Of a stretch of DNA of 64,000 bases, positions 1 through 64,000 are shown in pieces. This DNA comes from Thermopolyspora flexuosa (GTDB taxonomy: Bacteria > Actinomycetota > Actinomycetes > Streptosporangiales > Streptosporangiaceae): NCBI RefSeq assembly GCF_006716785.1, contig NZ_VFPQ01000001.1, positions 2,604,001-2,668,000 of the forward strand. The letters run 5' to 3'. Numbering within the stretch: position 1 is the first letter of the stretch; the number at the start of each line of letters is the position of its first letter. Made by a program: the position numbers and the translations under genes. The notes under the pieces are model-generated. The model did not search any database and was not told where the DNA came from. It saw nothing but the letters and a program-made list of their open reading frames with translations.

Positions 1-7
1 TCGTCCG

Positions 8-1288
8 TCAAGCGGTGTCCGGCACCGTCCGTACCGCCGCCCGGCCTCGCGACCGGCGCCGCAGCATAGCGGGCACCCACGGCGCGGCACCGACGACGGC
101 CAGGAGCACGAGCAGCGGCACCCGCCACCACGACGAGACCGCCTCCGGCGGCGAGGACGGCGCCTCGGCGACCCACGGGTGTGCCGTCTTCGACCACGCC
201 AGGAACGCGTCGCCGATGGGCAGCAGGCCGAAGGCGTACCGCTTGGTCGACGGGGTGTCGACGGGCAGGCCCGCCAGCTCGCCGTAGTTGGCCAGGGCCG
301 CGGCGAGCGAGTGGTCGCCGTGCGCCTGGGCGGCGCCGAGGGTGACCACGGTGGCCGACAGGCTCACGCCGAGCAGCAGCGGCCCGGAATCGACGTCGGC
401 GGGGCCGTCGGTGCCGTGCGGATACTCGCGCACGGCGGGGCCGAGGCCGAGCGGGAAGGCGAGGAAACGGTCGCGGAACCGCAGGTACTGCTCGCGGGCG
501 AAGGCCGGGTCGACGTCGATGAGGAACCGGTTGATCAGGGCCTGCGAGCTGCCCCGGGCGCCCTCGAGGGCCTCGCCGGTGGCGGCGTCGACCCGGTGGG
601 GGATCAGCCCGGTGGCCGGGTCGAGCCCGCGCCGCACCTGGCCGAGCCAGCGGGCCACGGTGTCGCCGAAGCGCGGGGTGAGCAGGCTGTCGTGCAGCCG
701 CAGCGACGCGATCGCCACGGTGGAGTCGACCGGCCAGGCCTGGCCCGGGTAGGCCTCCAGGTACGGCGTGGCCGAGGCGCGGAAGGCCTCGGCGATCTCG
801 GCGGAGTCGGCGGCGAACCGCCGTACCTGGTCCGGGTCCCGTTCCTGTGGCTGCTGCAGCTTCAGCAGGCCGCCGCGCAGCCAGTTGATCCAGCCGCGGT
901 AGAAGACGCCGTGGGCCGGGGTGAGGGCGGGGTCGAACGGCTCGCGCCCGGCCGGCGACTCCAGGCGGTCCAGCGCCCACCGGGCGGAGGCCGGCGCCTC
1001 GCGCCGGTGGCCGGGCTCGCGTTCGCCCAGCTCGATCCAGGCCAGGCCGTACAGGACGTGGGAGAAGAAGTAGCCCTCGGGGAACAGGCGCTGCGCCTCC
1101 TCGGCCGCGCCGTCCTCGAGCGCCGCGCGGATGAAGGCGAGCTGCCGGTACACGCCGGGTGGTTCGCCGGTGGCGGCCGTGGCGGGCAGCACCAGCCGCA
1201 GCATCCCCGTCAGCGCGCACAGGCTGATCAGTACGGCGAGCAGCCGGCGCACCCGGCGCAGGACCCGGCCCGGGGTCGGCTCTTTCAT
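8..1288 (-). CDS. membrane-anchored protein of unknown function
   Basis: A 426-residue protein I do not recognise. It starts with a basic stretch and a hydrophobic segment (about residues 17-40, rich in Leu/Val/Ala), so it is either exported or anchored by an uncleaved signal. A second hydrophobic segment lies at about 390-408, followed by an Arg-rich tail, which suggests an extracytoplasmic globular domain held at both ends. The central 330 residues have no motif I can name; they are rich in Trp/Tyr and helix-forming residues. On the minus strand a TAGGAT hexamer lies 9 nt before the ATG, so the leader is very short. The gene runs toward the window edge and its stop codon is at bases 8-10. 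Confidence 0.75.
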   Translation of the reverse strand: MKEPTPGRVLRRVRRLLAVLISLCALTGMLRLVLPATAATGEPPGVYRQLAFIRAALEDGAAEEAQRLFPEGYFFSHVLYGLAWIELGEREPGHRREAPASARWALDRLESPAGREPFDPALTPAHGVFYRGWINWLRGGLLKLQQPQERDPDQVRRFAADSAEIAEAFRASATPYLEAYPGQAWPVDSTVAIASLRLHDSLLTPRFGDTVARWLGQVRRGLDPATGLIPHRVDAATGEALEGARGSSQALINRFLIDVDPAFAREQYLRFRDRFLAFPLGLGPAVREYPHGTDGPADVDSGPLLLGVSLSATVVTLGAAQAHGDHSLAAALANYGELAGLPVDTPSTKRYAFGLLPIGDAFLAWSKTAHPWVAEAPSSPPEAVSSWWRVPLLVLLAVVGAAPWVPAMLRRRSRGRAAVRTVPDTA

Positions 1289-1482
1289 GATCGTTTGATC
1301 CTATCGGCGTGCGGGGGAGCGGTTGCCCGGCCTCGTGGGCCGCGGGACAGCGTTGTGCCGACGTGATTGACGCTCGGTCCGCGCTGATGGTTTCTCGGGC
1401 CGGAGGGGGAGAGGCACATGGGCCGCCGGGCGCGGTCATGGCGCCGGGACCGCCATATATAAGACGCATTCGTCCGTTAACC

Positions 1483-1520
1483 GTTAAACCAGACAGAATT
1501 CACCTTCTGTATGGTTTAAC
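1483..1520. repeat. 16-6-16 inverted repeat (Xer-site-like architecture)
   Basis: Left arm GTTAAACCAGACAGAA (1483-1498), centre TTCACC, right arm TTCTGTATGGTTTAAC (1505-1520). The arms match at 15 of 16 positions. The AT-rich arms contrast sharply with the surrounding DNA. The inner edges read AA-N6-TT, as in Xer recombination sites. There is no U-tract and no gene ends nearby, so a terminator is unlikely. It may be a recombination site or an operator. Confidence 0.6.
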
Positions 1521-2066
1521 ATGGCAGGGCCTCAATAACCGGACAAAATCTGCCCGGATACGCGTGCTGAGGCGGGGCCTGGACTTGGTGTCGCACTTGA
1601 CGCACATGACGCGCCACGCGAAACGGGGAGTCGCCGGATACCCGGCCCTCGCGGCCGCCGGTCACGGGGTGCCACGTCATCCGGCGCGCAGTCGCGGACA
1701 AGATCTCCCTGGCCGTCGCGCGAGACACCCGGCCGGACGCGGCGGGCATGAGTCACGCGTCGCGGCGCTCGGTCGCAGGCCCTCCAGGGCGCGCGAATGG
1801 AGGACGCCGTGCCCGGGCTTTCGATGCCCGCCTGTGGCGCGCGCCGCCTGGGCTGCCGGACGCGACTTCGCACGCGCGACACGCCGCGGTGCCGGTGCGA
1901 TCCGGCGCAGCGTGACGACGGCGCTCCTGCGTATCGAATCGCGAGCCGGCTCGGATGTTCCGCCTTGCGCGCAGCGGCCGAATCGAGATGTGCGTGGCTG
2001 CGCCGACACGGGTACGAGACGACGCGAACACGACTCGCCGGGCCCTCTTCCGGCCCGTCAGCGGCA

Positions 2067-2100
2067 TGTTTCATGCATAATCTTTATTATGCATCAAACA
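2067..2100. other. dif-like recombination site upstream of the recombinase gene
   Basis: Left arm TGTTTCATGCATAA (2067-2080), centre TCTTTA (2081-2086), right arm TTATGCATCAAACA (2087-2100); the arms match at 13 of 14 positions. The core GCATAA-N6-TTATG is identical in its arm bases to the core of E. coli dif, and the centre agrees at 4 of 6 bases (recalled dif centre TGTATA). It ends 32 bp before the ATG of the tyrosine recombinase, an arrangement known from single-recombinase Xer systems such as XerS/difSL. A plain operator or promoter element (TATTAT at 2085-2090) is the alternative. Confidence 0.6.
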
Positions 2101-2132
2101 TCTGGGCTCCCCTCCGTGGCCGGGGCGGTGTG

Positions 2133-3137
2133 ATGGCCGGGCTCGGGCAGCCCGCGGACGGGCGGGTGTTGGAGGCGATCGGCGAGTTCGTGCGGTCGCT
2201 GCAGGCGAGGAAGATGTCGCCGCACACGATCGCCGGGTACGAGCGTGATCTGCGTACGGTGGCGGAGCTGGCCGCCGCGCAGGCCGGTGTCCCGCTGAGC
2301 GACCTCGAGGTGCAGGCGCTCGGCGGCAGGCTGATGCGGGCGGCGTTCGCCGAGTTCTCCGCGCCGCGGTCGGCGGCGAGCGTCAACCGGGCGTGGAGCG
2401 CGTGGAACCGGTTCTTGACGTTCTGCGTGGCTGAGGGGCTGCTGGAGGGCAATCCGATGGCGGCGGTCCCCCGGCCGCGGCAGCCCGCTCGGGCGCCGAA
2501 GCCGCTGCTCGGCGAGGGTGATGCGGCGGTGACGCTGCTGGAGCGGATCGCCGCGGGCGCGCGTAAGGCGCGGGACCCGTGGGTGGAGCGGGATCTGGTG
2601 GTGCTGGCGCTGGGGCTGCTGACCGGCATGCGCTCGGCCGAGCTGCTCGGCCTGACGATCGGCTCGATCGGCGGCTTCCCCGGCGACCGCCGTATCCAGG
2701 TGGTCGGCAAGGGCGGCAAGACCCGCTCGCTGCCGATCGAGCCGGGCCTGGAGCGGCTGATCGACGCCTATCTCGACAGCCGCATGCGGCGATTCAACCT
2801 GGCCTCTCTCCCCCGCTCGGCGCCGCTGCTGGTCGACACCCGTAACCGTCCGCTGCAGCGTGGTGGCCTTCAGTATCTGGTGCGGCAGTGCTACCGGTAC
2901 GCGGGCATCAGTGACCGGGTGCAGAAAGGCACGCTGGTGCACGCGCTGCGGCACGAGTTCGCCACCCGCCTGGCCGAGCGCGGCGCCTCGGCGCACGAGC
3001 TGATGGAGCTGCTGGGCCACGCGTCGATCGTGACCGGGCAGAACTACATCGCATCCACCGCCCGCCAGGTACGCGCCGCCGCCCGCGCCAACCCGATCTA
3101 TCCGGTGCTGGACCGCCTCTCTTCCGGCGGTGACTGA
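2133..3137 (+). CDS. tyrosine recombinase / integrase, XerC/D-like
   Basis: A 334-residue site-specific recombinase. The N-terminal core-binding (SAM-like) domain covers about residues 10-105. The catalytic domain (about 125-325) shows the expected set: R167 in TGMRSAELL, lysine in VGKGGKTRS (193-196), H270 and R273 in HALRHEF, H296 in LLGHASI, and nucleophile Y305 in GQNYIAS. It should cleave and rejoin DNA at paired inverted arms. I chose the ATG at 2133 because the in-frame extension to 1797 runs back through the inverted repeat and has poor codon use. No excisionase or phage genes flank it. A dif-like repeat lies directly upstream and is its most likely target or operator. Length fits XerC/D, but it could be an element integrase. 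Confidence 0.9.
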   Translation: MAGLGQPADGRVLEAIGEFVRSLQARKMSPHTIAGYERDLRTVAELAAAQAGVPLSDLEVQALGGRLMRAAFAEFSAPRSAASVNRAWSAWNRFLTFCVAEGLLEGNPMAAVPRPRQPARAPKPLLGEGDAAVTLLERIAAGARKARDPWVERDLVVLALGLLTGMRSAELLGLTIGSIGGFPGDRRIQVVGKGGKTRSLPIEPGLERLIDAYLDSRMRRFNLASLPRSAPLLVDTRNRPLQRGGLQYLVRQCYRYAGISDRVQKGTLVHALRHEFATRLAERGASAHELMELLGHASIVTGQNYIASTARQVRAAARANPIYPVLDRLSSGGD

Positions 3138-3414
3138 CCTCCCGCGAACCGCAGGCCTCTCCCCCGGCCCGGCACGGCCGCCGCGCCCGCCGACGACTTA
3201 CCCTGTCGCGCCACCATCCAGGCGTCCGCAGCGCCGCCCCGGCCAAACGTCGACACCCAGCCGCGCCGACCGCGGCGCATCGCCGCGCGCCGCGGCGAGG
3301 CCGCCCCGAGGGCGAGCATGCCGTCGTGACGCGGCCGGGAAGAAGCCCGGCCGGGCCGTACCGGCCGCTCTCGGCCGTACGTGGCGAAAAGCGTTCCACG
3401 TGCTCAAAAACCCT

Positions 3415-3445
3415 TTGCGAAAGTGTCGCAGCCGTGGGTTATGGT
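3415..3445 (+). promoter_or_regulatory. promoter for the ABC operon, leaderless start
   Basis: TTGCGA (3415-3420) and TATGGT (3440-3445) are separated by 19 bp, and the GTG start at 3452 lies 6 nt after the -10, so the transcript is probably leaderless. The preceding bases 3138-3414, downstream of the recombinase, hold nothing I can identify. Confidence 0.45.
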
Positions 3446-3451
3446 CGCGGG

Positions 3452-4384
<933 letters not shown>

Positions 4385-4385
4385 C

Positions 4386-5294
4386 GTGGGCGCGCGGCCG
4401 AGGGGCGACGAAGGGATGTCACGGGTGCGGCGCGAAGGAGCACAGGCCGGCGACCGCTCCCCCGCCGCCGAGCCGTACGGCGGGGCGGTGACGGCGGTGG
4501 CCGCACGGCCGCCGGTGCGGGGCGCGGCCATCGGACTGCTCGGCCAGACGCTGGCCGTGCTGGAGCGGCAGCTTGCGCTGTACCGGCGGGTGTGGCGCGG
4601 CTCGGCGTTCTCGTCGCTGATCCTGCCGGTGCTGTTCCTGCTGAGCATGGGGATCGGCGTCGGCGGGTATGTCGGCGAGCTCGAGGGCGTGCCGTACCTG
4701 CAGTGGATCGTGCCGGGGCTGCTGTCGATGAGCGCGTTCGAGATCGCGCTGGTGGAGTCGACCTACCCGGTGATGAGCGACTTCAAGTGGACGCGGGCCT
4801 ATCACGCGATCGCGGTGACGCCGGTGGGGGTGGCCGGGATCCTGCAGGGCTGGCTGCTGTACCTGATCCTGCGGGTGGTCTTCGCCGTGGCGGTGTTCCT
4901 GGTGGTCGCGGCGGCCTTCGGCGGGCTGGTCTCGGCGTGGGCGGTGGTCACGCCGCTGGTGTGCCTGGTGCTCACGGTCGCGGTGGCCTCGCCGGTGACG
5001 GCGCTGGCGGCCGCGGTGGACAACGACTCCTACTTCGCGCTGCTGTTCCGGTTCGCGATGGTGCCGTCGTCGCTGTTCGCCGGGGTGTTCTTCCCGGTGG
5101 AGCGGCTTCCGGCGGCGGCGCAGGCCGCGGCCCGGGCGACGCCGCTGTGGCACGCGGTGGAGCTGAACCGGGCGGCGACGCTGGGGATCCCGCCGGCGTG
5201 GCCGGTGGCGGCGCACCTGGCCTACCTGGCGGTGTGGGGCGTGGCTGGCTGCCTGCTGGCGGCGGTGGTCTTCCGCAGGCGGTTGTACGGGTGA
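4386..5294 (+). CDS. ABC-2 type permease (first)
   Basis: About 300 residues with a ~45-residue Ala/Arg-rich N-terminal extension, then six predicted membrane segments (for example SSLILPVLFLLSMGIGV and VVFAVAVFLVVAAAFGG). The motif FSSLILPVLFLL and the late VFFPVERLP stretch are typical of DrrB/NodJ-like ABC-2 permeases. The GTG at 4386 follows GGTGGAG from the end of the ATPase gene; the ATG at 4416 is an alternative and would remove ten residues. It presumably pairs with the second permease and the upstream ATPase as a heteromeric exporter. Confidence 0.88.
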   Translation: MGARPRGDEGMSRVRREGAQAGDRSPAAEPYGGAVTAVAARPPVRGAAIGLLGQTLAVLERQLALYRRVWRGSAFSSLILPVLFLLSMGIGVGGYVGELEGVPYLQWIVPGLLSMSAFEIALVESTYPVMSDFKWTRAYHAIAVTPVGVAGILQGWLLYLILRVVFAVAVFLVVAAAFGGLVSAWAVVTPLVCLVLTVAVASPVTALAAAVDNDSYFALLFRFAMVPSSLFAGVFFPVERLPAAAQAAARATPLWHAVELNRAATLGIPPAWPVAAHLAYLAVWGVAGCLLAAVVFRRRLYG

Positions 5295-5301
5295 GGGGTG
5301 T

Positions 5302-6105
5302 GTGGTGATCGCGCTGCTGGCGGCGCGGCGGTCGGCCGGTCGGGTGGGTGCGGTGGTGGGCCGCAACATCGGGGCGATGCGCTCGGGCCCCTCGTACCTG
5401 CTGGTCCTGCTGTCCGGGCTGGTGGAGCCGCTGCTGTACCTGCTGTCGATCGGTGTGGGCGTGGGTGCGCTGATCGGCACGATGGAGCTGGACGACGGGT
5501 CGCGGGTGCCGTACGCGGTGTTCGTGGCGCCGGCGATGCTTGCGGTGTCGGCGATGTCGGGCGCGCTGGCGGAAACCGCCTTCAATTTCTTCCACAAGAT
5601 GAAGTACGCGCGGATCTACGACGCGGTGCTGGCGACGCCGGTGGGGCCGTTCGAGCTGGTGCTGGGCGAGCTGACCTGGGCGATGATCCGCGGCGCGCTG
5701 TACGCGGGGATCTTCCTGGCCGTGATGGTGGCGATGGGGCTGGTGCCCGCGGTCGGCGCGGTGGCGGCGTTCCCGGCGGCGCTGCTGGTGGGGCTGGCGT
5801 TCGGCGGGTTCGGCGCGGCGGTCGCGACGTTCATGCGCGGCTGGGAGGACTTCGACCTGGTCACCACGGGGCAGTTCGCGCTGTTTCTGTTCTCCGGCAC
5901 GTTCGTCCCGGTGCGGGACTATCCGGCGGTGCTGGAGGTGGTGGTGACGCTCACGCCGCTGTATCACGCGGTGGAGCTGCTGCGCGGGCTCGCGCTGTGG
6001 CGGCTGGAGTGGGACCTGCTGGTGTCGGGGGCGTACCTGCTGGTGATGGTGCTGGGCGGGCTGTGGGTCGCGTCCCGGCGGCTGGGCCGGTACATGTGCC
6101 CGTGA
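5302..6105 (+). CDS. ABC-2 type permease (second)
   Basis: A 267-residue integral membrane protein with six hydrophobic segments. It has the ABC-2 feature of a conserved stretch after TM1 (SGLVEPLLYLLSIGVGVG) and the LFSGTFVPVRDYP motif before the last helix. It starts with tandem GTG codons 7 bp after the first permease, so the two are translationally close. Similarity to the first permease (same order of helices, same pre-TM6 motif) suggests the pair arose by duplication and works as a heterodimer. It is the last gene of the operon. Confidence 0.88.
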   Translation: MVIALLAARRSAGRVGAVVGRNIGAMRSGPSYLLVLLSGLVEPLLYLLSIGVGVGALIGTMELDDGSRVPYAVFVAPAMLAVSAMSGALAETAFNFFHKMKYARIYDAVLATPVGPFELVLGELTWAMIRGALYAGIFLAVMVAMGLVPAVGAVAAFPAALLVGLAFGGFGAAVATFMRGWEDFDLVTTGQFALFLFSGTFVPVRDYPAVLEVVVTLTPLYHAVELLRGLALWRLEWDLLVSGAYLLVMVLGGLWVASRRLGRYMCP

Positions 6106-6288
6106 CCGCCCCGGCCCGTGCCGAGCCGGGAGGCCCGCGCCGGCGCCGCCCGGCCTTGTCGGTGGCCGGTGCCGATCGGCCGAGCCCTGTGGAGGGCTCT
6201 TCTCCCCCGGGTGTGGCCGGTCCGGGCCATGAGGGTGTACGGCGCCGCCGACCGGTCATGAAGTCCTATTGGGGCCGGAGGAGGCGCG

Positions 6289-7536
6289 ATGCGGAGCCAG
6301 GCCACGACGTGCGCGATCGTCGGCGGCGGCCCGGCCGGGATGGTGCTGGGGCTGCTGCTCGCCCGCCAGGGTGTGCGGGTGACCGTACTGGAGAAGCACG
6401 CCGACTTCCTGCGCGACTTCCGCGGTGACACCGTGCACCCCAGCACGCTGGAGCTGCTCGACGAGCTCGGTCTCGGGGAGCGGTTCGCCGCCCTCCCCCA
6501 CACCCGGGTGGAGCGGCTGGCGTTTCCGCTGCCGGGCGGTGGCGAGGTGACCGCGGTCGACTTCCGGCGGCTGCGGACGCCGTACCGGTATGTGGCGATG
6601 GTGCCGCAGTGGGACCTGCTCAGCCTGCTCGCCGAGGCGGCCGGACAGGAGCCGTGCTTCACGCTGCGGATGAGCACCGAGGTGACCGGGCTGCTTTGGG
6701 AGAACGGCCGGGTGGCGGGGGTGCGGTACCGGGACCGTGACGGGCCGGGCGAGCTGCGGGCCGACCTGACCGTGGCCTGCGACGGCCGCTGGTCGCTGGT
6801 GCGCCGCGAGGCAGGGCTGCGGCCGAGGGAGTTCCCGGTGCCGCTGGATGTGTGGTGGTTCCGGCTGCCGCCGCTGCCGGGGGTGAGCGGCGCGCTGGTG
6901 CCGCGGGTGCGGGACGGTGCGGTGTTCGGGCTGATCCCGCGCGAGGGGTACGTGCAGGTCGCCCGCCTCATTCCCAAGGGTGCCGACGCCCGGCTGCGGG
7001 CCCGTGGCCTGGATGCCTTCCGCCGGGATCTGGCCGCGGCGGTCCCGGAGGCGGCGGGCGTCGCCGGCACGATCCGCGGCTGGGACGAGGTGCGCGTGCT
7101 GGACGTGCGGCTCAACCGGCTGCGCCGCTGGCATCTGCCCGGGCTGCTGTGCATCGGGGATGCGGCCCACGCCATGTCCCCCGCGGGCGGGGTGGGCATC
7201 AACCTGGCCGTGCAGGACGCGGTCGCGGCGGCGCGGCTGCTGGCCGGTCCGCTGCTGCGCGGCCGGGTCACCGAGCGGGATCTCGCGGCGGTACGGCGCA
7301 GGCGGCTGCTGCCGACCGTGGTCACCCAGATGGTGCAGCGGGTGTTGCATCGGCTGGTGTTCCGGCCGCTGCTGGCCGGTCGGCTTCCTCGCGTGGCGCC
7401 GGTGGCGGCTCCGCTGCTCCGGCTGGTGCCGGGGCTTTCGGTGGTGCCGGCCCGGATGATCGGGGTGGGTGTCCGCCCCGAGCGCGCCCCGGCCGCGGCC
7501 CGCCGCCCTCCGGCCGGAACGCGGCCCGGCGGTTGA
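6289..7536 (+). CDS. FAD-dependent monooxygenase, PHBH fold
   Basis: A 415-residue flavoprotein. The N-terminal Rossmann motif VGGGPAGMVLGLLLARQG is followed by an acidic E in VLEKH (strand 2). The second FAD motif GDAAHAMSPAGGVGINLAVQD lies near residue 295, as in p-hydroxybenzoate hydroxylase-type enzymes, which hydroxylate aromatic or polyketide substrates with NAD(P)H and O2. The C-terminal ~80 residues are helical with an Arg/Pro-rich tail. The start is fixed by GGAGG a few bases before the ATG. It is a single gene between the ABC operon and a convergent acetyltransferase. The substrate is unknown; a drug-modifying role is possible but not shown. Confidence 0.88.
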   Translation: MRSQATTCAIVGGGPAGMVLGLLLARQGVRVTVLEKHADFLRDFRGDTVHPSTLELLDELGLGERFAALPHTRVERLAFPLPGGGEVTAVDFRRLRTPYRYVAMVPQWDLLSLLAEAAGQEPCFTLRMSTEVTGLLWENGRVAGVRYRDRDGPGELRADLTVACDGRWSLVRREAGLRPREFPVPLDVWWFRLPPLPGVSGALVPRVRDGAVFGLIPREGYVQVARLIPKGADARLRARGLDAFRRDLAAAVPEAAGVAGTIRGWDEVRVLDVRLNRLRRWHLPGLLCIGDAAHAMSPAGGVGINLAVQDAVAAARLLAGPLLRGRVTERDLAAVRRRRLLPTVVTQMVQRVLHRLVFRPLLAGRLPRVAPVAAPLLRLVPGLSVVPARMIGVGVRPERAPAAARRPPAGTRPGG

Positions 7537-7609
7537 GCGGACCGTGCGGCCGTGCCGGGGCGGAACACCCGCACGCCGGGGCGAGGACGAGGACGCGGAT
7601 CGGCGGTGC

Positions 7610-8182
7610 TCAGGCTCCCGGCTCGCGCTGCCGCAGCCACTCGCGGCGCAGGATGGCGTAGACGTACTCGTCGGTCCACTCGCCCTTGACGAACTCGTTC
7701 TCGACGAAGTGGGCCTCGCGGCGCATGCCCAGGCGTTCCATGACGCGGGCGGAGCGGATGTTGCGGGCGTCGCAGCGGCCGGTGACGCGGTGCAGGCCGA
7801 GCTCCTCGAAGCCGAGGCGGAGCAGTTCCCGGGCGGCCTCGGTGGCCAGGCCGCGGCCGTGGTAGGCGGGGTTGAACACGAACCCGATCTCGCCGTGGCG
7901 GTGGGTGCGGCTGTGCCAGAAGAGGGTGAGGTCGCCGACGAGGACGCCGCTGTCGGCGAGCTCGGCGGCGAGGCTGAGCGCCTGCCCTTCGTCGTAGAGG
8001 GCGGAGCGGAGGATCTTGTCCTCCAGGGCCTGGCGGGTCTGGTCGAGGTCGCGTGCCTCCCAGTACAGGTACCGGGCGACCTCGGGCAGGGAGTGGAAGG
8101 CGTGCAGGTCGTACAGGTCCCCGAGGTTGAACGGCCGGATGATCAGGCGCTCGGTACGTAGCGGATAGTCGGGTTTGAGCAC
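7610..8182 (-). CDS. GNAT acetyltransferase, RimJ/RimL-like
   Basis: 190 residues. The N-terminal TERLIIRPFNLGDL is the typical start of RimJ/RimL-family N-acetyltransferases, and the acetyl-CoA loop appears as HGRGLATEAARELLRLGFEELG. A later NIRSARVMERLGMRRE segment completes the fold. It probably acetylates the N-terminus of a protein or an amine of a small molecule. The GTG start at 8182 is supported by TAGGCT ending 6 nt upstream on the minus strand, a leaderless arrangement. Convergent with the monooxygenase gene. Confidence 0.85.
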   Translation of the reverse strand: MLKPDYPLRTERLIIRPFNLGDLYDLHAFHSLPEVARYLYWEARDLDQTRQALEDKILRSALYDEGQALSLAAELADSGVLVGDLTLFWHSRTHRHGEIGFVFNPAYHGRGLATEAARELLRLGFEELGLHRVTGRCDARNIRSARVMERLGMRREAHFVENEFVKGEWTDEYVYAILRREWLRQREPGA

Positions 8183-8661
8183 CCGTACAGCCTAGACAAA
8201 GGCCTGCGCGGACGGCCTTTTCGAGAGCCGCCCGGGCGGGTGGCCGGGTTGACGGCGGCGGCATGGAGGCACCGGAACAGCCGGGGTGTGCGTCGTGAGT
8301 CCACGCATCACGCACCTGCTCTGACACCGCCGACGCGGCGTGGCCGGCGGCCCGCCGTGGCCGGCGTGGTGGCGCCGTACGTCATCTGCGCCGCCGCATG
8401 CCCGCATCGAGGTGCCGCGCGTCGGCGTGCCGTCCGGCGTCAACGTTGCCGCGCTCCCCCGCTCCTTGGTGACGTCGCCCCCGCATGCGGTCCGGCTTTC
8501 CGGCCGCCGGTCCCGCCCTCCGCCTAGCGGGTGCCCGGTGACCACCCGCTTCCGCGCGGGTACGGCGCGGCCGCGGCGCGGGGCGGCGGATGGCGCGCCC
8601 CGGGCCGGGGCCCGGGGCGCGCACCGAGGGTCACGGTCCTGCCCGGCGGGCGCCGGTCGTT
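8183..8661. other. intergenic region, 479 bp
   Basis: No credible gene. It holds the leaderless promoter of the acetyltransferase at its left end. A short hairpin lies at 8198-8220 (AAAGGCC, 9-base loop, GGCCTTT) and a strong hairpin at 8593-8622 (separate entry). The rest is featureless GC-rich sequence. Confidence 0.5.
8593..8622 (-). terminator. GC hairpin downstream of the PLP enzyme gene
   Basis: Perfect 14 bp arms, GCGCGCCCCGGGCC and its complement, with only GG between them, about 40 bp beyond the stop at 8662. There is no U-tract, as is common for actinobacterial terminators. Confidence 0.55.
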
Positions 8662-9687
8662 TCAGGTGAGGGCGGTGATGGCCCGTTCCAGGTCGGCCTC
8701 GCCGGTGTAGAGGTGGAACGACAGCCGGGTCCTGCCGCCGCGGGCGGCGGCGCGCACCCCGGCCGCGGCGAGCCTGCGCTCGGCGTCGGGCACCTCGATG
8801 GAGACGATGGCGCTGCCGCGGGGCGGCAGGCCGAGGGCGGCCAGGAAGCGGTCGGCGAGGGCGACGTTGTGCCGGTGAATCCGCTCGATACCGATCTCGT
8901 TGAGCAGTTCGAGGGCGGGGGCGGCGGCGAGGTAGCTGAAGAACGCCGGGGAGACGTCGAAGGCGCGGGCGTCCTCGGCCAGGCGCATGGGCAGGCCGTA
9001 GTAGGAGGCGGCGCGGTCGGCGCCCGCGTACCAGCTCGCGCAGTACGGGCGCAACCGGTCCCGGACGTGCGGGGCGAGGTAGGCGAAGGCGGTGCCGCGT
9101 GGGCAGGTGAGCCATTTGTAGGCGGCGCAGACGAGCACGTCGAAGCGGGTGGCGTCGACGGGCAGCCAGCCGCAGGCCTGGGTGGCGTCGGCGAGGATGA
9201 GCGCGTCGTGGTCGCGGGCGGCGGTGACGATGTCGTCGACGGCCGCGATGTGGCCGTTGGCGGATTGCACGACGCTGAAGGCGACCACGTCGGTGTGCGG
9301 GCCGATCGCGTCGGCGAGCCGGTCGAGCGGGACGGTCGCCACCTTGGCGTCGGCGACCACCCACGGGAACAGGTTGGAGGTGAACTCGCCCTCGGGGACG
9401 AGGACGCGGCTGCCGGGCGGGAGCGAGGCGGCCACGATCGAGACGAGCTGGGATGCCGCGGCTCCGATGGCGATGTCGCCGGGGTCGGCGCCCACGAGCC
9501 GGGCGAAGGCGGCGCGGGCGCGTGGGGTCGCCACGTCCCATGCCTCCCATCCGGCCGGGCCGTGCCGCCACTCGTCGATCGCCGTCCGCAGGGCGTCGGC
9601 GGCGGGCTTGGGGGCCAGGCCGTGGGTCGCGGTGTTGAGGTAGCCCGGGTCGGGCTCCCAGTACTGGAGTGCTTCGGCCAGTTCCAT
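8662..9687 (-). CDS. class V PLP-dependent aminotransferase / cysteine desulfurase-like
   Basis: 341 residues with the fold-type I arrangement of class V enzymes. YLNTATHGLAP lies near residue 15, the cofactor-contacting LADATQACGWLPVD at about 165, and the Schiff-base lysine is probably in YKWLTCPRGTAF. Family members range from cysteine desulfurases to kynureninase and EgtE-type C-S lyases; no catalytic cysteine loop is evident, so a desulfurase is not assured. The ATG at 9687 lies 6 nt after TAGGCT on the minus strand, hence leaderless. It stands alone between a hairpin and an MFS gene on the same strand. A second, distinct class V protein is encoded at 25207-26412. Confidence 0.82.
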   Translation of the reverse strand: MELAEALQYWEPDPGYLNTATHGLAPKPAADALRTAIDEWRHGPAGWEAWDVATPRARAAFARLVGADPGDIAIGAAASQLVSIVAASLPPGSRVLVPEGEFTSNLFPWVVADAKVATVPLDRLADAIGPHTDVVAFSVVQSANGHIAAVDDIVTAARDHDALILADATQACGWLPVDATRFDVLVCAAYKWLTCPRGTAFAYLAPHVRDRLRPYCASWYAGADRAASYYGLPMRLAEDARAFDVSPAFFSYLAAAPALELLNEIGIERIHRHNVALADRFLAALGLPPRGSAIVSIEVPDAERRLAAAGVRAAARGGRTRLSFHLYTGEADLERAITALT

Positions 9688-9925
9688 GACGTCAGCCTAG
9701 CCACCGCGATCTTGTGCTTTCACACCTTCCGCCCCCGAGGTGTGGGGTGTGGGGTCGCTGTCCCGTTCGCACGAAGCCCGCACGCCGCACGGCCGTCGGT
9801 GCCGGCCCCGGGCCGGCGCGCGCCGCGGGTGGCCCGAGCGGCGGTGGTGAGCGTTCCCGCCGGTGCGGCCCGGGCTCGCGGCAGGCCGGTCGGCCCGGGG
9901 CGGGTGGCCGCGCGGGGTCTGGGGT

Positions 9926-11146
9926 TCAGCCGTGGACGCGGTCGGCCAGCGCCCGGGCGAGGGCGGCGGTGACGATCCCGGCCGCGACGACCGACAGCAG
10001 GCCGACGCGCAGGCCGACGAGATCGGCGACGACCCCGACCAGCAGCGGGGAGACCAGGAAGCCGCCGCGCAGCAGCCAGCTGACCACGGTGAGGCCGGTG
10101 CCCGGCGGCAGGCCGGGGAGCTCGTCGGCGGTGTGCATGGCGGCGGGGACGAGGACGGCGACGCCGAGCCCGGCGAGGGTGAATCCGGCGAGGGTGGCGG
10201 GGGTGGACGGCAGGGCGAGGGCGGCGCCCATGCCGGCGGCGGTGAGGACGCCCCCGGCGCGGGTGACGGTGCGCTGGCCGAAGCGGTCGACGACGCGGTC
10301 GCCGGTGAGGCGGCCCGCGGTCATGGCGGTCTGGAAGGCGACCACGGCGAGCCCGGCGGTGGCGGCGTCGGCGCCGAGGCCGCTGAGGTAGAGGGCGCCC
10401 CAGGAGGCGCCGGCGTCCTCCACGAGTGCCCCGCAGGCGGCGAGCACGCCGAGCGCGGCGAGCGCCCGCGCCGCGGCCCGGGTCACGCGGCGGCGCCCGC
10501 GATCGCGGGTGGGTGCGCCGCGGTCGCGGTCCTGGCCGGAGGGGCGTTCGGCGTCGTCGGGGCCGGGCAGCAGAAAGCGGTGGGCGGCCAGGGCGACGAG
10601 GCTGATCAGGGCGGCGGAGACGCCCAGGTGGACGGTGAGGGGCAGGCCGAGCCCGGCGGCGGCCGAGCCCATGAGGCCGCCCAGGACCGCGCCGATGCTC
10701 CACACCCCGTGCAGCGAGTTGACGATGGAGCGCCCGTACAGCCGCTGGACGCGCAGGCCGTGGGCGTTCTGGGCGACGTCGACGACCGCGTCCAGGGCGC
10801 CGACGGCGAAGAGCGCGGCGCCGAAGACGGCCCAGTTCGGGGCGAACGGGATGGCGAGCGTGGCCGCGGCGGTGGCGACGATGCCGAAGGCCGCCACGCG
10901 TGCCGAGCCCAGGCGGCGGATGGCGAGCCCGGCGAGCAGCCCGGCGAGCAGGGCGCCGGCCGGGTGCGCGGCCAGGGCGGTGCCGAAGACGGCGTTGCCC
11001 ACGCCGAGGTCGTCTTTGATCTGGGGGTAGCGCGGGACGACGTTGAAGAACACCGCGCCGTTGGTGAGGAACAGCGCGGCGACGGCGGCGCGGGCCAGGC
11101 GCAGCCGCCGGGTGGGGGTGGCGGGTGGTGCGGAGGCGGTGGGCAT
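9926..11146 (-). CDS. MFS transporter
   Basis: 406 residues with 12 predicted membrane segments in two halves split by a charged loop (about residues 195-225, rich in Arg/Asp). The motif-A region reads GLAIRRLGSARV after TM2, and the second half has GDRVVDRFGQRTV. The sequence style (RYPQIKDDLGVGNAVFGTAL, DVAQNAHGLRVQRLYGR) fits the YbjJ-like sugar/drug MFS group. The ATG at 11146 opens into a 320 bp region shared with the divergent radical SAM gene. No dedicated regulator is adjacent. The substrate is unknown. Confidence 0.85.
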   Translation of the reverse strand: MPTASAPPATPTRRLRLARAAVAALFLTNGAVFFNVVPRYPQIKDDLGVGNAVFGTALAAHPAGALLAGLLAGLAIRRLGSARVAAFGIVATAAATLAIPFAPNWAVFGAALFAVGALDAVVDVAQNAHGLRVQRLYGRSIVNSLHGVWSIGAVLGGLMGSAAAGLGLPLTVHLGVSAALISLVALAAHRFLLPGPDDAERPSGQDRDRGAPTRDRGRRRVTRAAARALAALGVLAACGALVEDAGASWGALYLSGLGADAATAGLAVVAFQTAMTAGRLTGDRVVDRFGQRTVTRAGGVLTAAGMGAALALPSTPATLAGFTLAGLGVAVLVPAAMHTADELPGLPPGTGLTVVSWLLRGGFLVSPLLVGVVADLVGLRVGLLSVVAAGIVTAALARALADRVHG

Positions 11147-11364
11147 CGTGTGTTCCGGTTGGCTCGGTGCGGGGATGCGGCGGCGGGCCGCAGACGACTG
11201 GGTCGGCGGCGTGGCGTGCAGGGGTGTGGCCGCCTGCGAGCCCGTGCCGGTGCAGGCCGGTCACGGCGGGCCCGTCTCCCGCGGGGGTGTGGCCGGCTCC
11301 GGTGCGGTGCCGCAGGCTCGCGGCACGTGGCGAGGGTATCCGGCGCCCGGGTGGGTGGCCAGGT

Positions 11365-11406
11365 TTTGTTGCGCCGGGCCACGGCTTTGTCGCGCCGGGC
11401 AACGGC
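11365..11406 (+). repeat. two tandem 21 bp direct repeats
   Basis: Units at 11365-11385 and 11386-11406, 19 of 21 bases identical, beginning TTTGT and containing GCGCCGGGC. A 21 bp period equals two helical turns, so a regulator could bind both copies on one DNA face, 26 bp before the -35 of the radical SAM gene. Confidence 0.55.
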
Positions 11407-11431
11407 GGCTTTCGCATCGCCTTGGGGTGGC

Positions 11432-11461
11432 TTGGCAGCCGGGTCGAATGCGTGTTCTACT
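11432..11461 (+). promoter_or_regulatory. promoter with LexA (SOS) box-like sequence
   Basis: TTGGCA (11432-11437), 18 bp, TCTACT (11456-11461), then 7 nt to the ATG: a leaderless promoter. Between and overlapping them lies TCGAATGCGTGTTCTA (11444-11459), a near match to the actinobacterial/Gram-positive LexA box CGAAC-N4-GTTCG. The paralogue at 58114 has an even better match in the same place. Confidence 0.55.
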
Positions 11462-11468
11462 GAAGCGC

Positions 11469-12452
11469 ATGCGGTGGGAGGCGACTTCGCTTGTGGACGC
11501 CGGTCCCGCCCGGCCGCGGATCGAGCGCCGTGCGGTACGGCGGTCGCATGGCGCCACCGTCTTCTACGAGGTTCAGGCCCGGTCGGTGATCGAGGCGGTG
11601 CCGCGGGCCACCGGGCTGCCCTACCGCTGGTCGGTGAACCCGTACCGGGGGTGTGCGGCGGCGTGCCGGTACTGCCCGGGGCGGGGGTCGCATCGCCGTC
11701 TGGGGCTGGACGCGGGCCCGGGGTACGGCGAGGCGATCGTGGTGCGGGTGAACGCGGCGCGGCGGCTGCGGGCGGAGCTGGCCCGGCCGTCGTGGCCGGG
11801 TGATCCGGTGGCGGTGGGGGTCGCCGGGGACTGCTACCAGGGCGCCGAGGAGATCTACCGGCTGATGCCGCGGGTGGTGGCGGCGCTGCGGGACGCCGGT
11901 ACCCCGTTCACGGTGGTGACCAAGAGCCCGCTGGTGCTGCGGGATGTGGAGGTGCTGGCCGACGCGGCCCGGTATGTGCCGGTGCGGGTGATGGTGTCGG
12001 TGGGGTTCGTCGACGACCGGCTGCGGCGCATGGTGGAGCCGGGCGCGGTCTCCCCGCAGAAGCGGCTGGAGGTGTGCGCGGCGCTGAACGAGGCGGGGGT
12101 GCCGTGCGGGGTGCTGTTGGCGCCGGTGCTGCCGTGCCTGACCGACTCGTTCGACCAGCTGCAGGCGGCGGTGCGGCGCGCGGCCGAGGCCGGGGCGGTG
12201 GAGGTGACGCCGGTGGTGCTGACGCTGCCGCCCGGGGCGCGGGAGTGGTATCTGGCGTGGCTGGCGGAGGAGCATCCGGGCCTGGTGCGCCGGTACGGCG
12301 AGCTGTACGCGGCGGGCCCGGCGGCCGCGGCGGGGTATCGGGAGCGGATCGTTGCGGAGGTCGGGCGGCTGGCCGAGGTGTACGGGGTGGGGCGTTCGGC
12401 GCGGCGGTGGCGGCGGCGCCGCTCCCCCGCCCGCCAGCTCGCCCTGCTGTGA
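11469..12452 (+). CDS. Rv2578c-family radical SAM protein (paralogue 1)
   Basis: 327 residues. The radical SAM cysteines read CAAACRYC (CX3CX2C) after NPYRG, near residue 60, so it should bind a 4Fe-4S cluster and cleave S-adenosylmethionine. VAGDCYQGAEEIYRLMPR, PFTVVTKSPLVLRD and LEVCAALNEAGVPCGVLLAPVLP match the second paralogue in this window. These features place it in the Rv2578c/SplB-like group; the substrate is unknown, and the SplB likeness and SOS-box promoter hint at a DNA-repair or damage role. The ATG at 11469 (MRWE) is chosen because paralogue 2 starts VRWD at the same place and because of the promoter. Compared with paralogue 2 it has CRYCPGRGSH in place of CVYCFARNSH. Confidence 0.85.
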   Translation: MRWEATSLVDAGPARPRIERRAVRRSHGATVFYEVQARSVIEAVPRATGLPYRWSVNPYRGCAAACRYCPGRGSHRRLGLDAGPGYGEAIVVRVNAARRLRAELARPSWPGDPVAVGVAGDCYQGAEEIYRLMPRVVAALRDAGTPFTVVTKSPLVLRDVEVLADAARYVPVRVMVSVGFVDDRLRRMVEPGAVSPQKRLEVCAALNEAGVPCGVLLAPVLPCLTDSFDQLQAAVRRAAEAGAVEVTPVVLTLPPGAREWYLAWLAEEHPGLVRRYGELYAAGPAAAAGYRERIVAEVGRLAEVYGVGRSARRWRRRRSPARQLALL

Positions 12453-12575
12453 CCCCGCCCGGTACGCCCGGCCGCGCCGCGAGGCCGTACCGGGATTTCC
12501 GTGGGCGGGCGGCGATGAGTTTCACCGCTTTTTTGGGTCTGTAGGGGCAGAGGTCGTGCGACGAAGGAGCGAGCG

Positions 12576-13442
12576 ATGACCGAGCCGAAGACCCACACCC
12601 TCGAGGTGCCGGGGGCCGTGTTGCAGTACGACGTGCGTGAGGGCGCGGGGGACGGGGAGCCGCCGCTGCTGATGATCGGGTCGCCGATGGACGCGACCGG
12701 GTTCGTCAGCCTGGCGGCCCGGTTCCCCGAGCGCACGGTGGTGACCTACGACCCGCGCGGGACGGGCCGCAGTGCGCGGACCGACGCCACGGTGCCGTCG
12801 CCGCCGATCCACGCCGACGACCTGAGCCGGGTGATCGCGGCGGTGGGCGGCGGGCCGGTGGACGTGTTCGCCTCCAGCGGCGGGGCGGTGAACGCGCTGG
12901 CGCTGGCCGCCCACCACCCGGGGGCGGTGCGCACGGTGGTGGCGCACGAGCCGCCGCTGCTCACGCTGCTGCCCGACCGCGAGCGGGCGCTGGCCGCGGT
13001 CGGGCACATCCGCCGCGTCTACGAGCGGGACGGGCTGGGCGCGGGCATGGCGTGCTTCATCGCGCTCACCTCGATCCAGGGGGAGATCCCGGCGGACTTC
13101 GCCGAGCTGCCGATGCCGGATCCGGCCGCATTCGGGTTCCCGCCGGGGGACGACGGCTCGCGCGACGACCCGCTGCTCGGCCAGAACCTGATCACCTGCA
13201 CCCACTACGAGCCGGATTTCGAGGCGCTGCGGGCGGCGCCGGCGCGGGTGGTGTTCGGGGTGGGGGTGGAGTCGGCCGGTCAGCTCACCTACCGGGCGGC
13301 GGTGGCGGCCGCCGAGCGGCTGGGCGCCGAGCCGGTGGAGTTCCCGGGCGGGCACGCGGGGTTCCTCGGCGGCGAGTACGGCGTGCAGGGGGATCCGGAC
13401 GGGTTCGCCGCGGTGCTGCGCCGGGTGCTGGGGCAGGGCTGA
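12576..13442 (+). CDS. alpha/beta hydrolase
   Basis: 288 residues with an alpha/beta-hydrolase fold. YDPRGTGRS lies near residue 60, the nucleophile elbow is FASSGGAVNALALA (the Ser of SSGG, about 98), and the acid/His end is GGHAGFLG near 262. The family includes esterases, haloperoxidase-like enzymes and C-C hydrolases, so the reaction cannot be specified. The start is firm: GAAGGAG lies 8 bp before the ATG. It faces an L,D-transpeptidase gene across a perfect hairpin at 13451-13505. Confidence 0.88.
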   Translation: MTEPKTHTLEVPGAVLQYDVREGAGDGEPPLLMIGSPMDATGFVSLAARFPERTVVTYDPRGTGRSARTDATVPSPPIHADDLSRVIAAVGGGPVDVFASSGGAVNALALAAHHPGAVRTVVAHEPPLLTLLPDRERALAAVGHIRRVYERDGLGAGMACFIALTSIQGEIPADFAELPMPDPAAFGFPPGDDGSRDDPLLGQNLITCTHYEPDFEALRAAPARVVFGVGVESAGQLTYRAAVAAAERLGAEPVEFPGGHAGFLGGEYGVQGDPDGFAAVLRRVLGQG

Positions 13443-13450
13443 GAAAGGGT

Positions 13451-13505
13451 CCGCGCCGGGGCTCGCGCCGCCGTCGAGGGGGTGGTGGCGCGGGCCCCGG
13501 CGCGG
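13451..13505. terminator. bidirectional hairpin between convergent genes
   Basis: Perfect 12 bp arms, CCGCGCCGGGGC (13451-13462) and its complement (13494-13505), between the hydrolase and the L,D-transpeptidase genes. The loop is 31 nt. Confidence 0.5.
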
Positions 13506-13530
13506 TGCCGTACCGCTCAGGTCCCTTGGG

Positions 13531-14727
13531 TCAGGTGGCCAGGGCGCTGCCCTTCTTCCACTCCTTGAAGGACAGCTGCCAGAACCCCCAGCCGTTGTTC
13601 CACTCCAGCGGCCGGTCGGTGCCCACGATCTTGACGACGTCGCCGCGGTGGAAGTTGTCGTAGAACCACTTGGCGTCGCGCGGGTGGGCGTTGATGCAGC
13701 CGTGGCTGACGTTGGCGCGGCCCTGGGCGTGGATCGACCAGGGGGCGGCGTGCACGTACTCGCCGCTGCTGGAGATGCGTACCGCGTGGTTGACGACCTC
13801 GCGGTAGTAGCCGGGGTCGCCCGGCTTGCGGCCCGGCGAGATCATCACGACCGGGTTGCCGCGCTCCATGGTGAGGTGGATGCCGCTGGTCGTGGTGTAC
13901 TCGCGGGTGGTGGCCTTGCCCGCGCTGATCGGCATGGTCCGCATCACCTTGCCGTCCTTGCGGACGACCATGGTGTGGGTCTTGACGTTGACCGTGCTGA
14001 TCCAGGCGGCGCCGATGCGCAGGGTGTGGCTGACGTTCCTCACCCCCCAGGTGCCGGGTCCGGAGCGTACCCCGGCGATGCGGGCGGTGAAGCGCACCTT
14101 CTGGTGGGCGGGCCAGAAGCGGGCGGTGCGGTAGATCACCTGCCGGTCGCTGACCCACCGCCAGGCGCCGGGGACGGGTTTTTCGGCCTCGACCTCCAGG
14201 GCGCGTTCGACGGCGGCCTTGTCCTCGACCGGCCGGTTGAAGGTGACGATGATCGGCGCGCCGACGCCGAGGATCTCCCCCTTGATCGCGGGGGTGACGT
14301 CGATGACGGCGAGCTCGTTCTGGGGCTTGAGCGTGGTGAACCTGCTGGTGAGCTGGGTGGGGCCGCCGTCCCCGGTGGCCTGGGCCTCCACCGTGTAGGT
14401 GGTGCCGGGGCGGAGGCGTTCGGTGGAGCGCCAGCGGGTTCCGGATGCGTCGAGGCGGCCGTTGACGACCTTGCCGCCGGCGCGGACGACGACCTTCTCG
14501 AGCCGTCCGCCGGAGGCGGCCACGACGACCCGCTTGTCGGGGCGTACCCGCTTGGCGCCCTCGGCCGGGGCGACGGAGATGGTGGGGGGTGCCGGCTTTT
14601 CCTGCTTGTGTCCCTGGAAGCCGCTGGCCACGGGCTCGCCGCCGCCGGAGCAGGAGCCCAGCAGCAGGGCGGCTGCGGCGGCTAGGGCCGCGATCGGCAT
14701 CCTTCGGCGTTTGGCAACGGACGGCAC
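13531..14727 (-). CDS. L,D-transpeptidase lipoprotein (YkuD domain, Ig-like N-terminus)
   Basis: 398 residues. A basic N-terminus and hydrophobic core end in the lipobox-like LLLGSC (Cys about 26), so it is probably lipid-anchored outside the membrane. Two Ig-like domains (about 45-250) precede the YkuD catalytic domain. The active-site motif reads HAQGRANVSHGCINAH, with catalytic Cys in SHGCI, then a C-terminal WNNGWGFW segment as in LdtMt2. It should form 3-3 cross-links in peptidoglycan, using tetrapeptide stems. The GTG at 14727 has a GGGAG upstream. Divergent from recD2. Confidence 0.92.
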   Translation of the reverse strand: MPSVAKRRRMPIAALAAAAALLLGSCSGGGEPVASGFQGHKQEKPAPPTISVAPAEGAKRVRPDKRVVVAASGGRLEKVVVRAGGKVVNGRLDASGTRWRSTERLRPGTTYTVEAQATGDGGPTQLTSRFTTLKPQNELAVIDVTPAIKGEILGVGAPIIVTFNRPVEDKAAVERALEVEAEKPVPGAWRWVSDRQVIYRTARFWPAHQKVRFTARIAGVRSGPGTWGVRNVSHTLRIGAAWISTVNVKTHTMVVRKDGKVMRTMPISAGKATTREYTTTSGIHLTMERGNPVVMISPGRKPGDPGYYREVVNHAVRISSSGEYVHAAPWSIHAQGRANVSHGCINAHPRDAKWFYDNFHRGDVVKIVGTDRPLEWNNGWGFWQLSFKEWKKGSALAT

Positions 14728-14958
14728 TGCACTCTCCCGACCAAGGTCAACACCACGTTCAAAACCCTAATAGGGGTAACAACGGAGCATTGGAACGTTC
14801 AGCCCGCGGTGAGATTACGGTTTCGTCGCTATTTATCGGCCCTCACCGCAGAAACCCGACACACCCGACCCGTCACCGGGGTCGGCCGGGGCGTCACCGA
14901 AGGTCACCAGGGGGGTGATGCGGCCGCGAAGGGCGGCCGGGGCGGGGTTTGCGGCAGA

Positions 14959-17238
14959 ATGCGGCTCGTGGGTGAGCGCACCGAGACCGGCGGCCCGGCG
15001 GCCCGGCCGCCCGGGGTGGTCCTGCAGGCCGTGCTGGAACGCATCACCTACGTCAACGAGGAGACCGGCTACACGATCGCGCGCGTGGCCACCGAGCGCG
15101 GCGGCGACGAGCTGACCACCGTGGTCGGGCCGCTGCTGGGGGCGCAGGTCGGCGAGAGCCTGCGGCTGACCGGCCGGTGGACCTCGCACCCCCGCTACGG
15201 CCGCCAGTTCGAGGTGTGGTCGTACACCACGGTGCTGCCGGCCACCATCCAGGGCATCCAGCGCTACCTCGGCTCGGGCCTGATCAAGGGGATCGGGCCG
15301 AAGATGGCCGAGCGGATCGTCGCCCACTTCGGCACCGACACCCTCGAGGTGATCGAGAAGACCCCCGAGCGGCTCATCGAGGTGCCGGGCCTGGGCCCCA
15401 AGCGCCAGAGGATGATCGCCGACGCCTGGGAGGAGCAGAAGATCATCAAGGAGGTGATGGTCTTCCTCCAGGGCGTGGGGGTGTCCACCTCGATCGCGGT
15501 GCGGATCTTCAAGCAGTACGGCGAGGCGTCGATCTCGGTGGTGCGCAACCAGCCCTACCGGCTCGCCGAGGACGTGTGGGGCATCGGGTTCAAGACCGCC
15601 GACACCATCGCCCAGGCCGTCGGGATCCCGCACGACAGCCCCGACCGGGTCAAGGCGGGGCTGCGGTACACGCTGTCGCAGGCCGCCGACGACGGCCACT
15701 GCTTCCTTCCCGCCCCCAACCTGATCGCCGACGCGGTCAAGATCCTTCAGGTGCCGGCGGACCTGGTGGCCGCCTGCCTGCGGGAGATGGCCGAGCAGCA
15801 GGAGCCGCAGGCGCCGGGGTCGAACGGCAGCGGCGTGGTGTGCGAGGACATCCCCGCCCCCGCCGGCGGGGAGGGCCGCATCCCCGCGGTGTACCTGACC
15901 CCGTTCCACCGGGCCGAGGTGTCGCTCGCCGCCTCACTGCGCGCGCTGATGACCACCTTCCGCGACCGGCTGGCCGCGTTCGCCGGCGTCGACTGGGACG
16001 CGGCGCTGTCGTGGGTGGCCGGCCGTACCGGGGCGCGCCTGGCGCCCGAGCAGGCCGAGGCGGTCAGGCTCGCGCTCACCGGCAAGGTGGCGGTGCTCAC
16101 CGGCGGCCCGGGCTGCGGCAAGAGCTTCACCGTCAAGTCGATCGTCACCCTCGCCCGGGCCAAGAAGGCCAAGGTGATCCTCGCCGCCCCCACCGGCCGG
16201 GCGGCCAAGCGCCTTTCCGAGCTGACCGGGCACGAGGCCACCACGGTGCACCGGCTGCTGCAGCTGCGGCCCGGCGGGGACGCCGCCTACGACCGGGACA
16301 ACCCGCTGGATGCGGACCTGGTGGTGGTCGACGAGGCCTCCATGCTCGACCTGCTGCTCGCCAACAAGCTGGTCAAGGCGATCGCGCCGGGCACCCACCT
16401 GCTGTTCGTCGGCGACGTGGACCAGCTTCCGTCGGTCGGCGCCGGGGAGGTGCTGCGCGACCTGCTCGCCTCCCCCGAGATCCCCCGGGTACGGCTGACG
16501 CAGATCTTCCGGCAGGCCCAGCAGTCGGGCGTGGTGGTCAACGCCCACCGGGTCAACCAGGGCCTGCACCCCTACACCAAGGGCTACCCGGACTTCTTCC
16601 TGTTCCCCTGCGAGGAGCCGGAGCGGATCGCCGAGCTGACCGTGGACGTGGTGGCCAACCGCATCCCGCGCCGCTTCGGCCTGGATCCGCGGCGGGACGT
16701 GCAGGTGCTGGTGCCCATGCACCGCGGGGTGGCGGGCGCGGCCGCGCTCAACGCCGCCCTGCAGGAGGCGCTCACCCCCGCCCGCGAGGGGGTGCCCGAG
16801 CGCAGGTACGGCGGGCGGGTGTTCCGGGTCGGCGACAAGGTCACCCAGCTGCGCAACAACTACGAGAAGGGCGCCGCCGGGGTGTTCAACGGCACGGTCG
16901 GGGTGGTGACCGCGATCAACCCCGAGGAGCACACGCTGACCGTGCTCACCGACGAGGACGAGAGCGTCGACTACTCCTTCGACGAGCTGGACGAGCTCGC
17001 CCACGCCTACGCCGTCAGCATCCACCGCTCGCAGGGCAGCGAGTACCCGGCGGTGGTGATCCCGCTCGCCACCAGCGCGTGGATGATGCTGCAGCGCAAC
17101 CTGCTCTACACGGCGATCACCCGGGCCAAGCGGCTGGTGGTGATCGTCGGGTCGCGGCGGGCGCTGGCGCACGCGGTGCGCACCCGCGGCGCGGGCCGCC
17201 GCCACACCGGCCTCACCCACCGCCTGCGCCGCGACTGA
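14959..17238 (+). CDS. recD2: RecD2-type ATP-dependent 5'-3' DNA helicase
   Basis: A 759-residue SF1B helicase of the RecD2/YrrC type, found in bacteria without relying on RecBC. The N-terminal OB-like domain (LERITYVNEETGYTIARV) is followed by helix-hairpin-helix repeats (GIGPKMAERIV, PGLGPKRQRMIADAW). Then come Walker A GGPGCGKSFTVKS, motif II VVVDEASMLD, GDVDQLPSVGAG, the Q/R motif RLTQIFRQ, and the C-terminal SIHRSQGSEYP and YTAITRAKRLVVIVG. It unwinds DNA 5' to 3' in repair. The ATG at 14959 and the GTG at 14968 are both possible; the longer frame to 14809 lacks codon bias. Confidence 0.93.
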   Translation: MRLVGERTETGGPAARPPGVVLQAVLERITYVNEETGYTIARVATERGGDELTTVVGPLLGAQVGESLRLTGRWTSHPRYGRQFEVWSYTTVLPATIQGIQRYLGSGLIKGIGPKMAERIVAHFGTDTLEVIEKTPERLIEVPGLGPKRQRMIADAWEEQKIIKEVMVFLQGVGVSTSIAVRIFKQYGEASISVVRNQPYRLAEDVWGIGFKTADTIAQAVGIPHDSPDRVKAGLRYTLSQAADDGHCFLPAPNLIADAVKILQVPADLVAACLREMAEQQEPQAPGSNGSGVVCEDIPAPAGGEGRIPAVYLTPFHRAEVSLAASLRALMTTFRDRLAAFAGVDWDAALSWVAGRTGARLAPEQAEAVRLALTGKVAVLTGGPGCGKSFTVKSIVTLARAKKAKVILAAPTGRAAKRLSELTGHEATTVHRLLQLRPGGDAAYDRDNPLDADLVVVDEASMLDLLLANKLVKAIAPGTHLLFVGDVDQLPSVGAGEVLRDLLASPEIPRVRLTQIFRQAQQSGVVVNAHRVNQGLHPYTKGYPDFFLFPCEEPERIAELTVDVVANRIPRRFGLDPRRDVQVLVPMHRGVAGAAALNAALQEALTPAREGVPERRYGGRVFRVGDKVTQLRNNYEKGAAGVFNGTVGVVTAINPEEHTLTVLTDEDESVDYSFDELDELAHAYAVSIHRSQGSEYPAVVIPLATSAWMMLQRNLLYTAITRAKRLVVIVGSRRALAHAVRTRGAGRRHTGLTHRLRRD

Positions 17239-17498
17239 CCGGCCCGGCCGCCTCACCCACGGCGCCCTCGAGGGCCGGGTGCTGCGCACGGCGATCGGGG
17301 GCGTCGCCGGCCGAGCGGCGCGGCGTACCCGGCTTCCGCCGCGGCGCACGTGCCGGTTCCCCTTGTCCGGGACGGGACATGGACCGGGTGGTCCGCGAAA
17401 CCGGCCCCCGCGCGGACGCGTGTACGGACAGAATCATTGCCGTCACTTTCGGTGGCGGAGGGGGCGGTTGCGCCCTCCGCGGACGAGCGGGAGGTCGG

Positions 17499-19064
17499 AT
17501 GTCCCAGAGGGTGGACGTCATCATCGAGCCGGTCCGGTTACCGGGGGTCTCCGCCGAGCGGCTGCGCAAGGCCGCCGCGGCCCACCCGGCGGCCGCCGCG
17601 CACTTCTCGGGCACGGGCGGCGAGCCGGACGCGGACCGCCTGAGGGTGGGGCCCGCCGAGCCGCTCGGCCACGACCCCACCGAGGAGGCGCCGTTCCGGG
17701 CCGCGGTGTTCGACCCCCAGGCCAACGTGGCGGTCGAGCTGCGCGGCCGCCTTGACGCCCTGGACAACGCCGAGGTGGTGCCGAGCACGCTGCGTCCCCT
17801 CCCCTCGGCCGCCGAGCTGCGCGCCGCCGCGGAGATCCTGCGCGCCGACCCCGGGTTCCCCGCCGCCTCCGGCGTGATCGTCTACCGGCCGATGCCGCCG
17901 CTGGCCGACCTGGAGCTGCCCGACGGCACCCGAAGGCGCCGCCCGGTGCTGGGCGTCTACAACCCCTCCGGCCGGCCGGTCCACCGGTTCGCCGCCGTCG
18001 ACATCGCCGCCCGCAAGGTCGCCTGGGACGCCAGAGGGCTCCACGAGCCGAGCGACAACGACTGCGAGGAGCGGCTGCCGCGCGGCGTCGACTCCATCGA
18101 GGACCAGGGCGGGCACGCCGCCGTGCGGGTCCGGGTGGTGCGGGCCGGGGGCGAGGAGCTGTGGAACCTGGTGGTGGTACGGCCCCGCGACTCGGCGCCG
18201 CAGTGGAACGGCAAGGGGTCGGGCGTGGAGCTGCGCGAGGTGCGCTACCGGGGCCGGCTGGTGCTGCGCCAGGCCCACGTGCCGATCCTCAACGTGCTGT
18301 ACGACGACGGGGTGTCGTACCGCGACTGGCAGAACGGCGAGACCCTGTTCCGCGCGCACGGCAGCGACCCGGTCGGCAACGGGTGGCGGCTGTGCGACCG
18401 GCCGCCGGAGACGATCCTGGAGGCCGGGGACGACGAGGGCGACTTCCAGGGCGTGGCCCTCCACCACGACGGGCGGGAGCTGCGGATCGTGTCCGAGCTG
18501 GAGGCCGGCTGGTACCGGTACGTCTCGGACTGGCGGCTCGCCGACAACGGCGTGATCAGGCCCCGGTTCGGTTTCGCGGGCGTGCGCAACCCGCGCACCT
18601 GCATGCGGCACCATCACCACGCCTACTGGCGGTTCGACTTCGACATCGGCGGGGCCGCCTCGGATACGGTCGAGCAGCTCGGCGCGGACGGCCGGTGGAC
18701 CACGATCGTGCGGGAGACCTCCCGCAGGCGGGGTCCGGACGTGCGCGAGTGGCGGGTGCGCGACAAGGTGAGCGGCGCGGGCTACCGGATCGTGCCCGGG
18801 GCCCGGGACGGCCGGGCGGACGAGTTCGGGGTGGCCGACGCGTGGTTCCTGCGCCACCACCCGGACGAGCTGGCCGACCGGGTCGACATCGTCGGCGGCG
18901 ACCCGGCCGAGACCCGCATCCGGATCGACCCGTTCGTCAACGGCGAGAACATCGACGGCGCCAACCTGGTCGTCTGGTACGCGGGCCACTTCCTGCACGA
19001 CGAGAACAACCCGGCCGCCCACACCGGCGGCCACATCGTCGGGCCCGACCTCATCCCGCTCTGA
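17499..19064 (+). CDS. copper amine oxidase-like protein with altered cofactor motif
   Basis: 521 residues. The C-terminal half matches copper amine oxidases in order: LVLRQAHVPILNVLYDDG, then IVSELEAGWYRYVSDWRL (like the TPQ region), a His cluster at 371-374 followed by YWRFDFDIGG (like HQH...LDMDIDG), and GANLVVWYAGHFLHDENNP (like the last Cu-ligand segment). The Cu histidines seem kept. The Tyr that becomes TPQ aligns with Y339, but its flanks are WYR in place of the invariant N-Y-D/E. The protein may lack self-processing or have another role. The N-terminal part (residues 1-110) resembles the N3-type arm domain. The ATG at 17499 follows GGGAGG. No signal peptide is seen, and no partner genes are adjacent. 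Confidence 0.75.
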   Translation: MSQRVDVIIEPVRLPGVSAERLRKAAAAHPAAAAHFSGTGGEPDADRLRVGPAEPLGHDPTEEAPFRAAVFDPQANVAVELRGRLDALDNAEVVPSTLRPLPSAAELRAAAEILRADPGFPAASGVIVYRPMPPLADLELPDGTRRRRPVLGVYNPSGRPVHRFAAVDIAARKVAWDARGLHEPSDNDCEERLPRGVDSIEDQGGHAAVRVRVVRAGGEELWNLVVVRPRDSAPQWNGKGSGVELREVRYRGRLVLRQAHVPILNVLYDDGVSYRDWQNGETLFRAHGSDPVGNGWRLCDRPPETILEAGDDEGDFQGVALHHDGRELRIVSELEAGWYRYVSDWRLADNGVIRPRFGFAGVRNPRTCMRHHHHAYWRFDFDIGGAASDTVEQLGADGRWTTIVRETSRRRGPDVREWRVRDKVSGAGYRIVPGARDGRADEFGVADAWFLRHHPDELADRVDIVGGDPAETRIRIDPFVNGENIDGANLVVWYAGHFLHDENNPAAHTGGHIVGPDLIPL

Positions 19065-19822
19065 ACCCCGCGGTGACCCGCCCGGCCCGCAGGCCGCGCC
19101 CCTGCCGGGCCGGGCGCTGCGCCGTCGCGGTGCGGCCGGCCCGGGGCGGGTGCCGGGTGGCGGGCCGTCCCCCGCCATCCGGCCGCCCGGGTGAGGCGGC
19201 ACTCCGGCGGTTCCGCGTTCGCGCCGCGGGGCCTCCGTCCGGCCCATGCCGCGGGGCATGTCGTCCGTGTGCGCAGCCGCGGGGCACCGCCGGGGTGCGG
19301 CCCGGCCGTACGCCGCCGCAGGCCCACGCTCACCGGGCCACCGCATACGGCGGGCATCGCACCGAGGGCGGCGTGCCGGGGATATCGGGCGGGCTCGCGG
19401 CGCGGTATACCGCGTTTCCCGGCGCCCGTCGGTGTTCCGTTGTTCACCATCCTGCGTGCATTTGCGACGGGCGAGCCGCCGTATCGGCCGGCATCGGCCT
19501 GTCGGGTCGCGTGACACGTCCGCCCATCCGGCCGGCGTGGCAGGTGGATTCGCGCGCCTACGGCGCCGACCGGCGGTTTGTTGCCCTGGCCGGCTGCGCC
19601 AGGCTCCGCCACCTGGGCGAAGTCCACCCGAGGAAGGCGCGCACGCCCCGCGCCCGAGATGTCGCCTTAATCCGCTAAACCCCATACGCGCCGAGTGGTA
19701 TTGATGCGCGATTAACGCCGAAAATCCCATGCAGACACATTTCCGACGGTGTTTAATTCGCGGCGCGATGCGGGAGGATATTGGCGCACGGGGGAAATTG
19801 ATATTTATTACGGGGGATTTTC
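19065..19822. other. intergenic region, 758 bp
   Basis: No credible gene on either strand. The first ~600 bases are GC-rich and featureless. From about 19660 the sequence becomes AT-richer, with TTAATCCGCTAAA, a second TTTAATT and GATATTTATTA, probably the promoter and leader of the beta-helix gene. A GGGGG ribosome-binding site lies 8 nt before its ATG. Confidence 0.5.
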
Positions 19823-20826
19823 ATGCGCTCACCTTCTCTGCTGGCCTCCGGCCTGAGCGGCGTCGCCCTGGCCGCGACCCTGACGGGGACGATCACGCCC
19901 GGCCACGCGCAGGCCACGCGGTTCGTGCCCTGCAGCGGCCCCAACGGCGGACCCGACGGCCTCGTCCAGGCGATCAACCAGGTGCAGAACAACGGGGGCT
20001 CCGCTCTCATCGAGCTGGAGAAGGGATGCACCTACACCTTCACCGCTCCGCGGGGAGGCAACAACGCCCTCCCCGTCATCACCGGCAGGATCGCGATAAC
20101 CGGCAAGAACGCGGTGATCGCCCGCTCCGCCAACGCCGCCACCGATTTCCGCATCGCCGAGGTGGCTCCCAGCGGCTTCCTCTCGCTGACCGGCGTGACC
20201 ATCAGGGGCGGCTCCACCACCGGCAACGGCGGAGGGATCCTCAACCGGGGCACCCTGTCCCTGAAGTTCACCACCCTCACCGGTAACAAGGCCCGCAACG
20301 GCAGCGGAGGCGGCTTCGCCGCCACCGAGGGCTCGCTGACGCTGCTTTACCGCAGCACGATCAGCGGAACACCGCCGCACTCGGCGGCGGCGGGGTCACA
20401 TTCCAGGGCACCCTCCGGGCGATCGCCACCCTCTTCACCCGCAACGCGGCCGTGATCGGCGGGGCGCTGGCGCTGAGCGGGCAGAGCAAGCTGGTCGGCA
20501 GCGTCGTCACCGGCAACCATGCACTGGGTGAGGGAGGCGGAATCGTCAGCAGCGGGAGCGTGCAGATCCGGGACAGCAAGATCACCCGGAACACCGCCGA
20601 CACGGGCGGCGGGCTGTACGCCGACAACGCAGCCGTCGCCGAGTTCCTCAGGAGCCACGTCACCGCCAACAAGGCCAGGACCACGGGCGGCGGGATCTTC
20701 GCCGTGGGGACCGTCACCCTCCAGAAGAGCAGGGTCACCGGCAACGTCCCCGACAACTGCGCGGGCCCGGCCACGGTTCCCGGCTGCGTGAACAAGGTCA
20801 AGGACCCCGCCGCGATCAGGCGCTAG
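19823..20826 (+). pseudogene. secreted right-handed beta-helix protein, frameshifted
   Basis: The reading frame starts with a signal peptide (MRSPSLLASGLSGVALAATL, cleavage near HAQA) and continues with beta-helix rungs such as GVTIRGGSTTGNGGGILNRG and TTLTGNKARNGSGGGF. At about 20366-20368 (sequence AGCGGAAC) one base appears missing: the frame ends in nonsense at 20455, while the next frame continues the rungs as NTAALGGGGVTFQGTL and runs to a stop at 20826 (ending CAGPATVPGCVNKVKD). Joined, the protein would be ~335 residues with an N-terminal CSGPNGG and C-terminal Cys pair, like polymorphic-membrane-protein-type surface proteins. A real pseudogene and a sequencing error are both possible. 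Confidence 0.8.
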
Positions 20827-21045
20827 GGCCCGGCGAGGCCGTACCGGCCGCGCCGTTGGACGCACGGGCCGGGTCTGGGACGCGGCCGAGCGCGCGCCGG
20901 CGGGCGGCGTCACCGGCCCCGCGGCGCGGCATGGGGCCCGGCCCTGGCCACGGCCCGGACCGGGCACGCTGCCGCACCACGGGGCCGTGCTCCCCGGGGC
21001 CGGGGAACCGGGCAGCCCGCCGGGCCGGGTGTGCCAGGCAACGCG

Positions 21046-21080
21046 TCGCGCCCCGGGGGTGGTGAGGCCCCGGGGCGCGA
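21046..21080 (-). terminator. terminator hairpin of argG
   Basis: Perfect 13 bp arms TCGCGCCCCGGGG (21046-21058) and its complement (21068-21080) with a 9-base loop, 27 bp beyond the argG stop codon. No U-tract. Confidence 0.65.
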
Positions 21081-21107
21081 TGGCGTGGTGCGATGTGGTG
21101 CGGCCGG

Positions 21108-22594
<1,487 letters not shown>

Positions 22595-22681
22595 CCTAGG
22601 GTGTGGTGAGCCGCGCCACGGCCATGGCCGCCGCGCCGTACGGCCGGGCCGGCAGCCGGGGCGGGTGCGGCGGCGGGGAGG

Positions 22682-23617
22682 TCAGGGGCGGCGTTCCGCG
22701 GGCGGTGTGCCCAGGTGGAGGGCGAGGCCGTCGAGCATGCGCTGCAGGCCGAACTCGAACTCCTCGTCCAGTCCGACGTCCTCCTGGTCCTCCGCGGCGA
22801 TCCGCGCCAGCAGCGGGTACGGCCCGCTGGTGGCCAGCGCGCGCCAGCGCTCGCGGTTCAGCTCCCACCACCGCTCCTTGGCGATTCCGGTGCGGCGCTC
22901 GGCGTCCATGTCGTTGACCAGGAACATCGCCATGCCCTGCACATAGCCGGTCACGGTGACCACGGCCCTGACCATGGTGGGCGGATCGTGGCTCAGCCCC
23001 TCGGCGGCGCGCAGCAGCCACTCGGTCGTCGCCATCCCGCGCGGCACCAGCCGCGGCCGGGTCGCCGACAGCACCTGCAGCAGCCAGGGGTGGCGCCGGT
23101 ACAGCGCCCACATGGCCCGGGCGTAGGCGGCCAGCCGTTCCCGCCAGCCGTCCGGCCCGGCGGCGGACGAGGCGACCTCGGCCCGCTCCAGCACGGCCTC
23201 GGCCATCAGGTCGACCAGGTCGTCCTTGCCGGAGACGTGGCGGTACAGCGACATCGTGCCGGCGCCCAGGGCGGCGGCCACCCGGCGCATCGACAGCGCC
23301 TCCAGTCCCTCCCGGTCGGCGATCTCGAGGGCGGCGCGGACGATGCGGTCCAGGCTGAGCGCGTCCCTGCCGTCCGCCTCCCGGCCGGTGCCGGCCTCCT
23401 GCGGCCCGGTCTCACCCGGCGCGTCGATCGGCGCGCGGCCGGCGGCGGGTGTGTCCTGCCGCAGTGCCTGCTCGCGCCGTCCGGCACGCTCGGCCAGGCG
23501 TGCCCGGTAGGCGCGCGCCTGGCAGGCCCGCGAGCAGTAGCGCGGGCGGCGGCCCCGGGCGGCGGGGGCCAGCGTCGCGCCGCACACCAGGCAGCTCCGC
23601 ACGGTCTCGCCCGCCAT
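22682..23617 (-). CDS. TetR-family regulator with N-terminal zinc finger
   Basis: 311 residues. A short Cys4 finger (C9, C12, C28, C32: CLVCG...YCSRAC followed by QARAYRARL) precedes a Glu/Pro/Gly linker and a TetR helix-turn-helix (IVRAALEIADREGLEALSM, then ALGAGTMSLYRHVSGKDDL) at about 90-140. The C-terminal domain (150-300) is of the TetR_C type with helix-rich ligand pocket. The same finger occurs on two coiled-coil proteins in this window. The ATG at 23617 (MAGET) is preferred; the frame extends upstream to 23695. It probably represses the divergent MFS gene. Confidence 0.85.
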   Translation of the reverse strand: MAGETVRSCLVCGATLAPAARGRRPRYCSRACQARAYRARLAERAGRREQALRQDTPAAGRAPIDAPGETGPQEAGTGREADGRDALSLDRIVRAALEIADREGLEALSMRRVAAALGAGTMSLYRHVSGKDDLVDLMAEAVLERAEVASSAAGPDGWRERLAAYARAMWALYRRHPWLLQVLSATRPRLVPRGMATTEWLLRAAEGLSHDPPTMVRAVVTVTGYVQGMAMFLVNDMDAERRTGIAKERWWELNRERWRALATSGPYPLLARIAAEDQEDVGLDEEFEFGLQRMLDGLALHLGTPPAERRP

Positions 23618-23787
23618 GATTTCGTCACACCCCCCGTGGTGCCGTGAGGAAACCCGAACCCGCTTCATTGTGACGTTTTTAGTGACGTAAATCAATCAGA
23701 TCTCGATTTACCGCGCAAAATCCGGGAGATGCTTATCCGGACGTACGGTGTATGCGTCATTGCATACGACGTACGCAAGGAGTGACG
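23618..23787. promoter_or_regulatory. divergent operator region of TetR and MFS genes
   Basis: Two GTGACGT direct repeats (23670-23676 and 23682-23688, 12 bp apart) lie nearer the TetR gene, and an inverted repeat GTATGC-N6-GCATAC (23750-23767) lies before the MFS start. GACGTACG-like sequence flanks it on both sides. These are plausible binding sites for the TetR protein. Confidence 0.5.
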
Positions 23788-25050
23788 TTGGCGCACCCGA
23801 CGAAGGCAGGCGCCAGGGACTGGGCCGGGCTGGCGGTGCTCACCCTGCCCTGCGTGCTGGTCTCGATGGACATCTCGGTGCTCTACCTCGCGCTCCCCCT
23901 GCTGAGCGCGGACCTCGCCCCCACCGCGACGCAGACGTTGTGGATCGTCGACGTCTACGGGTTCCTGCTGGCCGGGTTCCTGCTGGAGCGCTTCTGGTGG
24001 GGGTCGGTGTTCCTGCTCAACACCCCCGTGATGCTGGCGCTGCTCGTGGCGGCGCCGCTGCTGGTCCCCGAGCATCGCGACCCGGCGCCGGGCAGGCTCG
24101 ACCTGGCCGGTGTGGCGCTCTCGCTCGCCGCCGTGCTCCCGGTGGTGTACGGGGTGAAGCTGCTGGCCGAGGACGATCCGGGCTGGGCGGCGCCGGTCGC
24201 CGTGGCGTCCGGGCTCGCCGCCGGGGCGCTGTTCGCCCGCCGCCAGGCGCGCTCGGCCCATCCGCTGATCGACCCCGGGCTGCTGCGCTCCAGGACGGTC
24301 GCCGTGCCGCTGGCCGTCAACTCGCTGACCATGTTCGCCCTGGTGGGCGTGATGCTGTTCACCGCGCAGTACCTGCAGCTGGTCGCCGGGCTGGGCCCGC
24401 CGGCGGCCGCGCTGTGGATGCTGCCCGCGATGCTCGCCACGGTGGCCGGGGTGGCGGCGGCCACGGTGCTGGCGCGCCGCCTGTCGCTGGGCGCGGTCAT
24501 CGCCACCGGGCTCACCACGGCCGTGGCCGGCCTGCTGGCGGCCACGCGCCTTGAGGTCGGCTCCTCCCCCGCCTTCCTGGTGGGGTGCGCTGGGGTCCTC
24601 GCGGCGGGCGTGGGGATGGTCGCCACGTCGGCCACCGATGCGGTCGTGGCGGGCGCGCCGCCGGAGCGGGCGGGCGGCGTCTCGGCGCTGTCGGAGGCGG
24701 GCACCGAGCTGGGCGGGGCGCTGGGCGTCGCCGTGCTGGGCACGATCGCCGCCGCCGTCTACCGTGCGCGTTCGGCGCCGCCGTACCTGCCCGAGGTCCC
24801 CGGCGAGCCGGCGGCATCGGCCCGCGAGACGCTCGCCGGGGCCGTCGCCGCCGCCGCGCAGGCGCCGCCGTACCTGCGCGAACCCATGTTGGAGGCGGCC
24901 TTCGCCGCGTTCGTCTCCGGCCTGCGGGTCACCTGCCTGGTCGCCGCCGCCGTCCTGGCCTGCGCGGCCGTGCTCGCCGCCGTCCTGCTGCGGAAGGCGC
25001 GGCCGGGCGCGCCGTCCCCGCAGCCCCACCGCGACCCGCCCGCCGGGTGA
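23788..25050 (+). CDS. DHA2-type MFS drug pump with internal deletion (TM3-TM5 missing)
   Basis: 420 residues of the SmvA/QacA-like 14-TM drug/H+ antiporter family, which is usually ~500. It begins normally (CVLVSMDISVLYLALPLL, then QTLWIVDVYGFLLAGFL) but jumps at about residue 65 straight to LLERFWWGSVFLLNTPVM, a segment that in intact relatives follows TM5. About 90 residues are gone, including motif A (GDRxGRRR) and the antiporter motif C. At the junction, GGGTTCCTGCTG occurs twice (23959-23970, 23974-23985), consistent with a deletion between short repeats, in frame. The pump is therefore probably non-functional. TTG at 23788 has AAGGAG five bases upstream. Confidence 0.85.
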   Translation: MAHPTKAGARDWAGLAVLTLPCVLVSMDISVLYLALPLLSADLAPTATQTLWIVDVYGFLLAGFLLERFWWGSVFLLNTPVMLALLVAAPLLVPEHRDPAPGRLDLAGVALSLAAVLPVVYGVKLLAEDDPGWAAPVAVASGLAAGALFARRQARSAHPLIDPGLLRSRTVAVPLAVNSLTMFALVGVMLFTAQYLQLVAGLGPPAAALWMLPAMLATVAGVAAATVLARRLSLGAVIATGLTTAVAGLLAATRLEVGSSPAFLVGCAGVLAAGVGMVATSATDAVVAGAPPERAGGVSALSEAGTELGGALGVAVLGTIAAAVYRARSAPPYLPEVPGEPAASARETLAGAVAAAAQAPPYLREPMLEAAFAAFVSGLRVTCLVAAAVLACAAVLAAVLLRKARPGAPSPQPHRDPPAG

Positions 25051-25084
25051 GGCACGCCGGTCCGGTACGGCGAGAGCGGGGCGT

Positions 25085-25120
25085 GGCCCCGGCGGCGGCA
25101 ACGGCGTGCCGGCCGGGGCC
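25085..25120. terminator. hairpin between convergent genes
   Basis: GGCCCCGGC (25085-25093) and its exact complement (25112-25120), loop 18 nt, between the MFS gene and the convergent PLP enzyme gene. Weaker than the other hairpins listed. Confidence 0.35.
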
Positions 25121-25206
25121 GGCCGGGACGCGCCGCGGCCCTCGGACGCCACGGCCTGCCGCCTGCGTCATGCTCGCCGTACCGGACCTGTGCGCCCGCG
25201 GGAGGG

Positions 25207-26412
25207 TCAGGGCGCCAGCTCCTCCAACGCGGCCAGCAGCCGGTCGACGTCGGAGCGGTCGTTGTAGTGCACCAGCCCCGCCCGTACGGCCGAGCCGTGG
25301 TCGCGGATGCCGAACGCGCCGGTGACCTCCCAGGCGTAGCAGTGCCCGTCCCACACGTTGATCTTGCGGGCGGCCAGGTGCTCGGCGACCCGGCGCGGGC
25401 TGTGGCCGTCGACGGTGAAGTAGACGGTGGCGGTACGGCGGGCCGGGGAGCCGATCAGGTGCACGTGCGGCAGCGCGGCCAGGCGCTCGCACAGGTAGGC
25501 GAGCTCGGCCTGCTCGTAGGCCTCGACCGCGGCCATCGAGGTCAGCACGCGGCGGCGGCGCGACCCGGTGGCGTGCGGGTCGAGCCCGGCCAGGTGGTCG
25601 ACGGCCGCGGCCACCCCGGCCAGGTCGGCGAACGGCAGCGTGCCGGTCTCGAACCGGTCGGGGATGTGGTCGGGCGCGGAGGCGAGCTTGTCCGGCCGCA
25701 GCCGCTCCAGCAGGGCCGGGGCGGCGATGACCGCCCCGACGTGCGGGCCGCACCACTTGTAGGCGCTGGTGGCGTAGAAGTCGGCGCCGAGCGCGAGGAC
25801 GTCGATCGGGGTGTGCGGGGTGGCGTGCACGCCGTCGACGTACACCAGCGCCCCGGCGTCGTGGGCCTTGCGGGCGATGCGCGGCACGTCGGGCATGGTG
25901 CCGAGCACGTTGCTGGCGGCGGTGACGGCGACCAGGCGGGTGCGTTCGGAAAGCAGCTCGTCGTACTGGGCGGCGGGCAGCTCACCGGAGGGCACCTCCA
26001 CCTCGGCCCAGCGCACCACGGCGCCGGCGGCCTTGGCGGCCTGCACCCAGGGGCGCACGTTGGCGTCGTGGTCGAGGCGGGAGACGATGATCTCGTCCCC
26101 GGGGCGCCACTGCCGGGCCAGGGTGCCCGCGAACCGGTAGGTGAGGGTGGTCATGTTGGGGCCGAACACCACCCCGTCGGGGTCGCCGCCGACCAGGTCG
26201 GCGACGGCGCGGCGGGCCTCGGCGACGATCGCGTCGGATCGGGCGCTGGCGGCGAACGCCCCGTGGGCGTTGCCGATGCCCGCGGTGTAGGCGGCGACGA
26301 TGGCGTCGATGACCGGCTGCGGCATCTGGGTCCCGGCGGCGGCGTCCAGCCAGGCCCAGCCGTCGGACAGTGCGGGATAAAGGGCACGTACCCGGGCGAC
26401 GTCAAAGCTCAT
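25207..26412 (-). CDS. cysteine desulfurase-like PLP protein
   Basis: 401 residues of the class V, fold-type I superfamily, close to the cysteine desulfurase-like group (TIGR01976 type). WLDAAAGTQMPQPVI is near the N-terminus, VVFGPNMTTLTYRF and SRLDHDANVRPW at 85-120, YVDGVHATPHTPIDV at about 195-210, and the PLP lysine in SAYKWCGPHVG. The C-terminal domain has HLAARKINVWDGHCYAW. The Cys following the lysine (YKWCG) is notable, but the usual mobile catalytic Cys loop is not evident, so sulfur transfer is uncertain. Start ATG at 26412. No suf/isc genes are adjacent. Confidence 0.85.
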   Translation of the reverse strand: MSFDVARVRALYPALSDGWAWLDAAAGTQMPQPVIDAIVAAYTAGIGNAHGAFAASARSDAIVAEARRAVADLVGGDPDGVVFGPNMTTLTYRFAGTLARQWRPGDEIIVSRLDHDANVRPWVQAAKAAGAVVRWAEVEVPSGELPAAQYDELLSERTRLVAVTAASNVLGTMPDVPRIARKAHDAGALVYVDGVHATPHTPIDVLALGADFYATSAYKWCGPHVGAVIAAPALLERLRPDKLASAPDHIPDRFETGTLPFADLAGVAAAVDHLAGLDPHATGSRRRRVLTSMAAVEAYEQAELAYLCERLAALPHVHLIGSPARRTATVYFTVDGHSPRRVAEHLAARKINVWDGHCYAWEVTGAFGIRDHGSAVRAGLVHYNDRSDVDRLLAALEELAP

Positions 26413-26557
26413 GCTCCATGATTTCCCGGCCCGTCCGCGCCCCGGCAGGCACCCCCGGCCTATGCCGCACTTCGCCGCGGGCCCGGCGGTGAGACGCGCC
26501 GGGACGTCCGGAAGCCCCCGCCCGCCGGGGGTTCGGTCATCGGCCGTCGCGAAATCT

Positions 26558-26587
26558 TTGACACCGGGTGGCGTGGTGCGCTGTCCT
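26558..26587 (+). promoter_or_regulatory. promoter of carbonic anhydrase gene, leaderless
   Basis: Perfect -35 TTGACA (26558-26563), 18 bp, then TGTCCT (26582-26587) and 7 nt to the GTG at 26595. Spacing and start distance fit a leaderless transcript. Confidence 0.55.
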
Positions 26588-26594
26588 CACATGC

Positions 26595-27116
26595 GTGAAT
26601 GCGTTCGATGACCTGCTTGCCGCCAACGCCGAGTACGCCGCCGCCTTCGAGCACTCCGGGCTGACCGGGAAGGCCGCCCGAGGGCTTGCGGTGGTCACCT
26701 GCATGGACTCGCGCATCGACCCGCTGGGCCTGCTGGGGCTGCGGCCGGGCGACGCCAAGATCCTGCGGAACGCGGGCGCCCGCGTCACCGACGACGTGCT
26801 GCGCACCCTGGTGCTGGCGGTGTTCCTGCTGGGCGTCGAACGGGTGCTGGTGATGCCGCACACCGACTGCGGCATGACCAAGGTGACCGACGCGGACGTG
26901 CACGAGCTCACCGCCCGCCAGGGGGTGGACACCCGCAGCATCGACTTCCACACCATCCCCGACCAGGAAAAAGCGCTGCGCCACGACCTGACCAAGATCC
27001 GCAGCAGCCCGTTCCTGCCCCCGGGCATGCCGGTCGGCGGCGCCATCTACGACGTGCGCACCGGCAGGCTCCAGCCGGTCGACCTTGGCGCACCCCTCAA
27101 CGGAACACTGGCCTGA
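26595..27116 (+). CDS. beta-class carbonic anhydrase
   Basis: 173 residues. It should interconvert CO2 and bicarbonate. The beta-class zinc ligands are visible: Cys in VVTCMDSRIDP (with the Asp-Arg dyad), and His and Cys in MPHTDCGM. The short ~170-residue form with ILRNAGARVTDDVLRTLVLAV and the late GAIYDVRTGRLQPV matches the actinobacterial Rv1284-like type. The GTG at 26595 (VNAFDDLL) is chosen from the promoter spacing; the longer frame from 26568 covers the -10. Monocistronic. Confidence 0.93.
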   Translation: MNAFDDLLAANAEYAAAFEHSGLTGKAARGLAVVTCMDSRIDPLGLLGLRPGDAKILRNAGARVTDDVLRTLVLAVFLLGVERVLVMPHTDCGMTKVTDADVHELTARQGVDTRSIDFHTIPDQEKALRHDLTKIRSSPFLPPGMPVGGAIYDVRTGRLQPVDLGAPLNGTLA

Positions 27117-27729
27117 CCCGCCGGTGCCGCCCGGCCTCCGGGCGCGGGGAGCGGCCGGCCGCCCGCAGCTCATGGGGTCCGCCCGCCCGCCGGTCGCGGG
27201 CGCGGCGGTGACGACACCGAGGCACGGTGTGCTCGCGGCGGCGCATCCGGCCCTCATCTCCGTACGGCCACGCGGTGCGGCCGCCCGACGGGGTGGCCCG
27301 CAGAGCCAGGATGGGGGTCCGGATGGCGCCAGCGTTCCGCTGGCGATCGCGAGCAGGCGGAATCGGCGAGCAGAGCTCTCTCCCCGGCCGATGCGCGGGC
27401 ACGGTCCCCGCCGGTCGGCTTCCGTTTCCCGCGAGCAGGCCGTACGGCGGGCGGCCGCTGGTGGCGTGCCGGCGCCTCGGGCACGATGAGCCGCCCGGCA
27501 GCGGCGTCCTCATGCCGCGCCGCATCGGCTCGCTCCGGCGGCGTCCGCTCGGCCGCCCCTCGCGGCCGGGGAGCCCGCACGGGCCGGGTCCCCGCCCTGA
27601 TCGGCCGGACCCGGCGCGTGCCGGACACGAGCGGCGGGTGGCGGCGCCGGGGCGGCTGCGCACCGCTTCGAAAATCCAGCGGAAAAGGCCGGAAAAGGAG
27701 CGCGGCCCGCGGTGTCGCGGGGACGGCGG
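27117..27729. other. intergenic region, 613 bp
   Basis: Open frames exist on both strands but are Arg/Pro-rich with no recognisable product or ribosome-binding site. The only structure I see is a hairpin at 27327-27345 (CGCCAGC, loop GTTCC, complement). Confidence 0.5.
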
Positions 27730-28842
27730 TCACGACCGGCGGGCGCGCAGCTCGGCGGCGACGGCGCGTTCGCGCAGCTCGGCGGCCTCGGCGCGGGCGG
27801 CCTTGAGCTGCTCGCGCAGGTCGCGGACGAGGGCCTGGTGGACCGACAGCTCCCGGCGCAGCCGGTCGCGCTCGGCCTCGGCCTCGCGTGCGCGCCGCTC
27901 GGCGTCGGCGACGCGGGCTGCTGCCTCGCGTTCGGCCTTGGCCGCCTGCGCCTCGGCCATCTCGGCGCGGGCGCGGGCCGCGGCGGCGTCGGCGAGGGCC
28001 TCGGCGCGGGCCTGCTCGGCTGCCTCCGCGCGGGCGACCGCCTTGCGCCGTTCGGCCTCGGCGGTCTCGGCGCGGGCCTGGGCGGCGGCGCCGGCCCGGG
28101 CGGCCTTCTCGGCGGCGCGGCGGGCGTGCTCGGCGCCGTCGTGGGCGCGGCCGGACTGGGACCGGGCCTGCTCGGCGGCCTCGATGGCGCGGCGGGCGCG
28201 TTCCTCGGCGGCGCGGACCTGGGCGAGCGCCGCGTCGACGCGGTCGGCGAGCTCGCGTACCGCCTGGTCGCGGGCCTGCTCGGCGAGCATGGCGCGGCGC
28301 AGCGCCTGGTCGGCGGCGGCCTGGGCGCGGCGTTCGGTGGCGGCGGCCTCGCGCAGCGCGGCCAGTGCCTGCTCGCGGGCGGTCTCGGCGTCGGCGAGGG
28401 CGGCGTCGCGTTCGGCGATCGCCGCCTCGGCCTCGCGGCGGGCGGCCTCGGCGGCCTGGCGGGCGAGCCGTACCTGTTCGGCGGCCTGCTCGCGTTCGGC
28501 CCAGGCGGCGGCGACGCGGGCGGCGGCCTCGGCCTTCACCGCGCTGATCTTGGCCTCGACGCCGGCCGGGCTGAGCTCCTGGGTGAGCGCGGCGGCGAGC
28601 GGGGCGATGGCGGCGGCGAGGCCTTTCTCCATGCGCTCGTACAGCTCCTCGGCCCGGGCGAGCGCGCCCTCGAGGCCGGGGGCGGCGCGGCGGAGCTCGC
28701 GTTCCCGTTTGGCGGCGGCCTGGCAGCCCTTGTCCGGGCAGTAGGCGCGGCGCCGTCCGCGGCCGCCGCGCTGCTCGATCGGTGAGCCGCAGTACCTGCA
28801 GGGCGTGATCACCGGCGGTCGGGCACCGTCTCCGCGCGACAT
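27730..28842 (-). CDS. zinc-finger / long coiled-coil protein (copy 1)
   Basis: 370 residues. A Cys4 finger (C15, C18, C35, C40: CRYCG...AYCPDKGC, with RGRRRAYC) is followed by a continuous Ala/Glu/Arg heptad-rich coiled coil from about 60 to the end, with almost no Pro or Gly after 120. The shape, a small DNA-binding head on a long rod, recalls KfrA-like plasmid proteins and other DNA-organising proteins, but the head is a different fold, so this is only an analogy. The ATG at 28842 lies 7 nt after TAAATT in TGCTAAATT (leaderless); the longer frame to 28911 crosses a palindrome and is rejected. Same architecture as 39868-41031. Confidence 0.8.
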   Translation of the reverse strand: MSRGDGARPPVITPCRYCGSPIEQRGGRGRRRAYCPDKGCQAAAKRERELRRAAPGLEGALARAEELYERMEKGLAAAIAPLAAALTQELSPAGVEAKISAVKAEAAARVAAAWAEREQAAEQVRLARQAAEAARREAEAAIAERDAALADAETAREQALAALREAAATERRAQAAADQALRRAMLAEQARDQAVRELADRVDAALAQVRAAEERARRAIEAAEQARSQSGRAHDGAEHARRAAEKAARAGAAAQARAETAEAERRKAVARAEAAEQARAEALADAAAARARAEMAEAQAAKAEREAAARVADAERRAREAEAERDRLRRELSVHQALVRDLREQLKAARAEAAELRERAVAAELRARRS

Positions 28843-28860
28843 GACCCGAAATTTAGCATT

Positions 28861-28880
28861 TCCAATTTCCAGAAATTGGA
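28861..28880. promoter_or_regulatory. perfect palindromic operator
   Basis: TCCAATTT-CCAG-AAATTGGA: 8 bp arms, 4 bp centre, AT-rich in GC-rich DNA. It sits just upstream of the -10 of the coiled-coil gene, where a bound protein would block transcription, so autoregulation by the zinc-finger protein is plausible. Confidence 0.6.
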
Positions 28881-28909
28881 GTTCGCCGCGAGGTCGGCCG
28901 GGTGTGGCC

Positions 28910-29003
28910 ATCCGGGCAGCGGCTGCCCGGATTCGGACGCGCGATCAGGGCAGGCACTGCCCGGATTCGCGCAGGTGATCAGGGCAACCGCTGCCCGGAT
29001 TCG
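28910..29003. repeat. three 34 bp iterons, each with a palindrome
   Basis: Three units start at 28910, 28944 and 28978, a period of exactly 34 bp. Each contains GGGCA-N5-TGCCC followed by GGATTCG. The first is a perfect 9 bp inverted repeat (ATCCGGGCA and TGCCCGGAT); in the others one base of the left arm differs (ATCAGGGCA). The spacing and copy number resemble partition or replication iterons, or a multi-site operator. They lie between the coiled-coil gene and the P450 gene. Confidence 0.75.
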
Positions 29004-29152
29004 GCGGTGCCGCGTCCGGCCACTCCCGATCGGCGGCAAAAGGTGCATGACGCGCGTCGGTGCATGTTGTGCACGATCGCCGGAAATGTTCCGGGCGGCG
29101 CCGGCACCGGCGACCGGCCGCATCGACGGATCACAGGGAAAGGGGTGTGGTG

Positions 29153-30454
29153 ATGACGAGCACCGGCGAGACCACCGCCACCGCCCAGGCGACCGGCTCC
29201 CCCATGCTGATGCACCGGCTGCTCGAGGAGGACCTGCTGGAACGCGGCGGCGGCAGGCCCTTCGACCCGGCGCCCGGCCTGCTGCGGCGGCGCGGCCAGG
29301 GCCCGGTGCAGCCGCTCCGGCTGCGCAACGGCGCCCCCGCCTGGCTCGTCACCGGCCTGGACGAGGCCCGCACCGTGCTGTCCGACCCGCGCTTCAGCGC
29401 CGACCGGGTCCGCCACCCCGACGCCACCGGCCTGAGCCCGCAGGAGGCCGAGGCCTTCGCCGCCACCGGCGTCGCCCCGGCCCGGCCGCACGTCGAGCGG
29501 CGCACCGACGGGATGTTCATCTTCATGGACCCGCCCGAGCACACCCGGCTGCGCAGGCTGCTCACCGGCCAGTTCACGCTGCGCCGCATGAAGGCGCTGG
29601 AGTCCCGGATCCGCGAGATCGCGGCCGGCCTCATCGCGGAGATGACCGCGGCCGGCACCGAGGCCGACCTCGTGCCCGCCTACGCGCTGCCCATCCCCTC
29701 ACTGGTGATCTGCGAGCTGCTCGGCGTCGACCCCGCCGACCGGGCCGGGTTCCAGGAGCGCACCGCGATCTCGCTCAACGTCAAGGCGAGCGAGCAGGAG
29801 CGCGCCCGCGCCCAGCTGGAGATGCACGCCTTCATCCAGGGGCTGATCGCGGCCAAGCGGGCCCACCCGGCCGACGACATGCTCTCGGGGCTGGCGCACG
29901 AGGCCGACCCGCCGCTGTCCGACGCCCAGCTGGTGGACATCGCGTTGCTGCTGCTCGCCGCCGGGCACGAGACCACCGCCAACATGCTCGGGCTCGGCGC
30001 GTTCGCGCTGCTGGAGCACCCCGGGCAGCTCGCCGCGCTGCGCGCCGATCCCTCGCTGCTGGAGACCGCGGTGGAGGAGCTGCTGCGCTACCTGTCGATC
30101 GTGCAGATGGGCGTGTCCCGGGTGGCCGTCGAGGAGGTCACGCTCGGCGGGGTGACGATCCCCGCCGGCGGCACGGTGGTCATCGCGATGCCGGAGGCGA
30201 ACCGCGACCCCCGCCACTGGGACGATCCCGACCGGCTCGACGTGCGCCGCCCCCGCGCGCCGCACCTGGCGTTCGGGCACGGGGTGCACCAGTGCCTGGG
30301 CCAGCAGCTGGCGCGGGTGGAGCTGCAGGTGGGGCTGGGCGAGCTGGTCGCCCGGCTGCCGCGGCTGCGGCTCGCCGTACCGGCCGGGCAGGTGCCGCTG
30401 CGCAACGACATGCTGATCTTCGGTGTGCATTCGCTGCCCGTGACGTGGGCCTGA
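29153..30454 (+). CDS. cytochrome P450, bacterial class (CYP105-like style)
   Basis: 433 residues. The I-helix motif is LLLAAGHETTANML, the K-helix ExxR is EELLRYLS-like (VEELLR), and the heme-binding loop is AFGHGVHQCLGQQLAR with the Cys ligand. MDPPEHTRLRRLLTGQFT near residue 130 is typical of soluble actinomycete P450s that hydroxylate natural products or xenobiotics. It needs ferredoxin and reductase partners, none of which is adjacent. The ATG at 29153 has AAAGGGG upstream; the longer frame from 29060 is weaker. Confidence 0.93.
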   Translation: MTSTGETTATAQATGSPMLMHRLLEEDLLERGGGRPFDPAPGLLRRRGQGPVQPLRLRNGAPAWLVTGLDEARTVLSDPRFSADRVRHPDATGLSPQEAEAFAATGVAPARPHVERRTDGMFIFMDPPEHTRLRRLLTGQFTLRRMKALESRIREIAAGLIAEMTAAGTEADLVPAYALPIPSLVICELLGVDPADRAGFQERTAISLNVKASEQERARAQLEMHAFIQGLIAAKRAHPADDMLSGLAHEADPPLSDAQLVDIALLLLAAGHETTANMLGLGAFALLEHPGQLAALRADPSLLETAVEELLRYLSIVQMGVSRVAVEEVTLGGVTIPAGGTVVIAMPEANRDPRHWDDPDRLDVRRPRAPHLAFGHGVHQCLGQQLARVELQVGLGELVARLPRLRLAVPAGQVPLRNDMLIFGVHSLPVTWA

Positions 30455-30667
30455 TTCGGTGCACCGGCCCGGCCCGGGGCGCACTCCGCCGGGTACGACC
30501 GGCCCCGGCGCAGGTGTGATCGCCGCGATACGGCGCGCACCGGGCGATCGGGCGGCCGTGATCGTAGAGTGGTCGGCAGTACGCGACGGACCGGACACAC
30601 GGCTTGGCGGCGCGCGGCGGGCCGGGGTGTCCGCGACCGGACGGGTTGTCGGCAAGGAGAACATCCG

Positions 30668-31327
30668 ATGGGCCTCGCGACACGGCATGACCACACCACC
30701 GGCCACACCGGGCACGCCGGGGAGCGGCTGTTCCACCACCCGCTCGTGTTCGAGCTGGCCGCCGAGACGCTGTTCGCCGGGCGGCGGCGGGAGATGTACC
30801 TGCGCCTGGCCGCGCTGTCGGGGGTACGGCCGGGCCGCAGGGTGCTGGACGTCGGCTGCGGCACCGGGTACCTGTCGCGCATCCTCGCGGCGGTCGCCGG
30901 ACCCGAGGGGCACGTGACCGGCGTCGACCCCTCGCCCGACATGATCGGGCGCGCCCGCCGCCAGGCCCCGGCCAACTGCACCTACCTGGTGGGCGAGGGG
31001 CAGTCGCTCGAGCTGCCCGACGAGTCGTTCGACGTGGTGGTCTCCAGCCTCACGCTGCACCACGTCCCGCAGGAGCATCGGGCCGCGGTCATGGCCGAGA
31101 TGTTCCGGGTGCTGCGCCCCGGCGGGCGGCTTCTGGTCGCCGAGTTCCGCCCGCCCGCCAACCCCCTGCTCGCCCGCCTGGTCAACCTGCTCGCCGGCCC
31201 GGCCCTGCGGGAGGACACGCGCCGCATGCTCGCCGAGCTCGTCCCCCAGGCCGGCTTCCGGGTGGAGGAGACCGGGGAGCTGCCGGTGGCGCTCCACTAC
31301 GTGCGGGCCACCCGCCCCGCCGTCTGA
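30668..31327 (+). CDS. class I SAM-dependent methyltransferase
   Basis: 219 residues. Motif I is VLDVGCGTGYLSRILAAVAG, with acidic D in TGVDPSPDMI; then FDVVVSSLTLHHVP (motif IV/post) and FRVLRPGGRLLVAEFRP. This is the UbiE/Methyltransf_11 type that methylates small molecules. The ATG at 30668 has AAGGAGA 9 nt upstream. It follows the P450 gene by ~210 bp, so a shared function is possible but not shown. Confidence 0.88.
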   Translation: MGLATRHDHTTGHTGHAGERLFHHPLVFELAAETLFAGRRREMYLRLAALSGVRPGRRVLDVGCGTGYLSRILAAVAGPEGHVTGVDPSPDMIGRARRQAPANCTYLVGEGQSLELPDESFDVVVSSLTLHHVPQEHRAAVMAEMFRVLRPGGRLLVAEFRPPANPLLARLVNLLAGPALREDTRRMLAELVPQAGFRVEETGELPVALHYVRATRPAV

Positions 31328-31383
31328 CCCGCGGCGGCCGTGCCGTACCAGGGCCGCCCCCGGTACGGCACGGCCGCCGCGGG
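31328..31383. terminator. 22 bp-arm hairpin between convergent genes
   Basis: Perfect 22 bp arms at 31328-31349 and 31362-31383, loop 12 nt, filling the whole gap between the methyltransferase stop and the stop of the DoxX gene. It should terminate both transcripts. Confidence 0.75.
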
Positions 31384-31384
31384 G

Positions 31385-31759
31385 TCAGAACGCGTACGGG
31401 CCGAACCGCCCCCAGGCCACCAGGGCGGCGAGCAGCCCGGCCACCACGTTGACGGCGATCTGGGCGCGCTCCTTGCGGCGCAGGTGGACGACGGCGGCGC
31501 CGCACATCAGCAGCACGACACCGGCCGCGGCCAGCGGCGCGAGCACCGGCGCGATCCCGGTGGCCGGGGGCAGGATCAGGCCGGCCGCGGCGAGCACCTC
31601 CAGCACGCCGATGAGCCTGACGGTGCGTTCGGGGAAGTCCTCGGTCCAGGTCATCCCGGAGGCGGCCAGGTCCTGCTTCGACCGGGCGAGCTTCATCACG
31701 CCGGCGACGAGGAACATCAGCGACAGCAGCCCGGCGATCACCCACAGCACGATGTTCAC
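31385..31759 (-). CDS. DoxX-like membrane protein
   Basis: 124 residues with four predicted membrane helices (LWVIAGLLSLMFLVAGVMKL, TVRLIGVLEVLAAAGLIL, LAAAGVVLLMCGAAVVHL and a C-terminal one). The helix 1 motif FLVAGVMKL and RLIGVLEVLAAAGL fit the DoxX family, whose members often work in redox or thiol stress. The GTG at 31759 has AAGGATT upstream. It lies downstream of the two-component genes on the same strand with a 140 bp gap. Confidence 0.85.
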   Translation of the reverse strand: MNIVLWVIAGLLSLMFLVAGVMKLARSKQDLAASGMTWTEDFPERTVRLIGVLEVLAAAGLILPPATGIAPVLAPLAAAGVVLLMCGAAVVHLRRKERAQIAVNVVAGLLAALVAWGRFGPYAF

Positions 31760-31899
31760 GCGGTCAATCCTTCCAAGCGGCGCGGCTCCCGGTCCTGGTC
31801 GTGGAGGCCGCCGCCGATCTGCGGTCTGGTCTGGAGTTGGAGGGTAGAAGACGGGCGGGCCCGCCCGCGCCGCGGGGCCGTGCCATGCCCGCCCCGGGG

Positions 31900-32574
31900 T
31901 CAGCGGGTACGGCGCGGCGACACCAGCCCGGACTCGTAGGCGAACACCACAAGCTGCGCCCGGTCGCGGGCGCCGAGCTTGGCCATCGCCCGGTTGACGT
32001 GGGTTTTCGCGGTCAGCGGGCTGATCACCATGCGCTCGGCGATCTCGTCGTTGGACAGGCCCTGGGCGACGAGGGCGACCGCCTCCCGCTCCCGGTTGGT
32101 CAGCTCCTGCAGCCCGGCCGCCGGGGCGGGGCCGCGCGGCCGCTCCGCCTCCTGCACGTAGCGGGCGATGAGCCTGCGGGTGATCGACGGGGCCAGCAGC
32201 GCGTCCCCGCGGGCCGCCACCCGCACGGCGTGCAGCAGGTCCTCGGGCACCACGTCCTTGACCAGGAACCCGGCGGCCCCGGCGCGCAGCGCGTCGAGCA
32301 CGTACTCGTCCATGCCGTAGTTGGTCAAAATCACCACGTGCACGCCGGTCAGGTCCGGGTCGGCGGCGATCCGCCGGGTCGCCTCGATGCCGTCGACGAC
32401 CGGCATCTGGATGTCGACGAGCGCCACATCCGGCCGGTGGCGGCGGGCCAGCTCGACGGCCGCCGCGCCGTCGCCGGCCTCGGCGACCACCTCGATGTCG
32501 TCCTCCAGCTCCAGCAGCGCGCGGAACCCGCTGCGGATGAGCGGCTGGTCGTCGGCGAGCAGGACACGGATCAC
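31900..32574 (-). CDS. NarL/LuxR-family response regulator
   Basis: 224 residues. The receiver domain begins IRVLLADDQPLIRSGF, with acidic pair D9-D10, phospho-acceptor Asp in VALVDIQMP (about 54), Thr/Ser region VVILTNYGMDEY and Lys in GFLVKDV. The C-terminal LuxR helix-turn-helix is LTNREREAVALVAQGLSNDEIAERM (about 148-205). It is transcribed with the histidine kinase: its GTG start overlaps the kinase stop by 4 bp (GTGA). Targets are unknown; the DoxX gene downstream is a candidate. Confidence 0.93.
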   Translation of the reverse strand: MIRVLLADDQPLIRSGFRALLELEDDIEVVAEAGDGAAAVELARRHRPDVALVDIQMPVVDGIEATRRIAADPDLTGVHVVILTNYGMDEYVLDALRAGAAGFLVKDVVPEDLLHAVRVAARGDALLAPSITRRLIARYVQEAERPRGPAPAAGLQELTNREREAVALVAQGLSNDEIAERMVISPLTAKTHVNRAMAKLGARDRAQLVVFAYESGLVSPRRTR

Positions 32575-33698
32575 GGCACACGCTCCACGGGCAGCTCCGC
32601 CTCCACGGCAAACCCTCCCTGCTCGCGCGGCCCGGCGCGCAGGCGGCCGCCGAGGGCGGCGACGCGTTCCCGCATGCCGAGCAGGCCCACCCCGGGCACC
32701 GGGTCGGCGCCCGGCCGGGCGGTGCCGTCGTCGTCGACGCGGACCGTCACCGCGTCCGGGCGGCATTCGACCCGCACCGCCACGGTGGCCGCGCCGGCGT
32801 GGCGGGCGGTGTTGGTGAGCGCCTCCTGCACGATGCGGTAGACGGTGCGGCCCACCGCGGCCGGCACCTCCTGCTGCGGCCCGTCGACGGTCAGCGTGGC
32901 GGAAAGGCCCATGTCGCGGGCGCGTCCGACCAGCTCGGACAGGTCGGCCAGGCCGCGGGGCGGGGCGGTGGCGTCGTCGCGCAGCGCCTGCAGGGTGGCG
33001 CGCAGCTCCCGGCTCGCCTCCCGTACGGCCTGCCGGATCACCAGCAGTGCCTCCGGCACCTCCTCGCCCCGCTTGCGGGCGGCGTGCACGGCGACCTCGG
33101 CCTGCACCTTGATGATCGAGATCTGGTGGGTGAGCGAGTCGTGCAGCTCGCGCGCGATGCGCAGCCGCTCCTCGTCGGCGCGGCGGCGGGCGGTCTCCTC
33201 GCGGGTGCGCTCGGCCTCCTCCGCCCGGCGTTCGGCCTGCCGCAGCGCCTCCCCGGCGGCGCCCGCGGCGATCAGCCAGGCCAGCTCCAGCACGCCGCGG
33301 GCCTGCGCGAACGCCTCCGCGGCCCCGGCGGCGCCCGAGGCGAGGGCGGCCAGGAGCAGCCCGGCCGGCAGTGCCACGCCCGCGATCACCGCGGCCCGGC
33401 GGTGCCCGGCGCGGACGGCGAAGTACACCGCGAACAGGAACGCGACGGCGGGCACGTCGAACCCGGCCGCCTGGTAGCCCGCCACGCACAGCCCGGTGAC
33501 GGCCAGCACGGCGACCGGGTGGCGGCGCCGCAGGCCCAGGGCCAGGCCGCCGGTGGCCAGCAGCGCGTACCCGGCCGGGGCGGGCAGGGCGCCGGGGTGC
33601 GGCCCGGGAAGGCCGACCACCAGCAGCACCGCCGCCACGCAGGCGGCGATCGCCCAGTCGAGGAGGCCGGCGGGCAGGCCGGGCCGTGCCGTACCCAT
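32571..33698 (-). CDS. two-component sensor histidine kinase (HPK7 type)
   Basis: 375 residues. Several N-terminal membrane helices (about 14-140) lead to a dimerisation/phosphoacceptor helix with ERLRIARELHDSLTHQISII (His in ELHDS) and a GHKL ATPase domain (VGRTVYRIVQEALTNTARHAGA, VDDDGTARPG, GLLGMRERVAALGG). This is the NarX/DesK-like group that pairs with NarL-type regulators. The sensor part has no large extracellular domain, so an intramembrane signal is likely. Start ATG at 33698. Confidence 0.92.
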   Translation of the reverse strand: MGTARPGLPAGLLDWAIAACVAAVLLVVGLPGPHPGALPAPAGYALLATGGLALGLRRRHPVAVLAVTGLCVAGYQAAGFDVPAVAFLFAVYFAVRAGHRRAAVIAGVALPAGLLLAALASGAAGAAEAFAQARGVLELAWLIAAGAAGEALRQAERRAEEAERTREETARRRADEERLRIARELHDSLTHQISIIKVQAEVAVHAARKRGEEVPEALLVIRQAVREASRELRATLQALRDDATAPPRGLADLSELVGRARDMGLSATLTVDGPQQEVPAAVGRTVYRIVQEALTNTARHAGAATVAVRVECRPDAVTVRVDDDGTARPGADPVPGVGLLGMRERVAALGGRLRAGPREQGGFAVEAELPVERVP

Positions 33699-33918
33699 GG
33701 GCGCACTCTAACCCGGGGGCCTGCGGGGGCGGATCTTCCGCGGGGAGGAGGCTCGGCTACCGCGTTCGCGGTATGCGGGCGGCCGCTGCCGCGGGTGCGG
33801 CAGCCGGGCCGCCGCGGCGGCGGCAGCGGGAAGTGTCCGCGCCGGGCGGACGACGCGGCCCGGGCCCGGCGCCCATCATCGGGCGGAATCGCAGTCGGCA
33901 GGACACCAAGGAGCAGCC

Positions 33919-34392
33919 ATGCCGGTTCGTAGCGTTTCCTCCCGGTTCGCATCCGCCGGGCGTACGGCGGTCGCCGCCGGTGCGGGCCTGGCCGCCGCTT
34001 TCCTGGCCACGGCCCTGTTCGCCGAGCCCGCCGCGGCGCACGCCGGGCTGCAGCCCGCTCCCGTGGGCGTCGGCTACTGGACGCCCGGGCGCATCTGGTC
34101 GGTGGTGGCGGGGACGACGGGCCTGGCGGGCGTCGTCACCGGCGGCCTGGCCCTGGCCCGCGCCGCCGTCCGCGCCCGGGCCGTCACGGTACGGCTGGCC
34201 GGGACGGCCGTGACGGCGGGGCTGGCCTGCGCGATCATCGGCGCCCTGGTGGTGGCCGCGGCCGAGGGCGGCCCCGGCACCGGGTACGGCATCGTCGGCG
34301 GCGTCATCGACCTGGTGATCGGGCCCGCCGCCATCGCCCTCGGCGGCCTGGCCCTGGCCCGCTCCCGCCGTACCGCCGCGCCCGAGCGCTGA
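33919..34392 (+). CDS. DUF6223 family membrane protein
   Basis: 157 residues. A positively charged N-terminus and a hydrophobic segment ending ...PAAAHAG are followed by three further membrane segments (VAGTTGLAGVVTGGLALA, VTAGLACAIIGALVVAAAEGG, IGPAAIALGGLALARS). The G-rich YGIVGGVIDLVIGPAAI block is the part I associate with DUF6223. Function unknown. AAGGAGC precedes the ATG by about 5 bases. Confidence 0.8.
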   Translation: MPVRSVSSRFASAGRTAVAAGAGLAAAFLATALFAEPAAAHAGLQPAPVGVGYWTPGRIWSVVAGTTGLAGVVTGGLALARAAVRARAVTVRLAGTAVTAGLACAIIGALVVAAAEGGPGTGYGIVGGVIDLVIGPAAIALGGLALARSRRTAAPER

Positions 34393-34416
34393 CCCGGTAC
34401 GGCGGGGCGGCAAAGG

Positions 34417-34472
34417 GGTCCCGTGGCCGGGGCGCGGGCGGCGGGCCGGCCCTGCGCCCCGGCCACGGGACC
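34417..34472. terminator. 19 bp-arm hairpin between convergent genes
   Basis: Perfect 19 bp arms at 34417-34435 and 34454-34472, loop 18 nt, between the DUF6223 gene and the end of the sulfide-oxidation gene. Likely a bidirectional terminator. Confidence 0.7.
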
Positions 34473-34485
34473 GTGCCTGGAACGG

Positions 34486-36780
34486 TCAGGCGGCGGCGGG
34501 GGCGACGGTGCGCTTCCAGGCCTGGTAGCCGCCGATCAGGTCGGCCACATCGCCGCGGCCCTCGCGCTCCAGCAGGCTCATCGCGGTGACCGAGCGGCCG
34601 CCGCTCGCGCAGTAGACGACCACCGGCCGGTCGGCCGGGACCTCCCCCAGCCGGGCGGGAAGCTCGGCGAGCGGGATCCGGGCCGCGCCGCCGCCCGCGT
34701 CCTGGATGGCGCCGTCGGCGGCGGCCTCCCCCTCGTTGCGCACATCGAGCAGGAACGGCGGCGCCTCGCCCTCGAGGGCGGCGCGCAGCTCGGCCGCGGT
34801 CATCCGGCGGCTGCGGGCGACCTCGCCGGGCATGGCCAGGAAGGCGGCCTCCGGTTCGCGCAGGTAACCGGCCACGTTGTCGAACCCGATCCGGGCCAGC
34901 CGGGTGACCACCTCGCTCTCGCGGTCCTGCGGGGCCACGACGACGATCTCCGCGCCGGGGGCGACGACCATGCCGGCGCGCTCGGCGAACCGGCCGTCGA
35001 GGGCGACGTTGATCGAGCCGCGCAGGTGGGCCAGGGCGTAGGACTGGGGGTCGCGGGCGTCGAGGACGACGGCGCCGCCGTCGCGCCGGGCGATCACCTC
35101 CTCGGCGGTCAGCGGCACGGCACGGGCGGTCACGTCCAGCAGCCCGTGCCGCTTGCGGTTGAGCACCGCGTCGTACCCGAAGTAGCCGGGGGCGGGCGGC
35201 TGCCCCTGGGTGACGAGGGCGACGAACTCCTCCTCGCTCATCGGGGCGCAGGCGTGGTTGGTACGGCGCTGCTCGCCGATGGTGGACCACGGCTCGGCCG
35301 AGAGGTTCTTGCCGCAGGCCGACCCGGCGCCGTGGGCGGGGTAGACGCGGGTGCCGTCGGGCAGCTCCATCAGCCGCCGGACGCTGCGGTGGAGCATGCG
35401 GGCGAGCTCGCCGGCGCCGTACCCGAGCGAGGCGAGCAGGTCGGGGCGGCCCACGTCGCCGACGAACAGCGTGTCGCCGGTGAGCACCCCGTACGGGGCG
35501 GGGTCGGTGGCGTGCTCGTAGACGAGGATGCTGATCGACTCGGGGGTGTGCCCCGGCGTCTCCATGATCTCCAGCACGACGTCGCCGAGCTCGATGCGCT
35601 CGCCGTCGGCGAGCCTGCGGATGGGGTACTCGGCCTCGGCGCGGCTGCCGTAGCCGATCCACGCCCCGGTGGCGGCGGCGAGCTCGAGGTGGCCGGCGAG
35701 GAAGTCGGCGTGGAAGTGGGTGTTGATCACGCCTTCGATGCGCAGCCCGTGCCGCTCGGCGTCGGCGAGGTACTCGCCGATGTCGCGGCGGGGGTCGACG
35801 ACGACGGCGCGCCCGGTGGCGCGGTCGCCGACCATGTAGGAGGCCTGGGAGAGGCAGTCGAGGTAGTAGCGGGCGAAGAACATGGTGGATCTCCTTTCGG
35901 GTTTCCCGGCACGTCGCGCGGCGGGGCCGGCCGCCCGTCTCGCGGCGAGCAGCGCGGCCGCGGCGACTACCAGGGCGGCGGCGAGCGCGGCGATGCCCCA
36001 GCCGGTGCCGAGCAGCGCGGCGGCCAGGCCGGGCGGGGCCTGCCCGGCGAGCACGAACACCCCCATGGCCAGCACGAACCAGCCGAACGCCCGGCGCAGC
36101 CGCTCGGCCCGCACCCGCGCGGCGAGCCGACCGCCCGCGACGGCGCCGGCCACGGCCGCGGCGGTGACCGGCAGCGCGACCGGCCAGTCGATCGCGACCG
36201 CGTGCAGGTAGCCGGCGAGCCCGGCGAACGACTTCAGCGCGATCACCACCAGCGAGGTGGCCACCGCGGCCGGCATCGGCATGCCGCCGAGCAGCACCAG
36301 CGCGGGCACCACGAGGAATCCGCCGCCGGCGCCGACCAGCCCGGTGACCAGCCCGACCGCGGCCCCTTCGGCGAGCACGTGCGCAAGCGGGAGTTCCCCG
36401 TCGCGGCGGCGGGCCGGGTGCGGGGTACGGCGGCCGCGGATCATCGCCACGGCGGTGGCGAGCATCATCAGCGCGAAGGCGGCCAGCAGCAGCGGCGCGG
36501 GCAGGTGCGGGCCGACCAGGCCTCCGCCGTACGCCCCGGCCATGCCGGCCAGGCCGAAGATCAGGCCGGTGCGCCAGCGGATGCGCCCGGCGCGGGCGTG
36601 GCCGGCCAGACCGGCGAGGCTGGTCACGCCGACGACGAACAGGGAGGTGGCGATGGCGGGCTTGGCGGGCATGCCGGCCAGGTAGACCAGCAGCGGGACG
36701 GTGAGGATCGACCCGCCGCCGCCGAACAGGCCGAGCGTGACGCCGATGGCCACGGCTCCGGCCACGACCGGAAGGCTCAT
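34486..36780 (-). CDS. TauE/SafE exporter fused to persulfide dioxygenase-rhodanese protein
   Basis: A 764-residue single frame. Residues 1-295 are a TauE/SafE sulfite/sulfur-anion exporter (GLFGGGGSILTVPLLVYLAG, GLVGAGGGFLVVPALVLLGG repeats, about 8 TM). From Met300 a metallo-beta-lactamase domain of the ETHE1/CstB type begins (HFHADFLAGH, metal ligands at 355-364; METPGHTPESISILVY). Two rhodanese domains follow: the first lacks the catalytic Cys, the second has YCASGGRS. In Staphylococcus aureus tauE and cstB are separate genes that detoxify sulfide/persulfide; here no stop separates them. An internal AAAGGAG before Met300 suggests the dioxygenase is also made alone. It follows a rhodanese gene by 87 bp, with GGAGG before the first ATG. 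Confidence 0.88.
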   Translation of the reverse strand: MSLPVVAGAVAIGVTLGLFGGGGSILTVPLLVYLAGMPAKPAIATSLFVVGVTSLAGLAGHARAGRIRWRTGLIFGLAGMAGAYGGGLVGPHLPAPLLLAAFALMMLATAVAMIRGRRTPHPARRRDGELPLAHVLAEGAAVGLVTGLVGAGGGFLVVPALVLLGGMPMPAAVATSLVVIALKSFAGLAGYLHAVAIDWPVALPVTAAAVAGAVAGGRLAARVRAERLRRAFGWFVLAMGVFVLAGQAPPGLAAALLGTGWGIAALAAALVVAAAALLAARRAAGPAARRAGKPERRSTMFFARYYLDCLSQASYMVGDRATGRAVVVDPRRDIGEYLADAERHGLRIEGVINTHFHADFLAGHLELAAATGAWIGYGSRAEAEYPIRRLADGERIELGDVVLEIMETPGHTPESISILVYEHATDPAPYGVLTGDTLFVGDVGRPDLLASLGYGAGELARMLHRSVRRLMELPDGTRVYPAHGAGSACGKNLSAEPWSTIGEQRRTNHACAPMSEEEFVALVTQGQPPAPGYFGYDAVLNRKRHGLLDVTARAVPLTAEEVIARRDGGAVVLDARDPQSYALAHLRGSINVALDGRFAERAGMVVAPGAEIVVVAPQDRESEVVTRLARIGFDNVAGYLREPEAAFLAMPGEVARSRRMTAAELRAALEGEAPPFLLDVRNEGEAAADGAIQDAGGGAARIPLAELPARLGEVPADRPVVVYCASGGRSVTAMSLLEREGRGDVADLIGGYQAWKRTVAPAAA
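35891..35897 (-). promoter_or_regulatory. internal ribosome-binding site within the fusion ORF
   Basis: AAAGGAG on the minus strand, 7 bp before the in-frame ATG at 35883 that begins MFFARYYLDC, the usual N-terminus of the dioxygenase. It suggests that a separate ~465-residue product (34486-35883) is translated as well as, or instead of, the fusion. Confidence 0.6.
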
Positions 36781-36867
36781 GCGTACGTACCTCCGCGCGT
36801 GCGTCCGGCGGGGTGGTGGTGGCGAAACGGGGCCGGGGGTGCGCCGCGGTGACGGCGGCGGCGCGGG

Positions 36868-37434
36868 TCAGGCGCGGGGCGCGGGGCAGGCGGCGGTGGT
36901 GCCCCGGCCGCGGTTGTAGGGAAGGCGGGCGAGCAGGGCGCCCAGGGCGCAGGTGTCGGTCACGGCGCTGACGACCAGCCCGGCGCCGATCGCGGCGGCG
37001 GCCAGGCGCAGGCCGGGCAGCCACAGGTCGGCGACGAGCGCGGCCAGCACGATCGCGCCCGCGGTGAGGCGTACCTGGCGTTCCAGGCTCCACCGCGGCC
37101 GGCCGCGGACCACCGGTCCCCCGGCGGCGATCCAGGCGTTCATGCCGCCGGAGAGCACCTTGGCCCCGGACATCCCGGCCTCGCACAGCCGCTTGTGGGC
37201 GCGGGTGGCGCGTGCCCCGGACTGGCAGATGAGCAGCACGGTGCCGCCCGCGTCGGCGACGACGCGCCGCAGGTGGTCGTCGACCTGCTCGAGCGGCAGG
37301 TTGATCGCGCCCTCGATGTGCGCGGACTCGAACTCGCCGGGGGTGCGCACGTCGACGACGAGCACGTCGGGGTTGGTGGCGATCAGCGCCTGCGCGGTGA
37401 CGGCGTCGACGTGTGAGGAGTGGTCAGGGTTCAT
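36868..37434 (-). CDS. rhodanese with C-terminal membrane hairpin (YgaP-like)
   Basis: 188 residues. A rhodanese domain (VDVRTPGEFESAHIEGAINLPL, active-site loop ICQSGARATRA with catalytic Cys) is followed by a DUF2892-type segment with two hydrophobic stretches (LTAGAIVLAALVADLWLPGL, AAAIGAGLVVSAV), so it is probably a membrane-bound sulfurtransferase. It is the first gene of the persulfide operon, behind the CstR-like operators, and should pass sulfane sulfur toward the dioxygenase. GGGGGAG precedes the ATG. Confidence 0.9.
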   Translation of the reverse strand: MNPDHSSHVDAVTAQALIATNPDVLVVDVRTPGEFESAHIEGAINLPLEQVDDHLRRVVADAGGTVLLICQSGARATRAHKRLCEAGMSGAKVLSGGMNAWIAAGGPVVRGRPRWSLERQVRLTAGAIVLAALVADLWLPGLRLAAAAIGAGLVVSAVTDTCALGALLARLPYNRGRGTTAACPAPRA

Positions 37435-37450
37435 GGCTCCCCCATCTCGA

Positions 37451-37499
37451 ATACCCGTAGGGGTATCTCACTTGCCTGTCTTTATACCCTGGGGGGTAC
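37451..37499 (-). promoter_or_regulatory. promoter with two CsoR/CstR-type operators
   Basis: Operator 1 is ATACCC-GTAG-GGGTAT (37451-37466, perfect 6-4-6). Operator 2 is ATACCC-TGGG-GGGTAC (37484-37499, one mismatch). Their starts are 33 bp apart. On the minus strand a TATAAA at about 37481-37486 and TTGCCC 18 bp upstream form a promoter whose spacer contains operator 2. This is the sequence type bound by CsoR-family copper or persulfide sensors; next to these genes a persulfide sensor (CstR) is most likely. No such gene is in the window. Confidence 0.75.
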
Positions 37500-38201
37500 C
37501 TGACGGGCAAACGGGACCGGTCGAAACGGCCCAGCCCTTGGTGGGCCGTACGCGCGGTGTGGCCTGTGCGCGCCATGACGGGCACCTGCCGCGGCGGACC
37601 GCCGTACCGCGTGGCCGCGCGCAACCCGGGAAGCGCACCCGCCGGTGTGTGGACGTGCTCACCGGTGCCGTCATCGCTGTGCACGCGATCGGCGCAGGGA
37701 AAGGTGCGTGAGTCCTGACGCCGGGTGGGGGGACGGGCGCGGCATGCGTACGTGACGCTCTCGATCACCCGGCTCACATCGGCGAGGCCGATCCTGCGGC
37801 GCAGGCCGGCCTGCACCTTCCGCGCGCCAAGAAGACGAGTGGCCACCCCGTCAAACCCCGCTGCCGGACCTGGGAGCCACGGCGCAGTCGAGCGCTATCT
37901 CCAGAAGCCCTCTCCGGAGGGGCGCACAGGCGGCCACCTGACCGAGTACGGCACCGGAACGCCGCGTGACGGCGGCGAAGACGGGCGGGTGCGGGCGACC
38001 GCTCGGTTCACCGCATCGCGTCCGCCCGGCCAGACCGGTCACGCCGCCGGCGAACCGCGAGGCGGGCCTGCGACCGCCCGGCACCGATCGGCGCGCGCAG
38101 GCCCGCCCTGTGTGCACGCACACCCGAAGAGGGCCGGGCATCACGGGCGGTTCCGCTCTGCCGCCATGAACAATCCCATCCGGCGGCGCCCCCACGGGTG
38201 C
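37500..38201. other. intergenic region, ~700 bp
   Basis: Upstream of the persulfide operon and downstream of the GNAT gene. Long frames on both strands are Arg/Gly/Pro-rich and look like shadows of GC bias; I see no ribosome-binding site, motif or repeat that supports a gene. Confidence 0.45.
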
Positions 38202-38720
38202 CTACACCAGGCGCTTGTAGTAAAAGCCGGCGTCCTCCGGCACGCCGTTCGGGTCGGTCGCATATCCGGGCACCACGCCGTATCTGGTCCAGCCCGCCGA
38301 GCCGTACAGGTGATCGGCGGGGCTGCCGGCCACGGTGTCCAGCAGCAACAGGGTGAGCCCGGCCTGCGCGGCGCCCTGCTCGGCCGTGCGCAGCAGGGCG
38401 CGGCCGAGGCCCCGGCCGCGCGCGTCGGGGTGGACCATGAGCTTGACGATCTCGCCGCGGTGCGCGGCGTTCGCCTGCGGCGGCAGGGACAGGCTGACGG
38501 TCCCGGCGATGCCGGACGGGCCGCGGGCGACCCAGACGGTGAGGCGGCCGTCCGCCACCTCCGGCTGCCGCTCCCGCCACCAGTCGGCGGCCGCGCGGCG
38601 GTCGAAGGGCGCCAGGAAACCCACGGACGCGCCGCCGGCGACCACGTCGGCGAGCAGCCCGCCCAGCTCCTCCACGTGGCGGCCGAACTCCTCCGGCGAC
38701 AGCCGCTCGATCGTGTGCAC
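38202..38720 (-). CDS. GNAT acetyltransferase
   Basis: 172 residues. Acetyl-CoA-binding motif A reads KLMVHPDARGRGLGRALLRTAEQGA, followed by LLLLDTVAGSPADHLYGSAGW (motif B). This small-molecule-type GNAT probably acetylates an amine such as an antibiotic or amino acid; the substrate is unknown. The GTG at 38720 has GGAAGGG upstream. The XRE-cupin gene lies 104 bp upstream on the same strand, as commonly seen for HTH-cupin/GNAT pairs. Confidence 0.88.
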   Translation of the reverse strand: MHTIERLSPEEFGRHVEELGGLLADVVAGGASVGFLAPFDRRAAADWWRERQPEVADGRLTVWVARGPSGIAGTVSLSLPPQANAAHRGEIVKLMVHPDARGRGLGRALLRTAEQGAAQAGLTLLLLDTVAGSPADHLYGSAGWTRYGVVPGYATDPNGVPEDAGFYYKRLV

Positions 38721-38824
38721 GGCCCTTCCCCTCTCTCCGGGCTCTGCCTCGCCGCACGGCGAGCGGTCCGCATGCCGCGCGGTACGGCCGGGCGCTCCGG
38801 TGCACCCGGCAGGACGCGGACGGC

Positions 38825-39409
38825 TCATGGGGAGATCACCGCCAGCAGGTAGCGGACCGGGCCGGGACCGGGGCAGCGGAACCGGGTCGGGCCCCACAGG
38901 CGGAACCGCAGGCAGTCCCCCGCCTCGACGCGGTGGACGTCGCCGCCGACGGTGACCTCCAGCACGCCGTCGAGCACCCAGATGTGCTGCTCCAGCCCGG
39001 GCACGGACGGCTCGTCGTAGCGGATGTCGGCGCCCGGCCGCAGCGTGCCCTCCACCAGCTCGCCGCGCAGCCCCGGGTGGGGCGGCGACACCGACCGCCG
39101 GACGAAACCCGACCCCTCGTCCCGCCACACCGGCTGCCGGTCGGCCGCGATCAGCCTCGGCGGCTCCTGCTCCACCTCGGCGAGCAGGCGTGACATCGTC
39201 CGCCCGTAGGCCGCGCACAGCTTGTTCAGCAGCGCCGCCGTGGGGCTGATCTGCCCCCGCTCCAGCCGCGACAGCGTCGAGCGGCTCACCCCCGTACGGC
39301 CGGCCAGCTCCTCCAGTGACCAGCCGTGTTCCTCGCGCAGCCGTGCCAGCCGCCCGGCCAGCCGCGCCTCCACCTCCGCACCCTGCCCCGCACCACCGCG
39401 ATCTCCCAT
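38825..39409 (-). CDS. XRE-family regulator with cupin domain
   Basis: 194 residues. The helix-turn-helix at about 18-72 (LREEHGWSLEELAGRTGVSRSTLSRLERG) is followed by a cupin barrel (about 110-190: GADIRYDEP, HIWVLDGVLEVTVGGDVHRVEAGDCLRF). Such regulators sense small molecules and often control acetyltransferase or amine-metabolism genes, here probably the adjacent GNAT. The ATG at 39409 lies 7 nt after TATTCT on the minus strand (leaderless). CATATC (39407-39412) and GATATG (39428-39433) form an inverted repeat over the promoter, a possible self-operator. Confidence 0.9.
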   Translation of the reverse strand: MGDRGGAGQGAEVEARLAGRLARLREEHGWSLEELAGRTGVSRSTLSRLERGQISPTAALLNKLCAAYGRTMSRLLAEVEQEPPRLIAADRQPVWRDEGSGFVRRSVSPPHPGLRGELVEGTLRPGADIRYDEPSVPGLEQHIWVLDGVLEVTVGGDVHRVEAGDCLRFRLWGPTRFRCPGPGPVRYLLAVISP

Positions 39410-39429
39410 ATCAGAGAGAATATCCCAGA

Positions 39430-39795
39430 TATGAGAACCACGCTGGCGGGGCCGGGCGGGAGGGCGCTGCGACGGGCCCGCAGTGGCCGTGGCGTGCCGC
39501 CGCGACGAGGCGCGTGTCGGCCGGCACGCCGGCGCGAAGTCTCGGGCGAACGCCCGGCGGCGGCCGGCGCGCCACCTGTGAGCACCGAGTGGTACACCAC
39601 GGCTGGAGAAGGGCGACATCGGCGGCGTGCCGGACGAGGTGCTCGAGGCGGTGGCCCGGGCCCCTGCGCCTGAACCAGGACGAACGCGCATACCTGTTCG
39701 ACCTCGCCCACGCCGCCCGGGCGACCCGCCGCGTCCCCGCACGCCGCAGGGACGCGCCGATCCCGCCGCGGGTCCGGTGGCCGCTCCACTCCTGA
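39430..39795 (+). pseudogene. remnant of an MmyB-type XRE regulator
   Basis: Pieces of the family spread over three frames. An early VSTEWYT (about 39575-39596) is followed, after a shift, by LEKGDIGGVPDEVLEAVARA (39604-39662) and, after another shift, by LRLNQDERAYLFDLAHAARA (about 39664-39724) and an Arg/Pro-rich stretch ending at a stop near 39795. Intact members read these segments in one frame and have a further ~170-residue PAS-like domain, which is absent here. Upstream, RRARSGRGVPPRRGACRPARRREV may be the decayed first helices. So this is a degraded gene with at least two frameshifts and a truncated end. Confidence 0.65.
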
Positions 39796-39867
39796 CGATG
39801 TCGGGTATCGAGGGCGCGCCGGCGCCGCGCCGCCCGATGTCCGCCGTCACGCGGTCCGCTTCGCCGC

Positions 39868-41031
39868 CTACGGCGTCCCGGGATCGGCCTCGGGAGCGTC
39901 GCGGTGTTCCGCTTCGGAGTGCGGCGGGCCGTCCTGGTGCCGGGAGCGGGTGCCGGCGAGGGTCGCGCGGAGCCGGTCGAGTTCGTCGCGCAGGCGCTCG
40001 GCCTCGCCGCGGGCGGTGGCGGCGGCCTGCTCGGCCACCGCTGCCGCCGTGACCGCACGCTCGCGTTCCCGCTGGGCCGTGGCGAGCGACTCGCGTGCCT
40101 CGGCGAGTTCGGCGCGGAGCCGTTCGGCCTCACCACGGGCCGAGGTTGCGGCCTGCTCCGCCGCGGCCGCCGCCGTGACGGCGCGCTCGTGGTCGCGTTG
40201 GGCGGCGGCCAATGCCTCGCGCAGGCGGGTGATCTCCTCGGCGCGGGCCTCGGCGATGCCGCGTGCCTGGTCGCGCTCGGTCTCGGCGGCGCGGGCGCGC
40301 TCGCGCTGGTCGGCCAGCTCGCGCCGCGCCGCCTCCAGCTCGCCGGTGCGCGCGGCGAGCTCGTTTTCCAGCTCGGTGATCCGGGCGGTCAGGCGGGCTG
40401 CCTGGTCGGCGGCGTGCCGCCGCTCGGCCTCGAGGTCCGCCGTGGCCTGGCGGGCGCGTTCCTCGGCGGCCGCGGCGGCGGCGCGGGCCTCCTCGGCGGC
40501 GCGCTCGGCCAGGTCACGCGCCTTGGCGTGCTCACCGGCCTGCTGCCAGGCCTGGCGGGCGCGTTCCTCGGCCCGGTCGCGCTCCTGCTCGGCGCGTTCC
40601 CGGTCCCGGCGGGCGGCGTTCACCTGCGCGGCCGCGGTGTTGGCGGCGGCCACGGCGCGCTGCTCGGCGGCCGCGGCGGCGGCGCGGGCCTCCTCGGCGG
40701 CCTGCTCGGCGGCCTCGGCCTGGGCCAGCAGGCCGCCGCTCAGCTCGGTGAGCCGTTCGCGCAGCGCGTCCTGGGCGGCCTGCCAGCGCTCGCCCGCCTC
40801 CAGCAGCGGGCCGAGCAGTTCCTGGGCGCGCGCCAGCGCACCGGCGACCGGGGCGGCGTGCGCGCTGGTGCGGGCACGGTAGGCGGCCGCGCGGCAGGCG
40901 TCACTGCAGTAGCGGGCGCGGCTGCTGCGCCCCGGGAGGGTGTTGGTGCAGCCCGGCCCGGCGCAGCGCGGCGCCGATGGGACCGGCGCGCCGTCGGCGG
41001 CGGGCGTCTCGGCGGTCTGCTCCTGCGTCAC
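39868..41031 (-). CDS. zinc-finger / long coiled-coil protein (copy 2)
   Basis: 387 residues. The Cys4 finger (C23, C28, C42, C46: CAGPGC...RYCSDAC, then RAAAYRAR) is close to that of the TetR protein at 22682-23617. A continuous coiled coil (about 60-360) follows. Near its end a ~39-residue unit is tandemly duplicated (both contain ERAVTAAA and ARGEAERLR). The tail is charged and disordered. The GTG at 41031 lies 6 nt after TATGAT on the minus strand (leaderless). It is divergent from, and shares a 106 bp operator region with, a tyrosine recombinase gene, which suggests that it works with or regulates the recombinase. Function otherwise unknown. Confidence 0.8.
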   Translation of the reverse strand: MTQEQTAETPAADGAPVPSAPRCAGPGCTNTLPGRSSRARYCSDACRAAAYRARTSAHAAPVAGALARAQELLGPLLEAGERWQAAQDALRERLTELSGGLLAQAEAAEQAAEEARAAAAAAEQRAVAAANTAAAQVNAARRDRERAEQERDRAEERARQAWQQAGEHAKARDLAERAAEEARAAAAAAEERARQATADLEAERRHAADQAARLTARITELENELAARTGELEAARRELADQRERARAAETERDQARGIAEARAEEITRLREALAAAQRDHERAVTAAAAAEQAATSARGEAERLRAELAEARESLATAQRERERAVTAAAVAEQAAATARGEAERLRDELDRLRATLAGTRSRHQDGPPHSEAEHRDAPEADPGTP

Positions 41032-41037
41032 ACCCGC

Positions 41038-41088
41038 ATCATAGCGTTCCGAACGAACGAAACACGCTTGCGTGCGTTCGCGAACGCA
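41038..41088. promoter_or_regulatory. operator cluster at the coiled-coil gene promoter
   Basis: Contains the minus-strand -10 TATGAT (41038-41043), the interrupted palindrome CGTTC-C-GAACG (41045-41055), further GAACG copies, ACGC-TT-GCGT (41064-41073) and the perfect 16 bp palindrome TGCGTTCGCGAACGCA (41073-41088). The shared GCGTTC half-site suggests that one protein binds several positions, perhaps the zinc-finger protein itself. Confidence 0.6.
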
Positions 41089-41102
41089 GAAATCAAGATC
41101 GG

Positions 41103-41137
41103 TTAGACATTATGAGAATGCCCGTTATCATCGTGTC
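41103..41137 (+). promoter_or_regulatory. recombinase promoter overlapped by a 13-6-13 inverted repeat
   Basis: TTAGAC (41103-41108), 17 bp, TATCAT (41126-41131), then 6 nt to the GTG at 41138: a leaderless promoter. The same bases hold an inverted repeat: GACATTATGAGAA (41106-41118), centre TGCCCG, TTATCATCGTGTC (41125-41137), 10 of 13 positions matching, with AA-N6-TT at the inner edges. It may be an operator or a core recombination site for the encoded recombinase. Confidence 0.6.
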
Positions 41138-42190
41138 GTGACGAGCGTGGAACCGGACCGCACCCAGACCCCGCCCACGGGCGCCCTCGTGCCCGTCGCC
41201 ACCCCGCTGCGCGGGCGCCCGCCCGCGCGCACCGCCCAGGAGCTCGCCGACCTCATGCGCGGGCTCGGCCTGCCGCAGCACGTGCTGGTCCGCACCGCCG
41301 CCTGGCTGTCCAGCGACCGGCGCCGCTCACCCCGCACCCACGACGCCTACGCCCGCGACCTGTCCTGGTGGCTCGCCTACCTCGCCGCCCGCGGCGTCGA
41401 CCCGCTCACGGTGCCCGCCACCGAGGCCGACCTGTACGCCGGGGCGCTGCGCGCCGCCGGGCTCGCCGACGCCACCCGCGCCCGCCGTATCTCCGCCGCC
41501 TCCTCCTGGAGCCGCTACCTGGCCCGCCACGGCGACGCCACAGACCCCTTCGCCGGCATGGACCGGCCCAAGGCGCCCAAGCACTCCACCACCCGCGGCC
41601 TGTCCCGCGACGAGCTCGCCCGCATGCTCGACCACGCCCGCCGCCACGAGTCGGCCCGCACCTACGCGATCCTCGCCGTGCTCGTCGTCACCGCCTGCCG
41701 CGCCTCGTCCCTCATCGGCGCCGACCTGTCCGGCTACGGCAGCGACCGCGGCCACCGCACCCTCGACGCCCCGGTCAAGGGCGGCCACACCAAACGCTGG
41801 GTGCTGCCCCCGTTCGCCTGCGAGGCCCTCGACGCCTACCTCGCCGAACGCGGCACCGCCCCCGGCCCGCTGTTCGTCACCTCCACCGGCAGGCGGCTGA
41901 CCCAGCCGTACCTCCACGAGATGATCAACCGGGTGGCGCGCGCCGCCGGGGTGCCGTTCCCGATCTCCCTGCACAGCATCCGGCACAGCGTCATCACCGA
42001 CCTGCTGTCCGACGGCACCCCGCTGCACATCGTCCAGGACCTGGCCGGGCACGCCGACCCGCGCACCACCCGCCGCTACGACCGCGCCGCCGGCGCGCTC
42101 GACCGCTCCCCCGCCTACCACCTCGGCAGCCGGTTCGAATCCGCGCTGGCCCGACTCGACCAGGACCGGGCCGACCGCGCCGAGCCGTAA
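41138..42190 (+). CDS. tyrosine recombinase / integrase (second)
   Basis: 350 residues. The core-binding domain covers about 40-145. Catalytic residues are R188 (TACRASSL), K214 (VKGGHTKR), H279 and R282 (HSIRHSV), H305 (LAGHADPRT) and Y314 (TRRYDRA). The body is only distantly like the recombinase at 2133. It should perform strand exchange at a site with short inverted arms. The GTG at 41138 is chosen because of the leaderless promoter; the longer frame from 41072 crosses both the promoter and the palindromes. No excisionase or att duplication is obvious. It may act at the upstream inverted repeat together with the divergent coiled-coil protein. Confidence 0.9.
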   Translation: MTSVEPDRTQTPPTGALVPVATPLRGRPPARTAQELADLMRGLGLPQHVLVRTAAWLSSDRRRSPRTHDAYARDLSWWLAYLAARGVDPLTVPATEADLYAGALRAAGLADATRARRISAASSWSRYLARHGDATDPFAGMDRPKAPKHSTTRGLSRDELARMLDHARRHESARTYAILAVLVVTACRASSLIGADLSGYGSDRGHRTLDAPVKGGHTKRWVLPPFACEALDAYLAERGTAPGPLFVTSTGRRLTQPYLHEMINRVARAAGVPFPISLHSIRHSVITDLLSDGTPLHIVQDLAGHADPRTTRRYDRAAGALDRSPAYHLGSRFESALARLDQDRADRAEP

Positions 42191-42543
42191 ACCGCCTACG
42201 CGGCCGCCCCGTGACCCGGACCGCACGCCCGGTCTGTTGGGCGGCCCGGGCGACACCTCTCCGCCCCTATCGCCTCCGCCGCGATGGGAGAACCGGCCGT
42301 CTCTCCGGCCGCATTCGGCGGACGCGCTGAGCTCCTCACCGGACCAGAGGCTCCCTACTTGGGTGCGTTCCTCCCCGCGGCTTGGCGCTGATCTCCCTGC
42401 GGCCGCCGGGCACGCCGCCGAGCCTGCGGGGCCGGGTCTCCCGTACGGTCATCCTGGGGAGGGGCCGGGCGCGAGCCGTAGCCGTCTCCCCGCCCGCACC
42501 GAACCCGCCTCTCCTGACCCGTCCGTGCGGCCGCGCCGGTGGG
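42191..42543. other. intergenic region, 353 bp
   Basis: Between the recombinase stop and the convergent sigma-factor stop. I see no gene, tRNA or direct repeat that could be an attachment site. Confidence 0.45.
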
Positions 42544-43440
42544 TCAGCGCAGGGTGAGCGGGGTCTGGCGGTCGACGCGGGTGAGCTTCTCCGGATTGCG
42601 GACGTAGTAGATGCCGGTGATGCGGCCGTTCTCGACCCGCAACGCCACGACACCGTCCAGCTCGCCGCCGACGCGGACGACGAGCGCGGGGCCGCCGTTG
42701 AGCAGGGCGAGGTGAGCGGTGACCACGCCGTCGGCCCTGTCGAGGATGCCGGCGATGAGGCGGACCACCTTGCCGGCGCCGACGATCGGGTGCAGCGCGG
42801 CCTGCCGGAGCCCGCCGCCGTCGCCCACCCAGACGACGTCCGGGGCGAGCACGTCGAACAGGCCCTGCAGATCCCTGGTCTCGATCGCGCGCCAGAACGA
42901 CTCGGACGCCTCCCGGGCCTCACCCAGCGAGGCGGCCCGGCGGGGACGGCGTGCGTCGACGTGCCGGCGGGCGCGGTGCGCGATCTGCCGGACCGCCGCC
43001 GGGCTCTTGCCGACCGCCTCCGCGATCTCCTCGTACGGCGCGCCGAACACCTCGCGCAGCACGAAGACGGCGCGCTCGGTCGGCGACAGCGTCTCCAGCA
43101 CGACCAGCAACGCCATCGACACGCTCTCGGCCAGCTCGACGTCCTCGGCCACATCCGGCGAGGTGAGCAGCGGCTCGGGCAGCCACTGCCCGACGTACGC
43201 CTCCCGGCGGCGCTTCAACGCCCGCAGCCGGTTGAGCGACTGCCGGGTGGTGATCCGCACCAGGTAGGCGCGCGGGTCGTCCACCCGTCTCACGTCCACC
43301 TCGACCCACCGCAGCCAGGTCTCCTGCAGCACGTCCTCGGCGTCGGCCGCCGAGCCGAGCATCTCGTAGGCGATGGTGAACAGCAGGTCGCGGTGGGCGA
43401 CGAACGCCGCGGTCGCCGCGTCGATGGCCCGCTCGCCCAT
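42544..43440 (-). CDS. sigJ: SigJ-family ECF sigma factor with SnoaL-like C-terminus
   Basis: 298 residues. Sigma region 2 is near residues 10-75 (LLFTIAYEMLGSAADAEDVLQETWLRW), region 4 at about 115-165 (LSPTERAVFVLREVFGAPYEEIAEAVGKSPAAVRQIAHRA), and a SnoaL-like domain (about 180-290: FWRAIETRDLQGLFDVLAPDVVWVGDGG) replaces an anti-sigma factor, as in the ECF41/SigJ group. That domain modulates activity in the same polypeptide. The ATG at 43440 has GGAGAGAGG upstream. A flavoprotein gene lies just upstream on the same strand, a pairing typical of this group, in which the oxidoreductase is often the regulon target. Confidence 0.92.
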   Translation of the reverse strand: MGERAIDAATAAFVAHRDLLFTIAYEMLGSAADAEDVLQETWLRWVEVDVRRVDDPRAYLVRITTRQSLNRLRALKRRREAYVGQWLPEPLLTSPDVAEDVELAESVSMALLVVLETLSPTERAVFVLREVFGAPYEEIAEAVGKSPAAVRQIAHRARRHVDARRPRRAASLGEAREASESFWRAIETRDLQGLFDVLAPDVVWVGDGGGLRQAALHPIVGAGKVVRLIAGILDRADGVVTAHLALLNGGPALVVRVGGELDGVVALRVENGRITGIYYVRNPEKLTRVDRQTPLTLR

Positions 43441-43543
43441 GATCCTCTCTCCGGTTCCCGCACGGCCGTACCGCGGCCGCCCGCCTCCTCCGGCCCCGAT
43501 CCCGCCCCGGGCCGGGGATGTCTCCCCGGCCCGGGGCAGGGGC

Positions 43544-44728
43544 TCAGCGCACCGGCTGCCTCTCCCGCCGGGTGCGCGCGGGCTGCCGGGTCGCGCCGCC
43601 CGCGGCCCGCCGTCCGCGCCGTGCCGCGCCGCGCGCCTCACCGGCCAGCCGCCACAGCGTGCCGCGGCAGACCAGCTCCTTCAACGCCGCCCCCGAGCGC
43701 CCGCCGACGTAGGCGCGGGTCGCGGTGTCGTCCCTGCGGCAGATCTGCACGACCCCGGCCTCCCGGCCCAGGCTGATGCACTGGGCGGCGAACCACACCT
43801 TCACCGGCGACGGGTCCGTACCCCGGATCCGGGCCAGCACGGTCTCGGCGGCCTGCGGCCCGACCTGCATCGCCGCCTGGCAGCTCATCCGGTACGGCCA
43901 GGCGGACGGCGCCGCCGCGTCCCCGGCCGCCACGATCCGCGGATCGTCGACGCAGGTCAGCGTCTCGTCGGTGACCAGGCGGCCGGCCGCGTCGGTGCGC
44001 AGCCCGCTGCGCGCGGCCAGGTCCGGCGCGACGAACCCGGCGGCCCAGATCATCACCGCCGCGGGCAGCTCACGCCCGTCGGCGAGCCGTACCCGCCCGG
44101 AGGCGACGGCGGTCACCTCGGTGCCCGGGCCGGCGAGCACCCGTACCCCGAGCCGCTCCAGCCGGCGGGCGACCGCGCGGCGGCCGGTGGCGTGCAGCGA
44201 CGGGGCGAGATCGCCGCCGCACACCAGGGTGACCGGGCGGCCCTGCCCGGCCAGCTCGGACGCGGTCTCGACGCCGGTCGGCCCGCCGCCGACCACGACC
44301 AGCGGTGCGGAGACAGGCGTGGTGCGGATGTCCGCCCGCAGCCGGTGCGCCTCCTCCAGGGTGGTGATGGGGCGGGCGAACTCGGCCGCGCCGGGCACGC
44401 CCGGATCGGCGCCGACGCTGCCGACCGCGTAGATCAGGTAGTCGTAGCCGAGCGTGTCCCCGTCCGCCAGTGCCAGGGCGCGGCCCGCGGCGTCGATCCG
44501 GGTCACGGTTCCGGCCACGAGGCGGACGCCGTCGGCGAGGATGTCCCGGTACTCGACCACCGCGTCGTGGGTGCCGGCGGCGAGCTGGTGCAGGCGGATC
44601 CGCTCGGTGAAGTGCGGGCGCGCGTTGATCAGGGTCACCGCCACATCGTCACGCCCGGCCAGGCGGTTGGCGGCGCTCACGCCCGCGTACCCGCCACCGA
44701 TCACGGCCACCTCGATGGTTCGCGGCAT
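43544..44728 (-). CDS. NAD(P)/FAD-dependent oxidoreductase (NDH-2-like)
   Basis: 394 residues. Two Rossmann folds: FAD site VAVIGGGYAGVSAANRLAGR at the N-terminus and NAD site LVVVGGGPTGVETASELAG at about 145-165. VMIWAAGFVAPDLAARSG and VAAGDAAAPSAWPYRMSCQAA complete the pyridine nucleotide-disulfide oxidoreductase pattern without redox Cys pair. The C-terminal tail is Arg-rich. It lies 103 bp before the SigJ gene and probably shares its transcript; SigJ-type factors typically regulate such genes (carboxymuconolactone decarboxylase or oxidoreductase). Start ATG at 44728. Confidence 0.9.
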   Translation of the reverse strand: MPRTIEVAVIGGGYAGVSAANRLAGRDDVAVTLINARPHFTERIRLHQLAAGTHDAVVEYRDILADGVRLVAGTVTRIDAAGRALALADGDTLGYDYLIYAVGSVGADPGVPGAAEFARPITTLEEAHRLRADIRTTPVSAPLVVVGGGPTGVETASELAGQGRPVTLVCGGDLAPSLHATGRRAVARRLERLGVRVLAGPGTEVTAVASGRVRLADGRELPAAVMIWAAGFVAPDLAARSGLRTDAAGRLVTDETLTCVDDPRIVAAGDAAAPSAWPYRMSCQAAMQVGPQAAETVLARIRGTDPSPVKVWFAAQCISLGREAGVVQICRRDDTATRAYVGGRSGAALKELVCRGTLWRLAGEARGAARRGRRAAGGATRQPARTRRERQPVR

Positions 44729-45239
44729 GGTCTCTCCTTCGTCTCAAGGGTTCGACCTGAAGACACCGCGCCATCGACCGGCGTGACAGGGTGTGATGCG
44801 GATCACGCACTGCGGCGCGGTCGCGGCAAACGCGGCCACCGCCTCTTCGGTGATCCGGCGTTCCGGGCCTGTCCGTGCGGCGTCGCAACGGCGCTTCGGC
44901 GGGTGCGCGGCTCGGGGCGAGCACGACCATGCGCTCCCCATGAATCGCCGGGCGCGGGCGGCCACGCCGCTGTGAACGAGCGGAGCGCGGAGCGCCGGTC
45001 GGACCCCCGCCGACACCCGCCCAGCAGGGCATGTTTGCCCGGAGCTTGAGCTGTGGCCCATGCCGGCGTGCCACCGACCGTGACGGCAGTGGTCGTACCC
45101 CCTTGGCAGGCGAGGCCTGGCTTGCGGGGACGCCGGCGAGCCGCCTCATCGCCCGAGGCCGCGCCCACGCCGATCGCCGTGCCGTACCGGGTGAGCTCCC
45201 GGGCCGCACCGGCACTTGCATGCCGTGCCGCCACGCTCA
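44729..45239. other. intergenic region, 511 bp
   Basis: Upstream of the flavoprotein gene. Expected to hold its promoter; I could not identify one with confidence. No credible gene, hairpin or repeat. Confidence 0.4.
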
Positions 45240-45698
45240 TCACGCCACGGGGCGGCCGGGCCGGTCCCGGCGGATCGCGGCCAGGAAGGCCCGCACGAAC
45301 GCGTCGCCCTCGTCCGGGCCGTCGAGCCGGTCGGCGAACAGCGCGACGGCCGTGCCGTGGTCGCCGATCTCCGCACGCAGCCGCCGCCAGGTCCGCAGGT
45401 TCGGGTGACGTGACCCGGGGTAGGCCTCGGCGGGCTCCAGCAGGCGGATCGCCCGGTCGAGGTCCGCGGCCGTCATCGGGATCGCCCGCACGCCGCAGCG
45501 GTAGCCGGTGACCGTGGCGAGCACGACCGCGGGCAGCAGGTGGCCGGTGCCGGCGTTGACCCGGTCGACGACGGGCCGCCCGCCGGCCTGGTGCCCGATG
45601 CCGTGGGCGACCGGCCGCCGCCAGGACGGCCCCAGCGCCGCCTCGAACTCCGCGATCTTCGCCGCGATCTGCTCGGCCGTACTCCACCGTTCCCGCAC
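45240..45698 (-). CDS. hypothetical protein
   Basis: 152 residues, soluble, with good codon bias. No family recognised. Visible features: an N-terminal helix (WSTAEQIAAKIAEFEAALG), HGIGHQAGGRPVVDRVNAGTGHLLPAVVLATV in the middle, and a charged helical end (FVRAFLAAIRRDRPGRP). It lies 20 bp after the Rrf2 gene on the same strand, so the two are probably co-transcribed. Confidence 0.65.
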   Translation of the reverse strand: MRERWSTAEQIAAKIAEFEAALGPSWRRPVAHGIGHQAGGRPVVDRVNAGTGHLLPAVVLATVTGYRCGVRAIPMTAADLDRAIRLLEPAEAYPGSRHPNLRTWRRLRAEIGDHGTAVALFADRLDGPDEGDAFVRAFLAAIRRDRPGRPVA

Positions 45699-45718
45699 GC
45701 GCCGATCATCCCACGGGG

Positions 45719-46129
45719 CTAGGTCGCGCCGCCCCCGGCCGCCGCGGCGTGGGCGGAGGCGACCACGTCGGCGAGCGTGATCTCGCCGAGCAGGGCGTTC
45801 TCGTGGTCGTAGAGGCGTTCCAGGATCTCGGTCAGCGGGGCGGCGGCGCCGGAGAAGCGGGCCGCGGGTGGCTCGACGCCCTCGGTCACCCGGATCACGT
45901 CGGCGAGGGTGATCTCGTGCGCGGGGCGGGCGAGCCGGTAGCCGCCCTCCGGGCCGCGCTGGCTCACCAGCAGCCCGGCCCGGCGCAGGTGCAGCAGGAT
46001 GTTGTCGCAGAACCGGCGCGGGATGTCCTGGTCCGCGGCGATCTTCTCGGCGTGCATGAGCCCGTCGCTCGCCGCCAGGGCCACCATCGCGCGCAGCGCG
46101 TACTGGGTCCGGGCGGAGATGCGCATCAT
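45719..46129 (-). CDS. Rrf2-family transcriptional regulator
   Basis: 136 residues. A winged helix-turn-helix typical of Rrf2 proteins: MRISARTQYALRAMVALAAS, then IPRRFCDNILLHLRRAGLLVSQRGPEGGYRLARP, and IRVTEGVEPP. Fe-S-binding members (IscR/NsrR) have three Cys in the C-terminal half; here the only Cys is in RRFCDN, so it is more like the cysteine/sulfur regulator CymR. Starts at the first of two ATGs. The upstream TauE gene on the same strand, with a GGAATAA inverted repeat in its promoter, is a likely target. Confidence 0.9.
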   Translation of the reverse strand: MMRISARTQYALRAMVALAASDGLMHAEKIAADQDIPRRFCDNILLHLRRAGLLVSQRGPEGGYRLARPAHEITLADVIRVTEGVEPPAARFSGAAAPLTEILERLYDHENALLGEITLADVVASAHAAAAGGGAT

Positions 46130-46379
46130 GCCGCCCACCGGCACGCGGCGGTACGGCACGGCGCCGGCAGGCCGGCGGTGCGGGCGCGGCGGCCGGGACG
46201 GGCGGGTCGCAGTCGGTGGTGGGTGGCTGTCGCGGTCACGGGATCACTCCTGGTCGTCGTGCGGATCGGGCATCCGTGTCGGGTCGGGTGCGGCCGGTGC
46301 CGCCGGTGTCGAATGCGGTTCGGCCCGGCTCCGGGGGCGGAACCGGGCCGAACGAGGGGCCGTACGGCCGGGTGCGGGG

Positions 46380-47315
46380 TCAGGCGGGGGTGGGCTCCTC
46401 CGCCTCGCGCCTGCGCAGCTCGGCCTCGATCGCCTCGACCGACTCCTGCTCCTTGTGGCGGCGGTACTCGCGCACCGAGTAGGCGACGGCCGCGGCCCAG
46501 ATCACCGCGATGGCGACGTACGCGATCGTCTGGACGTTGCCGGGCGCGTCGACCCAGTCGCTGCGCAGCAGGGTGCGGGTGTTGGTGAGGATGATCAGGC
46601 CGCCGACCGCCGAGCCGAGGATGCGCGGGGGGATGTGGCGGACCAGCCAGGCGGCGATGGGGGCGGCGATCACCCCGCCGGCGAGCAGCACGGCCACCCA
46701 GGCGAAGTCGATGTTCTCCGAGCCGAGGCCGACGAAGAAGCCGATGCTGGCGGCGATCGCGATGAGGAACTCGCTGGTGTCGATGGAGCCGATCACCTTG
46801 CGGGGCGGGATGCGGCCGCTGGCCAGCAGGGCCGGGGTGCCGACCGGGCCCCAGCCACCGCCGCCGGTGGCGTCGATGAACCCGGCGAACAGGCCGAGCG
46901 GGGCGAGGAACCGCTTGCGCAGCGGCTTGCCGAGGTTGTCACGGCTGAGGCCGAAGGCGGTGAAGCGGACGAGGATGTAGACGCCGAGGGCCAGCAGGAT
47001 GATCGACATGATCGGCGCGGCGACCTCGGTCGACAGGCTGGACAGGAAGGTCGCGCCGGCGAACGCGCCGAGCGCGCCGGGGATGCCGATCTTGGCGATC
47101 ACCTTCCAGTCGACGTTGTCGAAGCGCCAGTGGGAGATGCCGGAGGCCAGCGTGGTGCCGATCTCGGCGAGGTGCACGGTGGCCGATGCCGCCGCCGGGT
47201 TCGTGCCGATGGCGAGCAGCAGCGTGGTGGACGTGACGCCGTAGGCCATGCCGAGGCTTCCGTCCACGAGTTGCGCGGCGAAGCCGACAAGGCCGAGCAG
47301 GATAAGCGATCGCAC
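46380..47315 (-). CDS. TauE/SafE family sulfite/sulfur-anion exporter
   Basis: 311 residues with eight predicted membrane helices. The family repeats are visible: [20 protein letters not shown] and [23 protein letters not shown]. Members export sulfite, sulfoacetate or similar anions. The GTG at 47315 (or the adjacent GTG at 47318) follows AAAGGGG; the longer frame to 47387 covers the promoter. The cytoplasmic tail (about 270-311) is charged. The second TauE-type protein in the window, after the fusion at 34486-36780; the two are not close in sequence. Confidence 0.9.
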
Positions 47316-47332
47316 CACATCCCCTTTCCCGG

Positions 47333-47387
47333 TTATTCCGACTTTATGGGTAGGAATAATACTCATTACGGGAGTCGCGGACGTCAA
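47333..47387 (-). promoter_or_regulatory. promoter with GGAATAA inverted repeat (Rrf2-type operator candidate)
   Basis: TTATTCC (47333-47339) and GGAATAA (47353-47359) are perfect inverted arms, 13 bp apart. Minus-strand TATTAT (47356-47361) and TTGACG (47382-47387) may be -10 and -35, though their 20 bp spacing is long. GGAAT-containing repeats are known for CymR-like Rrf2 regulators; the Rrf2 gene here is the obvious candidate. Confidence 0.5.
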
Positions 47388-47454
47388 GTCACGTTCCGGT
47401 CACACCCGGGCACACGCGACCCTGCGCTGCGGCCACCCCTACCCGCCTGGTGCA

Positions 47455-47796
47455 ATGGCCGACGTGACGATCCTGCGTTCCCTTGCGCTCTTCGCCCTCG
47501 CCGCGCTGCTGGAGATCGGCGGCGCCTGGCTGGTCTGGCAGGGCCTGCGCGAGCAGCGCGGCCTGATCTGGGCCGGCGCCGGCGTCATCGCGCTCGGCCT
47601 GTACGGCCTGGCCGCCACGCTGCAGCCCGACCCGCACTTCGGCCGCGTGCTCGCCGCCTACGGCGGGGTGTTCGTCGCCGGATCGCTGCTGTGGGGCGTG
47701 CTCGTCGACGGCTTCCGCCCCGACCGCTGGGACGTCATCGGCGCGCTGATCTGCATGGCCGGCGTGCTGGTGATCATGTACGCGCCGCGCGGCTGA
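47455..47796 (+). CDS. YnfA/UPF0060 family membrane protein
   Basis: 113 residues, four membrane helices, related to small multidrug-resistance transporters. [30 protein letters not shown], the [25 protein letters not shown] block and [27 protein letters not shown] are the family signature. Function in most bacteria is unclear. Start ATG at 47455 (MADVTIL); the longer frame from 47248 overlaps the TauE promoter. Convergent with the double-MerR gene, with 18 bp between the stops. Confidence 0.92.
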
Positions 47797-47814
47797 GCCG
47801 CGCCGCCCGGCCGG

Positions 47815-48501
47815 TCAGCCCTCCCGGGCGCGCAGGTAGGCGTGAAGGCCGGCGGCGCCGGCGAGCATCGCCCGGCCCCGGGCGGACAGCCGCTCCCGCC
47901 AGCCGCGGATCGCCGACTCCAGCGGCTCCACGCCCCCGGCCGCCCGCACCTGGGCGATCAGCGGGGCGATCTGCTCCAGCAGGTAGCCGCCCCGCCGCAG
48001 CTGGTGCACCAGCCGGGCGTCCCGCACGTCGGCCGCGCCGTACACCCGGTAGCCGGTGCGCGGATCGCGGCGCGGCGACACCAGCCCGGCCTTCTCCCAC
48101 TTGCGCAGCGTGGCGGGCCGCACGCCCAGCCTGCGGGCGAGCGCGCCGATGTGCACCCCACCCGGCTCGGGCGGCGGCGCGGGCACAAGGTCGCGCAGCG
48201 CGGCGTCGACCGCCTCGAGGGTGCGGCGGTCCTCCAGCAGCCGGCCGTGGCTCTCGTCGATGAGGCGCAGCGCCTCGTCGACCGCGCCCCGGTTGACCGC
48301 CTGCATGATCGCCGTGGCCGTGGCGTGCCCGTGCCCGGCCGCCAGCGACAGAAACGCCCGCAGCGCCGTGGCGTGCAGCGGGGTGTAGACGCGGTGGCCC
48401 GCGGCGGTGCGCCCGGCGGGCGGCAGGATGCCCGCGCTCTCGTAGTTGCGCACCGCCTGCGTGGACAGGCCGTGCTCGCGCGCCAGGTCCACCGGCCTCA
48501 T
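47815..48501 (-). CDS. double-HTH MerR-family regulator (TioE-like)
   Basis: 228 residues with two MerR helix-turn-helix units: one at the N-terminus (LAREHGLSTQAVRNYESAGILPPAGRTAAGHRVY) and one at about 117-155 (IGALARRLGVRPATLRKWEKAGLVSPRRDPRTGYRVY). This tandem form is known from regulators of antibiotic production or resistance in actinomycetes. It is divergent from the erythromycin esterase gene with 90 bp between the starts, so it probably controls it. Intergenic TGAA-GG-TTCA (48517-48526) and a related GGGTTCAACG may be its operators. Confidence 0.88.
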   Translation of the reverse strand: MRPVDLAREHGLSTQAVRNYESAGILPPAGRTAAGHRVYTPLHATALRAFLSLAAGHGHATATAIMQAVNRGAVDEALRLIDESHGRLLEDRRTLEAVDAALRDLVPAPPPEPGGVHIGALARRLGVRPATLRKWEKAGLVSPRRDPRTGYRVYGAADVRDARLVHQLRRGGYLLEQIAPLIAQVRAAGGVEPLESAIRGWRERLSARGRAMLAGAAGLHAYLRAREG

Positions 48502-48591
48502 GGCTGCCTCGACGATTGAAGGTTCACCGCCCCGAACGCCTGGAAAAGCGCGGAAAGTTTACATCGAGGGTTCAACGATACCGTAAAAGGT

Positions 48592-49761
48592 ATGGAAATC
48601 AGGGACTCGGCCCGTCCGCTCGACGGCGCGGGCGTATCGGCCTTCCTGCGCTCGCTCCCGGCCCGGCCCGACCTGCTCGGCCTCGGCGAGGCGGTGCACT
48701 TCGTCACCGAGCTGGGCGAGGCGCGCAACGAGATCTTCCGGTACCTGGTCGAGCACGAGGGCTACCGCGCGTTCGCCATCGAGAGCGACTGCCTCAAGGG
48801 GCTGCTGGTCGACGCGTACGTCACCACCGGCGCCGGTGACCTCGACGAGGTCATGGAGCGCGGCTTCAGCCACGGCTTCGGCGCCTTCGCCCCCAACCGC
48901 GAGCTGGTGGCCTGGATGCGCGAGCACAACCGGCGGCACGGCACCAGCCTCCGGTTCTTCGGCTTCGACGGCCCGCTGGAGTACTGGGCGGCCAGCCCGC
49001 GCGAGGCGCTCGCCGGCCTGTACGCGCTGGTCGACGGCCCGCCCTGCGCCTGGGACACGATCGACGAGCTGCTCGGCCCGGACGAGCGATGGTCGGACCC
49101 GGCCACCGTGATGGACCCCGCGAAGTCGGTCGGCCAGAGCGAGCAGGCCCGGCGGCTGCGGCTGATCACCGACGATCTGGTCACGCTGCTGGAGACCCAG
49201 GCGCCGCGGCTGAGCCCCGCGGACCGGGAGCGCGCGGAGCTGTACGCGCGCACCGCCGTCGGCCTGCTGCGCTACCACCACTGGATGGCCGACACCTCCC
49301 CGGCCCGGGTGTCCCGGCTGTCGGCGGTACGGGACGCGCTGATGGCCGCCAACCTGCGCGCCATCGCCGCACACGGCCCGGTCCTGGTGTTCTCCCACAA
49401 CCTCCACCTGCAGCGGAGCCGGAGCACGATGCGGCTCGGCGACCAGGAGCTGGAGTGGTGGAGCGCGGGCGCGCTCGTCGGCGCGCACCTGGGCGACCGG
49501 TACGCGTTCATCGCCTCGGCCCTGGGCACGTTCGGCGACGACGCCCCACCCGCGGGCACCCTCGAGGGCGCGCTCGCCACGCTCCCGTACGACCGCGCGC
49601 TCGCCGACGCCCGCGCCCTCGCCGCGGCGGTTCCCGGCCCCGCCAGGCGCGAGTCGCCGCACTACGCCTACTTCCCCCTCGACCCGGCCCACCTCGACCT
49701 GATCGACGGCGTGCTGTTCCTCAACCGGGCCCGCGTCCCGGACTGGCCCCGGCAGGGGTGA
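48592..49761 (+). CDS. erythromycin esterase family protein
   Basis: 389 residues. The family pattern is clear: LLGLGEAVHFVTELGEARNEIFRYLVEHEGYRAFAIESD holds the Glu/His active-site residues that open the macrolactone in EreA/EreB; later FFGFDGP and VLVFSHNLHLQ. Many family members in environmental actinobacteria are succinoglycan- or unknown-ester hydrolases, so macrolide resistance is plausible but unproven. A MerR-type regulator is divergent. Start ATG at 48592, 7 nt after TACCGT. Confidence 0.88.
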   Translation: MEIRDSARPLDGAGVSAFLRSLPARPDLLGLGEAVHFVTELGEARNEIFRYLVEHEGYRAFAIESDCLKGLLVDAYVTTGAGDLDEVMERGFSHGFGAFAPNRELVAWMREHNRRHGTSLRFFGFDGPLEYWAASPREALAGLYALVDGPPCAWDTIDELLGPDERWSDPATVMDPAKSVGQSEQARRLRLITDDLVTLLETQAPRLSPADRERAELYARTAVGLLRYHHWMADTSPARVSRLSAVRDALMAANLRAIAAHGPVLVFSHNLHLQRSRSTMRLGDQELEWWSAGALVGAHLGDRYAFIASALGTFGDDAPPAGTLEGALATLPYDRALADARALAAAVPGPARRESPHYAYFPLDPAHLDLIDGVLFLNRARVPDWPRQG

Positions 49762-49771
49762 CGCCCGGCAT

Positions 49772-49798
49772 CCGCCCGGGCCCGTGCGGTCCGGGCGG
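49772..49798. terminator. hairpin between convergent genes
   Basis: CCGCCCGG (49772-49779) and CCGGGCGG (49791-49798), loop 11 nt, 11 bp after the esterase stop and 18 bp from the stop of the SMR gene. Confidence 0.45.
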
Positions 49799-49816
49799 CG
49801 CCGCCGCAGGGCGGGG

Positions 49817-50131
49817 TCAGTGCAGCAGCTTGAGCCCGACCACCCCGCTGATGATCAGCGTGAGGCAGATCAGCCGCCCGGCCGTGGCCGGCTCGTTGAG
49901 CATGACCATGCCGTACACCGCGGTGCCGACCGCCCCGATGCCCACCCACACGGCGTACGCGGTGCCGACCGGGATCGAGCGCAGGGCGTAGCCGAGGCCG
50001 AGCATGCTCGCCGCGAGAGAGATCCCGAACAGCACGGTGGGCCAGGGCCGGGTCAGGCCCTTGGACTCGGCGAGCGCCACGGCCCACGCCGTTTCGAGCA
50101 TGCCCGACACGATCAGAACGATCCACGCCAT
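49817..50131 (-). CDS. small multidrug resistance protein, SugE/Gdx-like
   Basis: 104 residues with four membrane helices. WIVLIVSGMLETAWAVALAESKG has the essential membrane Glu, and the TRPWPTVL following it matches the SugE/Gdx (guanidinium exporter) branch, not the QacE drug branch. It probably works as an antiparallel homodimer exchanging guanidinium (or quaternary ammonium) for protons. The ATG at 50131 has GGAGG upstream. I looked for a guanidine riboswitch in the upstream region and found none convincing. Confidence 0.92.
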   Translation of the reverse strand: MAWIVLIVSGMLETAWAVALAESKGLTRPWPTVLFGISLAASMLGLGYALRSIPVGTAYAVWVGIGAVGTAVYGMVMLNEPATAGRLICLTLIISGVVGLKLLH

Positions 50132-50596
50132 GGGTCGGCGACCTCCGCGAGACGGCCTGCGATGATGCCGCGTCGTCTTGTCCTGCCGGGTACGACGCAC
50201 TCGTCCGGGGCCTGCCCGCGCGGCCGCGGCGGCCGCCCCGACGCTATCACCCGCTATCCCGACATAGAGTGTTCTTTACATGTTGCTGCTAAATCCTCCG
50301 CAATCATGACTGGCTTCGGGCGCCGCCGCGAAGGTACGGTGAGACTGCACCACGCTGGGCCACTATGGTGTCTCCCGCCACGGGCGGGAGCGCGACCGCA
50401 GGGTGCCGGCGACATACGCCCGCCGGTCCGCAGCAGGTGCGCGGACACGGGCCGGGACGGCGGTCCCGTCCGCCACCACCGGGTGCACACCGGCCGCGCC
50501 CGCGGCGCCCGGCGATGACGCCGTCGGCATCGGCATGAGGGAGACCACGACACGATCAGCCGCCGCACGGCGGCCGGGAAGCGAGCACGCGAACGC
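50132..50596. other. divergent intergenic region, 465 bp
   Basis: Between the SMR gene and the antiporter gene. An AT-rich patch near 50265-50310 (with TTTACA and TGCTAAAT) probably contains promoters. A strong hairpin (CTCCCGCC at 50372-50379, loop ACG, complement to 50390) lies in the long leader of the antiporter gene; its position could allow attenuation or a riboswitch, but I recognise no known class. Confidence 0.45.
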
Positions 50597-52426
50597 ATGA
50601 GTCTGCCGCAGCTGTACATCGTGCTGCTGGTCGGTGGCCTGGTGCTGTTCGCCGGAATCGCCGCCGTACGGACCGCCGGGCGGCTCGGCCTCCCCAGCCT
50701 GCTGCTGTTCCTCGCCCTTGGCGTGTTCCTCGGCGAGGACGGGCTCGGCATCCCGTTCGACGACGCCGCCCTCGCCCAGACGCTCGGCGCCGGGGCGCTC
50801 GCGGTCATCCTCGTCGAAGGTGGCCTCAGCACGCGCTGGAACGATATACGGCGCATGCTCGCCCCGGCGGGCATCCTCGCCACCCTCGGCGTGGTGATCA
50901 GCGTCCTGGTCACCGCGGCGGGCGCCCACCTGCTGCTCGGCATGGAGTGGCGGCTCGCCTTACTCCTCGGCGCGATCGTCTCCTCCACCGACGCCGCCGC
51001 GGTGTTCTCGGTGCTGCGCGGCCTGCCGCTGCCCCGCCGCCTCGCCGGGCTCGTGGAGGCCGAGTCCGGGTTCAACGACGCGCCGACCGTCATCCTCGTG
51101 CTCGTCTTCAGCGCCGCCGGCGCCCTGCCCGGCCCGCTGGAGATCGGCTGGCAGATGGTCTACCAGATCGCCGTCGGCATCCTGTTCGGCCTGCTGTTCG
51201 GCTGGGGCGGCGCCAAAGGGCTGCGGTACGTCGCGCTCCCCGCCAGCGGCCTGTACCCGCTGGCCACGCTGGGCCTGGGCATCACCGCGTTCGCCGCGGC
51301 GGGCGCGGCCGGCGCCTCCGGCATCGTCGCCGCCTACCTGTCCGGCATCATCCTCGGCAACTCCGAGCTGCCGCACCGCGCGGCCACCCGATCCTTCGCC
51401 GAAGGCGCCGCCTGGCTCGCCCAGATCGGCCTGTTCGTCATGCTCGGCCTGCTGGCCGACCCCAGCGACCTGCCCTCGGCGCTCGTGCCCGGCCTGGTCG
51501 TCGGCCTGGTCCTGCTGCTCGCCGCCCGCCCGATCTCGGTGGTGCTCTGCCTGCTGCCGTTCCGCATGCCCTGGCGGTCCCAGGCGTTCATCTCCTGGGC
51601 CGGGCTGCGCGGGGCCGTGCCGATCGTGCTCACCACCTTCCCGATCGTGGCCGACGTCCCCGGCGCCTGGCACCTGCTCAACATCGTCTTCGTCATCGTC
51701 GCCGTCTTCACCCTGATCCAGGCCCCGTCCCTGACCGTCGTCGCCCGCAGACTCGGCCTCGCCGAGGACGAGCAGGCCCGGCAGATCGGCATCGAGTCCG
51801 CGCCCCTCGACGCGCTCGGCGCCGAGCTGCTCACCGTCACCATCCCGCCCGGCTCCCGGCTGCACGGCGTCGAGGTCGGCGAGCTGCGGCTGCCCGCCCC
51901 CTCGGCGATCGGGCTGATCGTGCGCGACCGCCGCTCCAGCTTCGTCCCCACGCCCGACACCCGGCTGCGCGAGGGCGACGAGCTGCTCATCGTCACCACG
52001 ATGGCCGTCCGCGAGGCCACCGAACGCCGGCTGCGCGCGGTCAGCCGCGGTGGCCGCCTCGCCCGCTGGTTCGGCGACGACGGCGGCCCCGAGCCGCCGA
52101 AGCGCACCGCCGCGCCGCTCCCCGCCATCGGCTCCACCGCCACCGGCCGCCGCGGCGCCAGGCCGAGCGACGGCCACGGCGACCAGGGCCGGTCCCGGCG
52201 CCCGGGCCACCCGCCCCGTCCCGCCGCGCCGCCCACGCCCGGCGAGCGGTCACCGTCCCCGCACATCCGGCCCGACGGCGCCCGTGCCCCGCACATCGCG
52301 CATCCCCCGGCCGCCCTGCCCGGCCCGCAGCAGCCCAACGGCACCGGCACGACCCCCTCCGCGCAGGGCCCGGCCGGGGAGGAGAACGAGCCCTCGGCGC
52401 GGCCCGCCGGGCATCGTCCCGGCTGA
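50597..52426 (+). CDS. CPA1-type K+/Na+:H+ antiporter with RCK_C domain
   Basis: 609 residues. Twelve or so membrane helices (1-390), with LLLGAIVSSTDAAAVFSVLRG and ESGFNDAP matching the ion-binding region of NhaP2/CvrA antiporters. A TrkA-C/RCK_C domain follows (about 410-480: LLTVTIPPGSRLHGVEVGELRLP, LREGDELLIVTT), then a ~120-residue Pro/Gly/Ser/Arg-rich tail that looks disordered. The domain senses nucleotides (often c-di-AMP) to gate ion flux. It is probably involved in K+ or pH homeostasis. ATG at 50597. Confidence 0.92.
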   Translation: MSLPQLYIVLLVGGLVLFAGIAAVRTAGRLGLPSLLLFLALGVFLGEDGLGIPFDDAALAQTLGAGALAVILVEGGLSTRWNDIRRMLAPAGILATLGVVISVLVTAAGAHLLLGMEWRLALLLGAIVSSTDAAAVFSVLRGLPLPRRLAGLVEAESGFNDAPTVILVLVFSAAGALPGPLEIGWQMVYQIAVGILFGLLFGWGGAKGLRYVALPASGLYPLATLGLGITAFAAAGAAGASGIVAAYLSGIILGNSELPHRAATRSFAEGAAWLAQIGLFVMLGLLADPSDLPSALVPGLVVGLVLLLAARPISVVLCLLPFRMPWRSQAFISWAGLRGAVPIVLTTFPIVADVPGAWHLLNIVFVIVAVFTLIQAPSLTVVARRLGLAEDEQARQIGIESAPLDALGAELLTVTIPPGSRLHGVEVGELRLPAPSAIGLIVRDRRSSFVPTPDTRLREGDELLIVTTMAVREATERRLRAVSRGGRLARWFGDDGGPEPPKRTAAPLPAIGSTATGRRGARPSDGHGDQGRSRRPGHPPRPAAPPTPGERSPSPHIRPDGARAPHIAHPPAALPGPQQPNGTGTTPSAQGPAGEENEPSARPAGHRPG

Positions 52427-52795
52427 CCACGAACCCCATAGGATCGCCAACGACCGTGCCGGGACGTACGGCCGAAAGGGGGCGGCATCCCGACGGTTCG
52501 TGGTGGCTCCCCAGCGGCGGGGATCGGCGTCACCCGTGGCGCAGCGGCCCGACCGACCGGCGGCGCGAGAGCCGGCGGGCCTGGTACCGGACGCCACGCC
52601 CATCCGCCCCGAGATCATCGGGCGGGCACGACCCGCCGGACCGTGCGCAACGCCGGCCCCCTCGAGGCGAACCTCGCCGCGATCCGCCACGCAGCTCCCA
52701 CGCCGGAGACGCGGCCACGGTCACCGTCGGCGGCGACGGCGGCGGCGTGGCCGGCCCGTCGCTGCGCGGCACACGGCCCCGCGCCGCGGGTGTGA
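52427..52795. other. intergenic region, 369 bp
   Basis: Between the antiporter stop and the convergent DUF6157 stop. No gene or long hairpin identified. Confidence 0.4.
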
Positions 52796-53206
52796 TCAGC
52801 GGCGGGAGGTGCGCATCGCCTTCACCACCGTGTAGCCCTCGCCGCCCGCCACAATCCGCCGGTACTCCTCCGACTCCATCGGGCACAGGGCGATCCGCCC
52901 CTCGCCGTCGAACAGCAGCCCGAACCCGTACCGCTTGGGCAGCGGCGAGGCGCGCAGGCACGCCCGGCTCTTGGAGAAGAACTCATCCCGCAGCGCGGCC
53001 AGCTCGTTCTCGCCCAGCTCGCCGAAGTCGGGCCGGCGGCGCACCCAGATGAGGAACAGCACGTCCTCCTGCGTCAGCCGGTACGGCTCGGCGGCGAGCA
53101 TCTCGTACTGCAGCGCGGCGACCGTCTTCCTCTCGCCGCTCGGCACGACGGAGGCGTCGACCGGGCAGTCGTCCGCCACGGCGATCAAGGTCCGGTAGTA
53201 ACCCAT
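52796..53206 (-). CDS. DUF6157 family protein
   Basis: 136 residues. YYRTLIAVADDCPVDASVVP, KTVAALQYEMLAAEPYRLTQEDVLF, FFSKSRACLRASPLPKRYGFGLLFD and MESEEYRRIV form the conserved core of this short soluble family. No function is known; it is often solitary. Start ATG at 53206. Followed on the other strand by a TetR gene (divergent). Confidence 0.9.
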   Translation of the reverse strand: MGYYRTLIAVADDCPVDASVVPSGERKTVAALQYEMLAAEPYRLTQEDVLFLIWVRRRPDFGELGENELAALRDEFFSKSRACLRASPLPKRYGFGLLFDGEGRIALCPMESEEYRRIVAGGEGYTVVKAMRTSRR

Positions 53207-53419
53207 CGGCCGCTCCAGGCAATCCGCTGGTGGTCGCTGGTCATCCGGCCGCGCGCGCCGAGCCGTACGGCCCGGCCCAGAGGCACCCCTGGAGCGCGGC
53301 GCCGCTCCAGGCTAGACGGCATCCCTGACAACCACTGACAGGTATCCGGACGGCCGGGAACCCCGGCCGGCAACGGAGTAGGGAATTCCGCCGCGGACGG
53401 CACTGGGAGAATGAGGGGC

Positions 53420-54256
53420 GTGACCACGGCGTACAGCGGTGGCGGCGACCCCGGCCGCACCATCGAGCTGCTCTGGGGGCTGCGCGACGCTCCCCGGCGC
53501 GGCCCCAAGCCCCGGTTCTCGGTCGCCCAGATCACCAGGGCGGCGATCGACCTCGCCGACGGCGAAGGGCTGGCCGCGCTGTCCATGCGCCGCGTCGCCG
53601 AGCGGCTCGGCATCACCGCGATGTCGCTGTACACCTACATTCCCGGCAAGGCCGAGCTGCTCGACCTGATGATCGACACGGTCTGCGGCGAGATCGAGCG
53701 CCGCGAGCCGGCGAGCGACCACTGGCGTGACCGCCTCGAGGCGATCGCGCACGACAACCGCGCCCTCTACGAGCGCCACCCGTGGCTGGCCACCGTGTCC
53801 ACCGCCCGGCCCCCGCTCGGCCCCGGGGTGATCGCCAAGTACGAGTACGAGCTGCGCGCCCTCGAGGGCCTGGGCCTCGACGACGTGGAGATGGACGCCG
53901 CGCTGACGTTCCTGCTCGGGTTCGTCGAGTCCTGCGCCCGCGCCGCGGCGAACGTGCGCGCCGCCCGGCGCGACTCGGGCACCGGCGACGGCGAGTGGTG
54001 GGCGGCCTACGGTCCGCTGCTCGCCAAGGTCGCCGACCCGGGCGCCTTCCCGGTGGCGACGCGGGTGGGCACGGCGGCCGGGCTCGCCCACGGCGCGGCG
54101 TACGACCCCGACCACGCCTACCGGTTCGGATTGCAGCGCGTGCTCGACGGCCTCGCCGCGCTGATCGAGTCCCGCGCGGGCGCAGGCCGGGACGGCGTCA
54201 GCGGCAGCAGTCCCCGTCGTCCCCCGGCGGCGCCGGCCGGGGATGCTCCACCATGA
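53420..54256 (+). CDS. TetR/AcrR-family regulator
   Basis: 278 residues. The helix-turn-helix lies at about 40-75 ([47 protein letters not shown]), followed by a TetR_C-type ligand domain ([36 protein letters not shown]). The GTG at 53420 lies 7 nt after GAGAAT (leaderless); the ATG at 53411 is an alternative. Its last 59 bases overlap the end of the convergent soxR gene. The target is unknown; DUF6157 is divergent. Confidence 0.9.
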
Positions 54257-54689
54257 GCCGCCGCGGGCCGACGCCCTCGGCGCCGAGCCGGTCCCCGGGG
54301 TTCGCCAGCTTGCACGCGCCCAGGCTCAGGCATCCGCAGCCGATGCACTCGGTGAGCGTGTCGCGCAGCCGTACCAGCTGGTCGATGCGGTAGTCGAGCT
54401 CGGCACGCCACCGCTCCGACAGCCGCTTCCAGTCCCGGCGGGTCGGGGTGCGCCCGTCCGGCAGGTTCGACAGCGCCTCCCGGATCGTGCTGAGCGGGAT
54501 GCCCACCCGCTGGGACACCCGGATGAACGCGACCCGGCGCAGGGTGTCCCGGGAGTAGCGGCGCTGGTTGCCCGAGGTCCGCCTGCTGCTGATCAGCCCT
54601 TTGGACTCGTAGAAGCGCAGCGCGCTCACCGCGACGCCGCTGCGCTCGGCGAGCTGCCCGATGGTGAGTTCCTTGTCACCTACCCGCAT
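54198..54689 (-). CDS. soxR: redox-sensitive regulator SoxR
   Basis: 163 residues. MerR-type winged helix ([38 protein letters not shown]), a long dimerisation helix, and the cluster-binding motif [12 protein letters not shown] that holds the 2Fe-2S redox switch. Outside enterobacteria SoxR senses redox-cycling compounds and activates oxidoreductase or transporter genes. The C-terminal tail extends ~30 residues. A SoxR-box-like palindrome (54716-54733) lies upstream, so it may regulate itself. Start ATG at 54689. Confidence 0.95.
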
Positions 54690-54715
54690 GGGTCCCTCTT
54701 TCGACCGGCTTGGGG

Positions 54716-54733
54716 CCTCCACCTTAGTTGAGG
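54716..54733. promoter_or_regulatory. SoxR box-like operator
   Basis: CCTCCACCTTAGTTGAGG, 27 bp upstream of the soxR ATG. On the minus strand it agrees with the SoxR consensus CCTCAAGTTAACTTGAGG at 13 of 18 positions, including both outer CCTC/GAGG arms. Confidence 0.55.
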
Positions 54734-54985
54734 TAGGGAGAGGGAGCGTTTGGGGAGGACTGGAGAGGTGGAGGCGCACCGACCGCGCGCCTTTACAAAG
54801 TAGATCACACGGGTGATGGCCACACGCGAGACGGCACGCCGACGCGGCGGGCCGCCGCACCGCGCATCGGCCCGCCGGAGGCTCCGCCCCGTGTTTTCAT
54901 GCCGCCGCCGACCGGGCGCATGCCCTCCTACCTGGGAAAGCCCGGCCGATCGGGGCCGAAACGGTGAGCTCGGGACGGCGTGGCT

Positions 54986-55011
54986 GGAATAACCACCGAT
55001 GAGAGTGAGTT
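54986..55011 (+). promoter_or_regulatory. SigR-type promoter candidate
   Basis: GGAAT (54986-54990), 18 bp, GTT (55009-55011), the spacing of thiol-stress SigR/SigH promoters (GGAAT-N18-GTT). A second match with 19 bp spacing is at 55067-55094 (GGAAT...GTTG). Both point toward plsC. Based on short motifs, so chance matches are possible. Confidence 0.4.
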
Positions 55012-55139
55012 AAAGTCGTGTGGCCGATGTGGTCTGAGTCCCCCGGGCCGCAACCATTGCCTTCACGGAATACCGTTCGGCTGGAGCCGTGTTGTGCCTT
55101 TCGCCGAGGAGGCGACCGCCACATCGGCCCCTTGGCGTC

Positions 55140-55171
55140 GTGCCCCCCGTGACAACGGTCGCGGGGGGCAC
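55140..55171 (+). terminator. hairpin upstream of plsC
   Basis: GTGCCCCCCG (55140-55149) and its exact complement (55162-55171), loop 12 nt. No gene ends here, so it may end a small RNA or attenuate plsC transcription. Confidence 0.5.
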
Positions 55172-55267
55172 TTCGCTTCCGGGGGTGCTGCGTGCGCGGC
55201 GGAGCCCCGCGGCCCCGCCGGGCACGGCCGTTAGGGTTGACTCGCCGGCCGAGATGGGGAGACACAC

Positions 55268-55924
55268 GTGCTGTACCAGCTCACGAAGATCGTCACTGGA
55301 CCGTTCCTGCACCTGCTGTGGCGTCCCCGCATCGAAGGGGCCGAGCACGTGCCCGCATCGGGCCCGGCGATCCTCGCCTCCAACCACCTGTCGATCGCCG
55401 ACTCCACCTTCCTGCCGCTGATGCTGCCGCGGAAGGTCAGCTTCGTGGCCAAGGCCGAGTACTTCACCGGCAACCCGCTCACGGCCATGTACATGCGGGC
55501 CACCGGCCAGATCGCGGTCGACCGGGACAGCGCCTCGGCCGCCCGGTCGGTGCTCGAGGCCGCCGCCGAGCTGCTGCGCCGCGGCGAGCTGTTCGGCATC
55601 TATCCGGAGGGCACCCGCTCCCCCGACGGCCGGCTCTACAAGGGCAAGATCGGCGTCGCCTGGCTCGCGCTCACCACCGGCGCCCCGGTGCTGCCGGTCG
55701 CGATGATCGGCACCGACCGGGTGCTGCCGCCGGGCCGCGCCATCCCGCGCCTCGGCCGCATCGGGGTGCGGATCGGCGAGCCGATGTACTTCACCGGCGA
55801 CCCGAACGACGCCCGCACCCGCCGGGACGTCACCGACCAGGTGATGCGGGCGATCCAGAAGCTCTCCGGGCAGGAGTACGTGCCGATGTACGCGTCCAGC
55901 GTCAAGGCCCGCATGAAGGAGTAG
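55268..55924 (+). CDS. plsC: 1-acyl-sn-glycerol-3-phosphate acyltransferase
   Basis: 218 residues. The acyltransferase motifs are present: NHLSIAD (HX4D), a phosphate-binding region with FVAKAEYF, and YPEGTRSPDG (EGTR). Transfers an acyl chain to lysophosphatidate in phospholipid synthesis at the membrane. The N-terminal LTKIVTGPFLHLLW segment is hydrophobic and may anchor it. GTG start at 55268. Single gene; the gene symbol follows the family and does not exclude a paralogue with another specificity. Confidence 0.9.
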   Translation: MLYQLTKIVTGPFLHLLWRPRIEGAEHVPASGPAILASNHLSIADSTFLPLMLPRKVSFVAKAEYFTGNPLTAMYMRATGQIAVDRDSASAARSVLEAAAELLRRGELFGIYPEGTRSPDGRLYKGKIGVAWLALTTGAPVLPVAMIGTDRVLPPGRAIPRLGRIGVRIGEPMYFTGDPNDARTRRDVTDQVMRAIQKLSGQEYVPMYASSVKARMKE

Positions 55925-56052
55925 GTCGGACTAATCTGCCCGGGTGCGAACAAACCGGCGATTCGGCTCGTCGAATCTTCATATGTGGCGCCCGGACCCG
56001 CGCGGCCGGGCACGGCTAGTCTGCTGACGACACCGAGACCGGGGGGATTCGC

Positions 56053-57690
56053 GTGGTGCGGGGCCGTACGATCGCGATCACGTCCGTCGCCGTGGTCCTC
56101 GTCGCCGGGGCGGGGGCGGGCGGCGCCTACTACCTGCTGCGGACGCGGGGGACGCCGCAGGAGACCGCGCGGGCGTTCGTGCAGGCGTGGAGCAGGGGCG
56201 ACACCGCCGCGATGCGGTCCTGGCTCGCCGACCCGTCCGTGCCGTACGCGGCGGCCTACGAGCGGCTCGCCAAGGACCTGGGGGTGACCGCCACCGAGGT
56301 ACGGCTCACCGGGGTGAGCGAGCCCCGCGACGACCGCGCCGACGCCGGCTACACCGCCACGCTCACCCTGCGCGACGGCGGCCGGTGGAGCTACCGGGGG
56401 GCGCTCCCCCTCGTCGTCAAGGACCGGCACTGGCGGGTCGACTGGTCCCCGCGCGCCGTACACCCGGCGCTCGACGGCACCAACCGGCTGCGGCTGAGGA
56501 CCGTCTGGCCCACGCGGGCGGCGATCACCGACGCCTCGGGCCGCCGCATCGACCAGGGCGACGCCGGCGGATCGATCCAGCAGATCGTCGGGTACGTCGA
56601 CAAGGCCGACGCCAAGGAGGCCAAGCGGCTCGGCCCGCCGTACCGGGCGGGGGACCCGGTCGGCAAGGCGGGCCTGCAGGCGACCTTCCAGGAGCGCCTC
56701 GCCGGCCGGCCGAGCCTGGAGATCCAGGTGGTGGGCGAGGACGGCAAGGCCGTCCGCACGCTCGACACGATCAAGGGCGCGCCGGGCAAGCCGCTGCGCA
56801 CCTCGCTCGACCTGACCGTGCAGCAGGCCGCGGTCAAGGCGGTGGAGGGGCTCGGCAAGCCCGCCTCCCTGGTGGCGATCCGGCCGTCGACCGGGGAGAT
56901 CCTCGCGGTGGTGAACAACCGGGGCGGGTTCAACCGGGCGCTCGACGGCGCCTACCCGCCGGGCTCGACGTTCAAGACGATCACCGCCGCGGCGCTGCTC
57001 AACGAGGGGATCGACCCGGCCGAGCCGGTGACCTGCCCCAAGTACGTCACCGTGGGCGGCCTGAAGATCCGCAACTCCAACCACGAGGCGTTCGGCCGGG
57101 TGTCGTTCCTGGAGTCGTTCGCCCACTCGTGCAACACCACGTTCGCCCCGCTCGCGGCCGAGCGGCTCAGCGCGCGCAAGCTGCGCGAGGCGGCCGAGTG
57201 GTTCGGGTTCAACCAGACGCTGAAGATCGGCGTGCCGGCGGCGAAGGCGAGCATGCCGGAGGCGACCAGCGACGCCGAGCTCGCCGCCGAGTCGTTCGGG
57301 CAGGCGAAAATCACCGCGAGCCCGCTGGTGATGGCCTCCGTCGCCGCCGCGGTCGCGGACGGCACCTGGCGGCCGCCCACCCTGGTGCCCGGGCGCGAGC
57401 AGATCGCGTCCCCGCGGCGGCTGCCGGACGGCGTGGCCGAGCGCCTGCGCACGATGATGGCCGCCGTGGTCACCAAGGGCACCGCGAAGGAGGCGGGCCT
57501 GCCCAAGGGCACGGCGGGCAAGACCGGCACCGCCGAGTACGGCACCGGCCCCGAGCTCGACAGCCACGCCTGGTTCATCGGCTTCCGGGGCGACGTCGCG
57601 TTCGCCGTCGTGGTGGAGGGCGGTGGCGGTGGCGGGAAGGTCGCCGCGCCCGTGGCCGCGCGGTTCCTGCGCGCCCTCGACACCCCGTGA
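56053..57690 (+). CDS. class B penicillin-binding protein with MecA_N-like domain
   Basis: 545 residues. An N-terminal membrane anchor (ITSVAVVLVAGAGAGGAYYLL) is followed by a MecA_N-like NTF2 domain (about 35-145), a dimerisation domain and the transpeptidase domain (about 245-545). Active-site motifs are SxxK in PGSTFKTI, SxN in SCNTTF and KTG in GKTGTAEYG. It cross-links peptidoglycan and is similar in layout to low-affinity PBPs, so it might contribute to beta-lactam tolerance, which is not shown. Start at the first of two GTGs, with GGGGGGA upstream. Confidence 0.92.
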   Translation: MVRGRTIAITSVAVVLVAGAGAGGAYYLLRTRGTPQETARAFVQAWSRGDTAAMRSWLADPSVPYAAAYERLAKDLGVTATEVRLTGVSEPRDDRADAGYTATLTLRDGGRWSYRGALPLVVKDRHWRVDWSPRAVHPALDGTNRLRLRTVWPTRAAITDASGRRIDQGDAGGSIQQIVGYVDKADAKEAKRLGPPYRAGDPVGKAGLQATFQERLAGRPSLEIQVVGEDGKAVRTLDTIKGAPGKPLRTSLDLTVQQAAVKAVEGLGKPASLVAIRPSTGEILAVVNNRGGFNRALDGAYPPGSTFKTITAAALLNEGIDPAEPVTCPKYVTVGGLKIRNSNHEAFGRVSFLESFAHSCNTTFAPLAAERLSARKLREAAEWFGFNQTLKIGVPAAKASMPEATSDAELAAESFGQAKITASPLVMASVAAAVADGTWRPPTLVPGREQIASPRRLPDGVAERLRTMMAAVVTKGTAKEAGLPKGTAGKTGTAEYGTGPELDSHAWFIGFRGDVAFAVVVEGGGGGGKVAAPVAARFLRALDTP

Positions 57691-57715
57691 CGGCTCCCGG
57701 CCCGGCGTGGCGCGG

Positions 57716-57979
57716 TCAGAGCGCGAGGGCGGCGGCGTCGTGCCGGAAGGCCACGATGAGCAGGGCGGTGATCAGCGTGGCGATCAGCAGCCAGCTCACC
57801 AGGATGATGATCGTGGCGCGGCTCGGGCGACGGCGGGCGGCGCGGCGGCGCGCGTTGAGCTCCCGGCGCTCGAGACGTTCGTTGAGAGATTCCAGCCGCG
57901 CTGCGAGTCGTGGATCGTCGTCACTCAGGTGACGCTCGATCTGTGCGAGCAATCGCTCCTCCTCCTGCGACCAGGCCAT
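57716..57979 (-). CDS. DUF3040 family membrane protein
   Basis: 87 residues. MAWSQEEERLLAQIERHLSDDDPRLAARLESL at the N-terminus is the DUF3040 signature, followed by a basic stretch and a membrane helix (TIIILVSWLLIATLITALLIVAF). Common in actinobacteria, often near cell-division or cell-wall genes; function unknown. GGGAGG precedes the ATG at 57979. Convergent with the PBP gene. Confidence 0.88.
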   Translation of the reverse strand: MAWSQEEERLLAQIERHLSDDDPRLAARLESLNERLERRELNARRRAARRRPSRATIIILVSWLLIATLITALLIVAFRHDAAALAL

Positions 57980-58077
57980 GCCGGACCTCCCGCAACGCAA
58001 GGTGTGTAGCGACGTTCTCCCCAAGCAGGAAGATCATTAGCCGTATCCCGACCGGCTATTTACGACCGGTTTTCGTG

Positions 58078-58107
58078 TTGCGGTCAACGCCGAACATGTG
58101 TTCTAAT
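58078..58107 (+). promoter_or_regulatory. promoter with LexA (SOS) box
   Basis: TTGCGG (58078-58083), 18 bp, TCTAAT (58102-58107), 6 nt to the GTG: a leaderless promoter. CGAACATGTGTTCT (58091-58104) matches CGAAC-N4-GTTCG except the last base and lies between -35 and -10, the position for LexA repression. Confidence 0.65.
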
Positions 58108-58113
58108 CAAGGC

Positions 58114-59181
58114 GTGCGCTGGGACAATCTGCGGCCGTCCGGCGCCGCCGAGCCGGGGCCGGCGCCCGCGCTGTTCCCCGAGGGGGCGGTGGCGCGGACC
58201 TTCGACGCGCCCGGGTTCCGGGGGATCACGTTCTACGAGGTCCGCGCCCGGTCGATCGTCAACCGGGTGCCCGCGACCTCCCGGGTGCCGTTCGAGTACA
58301 CGATCAACCCCTACCGGGGCTGCACCCACGCGTGCGTGTACTGCTTCGCCCGCAACTCCCACTCCTACCTCGACCTCGGCACCGGCCGCGACTTCGACTC
58401 CAAGATCATCGTCAAGGTGAACGCGGCCGAGCTCGCCCGCCGGGAGCTCGCCGCGCCGCGGCTGCGCGCCGCCGACCCGCGCCCGGTGGTCGCGATCGGC
58501 CCGAACGCCGACTGCTACCAGCGGGCCGAGGGCCGCTACCGGCTCATGCCCGGCATCCTGCGCGCCCTGATCGACGCGGCCCAGCCGTTCGGCATCCTCA
58601 CCAAGGGCACGCTGATCCTGCGCGACATCGACCTGCTCGCCGAGGCCGCCGAGGTCACCCGGGTCGGGGTGGACGTGTCGGTCGGGTTCACCGACGAGCG
58701 CGCCTGGCGCCCGGTCGAGCCCGGCACGCCCTCGCCGCGCGCCCGCCTGGAGGTCTGCGCCAGGCTCAACGAGCGCGGCATCGGCTGCGGCGTGCTGATG
58801 GCGCCGATCCTCCCCTACCTCACCGACGGCCCGCGCGCCCTGGAGGCCGCGGTCCGGGAGATCGCCGAGGCCGGGGCCGTCCGGATCGTGCCGATCGTGC
58901 TGCACCTGCGGCCGGGGGCGCGTGAATGGTTCATGGCCTGGCTCTCCCGGGAGCACCCCCGCCTCGTCCCCCGTTACCTGGAGCTGTACGGCCGGGGCGC
59001 CTACGCGCCCAGGGCGTACCAGGAGCGCGTCGCCGACCAGGTGCGGCGGCTGGCCGAGCGGTACGGCATCGGCGCCGCGGCGGCGCGCGACGGGGTGCGC
59101 ACCGGCGGCCGGGCCGCCTCCCGCGCGGCCGCGCCGTTGCCGTCCGCGGTGTCGCCGGCCGAGCAGCTCACCCTGCTGTGA
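58114..59181 (+). CDS. Rv2578c-family radical SAM protein (paralogue 2)
   Basis: 355 residues. The cluster motif is CTHACVYC (CX3CX2C) after NPYRG, followed by FARNSHSYLDL, the usual Rv2578c form. VAIGPNADCYQRAEGRYRLMPG, FGILTKGTLILRD and GCGVLMAPILPYLTDG align with paralogue 1 at 11469. An additional ~30 residues at the C-terminus end in EQLTLL, as paralogue 1 ends in RQLALL. Probably a SplB-like or tRNA/DNA-modifying radical enzyme; the reaction is unknown. GTG start at 58114 (VRWDNLR) is set by the promoter and by paralogue 1. Confidence 0.92.
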   Translation: MRWDNLRPSGAAEPGPAPALFPEGAVARTFDAPGFRGITFYEVRARSIVNRVPATSRVPFEYTINPYRGCTHACVYCFARNSHSYLDLGTGRDFDSKIIVKVNAAELARRELAAPRLRAADPRPVVAIGPNADCYQRAEGRYRLMPGILRALIDAAQPFGILTKGTLILRDIDLLAEAAEVTRVGVDVSVGFTDERAWRPVEPGTPSPRARLEVCARLNERGIGCGVLMAPILPYLTDGPRALEAAVREIAEAGAVRIVPIVLHLRPGAREWFMAWLSREHPRLVPRYLELYGRGAYAPRAYQERVADQVRRLAERYGIGAAAARDGVRTGGRAASRAAAPLPSAVSPAEQLTLL

Positions 59182-59268
59182 GTCAGAGAAATGCCGGGAA
59201 TCATCTGATTCATGATGAAATGCGGCAATTGACCGCTTTCCTGGGGTATCAATCGCGGCGCTGTCCAG

Positions 59269-59287
59269 GGGGCGCGCACCGCGCCCC
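59269..59287 (+). other. short GC hairpin before the small Lys-rich ORF
   Basis: GGGGCGCG-CAC-CGCGCCCC, perfect 8 bp stem, 88 bp beyond the radical SAM stop and 27 bp before the small ORF. It may be a terminator for the first or a structural element of the leader of the second. Confidence 0.4.
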
Positions 59288-59313
59288 GGCCATCCATGCA
59301 CAGGGGGGAAGGC

Positions 59314-59454
59314 ATGGGCGACCAGCGCAAGAAGGCGAAACTGTCGGGCAAGGCGAAGAAGGCCGCGATCAAGGCGTCCCGGGAGGCCAAGCAGGCCAAG
59401 AAGATGGCGAGACGGGCGGAGATGACACCGGAGCCCGATATCAATCGGGACTGA
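59314..59454 (+). CDS. 46-residue Lys/Ala-rich basic protein
   Basis: A small ORF with a strong ribosome-binding site (GGGGGGAAGG before the ATG). The product starts MGDQRKKAKLSGKAKKAAIK and contains many Lys/Arg/Ala, one predicted amphipathic helix, then an acidic end (EMTPEPDINRD). Such proteins resemble the basic tails of nucleoid or RNA-binding proteins, but I know of no family. Real coding is supported by the ribosome-binding site and the coherent composition; no homologue is asserted. Confidence 0.6.
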   Translation: MGDQRKKAKLSGKAKKAAIKASREAKQAKKMARRAEMTPEPDINRD

Positions 59455-59546
59455 CGCGAAATCCGGCGGCCGACACCGATTCGCGACGACCGAACGCGCG
59501 TCTATAGTGTGCCGGTGACCGCCTGATCACCAACGCGAGGGAGCCG

Positions 59547-62500
59547 ATGCCCGCCTACGTGCGCTTCCCGACGATCTTCCGGGACCTCGTCGTGTTCGTG
59601 TCCGAGGATGATCTGTGGATGGTGCCCGTGGAGGGCGGCCGCGCCTGGCGGCTCACCGCGGGCGTCGCGGAGGCGGGCTACCCTCGGTTCTCCCCCGACG
59701 GCCGGCAGCTGGCCTTCGTCGGCCGCGAGGAGGGCCCCGACGAGGTCTACGTGATGCCCGCCGACGGCGGCCCCGCCCGCCGCGTCACCTACCAGGGCGC
59801 CCGCTGCACCGTCACCACCTGGGACGACGGCGGCTCGGTGATCTACGCCAGCGACGACGGCCAGCCGTTCGCGGGCCGCAAGTGGCTGTACCGGATCAAC
59901 CCCGACGACCCCGAGGACGTCCCGCACCGCCTGCCGTACGGCCCGGCGAACTCCATCTCCTACGGCCCCGGCGGCGGCGTGGTGCTGGGCCGCAACACCG
60001 CCGACCCGGCCCGCTGGAAGCGCTACCGCGGCGGCACCGTCGGCGACCTGTGGATCGACCGGAACGGCACCGGCGAGTTCACCCGCCTGATCTCCCTCGA
60101 GGGCAACCTCGCCTCCCCCTGCTGGGTCGGCGACCGCATCTACTTCCTGTCCGACCACGAGGGCATCGGCAACGTCTACTCCTGCACCCCCGAGGGCACG
60201 GACGTCCGCCGGCACACCGACCACGCCGACTACTACGCCCGCAACCTGGCCAGCGACGGCCGCCGCCTCGTCTACCACTGCGGCGCCGACCTGTACGTGC
60301 TCGACCCGGAGGAGGGCGAGGCCCGCCACGTCCCGGTACGGCTCGGCAGCTCCCCCACCCAGCGGCAGCGCCGGTTCGTGCCCGCCGAGCGGTTCCTCGA
60401 CAGCGCCGCGCTCAACCACGACGGCAGCGGCCTGGCCATCACCACCCGCGGCAAGGCGTACTCGTTCGCCAACTGGGAGGGCCCGGTGCTCCAGCACGGC
60501 GAGCCCGACGGCGTGCGCTACCGGCTGCTCACCTGGCTCAACGACCGCAAGCGGCTGATCGCCGCCGCGGCCGACGAGTCCGACCGCGAGACGCTCGTGG
60601 TGCTCACCGCCGACGGCACCGCCGGGCCGGTCAAGCTCGCCCACCTCGACACCGGCCGGGCCACCAACCTCGCCGTCTCCCCCAAGGCCGACCGGATCGC
60701 GGTCACCAACCACCGCAACGAGCTGCTGCTCATCGACCTCACCGCCGAGGACCCCGCCCAGGCGACGATGAAGGTGGTCGACTCCAGCCGCTACGGCCGC
60801 ATCGACGACCCGGCCTGGGCCCCGGACGGCTCGTGGCTCGCCTACACCTACCCGACCTCGGCGCAGATGACCGCGATCCGGCTGTACAAGGTCGCCACCG
60901 GCGAGACCTTCGACGCCACCCGGCCGGTGCTGCGCGACCGCCGCCCCGCCTTCGACCCGGGCGGCGACTACCTCTACTTCATCGGCGAGCGGGTGTTCAA
61001 CCCGGTCTACGACTCGCTCCAGTTCGACCTCGGCTTCCCGCTCGGCACCCGGCCGTACGTGATCACGCTCCGGTCGGACGTGCCCGACCCGTTCGTGCCG
61101 CAGCCGCGCCCGCTGAAGGAGTCCGAGCAGGACGACAAGGGCAAGGAGCCGGGCGGCGGCGCCCAGGGCGAGAGCGCCGAAGCCGCCGACGGCACCGACG
61201 GCGCCGCCGAGGCCAAGGGCGGCGACGGGCCGCAGGGCAAGGACGGATCCGGCGGCTCCGCCGAGGGCGGCGACCAGGGCGACGCCGACAAGCCGCTGGA
61301 GATCGAGATCGAGGGCATCGAGCGCCGCGTCGCCGCGTTCCCCGTGCCCGAGGGCCGCTACGGCCGCATCGTCGGCATCAAGGGCAAGGCGATCTACTCG
61401 ATCTACCCGGTGCAGGGCTCGCTCGGCGACGGCTTCTTCTCCGACTCCGACGGCCCGTCGGGCAGCCTGCGCATCTACGACTTCGAGAAACAGAAGCACG
61501 ACCACTACATCGGCGGCGTCACCGACTTCGCCCTCGGCCCGGACTTCGCCACCCTGCTGTACCGGTCCGACCGCAGGCTGCGGGTGATCAAGGCCGGGGA
61601 GACCCCGCCGGACGACGACACCCCGAGCCGCTCCAGCGGCTGGATCGACCTCGGCCGGGTGAAGGTGTCGGTCCGCCCGGACCTGGAGTGGCGGCAGATG
61701 TTCCGCGAGGCCTGGCGGCTGCAGAAGGAGCACTTCTGGACCGAGGACATGGCCGGCATCGACTGGGAGGGCGTCTACGAGCGCTACCTGCCGCTGGTGG
61801 ACCGGGTGAGCACCCGCAGCGAGTTCTCCGACCTGCTGTGGGAGCTGCACGGCGAGCTCGGCACCTCGCACGCCTACGAGATGGGCGGCGAGTACCGGCC
61901 GCGCCCGCACTACTGGCAGGGCAAGCTCGGGGTGGACTGGGAGTACCGCGACGGCGTCTACACGATCGGCCGCATCGTCGGCGGCGACTATTGGGACCCG
62001 GAGCACACCTCGCCGCTCAACCGGCTCGGCGTGGACGTGCGCCCCGGCGACGCGGTGCTCGCCATCAACGGCCAGCCGGTCGGTCCCGGCAACAGCCCCG
62101 GCAAGCGCCTGGTCAACCTCGCCGGGCAGGAGGTGCAGCTCACGGTACGGCGCGGCGACGGCCCGCCGCGCACCGTCACGGTGCGGGCGATCTCCGACGA
62201 GCAGCCCGCCCGGTACCGCGACTGGGTGGAGGCGAACCGCGCCCACACCCACGAGCGCACCGGCGGCCGCGTCGGCTACATCCACATCCCGGACATGGGG
62301 CCGGAGGGCTTCGCCGAGTTCCACCGCGGGTTCCTCGCCGAGTTCGACCGCGAGGGCCTCATCGTGGACGTGCGGTTCAACGGCGGCGGCCACGTGTCGG
62401 CGCTGCTGCTGCAGAAGCTCGCCCGGCGCCGCCTCGGCTACGACTACCCCCGCTGGGGCGTGCCCGAGCCGTACCCGCCGGAGTCGCCGCGCGGCCCGAT

Positions 62501-62891
62501 GGTGGCGATCACCAACGAGTGGGCGGGCTCGGACGGCGACATCTTCAGCCACACCTTCAAGCTGCTCAAGCTCGGCCCGCTGGTCGGCAAGCGCACCTGG
62601 GGCGGCGTGATCGGCATCTGGCCGCGGCACCGGCTCGCCGACGGCACGGTGACCACCCAGCCGGAGTTCTCGTTCGCGTTCGACGACGTGGGCTGGCGGG
62701 TGGAGAACTACGGCACCGACCCCGACATCGAGGTGGACATCACGCCGCAGGACTACGCGCGGGGGATCGACACCCAGCTCGACCGGGCCATCGACGTCGC
62801 GCTGGAGCGGCTGGCGCAGACCCCGCCGCACACCCCCAACCCGGCCGACCGTCCCCGGCTGCAGATCCCCAAGCTTCCGCCGCGGCGATGA
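59547..62891 (+). CDS. tricorn-type protease (S41 family)
   Basis: 1114 residues. The N-terminal half is a beta-propeller (WD/TolB-like repeats such as [28 protein letters not shown]), followed by a Gly/Asp/Glu-rich insert (about 530-590) between propeller parts, then a PDZ-like domain and the S41 protease core. His is in [10 protein letters not shown] and the nucleophile Ser in [13 protein letters not shown]. Tricorn proteases degrade peptides from the proteasome, in the cytoplasm. GAGGGAG precedes the ATG at 59547. Its stop overlaps the start of a methyltransferase gene (ATGA). Confidence 0.95.
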
Positions 62892-63550
62892 GCGACCGCC
62901 CGCCTCCCGGCCGTACGGCCCCGCCGGATCCGGTGGCGGCCGGGACGCGGACGGCCGCGCCGCCGTACGTGCCCGAGGTACGGCTGCGCCTCGCCGACGA
63001 GGTGTTCGGGCTGTGGGGGCGCACCGGGCGGTTGCCGTACTGGGCGTTCGCGTGGGCGGGCGGGCTGGCGCTTGCCCGGCACGTGCTCGACCATCCCGGC
63101 CTGGTGGCGGGCCGCCGCGTGCTCGACCTCGCCTCCGGGTCCGGGCTGGTGGCGATCGCCGCCGCCCGGGCGGGGGCCGCGTCGGTGCTCGCGGTCGACG
63201 TCGACCCGCTCGCCGGGTCGGCGATCGCGGCCAACGCGGCGGCGAACGGCGTGGCGGTGAGCGTGCTGGTGGCGGACCTGCTCGACGCGCCGGGCCGCGG
63301 CCCGGCCGGGGCGGAGGCGGCCGAGGTGGTGCTCGCCGGCGACGTGTTCTACGAGCGGCCGCTGGCCCGCCGGATGCTGGGGTACCTCGAGCACGCCCGG
63401 CGGCGCGGGGCCGGGGTCGTCGTCGGCGATCCGGGGCGCGCCTACCTGCCCCGGGACCGGTTCGTCCGGGTCGCCGTGCACGAGGTGCCCGGGTGCGGCC
63501 TGCTCGAGGCCGCGGACACCGTGCCGGTCACCGTCTGGCGCCTGCCCTGA
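62888..63550 (+). CDS. protein lysine methyltransferase-like (METTL/ETFB-KMT type)
   Basis: 220 residues. A class I methyltransferase with Pro/Ala-rich N-terminus, [22 protein letters not shown], motif [21 protein letters not shown] with D in [10 protein letters not shown], and [18 protein letters not shown] in place of the usual motif IV. This pattern is known from protein N-lysine methyltransferases such as ETFB-KMT and from PrmA relatives. The ATG at 62888 overlaps the tricorn stop by 4 bp, so translation is coupled. Confidence 0.88.
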
Positions 63551-63559
63551 GGGTCGGGC

Positions 63560-64000
63560 CTACCGGTCGGCGTAGGCGCGCAGCCGGTCGGCGAGCGCCC
63601 GCACCTCGGCCCGGAGCGCGTCCGGCTCGACGACCCGGAACGGGAGGCCGAGCCCGGCGAGCAGGTGCGCCACGGCGTCCAGGCGCGCGGCCTGCGTGGT
63701 GAACAGCACGCTCTGCCCGTCCGGCGTCGCCGCGAGCGTGCCCGCCGACGGCGGGATGCGGCGCCGCGCCGCCTCCAGGCTCGTGCCGAGCACCACGCGC
63801 ACCCGGTACGGCGTGCCGGGCGCGGCCGGGGCGAGGTCGCCGGGGCCCGCCGCGGCGTGGATGCGGTCCCGCAGGCCGGCCGGGAGCAGCCGCTCGATCT
63901 TGGTGAGCGCGCTGCGGGCGGCCGCCTCGCCCAGCGGCAGGCCGGCCCGCTGCCCGGCGATCAGGCCGAGCACCACGGCCGTGATCTCGTCCCCGGTGAG
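63560..64000 (-). CDS. YafY-like regulator, partial, apparently without WYL domain
   Basis: The C-terminal end of a gene whose 5' end lies beyond the window. Visible: LTGDEITAVVLGLIAGQRAGL and ALTKIERLLPAGLRDRIHAAA, the linker after the HTH of YafY-type regulators, then directly the C-terminal WCX-like domain (YRVRVVLGTSLEAARRRIPPSAGTL, LDAVAHLLAGLGLPFRVVEP). In normal members a ~100-residue WYL domain lies between these parts; here about 15 residues replace it. The N-terminal HTH is outside the window, so only this truncated part can be described. Confidence 0.7.
   Translation of the reverse strand, partial: LTGDEITAVVLGLIAGQRAGLPLGEAAARSALTKIERLLPAGLRDRIHAAAGPGDLAPAAPGTPYRVRVVLGTSLEAARRRIPPSAGTLAATPDGQSVLFTTQAARLDAVAHLLAGLGLPFRVVEPDALRAEVRALADRLRAYADR

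Follow-up and report, generated by a model that had tools for sequence, protein, structure and literature searches.

Two recombinase/site pairs at the chromosome terminus of Thermopolyspora flexuosa, a genome without canonical dif and XerC

Two dif-like sites and their recombinase genes

The window analyzed here is a stretch of 64,000 nucleotides of Thermopolyspora flexuosa, located at 2.604-2.668 Mb of a 5.216-Mb contig. It shows a dif-like site, palA (2067-2100, no strand), with 14-bp arms at positions 2067-2080 and 2087-2100 and the 6-bp centre TCTTTA at 2081-2086. In the site, TGTTTCATGCATAA-TCTTTA-TTATGCATCAAACA, 13 of the 14 arm positions are complementary, and the core arms are identical to those of E. 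coli dif (GCATAA-N6-TTATG, consensus as printed in PMC5993296), with four of the six centre bases in common. A complete tyrosine recombinase gene, here named TR1 (2133-3137, plus strand, 334 aa), lies directly after the site, with 32 bp between palA and the ATG at 2133. Both the repeat with its E. coli-like core and the gene had been described in an earlier note, made from the DNA letters alone, and were confirmed when recomputed.

TR1 contains the Pfam domains PF00589 and PF02899, and shows the R-K-H-R-H/W-Y residues of a Xer-type Phage_integrase catalytic domain (R167, K193, H270, R273, H296 and Y305), all of them invariant. The best NCBIfam model is XerC; however, TR1 remains below the equivalog cut-offs of XerC (152 vs 335 bits) and XerD (127 vs 330 bits), and far under that of XerS (NF003462, 60.6 vs 267 bits), so that it does not qualify as a member of the XerS family. 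Genuine local XerC and XerD proteins also miss the NCBIfam cut-offs, and the phylogenetic tree is therefore the better orthology test. In this tree TR1 forms a clade of its own, and neither TR1 nor the second recombinase described below (TR2) groups with XerC or XerD; by clade as well as by cut-off, TR1 is not a XerC or XerD orthologue. The neighbors of palA and TR1 encode transporters and enzymes, with no mobility genes, and no tRNA that could serve as attachment site for an element was found within the 64-kb window.

In 40 simulations, 0.25 equally good inverted repeats with a 6-bp spacer were expected by chance per 64-kb window, while none of the 40 simulated windows equalled the AT-richness of palA. 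Since a chance repeat in 64 kb is not extremely rare, the meaning of palA rests on its conservation and position. The core GCATAA-N6-TTATGC has two copies in the genome, and the second (C1:2025975) lacks the outer arms, so that the full palA site is unique, as is characteristic of a chromosomal dif.

The second dif-like site, palB (1483-1520, no strand), starts 0.58 kb before palA and consists of arms at 1483-1498 and 1505-1520, with 15 of 16 positions paired, around the 6-bp centre TTCACC (1499-1504). It is conserved in relatives as TATACCGGACAGAA-N6-TTCTGTCCGGTATA. As an inverted repeat it is as good as palA, and it had been overlooked at first reading. Its recombinase gene, TR2, is on the minus strand 329 bp left of the window (C1:2602587-2603672; L150:2587-3672). 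The proposal of a system resembling single-recombinase Xer systems was well founded but incomplete, given that two recombinase/site pairs are present instead of one. The interval between palB and palA (1521-2066, no strand) is non-coding and contains no KOPS-like motif in either orientation. The spacing between the two sites is 365-772 bp in 22 loci of named relatives; no conserved sequence or RNA was found in the interval among relatives, and no GGGGGAG in 26 loci. The possibility that palB arose from a canonical dif which acquired two XerD arms once XerC was lost was considered and rejected, because many other genera have palB next to a canonical dif that is still intact.

Elsewhere in the window, a tyrosine-recombinase-like ORF of 372 aa (41072-42190) is found beside a 387-aa ORF on the opposite strand; it has a very long branch in the tree and is not close to TR1 or TR2. 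Good GC-rich inverted repeats with 6-bp spacers at 31339-31372, 43504-43537 and 46319-46352 are possibly terminators or due to chance.

Chromosomal position and the polarity switch

The assembly has three contigs, and dnaA is located on the second one, of 0.505 Mb. Assuming circularity and disregarding the small third contig, palA would be separated from dnaA by 49-51% of the circle whichever way these two contigs are joined. The single palA is thus roughly opposite dnaA, albeit across a contig boundary, which agrees with the check suggested in the earlier note that the site should occur once per genome and opposite oriC. Among 13 near-complete relatives, nine show a palA-dnaA separation of 47-52% of the contig. 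In three genomes (G055, G086 and G113) the terminus sites are separated from dnaA by no more than about 19-34% of the contig, which could reflect the assembly, a rearrangement or asymmetric replichores. The GC skew of the T. flexuosa genome locates its switch only broadly, between about 2.1 and 2.6 Mb, and is too noisy for fine placement of the terminus.

A screen of all octamers around palA gave CGGGGGAG as the most polarized one: 76 of its 82 copies over 420 kb orient toward palA. Its best change-point is a 1.5-kb interval that contains both palA and palB (G000:2605312-2606808; 2605405-2606808 for GGGGGAG). The innermost left copy (1312-1319, plus strand) and the innermost right copy (2808-2815, minus strand, reading CTCCCCCG on the plus strand) both point to the sites, and in sampled stretches of the two contig arms the counts are 29 forward and five reverse on one arm, and four and 25 on the other. 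Across 22 Streptosporangiaceae loci, 34 forward and no reverse copies are found left of the pair, compared to one and 88 on the right; the corresponding counts in 22 Nocardiopsaceae-type loci are 46 and 0, and four and 67. The switch interval of the octamer contains dif and palA in genome G024, dif and palB in G070, and palB alone in G083, and the octamer also flips at the terminus sites of G096. Furthermore, the 0.9-kb switch interval of G106 contains palA together with palB, whereas TR1 itself lies outside it, 89 kb from palA, and this indicates that the sites, and not the gene, are held in place.

A KOPS polarity switch at dif is systematic across most replicons studied (PMC13342612), and polarity of this type inverts at palA. 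From its polarity, CGGGGGAG is likely the KOPS of these actinobacteria. It is KOPS-like in G000 (T. flexuosa), G024, G070, G083, G096 and G106, unlike the E. coli KOPS GGGNAGGG, which showed no useful polarity here.

Distribution of the pairs and loss of XerC and dif

Homologues of TR1 were found at 55 loci in genome contigs, mostly from named species. Sequence identity is 75-93% in Streptosporangiaceae, the top value belonging to a metagenome bin, and 55-65% in Nocardiopsaceae; Longispora and Stackebrandtia also have the gene. Most of the 55 loci show (T)GATGCATAA-N6-TTATGCATCA or a variant of it within 4.5 kb of TR1. The distance is hundreds to thousands of bp in most relatives, the 89 kb of G106 being found once. 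In 151 genomes of the order, TR1 orthologues are cleanly separated from other recombinases (at least 332 bits vs at most 152 bits). Both TR1 and palA are present in 68 of these genomes, TR1 only in four, palA only in three and neither in 76 (Fisher p=7.6e-34, with related genomes counted as independent and shared ancestry uncorrected). The core of palA is usually single per genome where present, and a reversed control pattern was found in four of the 151 genomes. This co-occurrence excludes chance as the origin of palA, and the idea of a new recombinase/site pair is well supported; the search of related genomes for the same site and gene proposed in the earlier note recovered the pair repeatedly. 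The second pair is distributed in the same manner, with both TR2 and palB in 83 genomes, neither in 66 and a mismatch in two. In genus g12 (L132-L135), where palB is less than 100 bp upstream of TR2 in two genomes, a third pair is formed by TR3 and palC (GGATAA-TATGTA-TTATCC), with palC about 50-450 bp upstream.

Bacteria with circular chromosomes are held to rely almost universally on XerCD/dif for the separation of fused chromosomes. Canonical dif was found in all 66 actinobacterial genomes of a 2011 survey (PMC3025954), and in 118 of the 151 genomes analyzed here, nearly always as one copy. No canonical actinobacterial dif with up to two mismatches and no XerC were found in the T. flexuosa genome. 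The only canonical Xer gene left is a XerD, which belongs to the XerD clade in the tree and is located on the minus strand at C1:3124549-3125499 (L259:5549-6499), adjacent to parA- and scpA-like genes. Its catalytic set is R-A-H-R-L-Y, with the lysine changed to alanine and a histidine to leucine, and the ORF stops eight residues past the tyrosine. A better dif elsewhere accompanied by ordinary xerC and xerD genes, which had been named as evidence that would overturn the original proposal, is therefore absent. T. flexuosa has no functional XerC/XerD pair; in Nocardiopsaceae both systems are kept.

Seventeen relatives also lack canonical dif, and like T. flexuosa all of them contain TR1; XerC is also missing in the 12 tested. 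Scoring XerC as present when two canonical Xer hits were obtained, it was found in all 25 genomes that have canonical dif and in one of the 19 that lack it (44 tested; the exception is G073). The XerD ORF is kept in all dif-less genomes tested. At least one catalytic residue of XerD is lost in 10 of 18 dif-less genomes, in eight of these the tyrosine, while all are intact in the other eight of the 18 and in 22 of 22 other genomes. None of the TR1, TR2, TR3 and XerC sequences examined has lost a catalytic residue. Like the co-occurrence tests, these loss tests treat related genomes as independent; the problem of shared ancestry is eased, though not removed, by the recurrence of the pattern in different genera and by the variety of XerD lesions. 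According to reports that cite Karaboja 2021 (PMC12322038, PMC11898615), XerD of Bacillus unloads SMC at the terminus, and the catalytically dead XerD of T. flexuosa may be retained for a non-catalytic role of this kind.

Old and new parts occur in several combinations among the 151 genomes. Canonical dif is found with palA/TR1 in 50 genomes (Nocardiopsaceae-like, a family-like label that, as for the other G-numbered genomes, is a guess from named loci) and with palB/TR2 in 58. Both palA/TR1 and palB/TR2 without dif are found in 18, T. flexuosa among them, and palB/TR2 and palC/TR3 without dif in genus g12. Two genomes (G083 and G084) have palB/TR2 alone, and nine, some of them fragmented, have dif alone. 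The spacing is 271-1289 bp between dif and palA (51 genomes) and 341-4689 bp, with a median of 584 bp, between dif and palB (54 genomes). A canonical-type dif is retained in Nocardiopsaceae, Longispora and Stackebrandtia, and its distance to palA is mostly 0.27-1.3 kb; in the Longispora and Stackebrandtia loci a dif-like sequence is 278-559 bp from palA. In Nonomuraea gerenzanensis (NZ_LT559118.1, L313), which has dif and palB/TR2, the two sites are 1.7 kb apart and the octamer switches between 6487431 and 6490076; this circular chromosome of 11.85 Mb is filed as a plasmid in PLSDB. The genomes G083 (L223) and G084 (L224), of 9.0 and 11.1 Mb, show palB/TR2 as the only recognized terminus pair and contain several palB-like copies; neither genome has XerC, canonical dif, TR1 or palA, which suggests that TR2/palB can be enough. 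In a metagenome-assembled genome (G052; L311, L312), TR1/palA is at a contig end while dif, palB and TR2 are on a 5.7-kb contig, and this genome is either a real three-system intermediate or the result of contamination.

Interpretation and comparison with known systems

The explanation that we favor, with a probability of about two in three, is that TR1 acts on palA and TR2 on palB, and that both pairs are Xer-type terminus resolution modules which settled beside dif and then replaced XerCD/dif. The innermost FtsK-orienting motifs flank both sites, and in the gap that they enclose FtsK would bring sister copies together. Most likely, each recombinase would bind as a homodimer to both arms of its own near-perfect palindrome, and the symmetry of palA is consistent with one protein on both arms. 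Two sister sites would then be synapsed as a tetramer, with strand exchange at the edges of the 6-bp centre, converting chromosome dimers to monomers and perhaps removing catenanes. TR1/palA would derive from a self-contained recombinase/site module like those of large actinobacterial plasmids. Homologues of TR1 with 36-39% identity are found on such plasmids, an ATAA-N6-TTAT-type inverted repeat lies 20-92 bp upstream of the gene in all four examined, and TR1/palA therefore looks like a plasmid-type module settled in the terminus. TR1-like recombinases with an upstream inverted-repeat site were seen on large plasmids of Mycobacterium, Mycolicibacterium and Rhodococcus (L287-L290). New modules could be kept at the terminus because only that zone is FtsK-fed; they would coexist there with XerCD/dif, and as soon as one of them was working, the cell could dispense with XerC, dif and the catalytic function of XerD. 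In the T. flexuosa lineage XerC and dif would have been lost and XerD would have shed catalytic residues, and a possible course of this exchange can be read from relatives that still combine old and new parts. Some observations fit less well: G083 and G084 persist with TR2/palB only, XerD keeps all catalytic residues in eight of 18 dif-less genomes, and in a few relatives the site deviates considerably from a position 180 degrees from dnaA. Moreover, two active systems could undo each other's exchange and re-form dimers, so that regulation or a division of labor is expected.

Persistence with a single pair also feeds an unlikely alternative, that TR2/palB is the working dimer-resolution system and TR1/palA is secondary or vestigial, serving for instance in decatenation or as back-up. 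G083 and G084 keep TR2/palB in the absence of TR1, palA, XerC and canonical dif, palB is at the motif switch in G083, and the 18 genomes of the dif-less clade that contain TR1 all contain TR2 as well; however, the catalytic residues of TR1 are intact in every lineage examined, palA is placed as tightly as palB, and Nocardiopsaceae keep TR1/palA without TR2. That palA is a heteromeric site for TR1 and the remaining XerD, with TR1 replacing XerC, would account for the retained XerD ORF and for the XerC model being the best match of TR1. We consider it very unlikely, given that the arms of palA are nearly identical whereas canonical dif is asymmetric, that XerD lacks the catalytic lysine and histidine here and the tyrosine nucleophile in others, that TR1 is outside the XerC clade, and that TR1/palA also occurs in genomes with both XerC and XerD.

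The earlier note had also allowed for a Xer-exploiting element, that is, an IMEX or integrated plasmid inserted at dif and still mobile. The similarly sited plasmid homologues and the adjacency of palA/TR1 to dif in relatives speak for it, but it is highly improbable: palA is a single copy without an attL/attR pair, the flanking genes encode transporters and enzymes in place of mobility functions, several genera have TR1 orthologues in the majority of their members, and these orthologues form well-supported clades, and the sites remain at the terminus even with the gene 89 kb away. Phage and plasmid collections yielded no close relative of TR1, only distant homologues of less than 60% identity, and the sole close TR2 match in the plasmid collection is the N. 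gerenzanensis chromosome. It is scarcely credible that palA serves merely as an operator for the transcriptional control of TR1, by TR1 itself or by another regulator. In T. flexuosa 32 bp separate the site from the start codon, and TR1 bound there would probably repress its own promoter; in most relatives, however, palA is far from the gene and yet at the motif switch.

On a broader reading, put forward tentatively and with the odds somewhat against it, the terminus of these filamentous actinomycetes may be a permanent device with two sites. The FtsK gap would offer two positions, mostly 0.3-1.3 kb apart, either of which could be taken by dif, palA, palB or palC together with the matching recombinase, and the two would act as a functional pair. 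After the loss of XerC, XerD would have lost its catalytic activity, and its gene, beside parA and scpA, would have been retained for a task at the terminus that needs no catalysis, for example SMC unloading.

Replacement of XerCD/dif by resident modules would mean that a large group appears to have exchanged this system, with living intermediates carrying old and new parts within about 1 kb. Sharing one FtsK-fed zone allows a new module to be tried out with the old one still in operation, and the swap of an essential segregation system becomes testable. The analysis yields two new recombinase/site pairs, a likely KOPS and XerD proteins that seemingly outlive their catalytic function. No published description of the TR1/palA and TR2/palB systems was found in a search that covered mostly open-access journal papers.

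Several known systems resemble the pairs in part. The canonical actinobacterial XerC/XerD/dif system (Frankia-type dif CACGCCGATAATGCACATTATGTCAAGT, PMC3025954) shares the ATAA-N6-TTAT core, the Xer-type catalytic domain and the chromosomal position; it differs in the outer arms of the site and in the clades of its recombinases, and its dif and XerC are absent here. The modules on plasmids of Mycobacterium paragordonae (NZ_CP025547.1) and Rhodococcus opacus (NZ_CP130954.1) are similar to TR1/palA in recombinase sequence and in their upstream inverted repeat, but are plasmid-borne, have different outer arms and presumably serve multimer resolution. XerS/difSL of streptococci and lactococci and XerH/difH of Campylobacter and Helicobacter (PMC5357621) likewise combine one recombinase with a site near its gene at the terminus; in contrast, TR1 reaches only 61 of the 267 bits required for the XerS family, the arms of palA are almost perfectly symmetric and a second pair is present. 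XerL/dif of Legionellales (PMC9765430), likened here by its description, is also a single tyrosine recombinase in the XerCD role, with a terminus site whose arms are long uninterrupted inverted repeats (10-12 bp). However, L. pneumophila xerL is more than 400 kb from dif, whereas T. flexuosa has two recombinase/site pairs side by side, with canonical dif beside them in relatives. The single-recombinase kind is already known from XerS, XerH and XerL, and what appears new is the two-site terminus with modular replacement.

Follow-up and report, generated by a model that had tools for sequence, protein, structure and literature searches.

The tyrosine recombinase gene at 41138-42190 and the 32-bp dif-like repeat that directly precedes it are, on balance, best read as a whole as a single-recombinase Xer-type resolution module in which the crossover site doubles as the leaderless promoter of its own gene. 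Coordinates refer to the window, the whole 64,000-nucleotide stretch of Thermopolyspora flexuosa that was analysed (contig NZ_VFPQ01000001.1, positions 2,604,001 to 2,668,000). Comparison of homologous loci gives good support to the idea of a recombinase whose promoter would be its own crossover site. The conservation of the repeat, the covariation of its arms, its tie to the recombinase gene and its recurrent overlap with a promoter together make it very probable that this one sequence serves both as crossover site and as operator.

In the proposed mechanism one tyrosine recombinase would act on its own dif-like site, a 6-bp crossover hexamer flanked by two 13-bp arms. The -10 box of a leaderless promoter would fall in the right half of this site, with the start codon directly after the last arm base. 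Xer and Cre-type recombinases bind such sites with one subunit per arm. Two subunits on the site would cover the region from -10 to +1, making transcription and site occupancy mutually exclusive, and the geometry alone suggests that the recombinase probably switches off its own gene when on its target site. By binding, the recombinase would keep its own level low and steady while staying at its site, and where sister or dimeric DNA carries the site twice it would pair and resolve the two copies. We infer binding, self-repression, recombination at the hexamer and the resolution role alike. Multimer resolution is the likely job of this lineage on actinobacterial plasmids and viral contigs, and for the chromosomal copy near the predicted terminus dimer resolution or service as an accessory terminus site is most likely. 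If this is right, a single 32-bp sequence would act as crossover site, operator, -10 box and leaderless message start, which would make for a very compact recombination module that limits itself.

The recombinase gene and its upstream repeat

The recombinase carries both PF00589 and PF02899 and has the full R-K-H-R-H/W-Y catalytic set of a tyrosine recombinase, as seen in a homologue alignment and also against the E. coli XerD structure 1a0p, to which 265 of its residues align. Its nearest profiles are those of XerC and XerD, both well under cut-off (TIGR02224, 118.8 bits against 335; TIGR02225, 114.0 bits against 330). A canonical XerC or XerD identity was rejected on these equivalog scores, as was XerS (NF003462, 36.9 bits against a cut-off of 267). 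A dN/dS of 0.21 relative to the sister species, a MAG (G001), indicates purifying selection. Recombinase, divergent gene and downstream genes are collinear in the sister species, where both arms of the site are identical to those in the window and the single change falls in the centre (TGCCTG for TGCCCG). As a shared partner of the recombinase homologues, the divergent Cys-rich/coiled-coil gene was found in the sister species only. The palindromes lying between the divergent genes are possibly another operator (Table 1).

Arms of 13 bp, matching at 10 of 13 positions around TGCCCG and ending one base before the GTG at 41138, were correctly described in the original prediction. By itself such a repeat is common here and not significant, with 82 positions of the window scoring at least 10/13 around a 6-bp centre. 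Repeats of the dif-like kind, with inner TAA/TTA, number two in the 400 kb around the window, at 41106-41137 and 2066-2101, and both adjoin recombinase genes. With the further repeat at 1483-1520, the three repeats with 6-bp centres that had been placed beside two recombinase genes are real. The site at 41106-41137 is present in one copy in the genome, and a search of the 400 kb found no second full or half copy.

Between 40900 and 41400 the only promoter-like match is TAGACA-16-TATCAT (10/12; shuffles gave a mean of 0.0, sd 0.1), a reasonable candidate for the promoter of the recombinase. This sole match in 500 bp overlaps the site and has its -10 in the right arm, in agreement with the earlier claim that the repeat lies over the -35 to +1 region. 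In the arrangement TATCAT-N6-GTG a -10 box of the TANNNT type closely precedes the start codon, as in leaderless actinobacterial genes, and a leaderless start at this GTG is predicted from the sequence. M. tuberculosis as a rule has TANNNT as its -10 box and no conserved -35, and roughly one in four of its genes with a primary start site is leaderless (PMC3898074). The further proposal that expression is coupled to recombination state is not supported. Recombination between two identical sites rebuilds the same promoter and the genome has a single copy, so that occupancy, not the outcome of recombination, would be sensed. Elsewhere in the window a Guanidine-III riboswitch (46.5 bits) lies on the reverse strand at 50167-50221.

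Table 1. Positions of the recombinase genes, repeats and predicted promoter elements in the window.
Feature	Position	Strand	Remarks
Xer-like tyrosine recombinase, 350 aa, GTG start	41138-42190	+	Pfam domains, profiles, catalytic residues R188, K214, H279, R282, H305, Y314
Left arm of dif-like site, GACATTATGAGAA	41106-41118	+	Co-varies with right arm in homologues
6-bp centre TGCCCG, presumed crossover region	41119-41124	+	TGCCTG in sister species; TGNCNG in most of closest clade
Right arm of dif-like site, TTATCATCGTGTC	41125-41137	+	TTATC invariant in closest clade
-35-like hexamer TAGACA	41104-41109	+	Kept in sister species, not in distant homologues
Predicted -10 hexamer TATCAT, inside right arm	41126-41131	+	6 nt before start codon
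Divergent gene, N-terminal Cys-rich (YCSDACR) motif and long coiled coil	39868-41031	-	No family match; same place in sister species
Overlapping palindromes CGAACGAACGAAA-N5-TTGCGTGCGTTCG and GCGTTCGCGAACGC	41050-41087	.	Between divergent genes; largely conserved in sister species
Recombinase 1 of first locus	2133-3137	+	Orthologues mark genomes without canonical dif
Dif-like repeat before recombinase 1, ATGTTTCATGCATAA-TCTTTA-TTATGCATCAAACAT	2066-2101	.	Dif-like
Further first-locus repeat, GTTAAACCAGACAGAA-TTCACC-TTCTGTATGGTTTAAC	1483-1520	.	Arms change in step in relatives

Conservation and covariation of the site among homologues

Homologues of the recombinase are found on actinobacterial plasmids, IMG/VR contigs and genomes (chromosomes). 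A dif-like repeat lies no more than 1.6 kb upstream in 57 of 137 homologue loci (223 kb), whereas downstream control sequence of 481 kb has 10. In the closest clade, exactly one site stands before the gene in 21 of 26 loci, the window included. These sites were chosen by AA-N6-TTATC only, a motif rare in 1.2 Mb of the genome itself; at the eight outer arm positions, on which the choice did not depend, they match at 6.5 of 8 compared with 2.4 in controls from the same genome. Across 19 aligned sites, a set that has near relatives and in which counts are of sequences and not of events, the two arms show 27 double changes against 9.9 when shuffled. The covariation score is 0.275 against 0.107, no shuffle of 500 scored as high, and the signal is lost when the partner position is slid by 1-3 bases. 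The original prediction had named covariation of the arms in upstream regions of orthologues as a check and lack of conservation as a refutation; the arms do co-vary, and the repeat is conserved both in the closest clade and, with identical arms, in the sister species. The frequency of 10/13 repeats in the window would suit a chance palindrome, a reading that conservation, fixed position in divergent homologues and above all the covariation test, on which it was rejected, leave scarcely credible.

The association has its exceptions. About half of all homologue loci, including several in Actinomadura and all in Actinoalloteichus, have no recognisable site, and a looser search of the homologues without one yielded almost nothing new. 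It also counts against the module that the record of one plasmid homologue is labelled linear, since a linear plasmid has a less obvious need for multimer resolution. Among distant recombinases of 26-28% identity, five (L202, L206, L210, L212 and L217) have a repeat GAGTTCCGAGAA-N6-TTATCGGAACTC about 1 kb downstream of the match start. One homologue-bearing contig (G013:C1) has three near-equal copies of the gene, at 6152, 28392 and 50632, with a spacing of about 22.2 kb, as if a 22-kb plasmid had been assembled as a concatemer.

The overlap of the site with a leaderless promoter, first pointed out in the original prediction, recurs in many homologue loci. In about fifteen of them (the window, L090, L038, L094, L099/L145, L139, L140, L142-L144, L146 and L148-L150) the start codon follows exactly 6 nt after the -10 hexamer and the right half of the site supplies the TANNNT box. 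The hexamer so spaced begins at the second base of the right arm and is nearly always TATCNT. Several Actinomadura loci have a spacing of 7 nt rather than 6, and the -35 hexamer of the window is not conserved in distant relatives. As the spacing is kept over plasmids, viral contigs and chromosomes, one reporter and one resolution assay would cover the whole family.

The company that the gene keeps also lends itself to another explanation, in which an integrative plasmid or phage has degenerated and lost all but its integrase, which would be the present recombinase, and an attP, attL or attR, which would be the repeat. The closest homologues do lie on plasmids and IMG/VR contigs, PHROGs assigns the recombinase to integrase, and integrase genes often adjoin attP. 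We nevertheless regard this origin as unlikely, given that neither a second full or half site in 400 kb nor a second genomic copy was found, that the flanking genes are ordinary and common to the sister species, and that a 32-bp site which is nearly symmetrical and has no arm-type sites looks more like dif than like attP. An integrated element with attL and attR was rejected, as the second att copy expected for a phage or ICE integrase was found neither in the genome nor, as a half-site, in the 400 kb. For the resolution module, the single genomic copy and the lack of nearby half-sites would fit the resolution of sister or dimeric DNA better than integration.

Map position and the missing canonical dif

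The module is predicted to lie at the replication terminus from the position of dnaA and a weak GC skew in a draft assembly. The dnaA gene is on the 505-kb contig 2. Assuming that the chromosome consists of contigs 1 and 2, the point opposite this gene falls in contig 1 at roughly 2.55-2.67 Mb, where the window lies (2.604-2.668 Mb). The skew, taken from samples, averages above zero before 2.4 Mb and below zero between 3.2 and 4.4 Mb. In 16 genomes where a homologue of the recombinase shares a contig with canonical dif, the two are 10-160 kb apart (median 48 kb). Of the 90 tyrosine recombinases listed for eight genomes, at least seven are no more than 25 kb away from dif where 0.7 would be expected, three of the seven being of the present type and four lying 2-3 kb from dif; many of these dif-bearing genomes are close relatives, representing about seven independent lineages on the tree, a quickly built one with provisional deep forks.

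A search for canonical dif gave no convincing match in the genome or in the sister species. Both have one XerC/D-type gene (G000:C1:3124531-3125463, L001; sister copy G001:C525, L286) against two in most of the family. In both species an in-frame TAG follows QVYTLVSVD, before the C-terminal tail, and the gene is under purifying selection (dN/dS 0.21), which argues that it has been shortened rather than that it is dead. Together with the predicted terminus position of the module and its retention in both species, the missing dif and the single shortened gene might suggest that in this genus the module at 41106-42190 has itself taken over chromosome dimer resolution from XerCD/dif. This is distinctly doubtful, since relatives of its recombinase coexist with intact canonical dif in many genomes and the recombinase of the first locus fits the role better. 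Close orthologues of recombinase 1 (77-81% identity) are present in six further genomes, and their presence coincides with loss of canonical dif in all eight genomes that have the gene. In one genome set, canonical dif was found in 0 of 6 recombinase 1 genomes and in 26 of 31 other family members (p 2e-4). A dif-like repeat lies near recombinase 1 in all eight genomes, and a second repeat, with arms changing in step, in seven of the eight. More distant orthologues, of 56-61% identity, are often 1.5-7 kb from canonical dif. A third recombinase of the predicted terminus region (L002, G000:C1:2602587-2603672), just before the window, has 68-74% identity to a counterpart in four other genomes that lies 3-7 kb from canonical dif there, and this orthology and synteny place the missing dif at the first locus.

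Recombinase 1 with its two conserved and covarying repeats (first locus and L221-L228) would therefore be the likelier replacement dif, and the module at 41106-42190 a second, plasmid-type module 39 kb from it. One further locus (L237, in G060) has both a canonical dif and a repeat of the recombinase 1 type no more than 1.5 kb upstream of a recombinase 1 homologue and is a possible intermediate. Within the first locus, the segment between the two repeats (1521-2042) has no alignment to the sister species, and the break falls exactly at the repeat end at 1520. More broadly, and only tentatively, it is proposed that a Streptosporangiaceae clade has lost canonical dif and one of XerC/XerD, and that linked modules resolve its chromosomes, namely recombinase 1 and its repeats plus the plasmid-derived, promoter-embedded module in which occupancy would control the supply of recombinase. 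Some actinobacteria would on this proposal be without canonical dif and a second XerC/D gene yet have linked recombinase/site modules at the terminus, so that the possibility of a plasmid-type resolvase taking over the resolution of chromosome dimers becomes open to test. From a limited literature search, we know of no described replacement of XerCD/dif in Actinobacteria.

Comparison with known recombination systems

The likeness of the repeat to Xer crossover sites bears on whether it might be an operator only, at which the protein represses its own gene while recombining elsewhere or no longer. The position over the promoter suits such a role, and strand exchange at the site is itself a predicted activity. 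We give it a slim chance, as the repeat has the 6-bp centre and the kind of ATAA-N6-TTAT-like core seen in Xer crossover sites, the catalytic residues are kept, and in two loci (L009 and L037) the site stays ahead of the operon where a gene of about 255 aa separates it from the recombinase.

Read as a resolution module, the locus shares with XerC/XerD-dif the protein fold, the catalytic residues, the ATAA-N6-TTAT type of core and, as predicted, the terminus location. It differs in that its recombinase scores under the XerC and XerD cut-offs and its site is linked to the gene. The canonical actinobacterial dif, GATAATNNNNNTTATGTCAA, differs in sequence from the site at 41106-41137 and was rejected as an identity for this locus, where it is absent. 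In outline the module also resembles ResD/rfsF of plasmid F, in which a tyrosine resolvase has its site close by and is reported to regulate itself.

Among actinobacterial plasmids, SCP2 of Streptomyces uses the tyrosine recombinase MrpA with its site mrpS for multimer resolution (PMC3218068), and its layout is similar. In SCP2 (AL645771) an inverted repeat, TGGCTCTTGATAA-CGTTCC-TTCTCTAGAGCCA, likewise has a centre of 6 bp and begins 50 bp upstream of the mrpA start codon, and we infer that it is mrpS. Its arms differ from those of the present site, and a ribosome-binding site lies between repeat and ATG, so that mrpA is not leaderless. MrpA itself was rejected as an orthologue because it is too distant, with about 29% identity over 187 aa, a part of the catalytic half (E about 1e-4 in a tiny pairwise set).

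Linkage of a recombinase gene to its site is described as a hallmark of single recombinases (PMC5357621, PMC2731167), and the present gene has its own two-arm site with a hexanucleotide centre. XerS/difSL and XerH/difH likewise pair one Xer-like recombinase with a linked dif-like site of hexanucleotide centre and lie at the terminus, a position that is predicted here. They differ from the module in site sequence and in their low sequence identity (37 bits against 267 for the XerS profile). The module is set apart from them by the placement of its site inside a predicted leaderless promoter, by its plasmid and viral relatives and by the coexistence of canonical dif in many relatives. It would represent a variant of the linked Xer/dif kind, with the site inside a predicted leaderless promoter.
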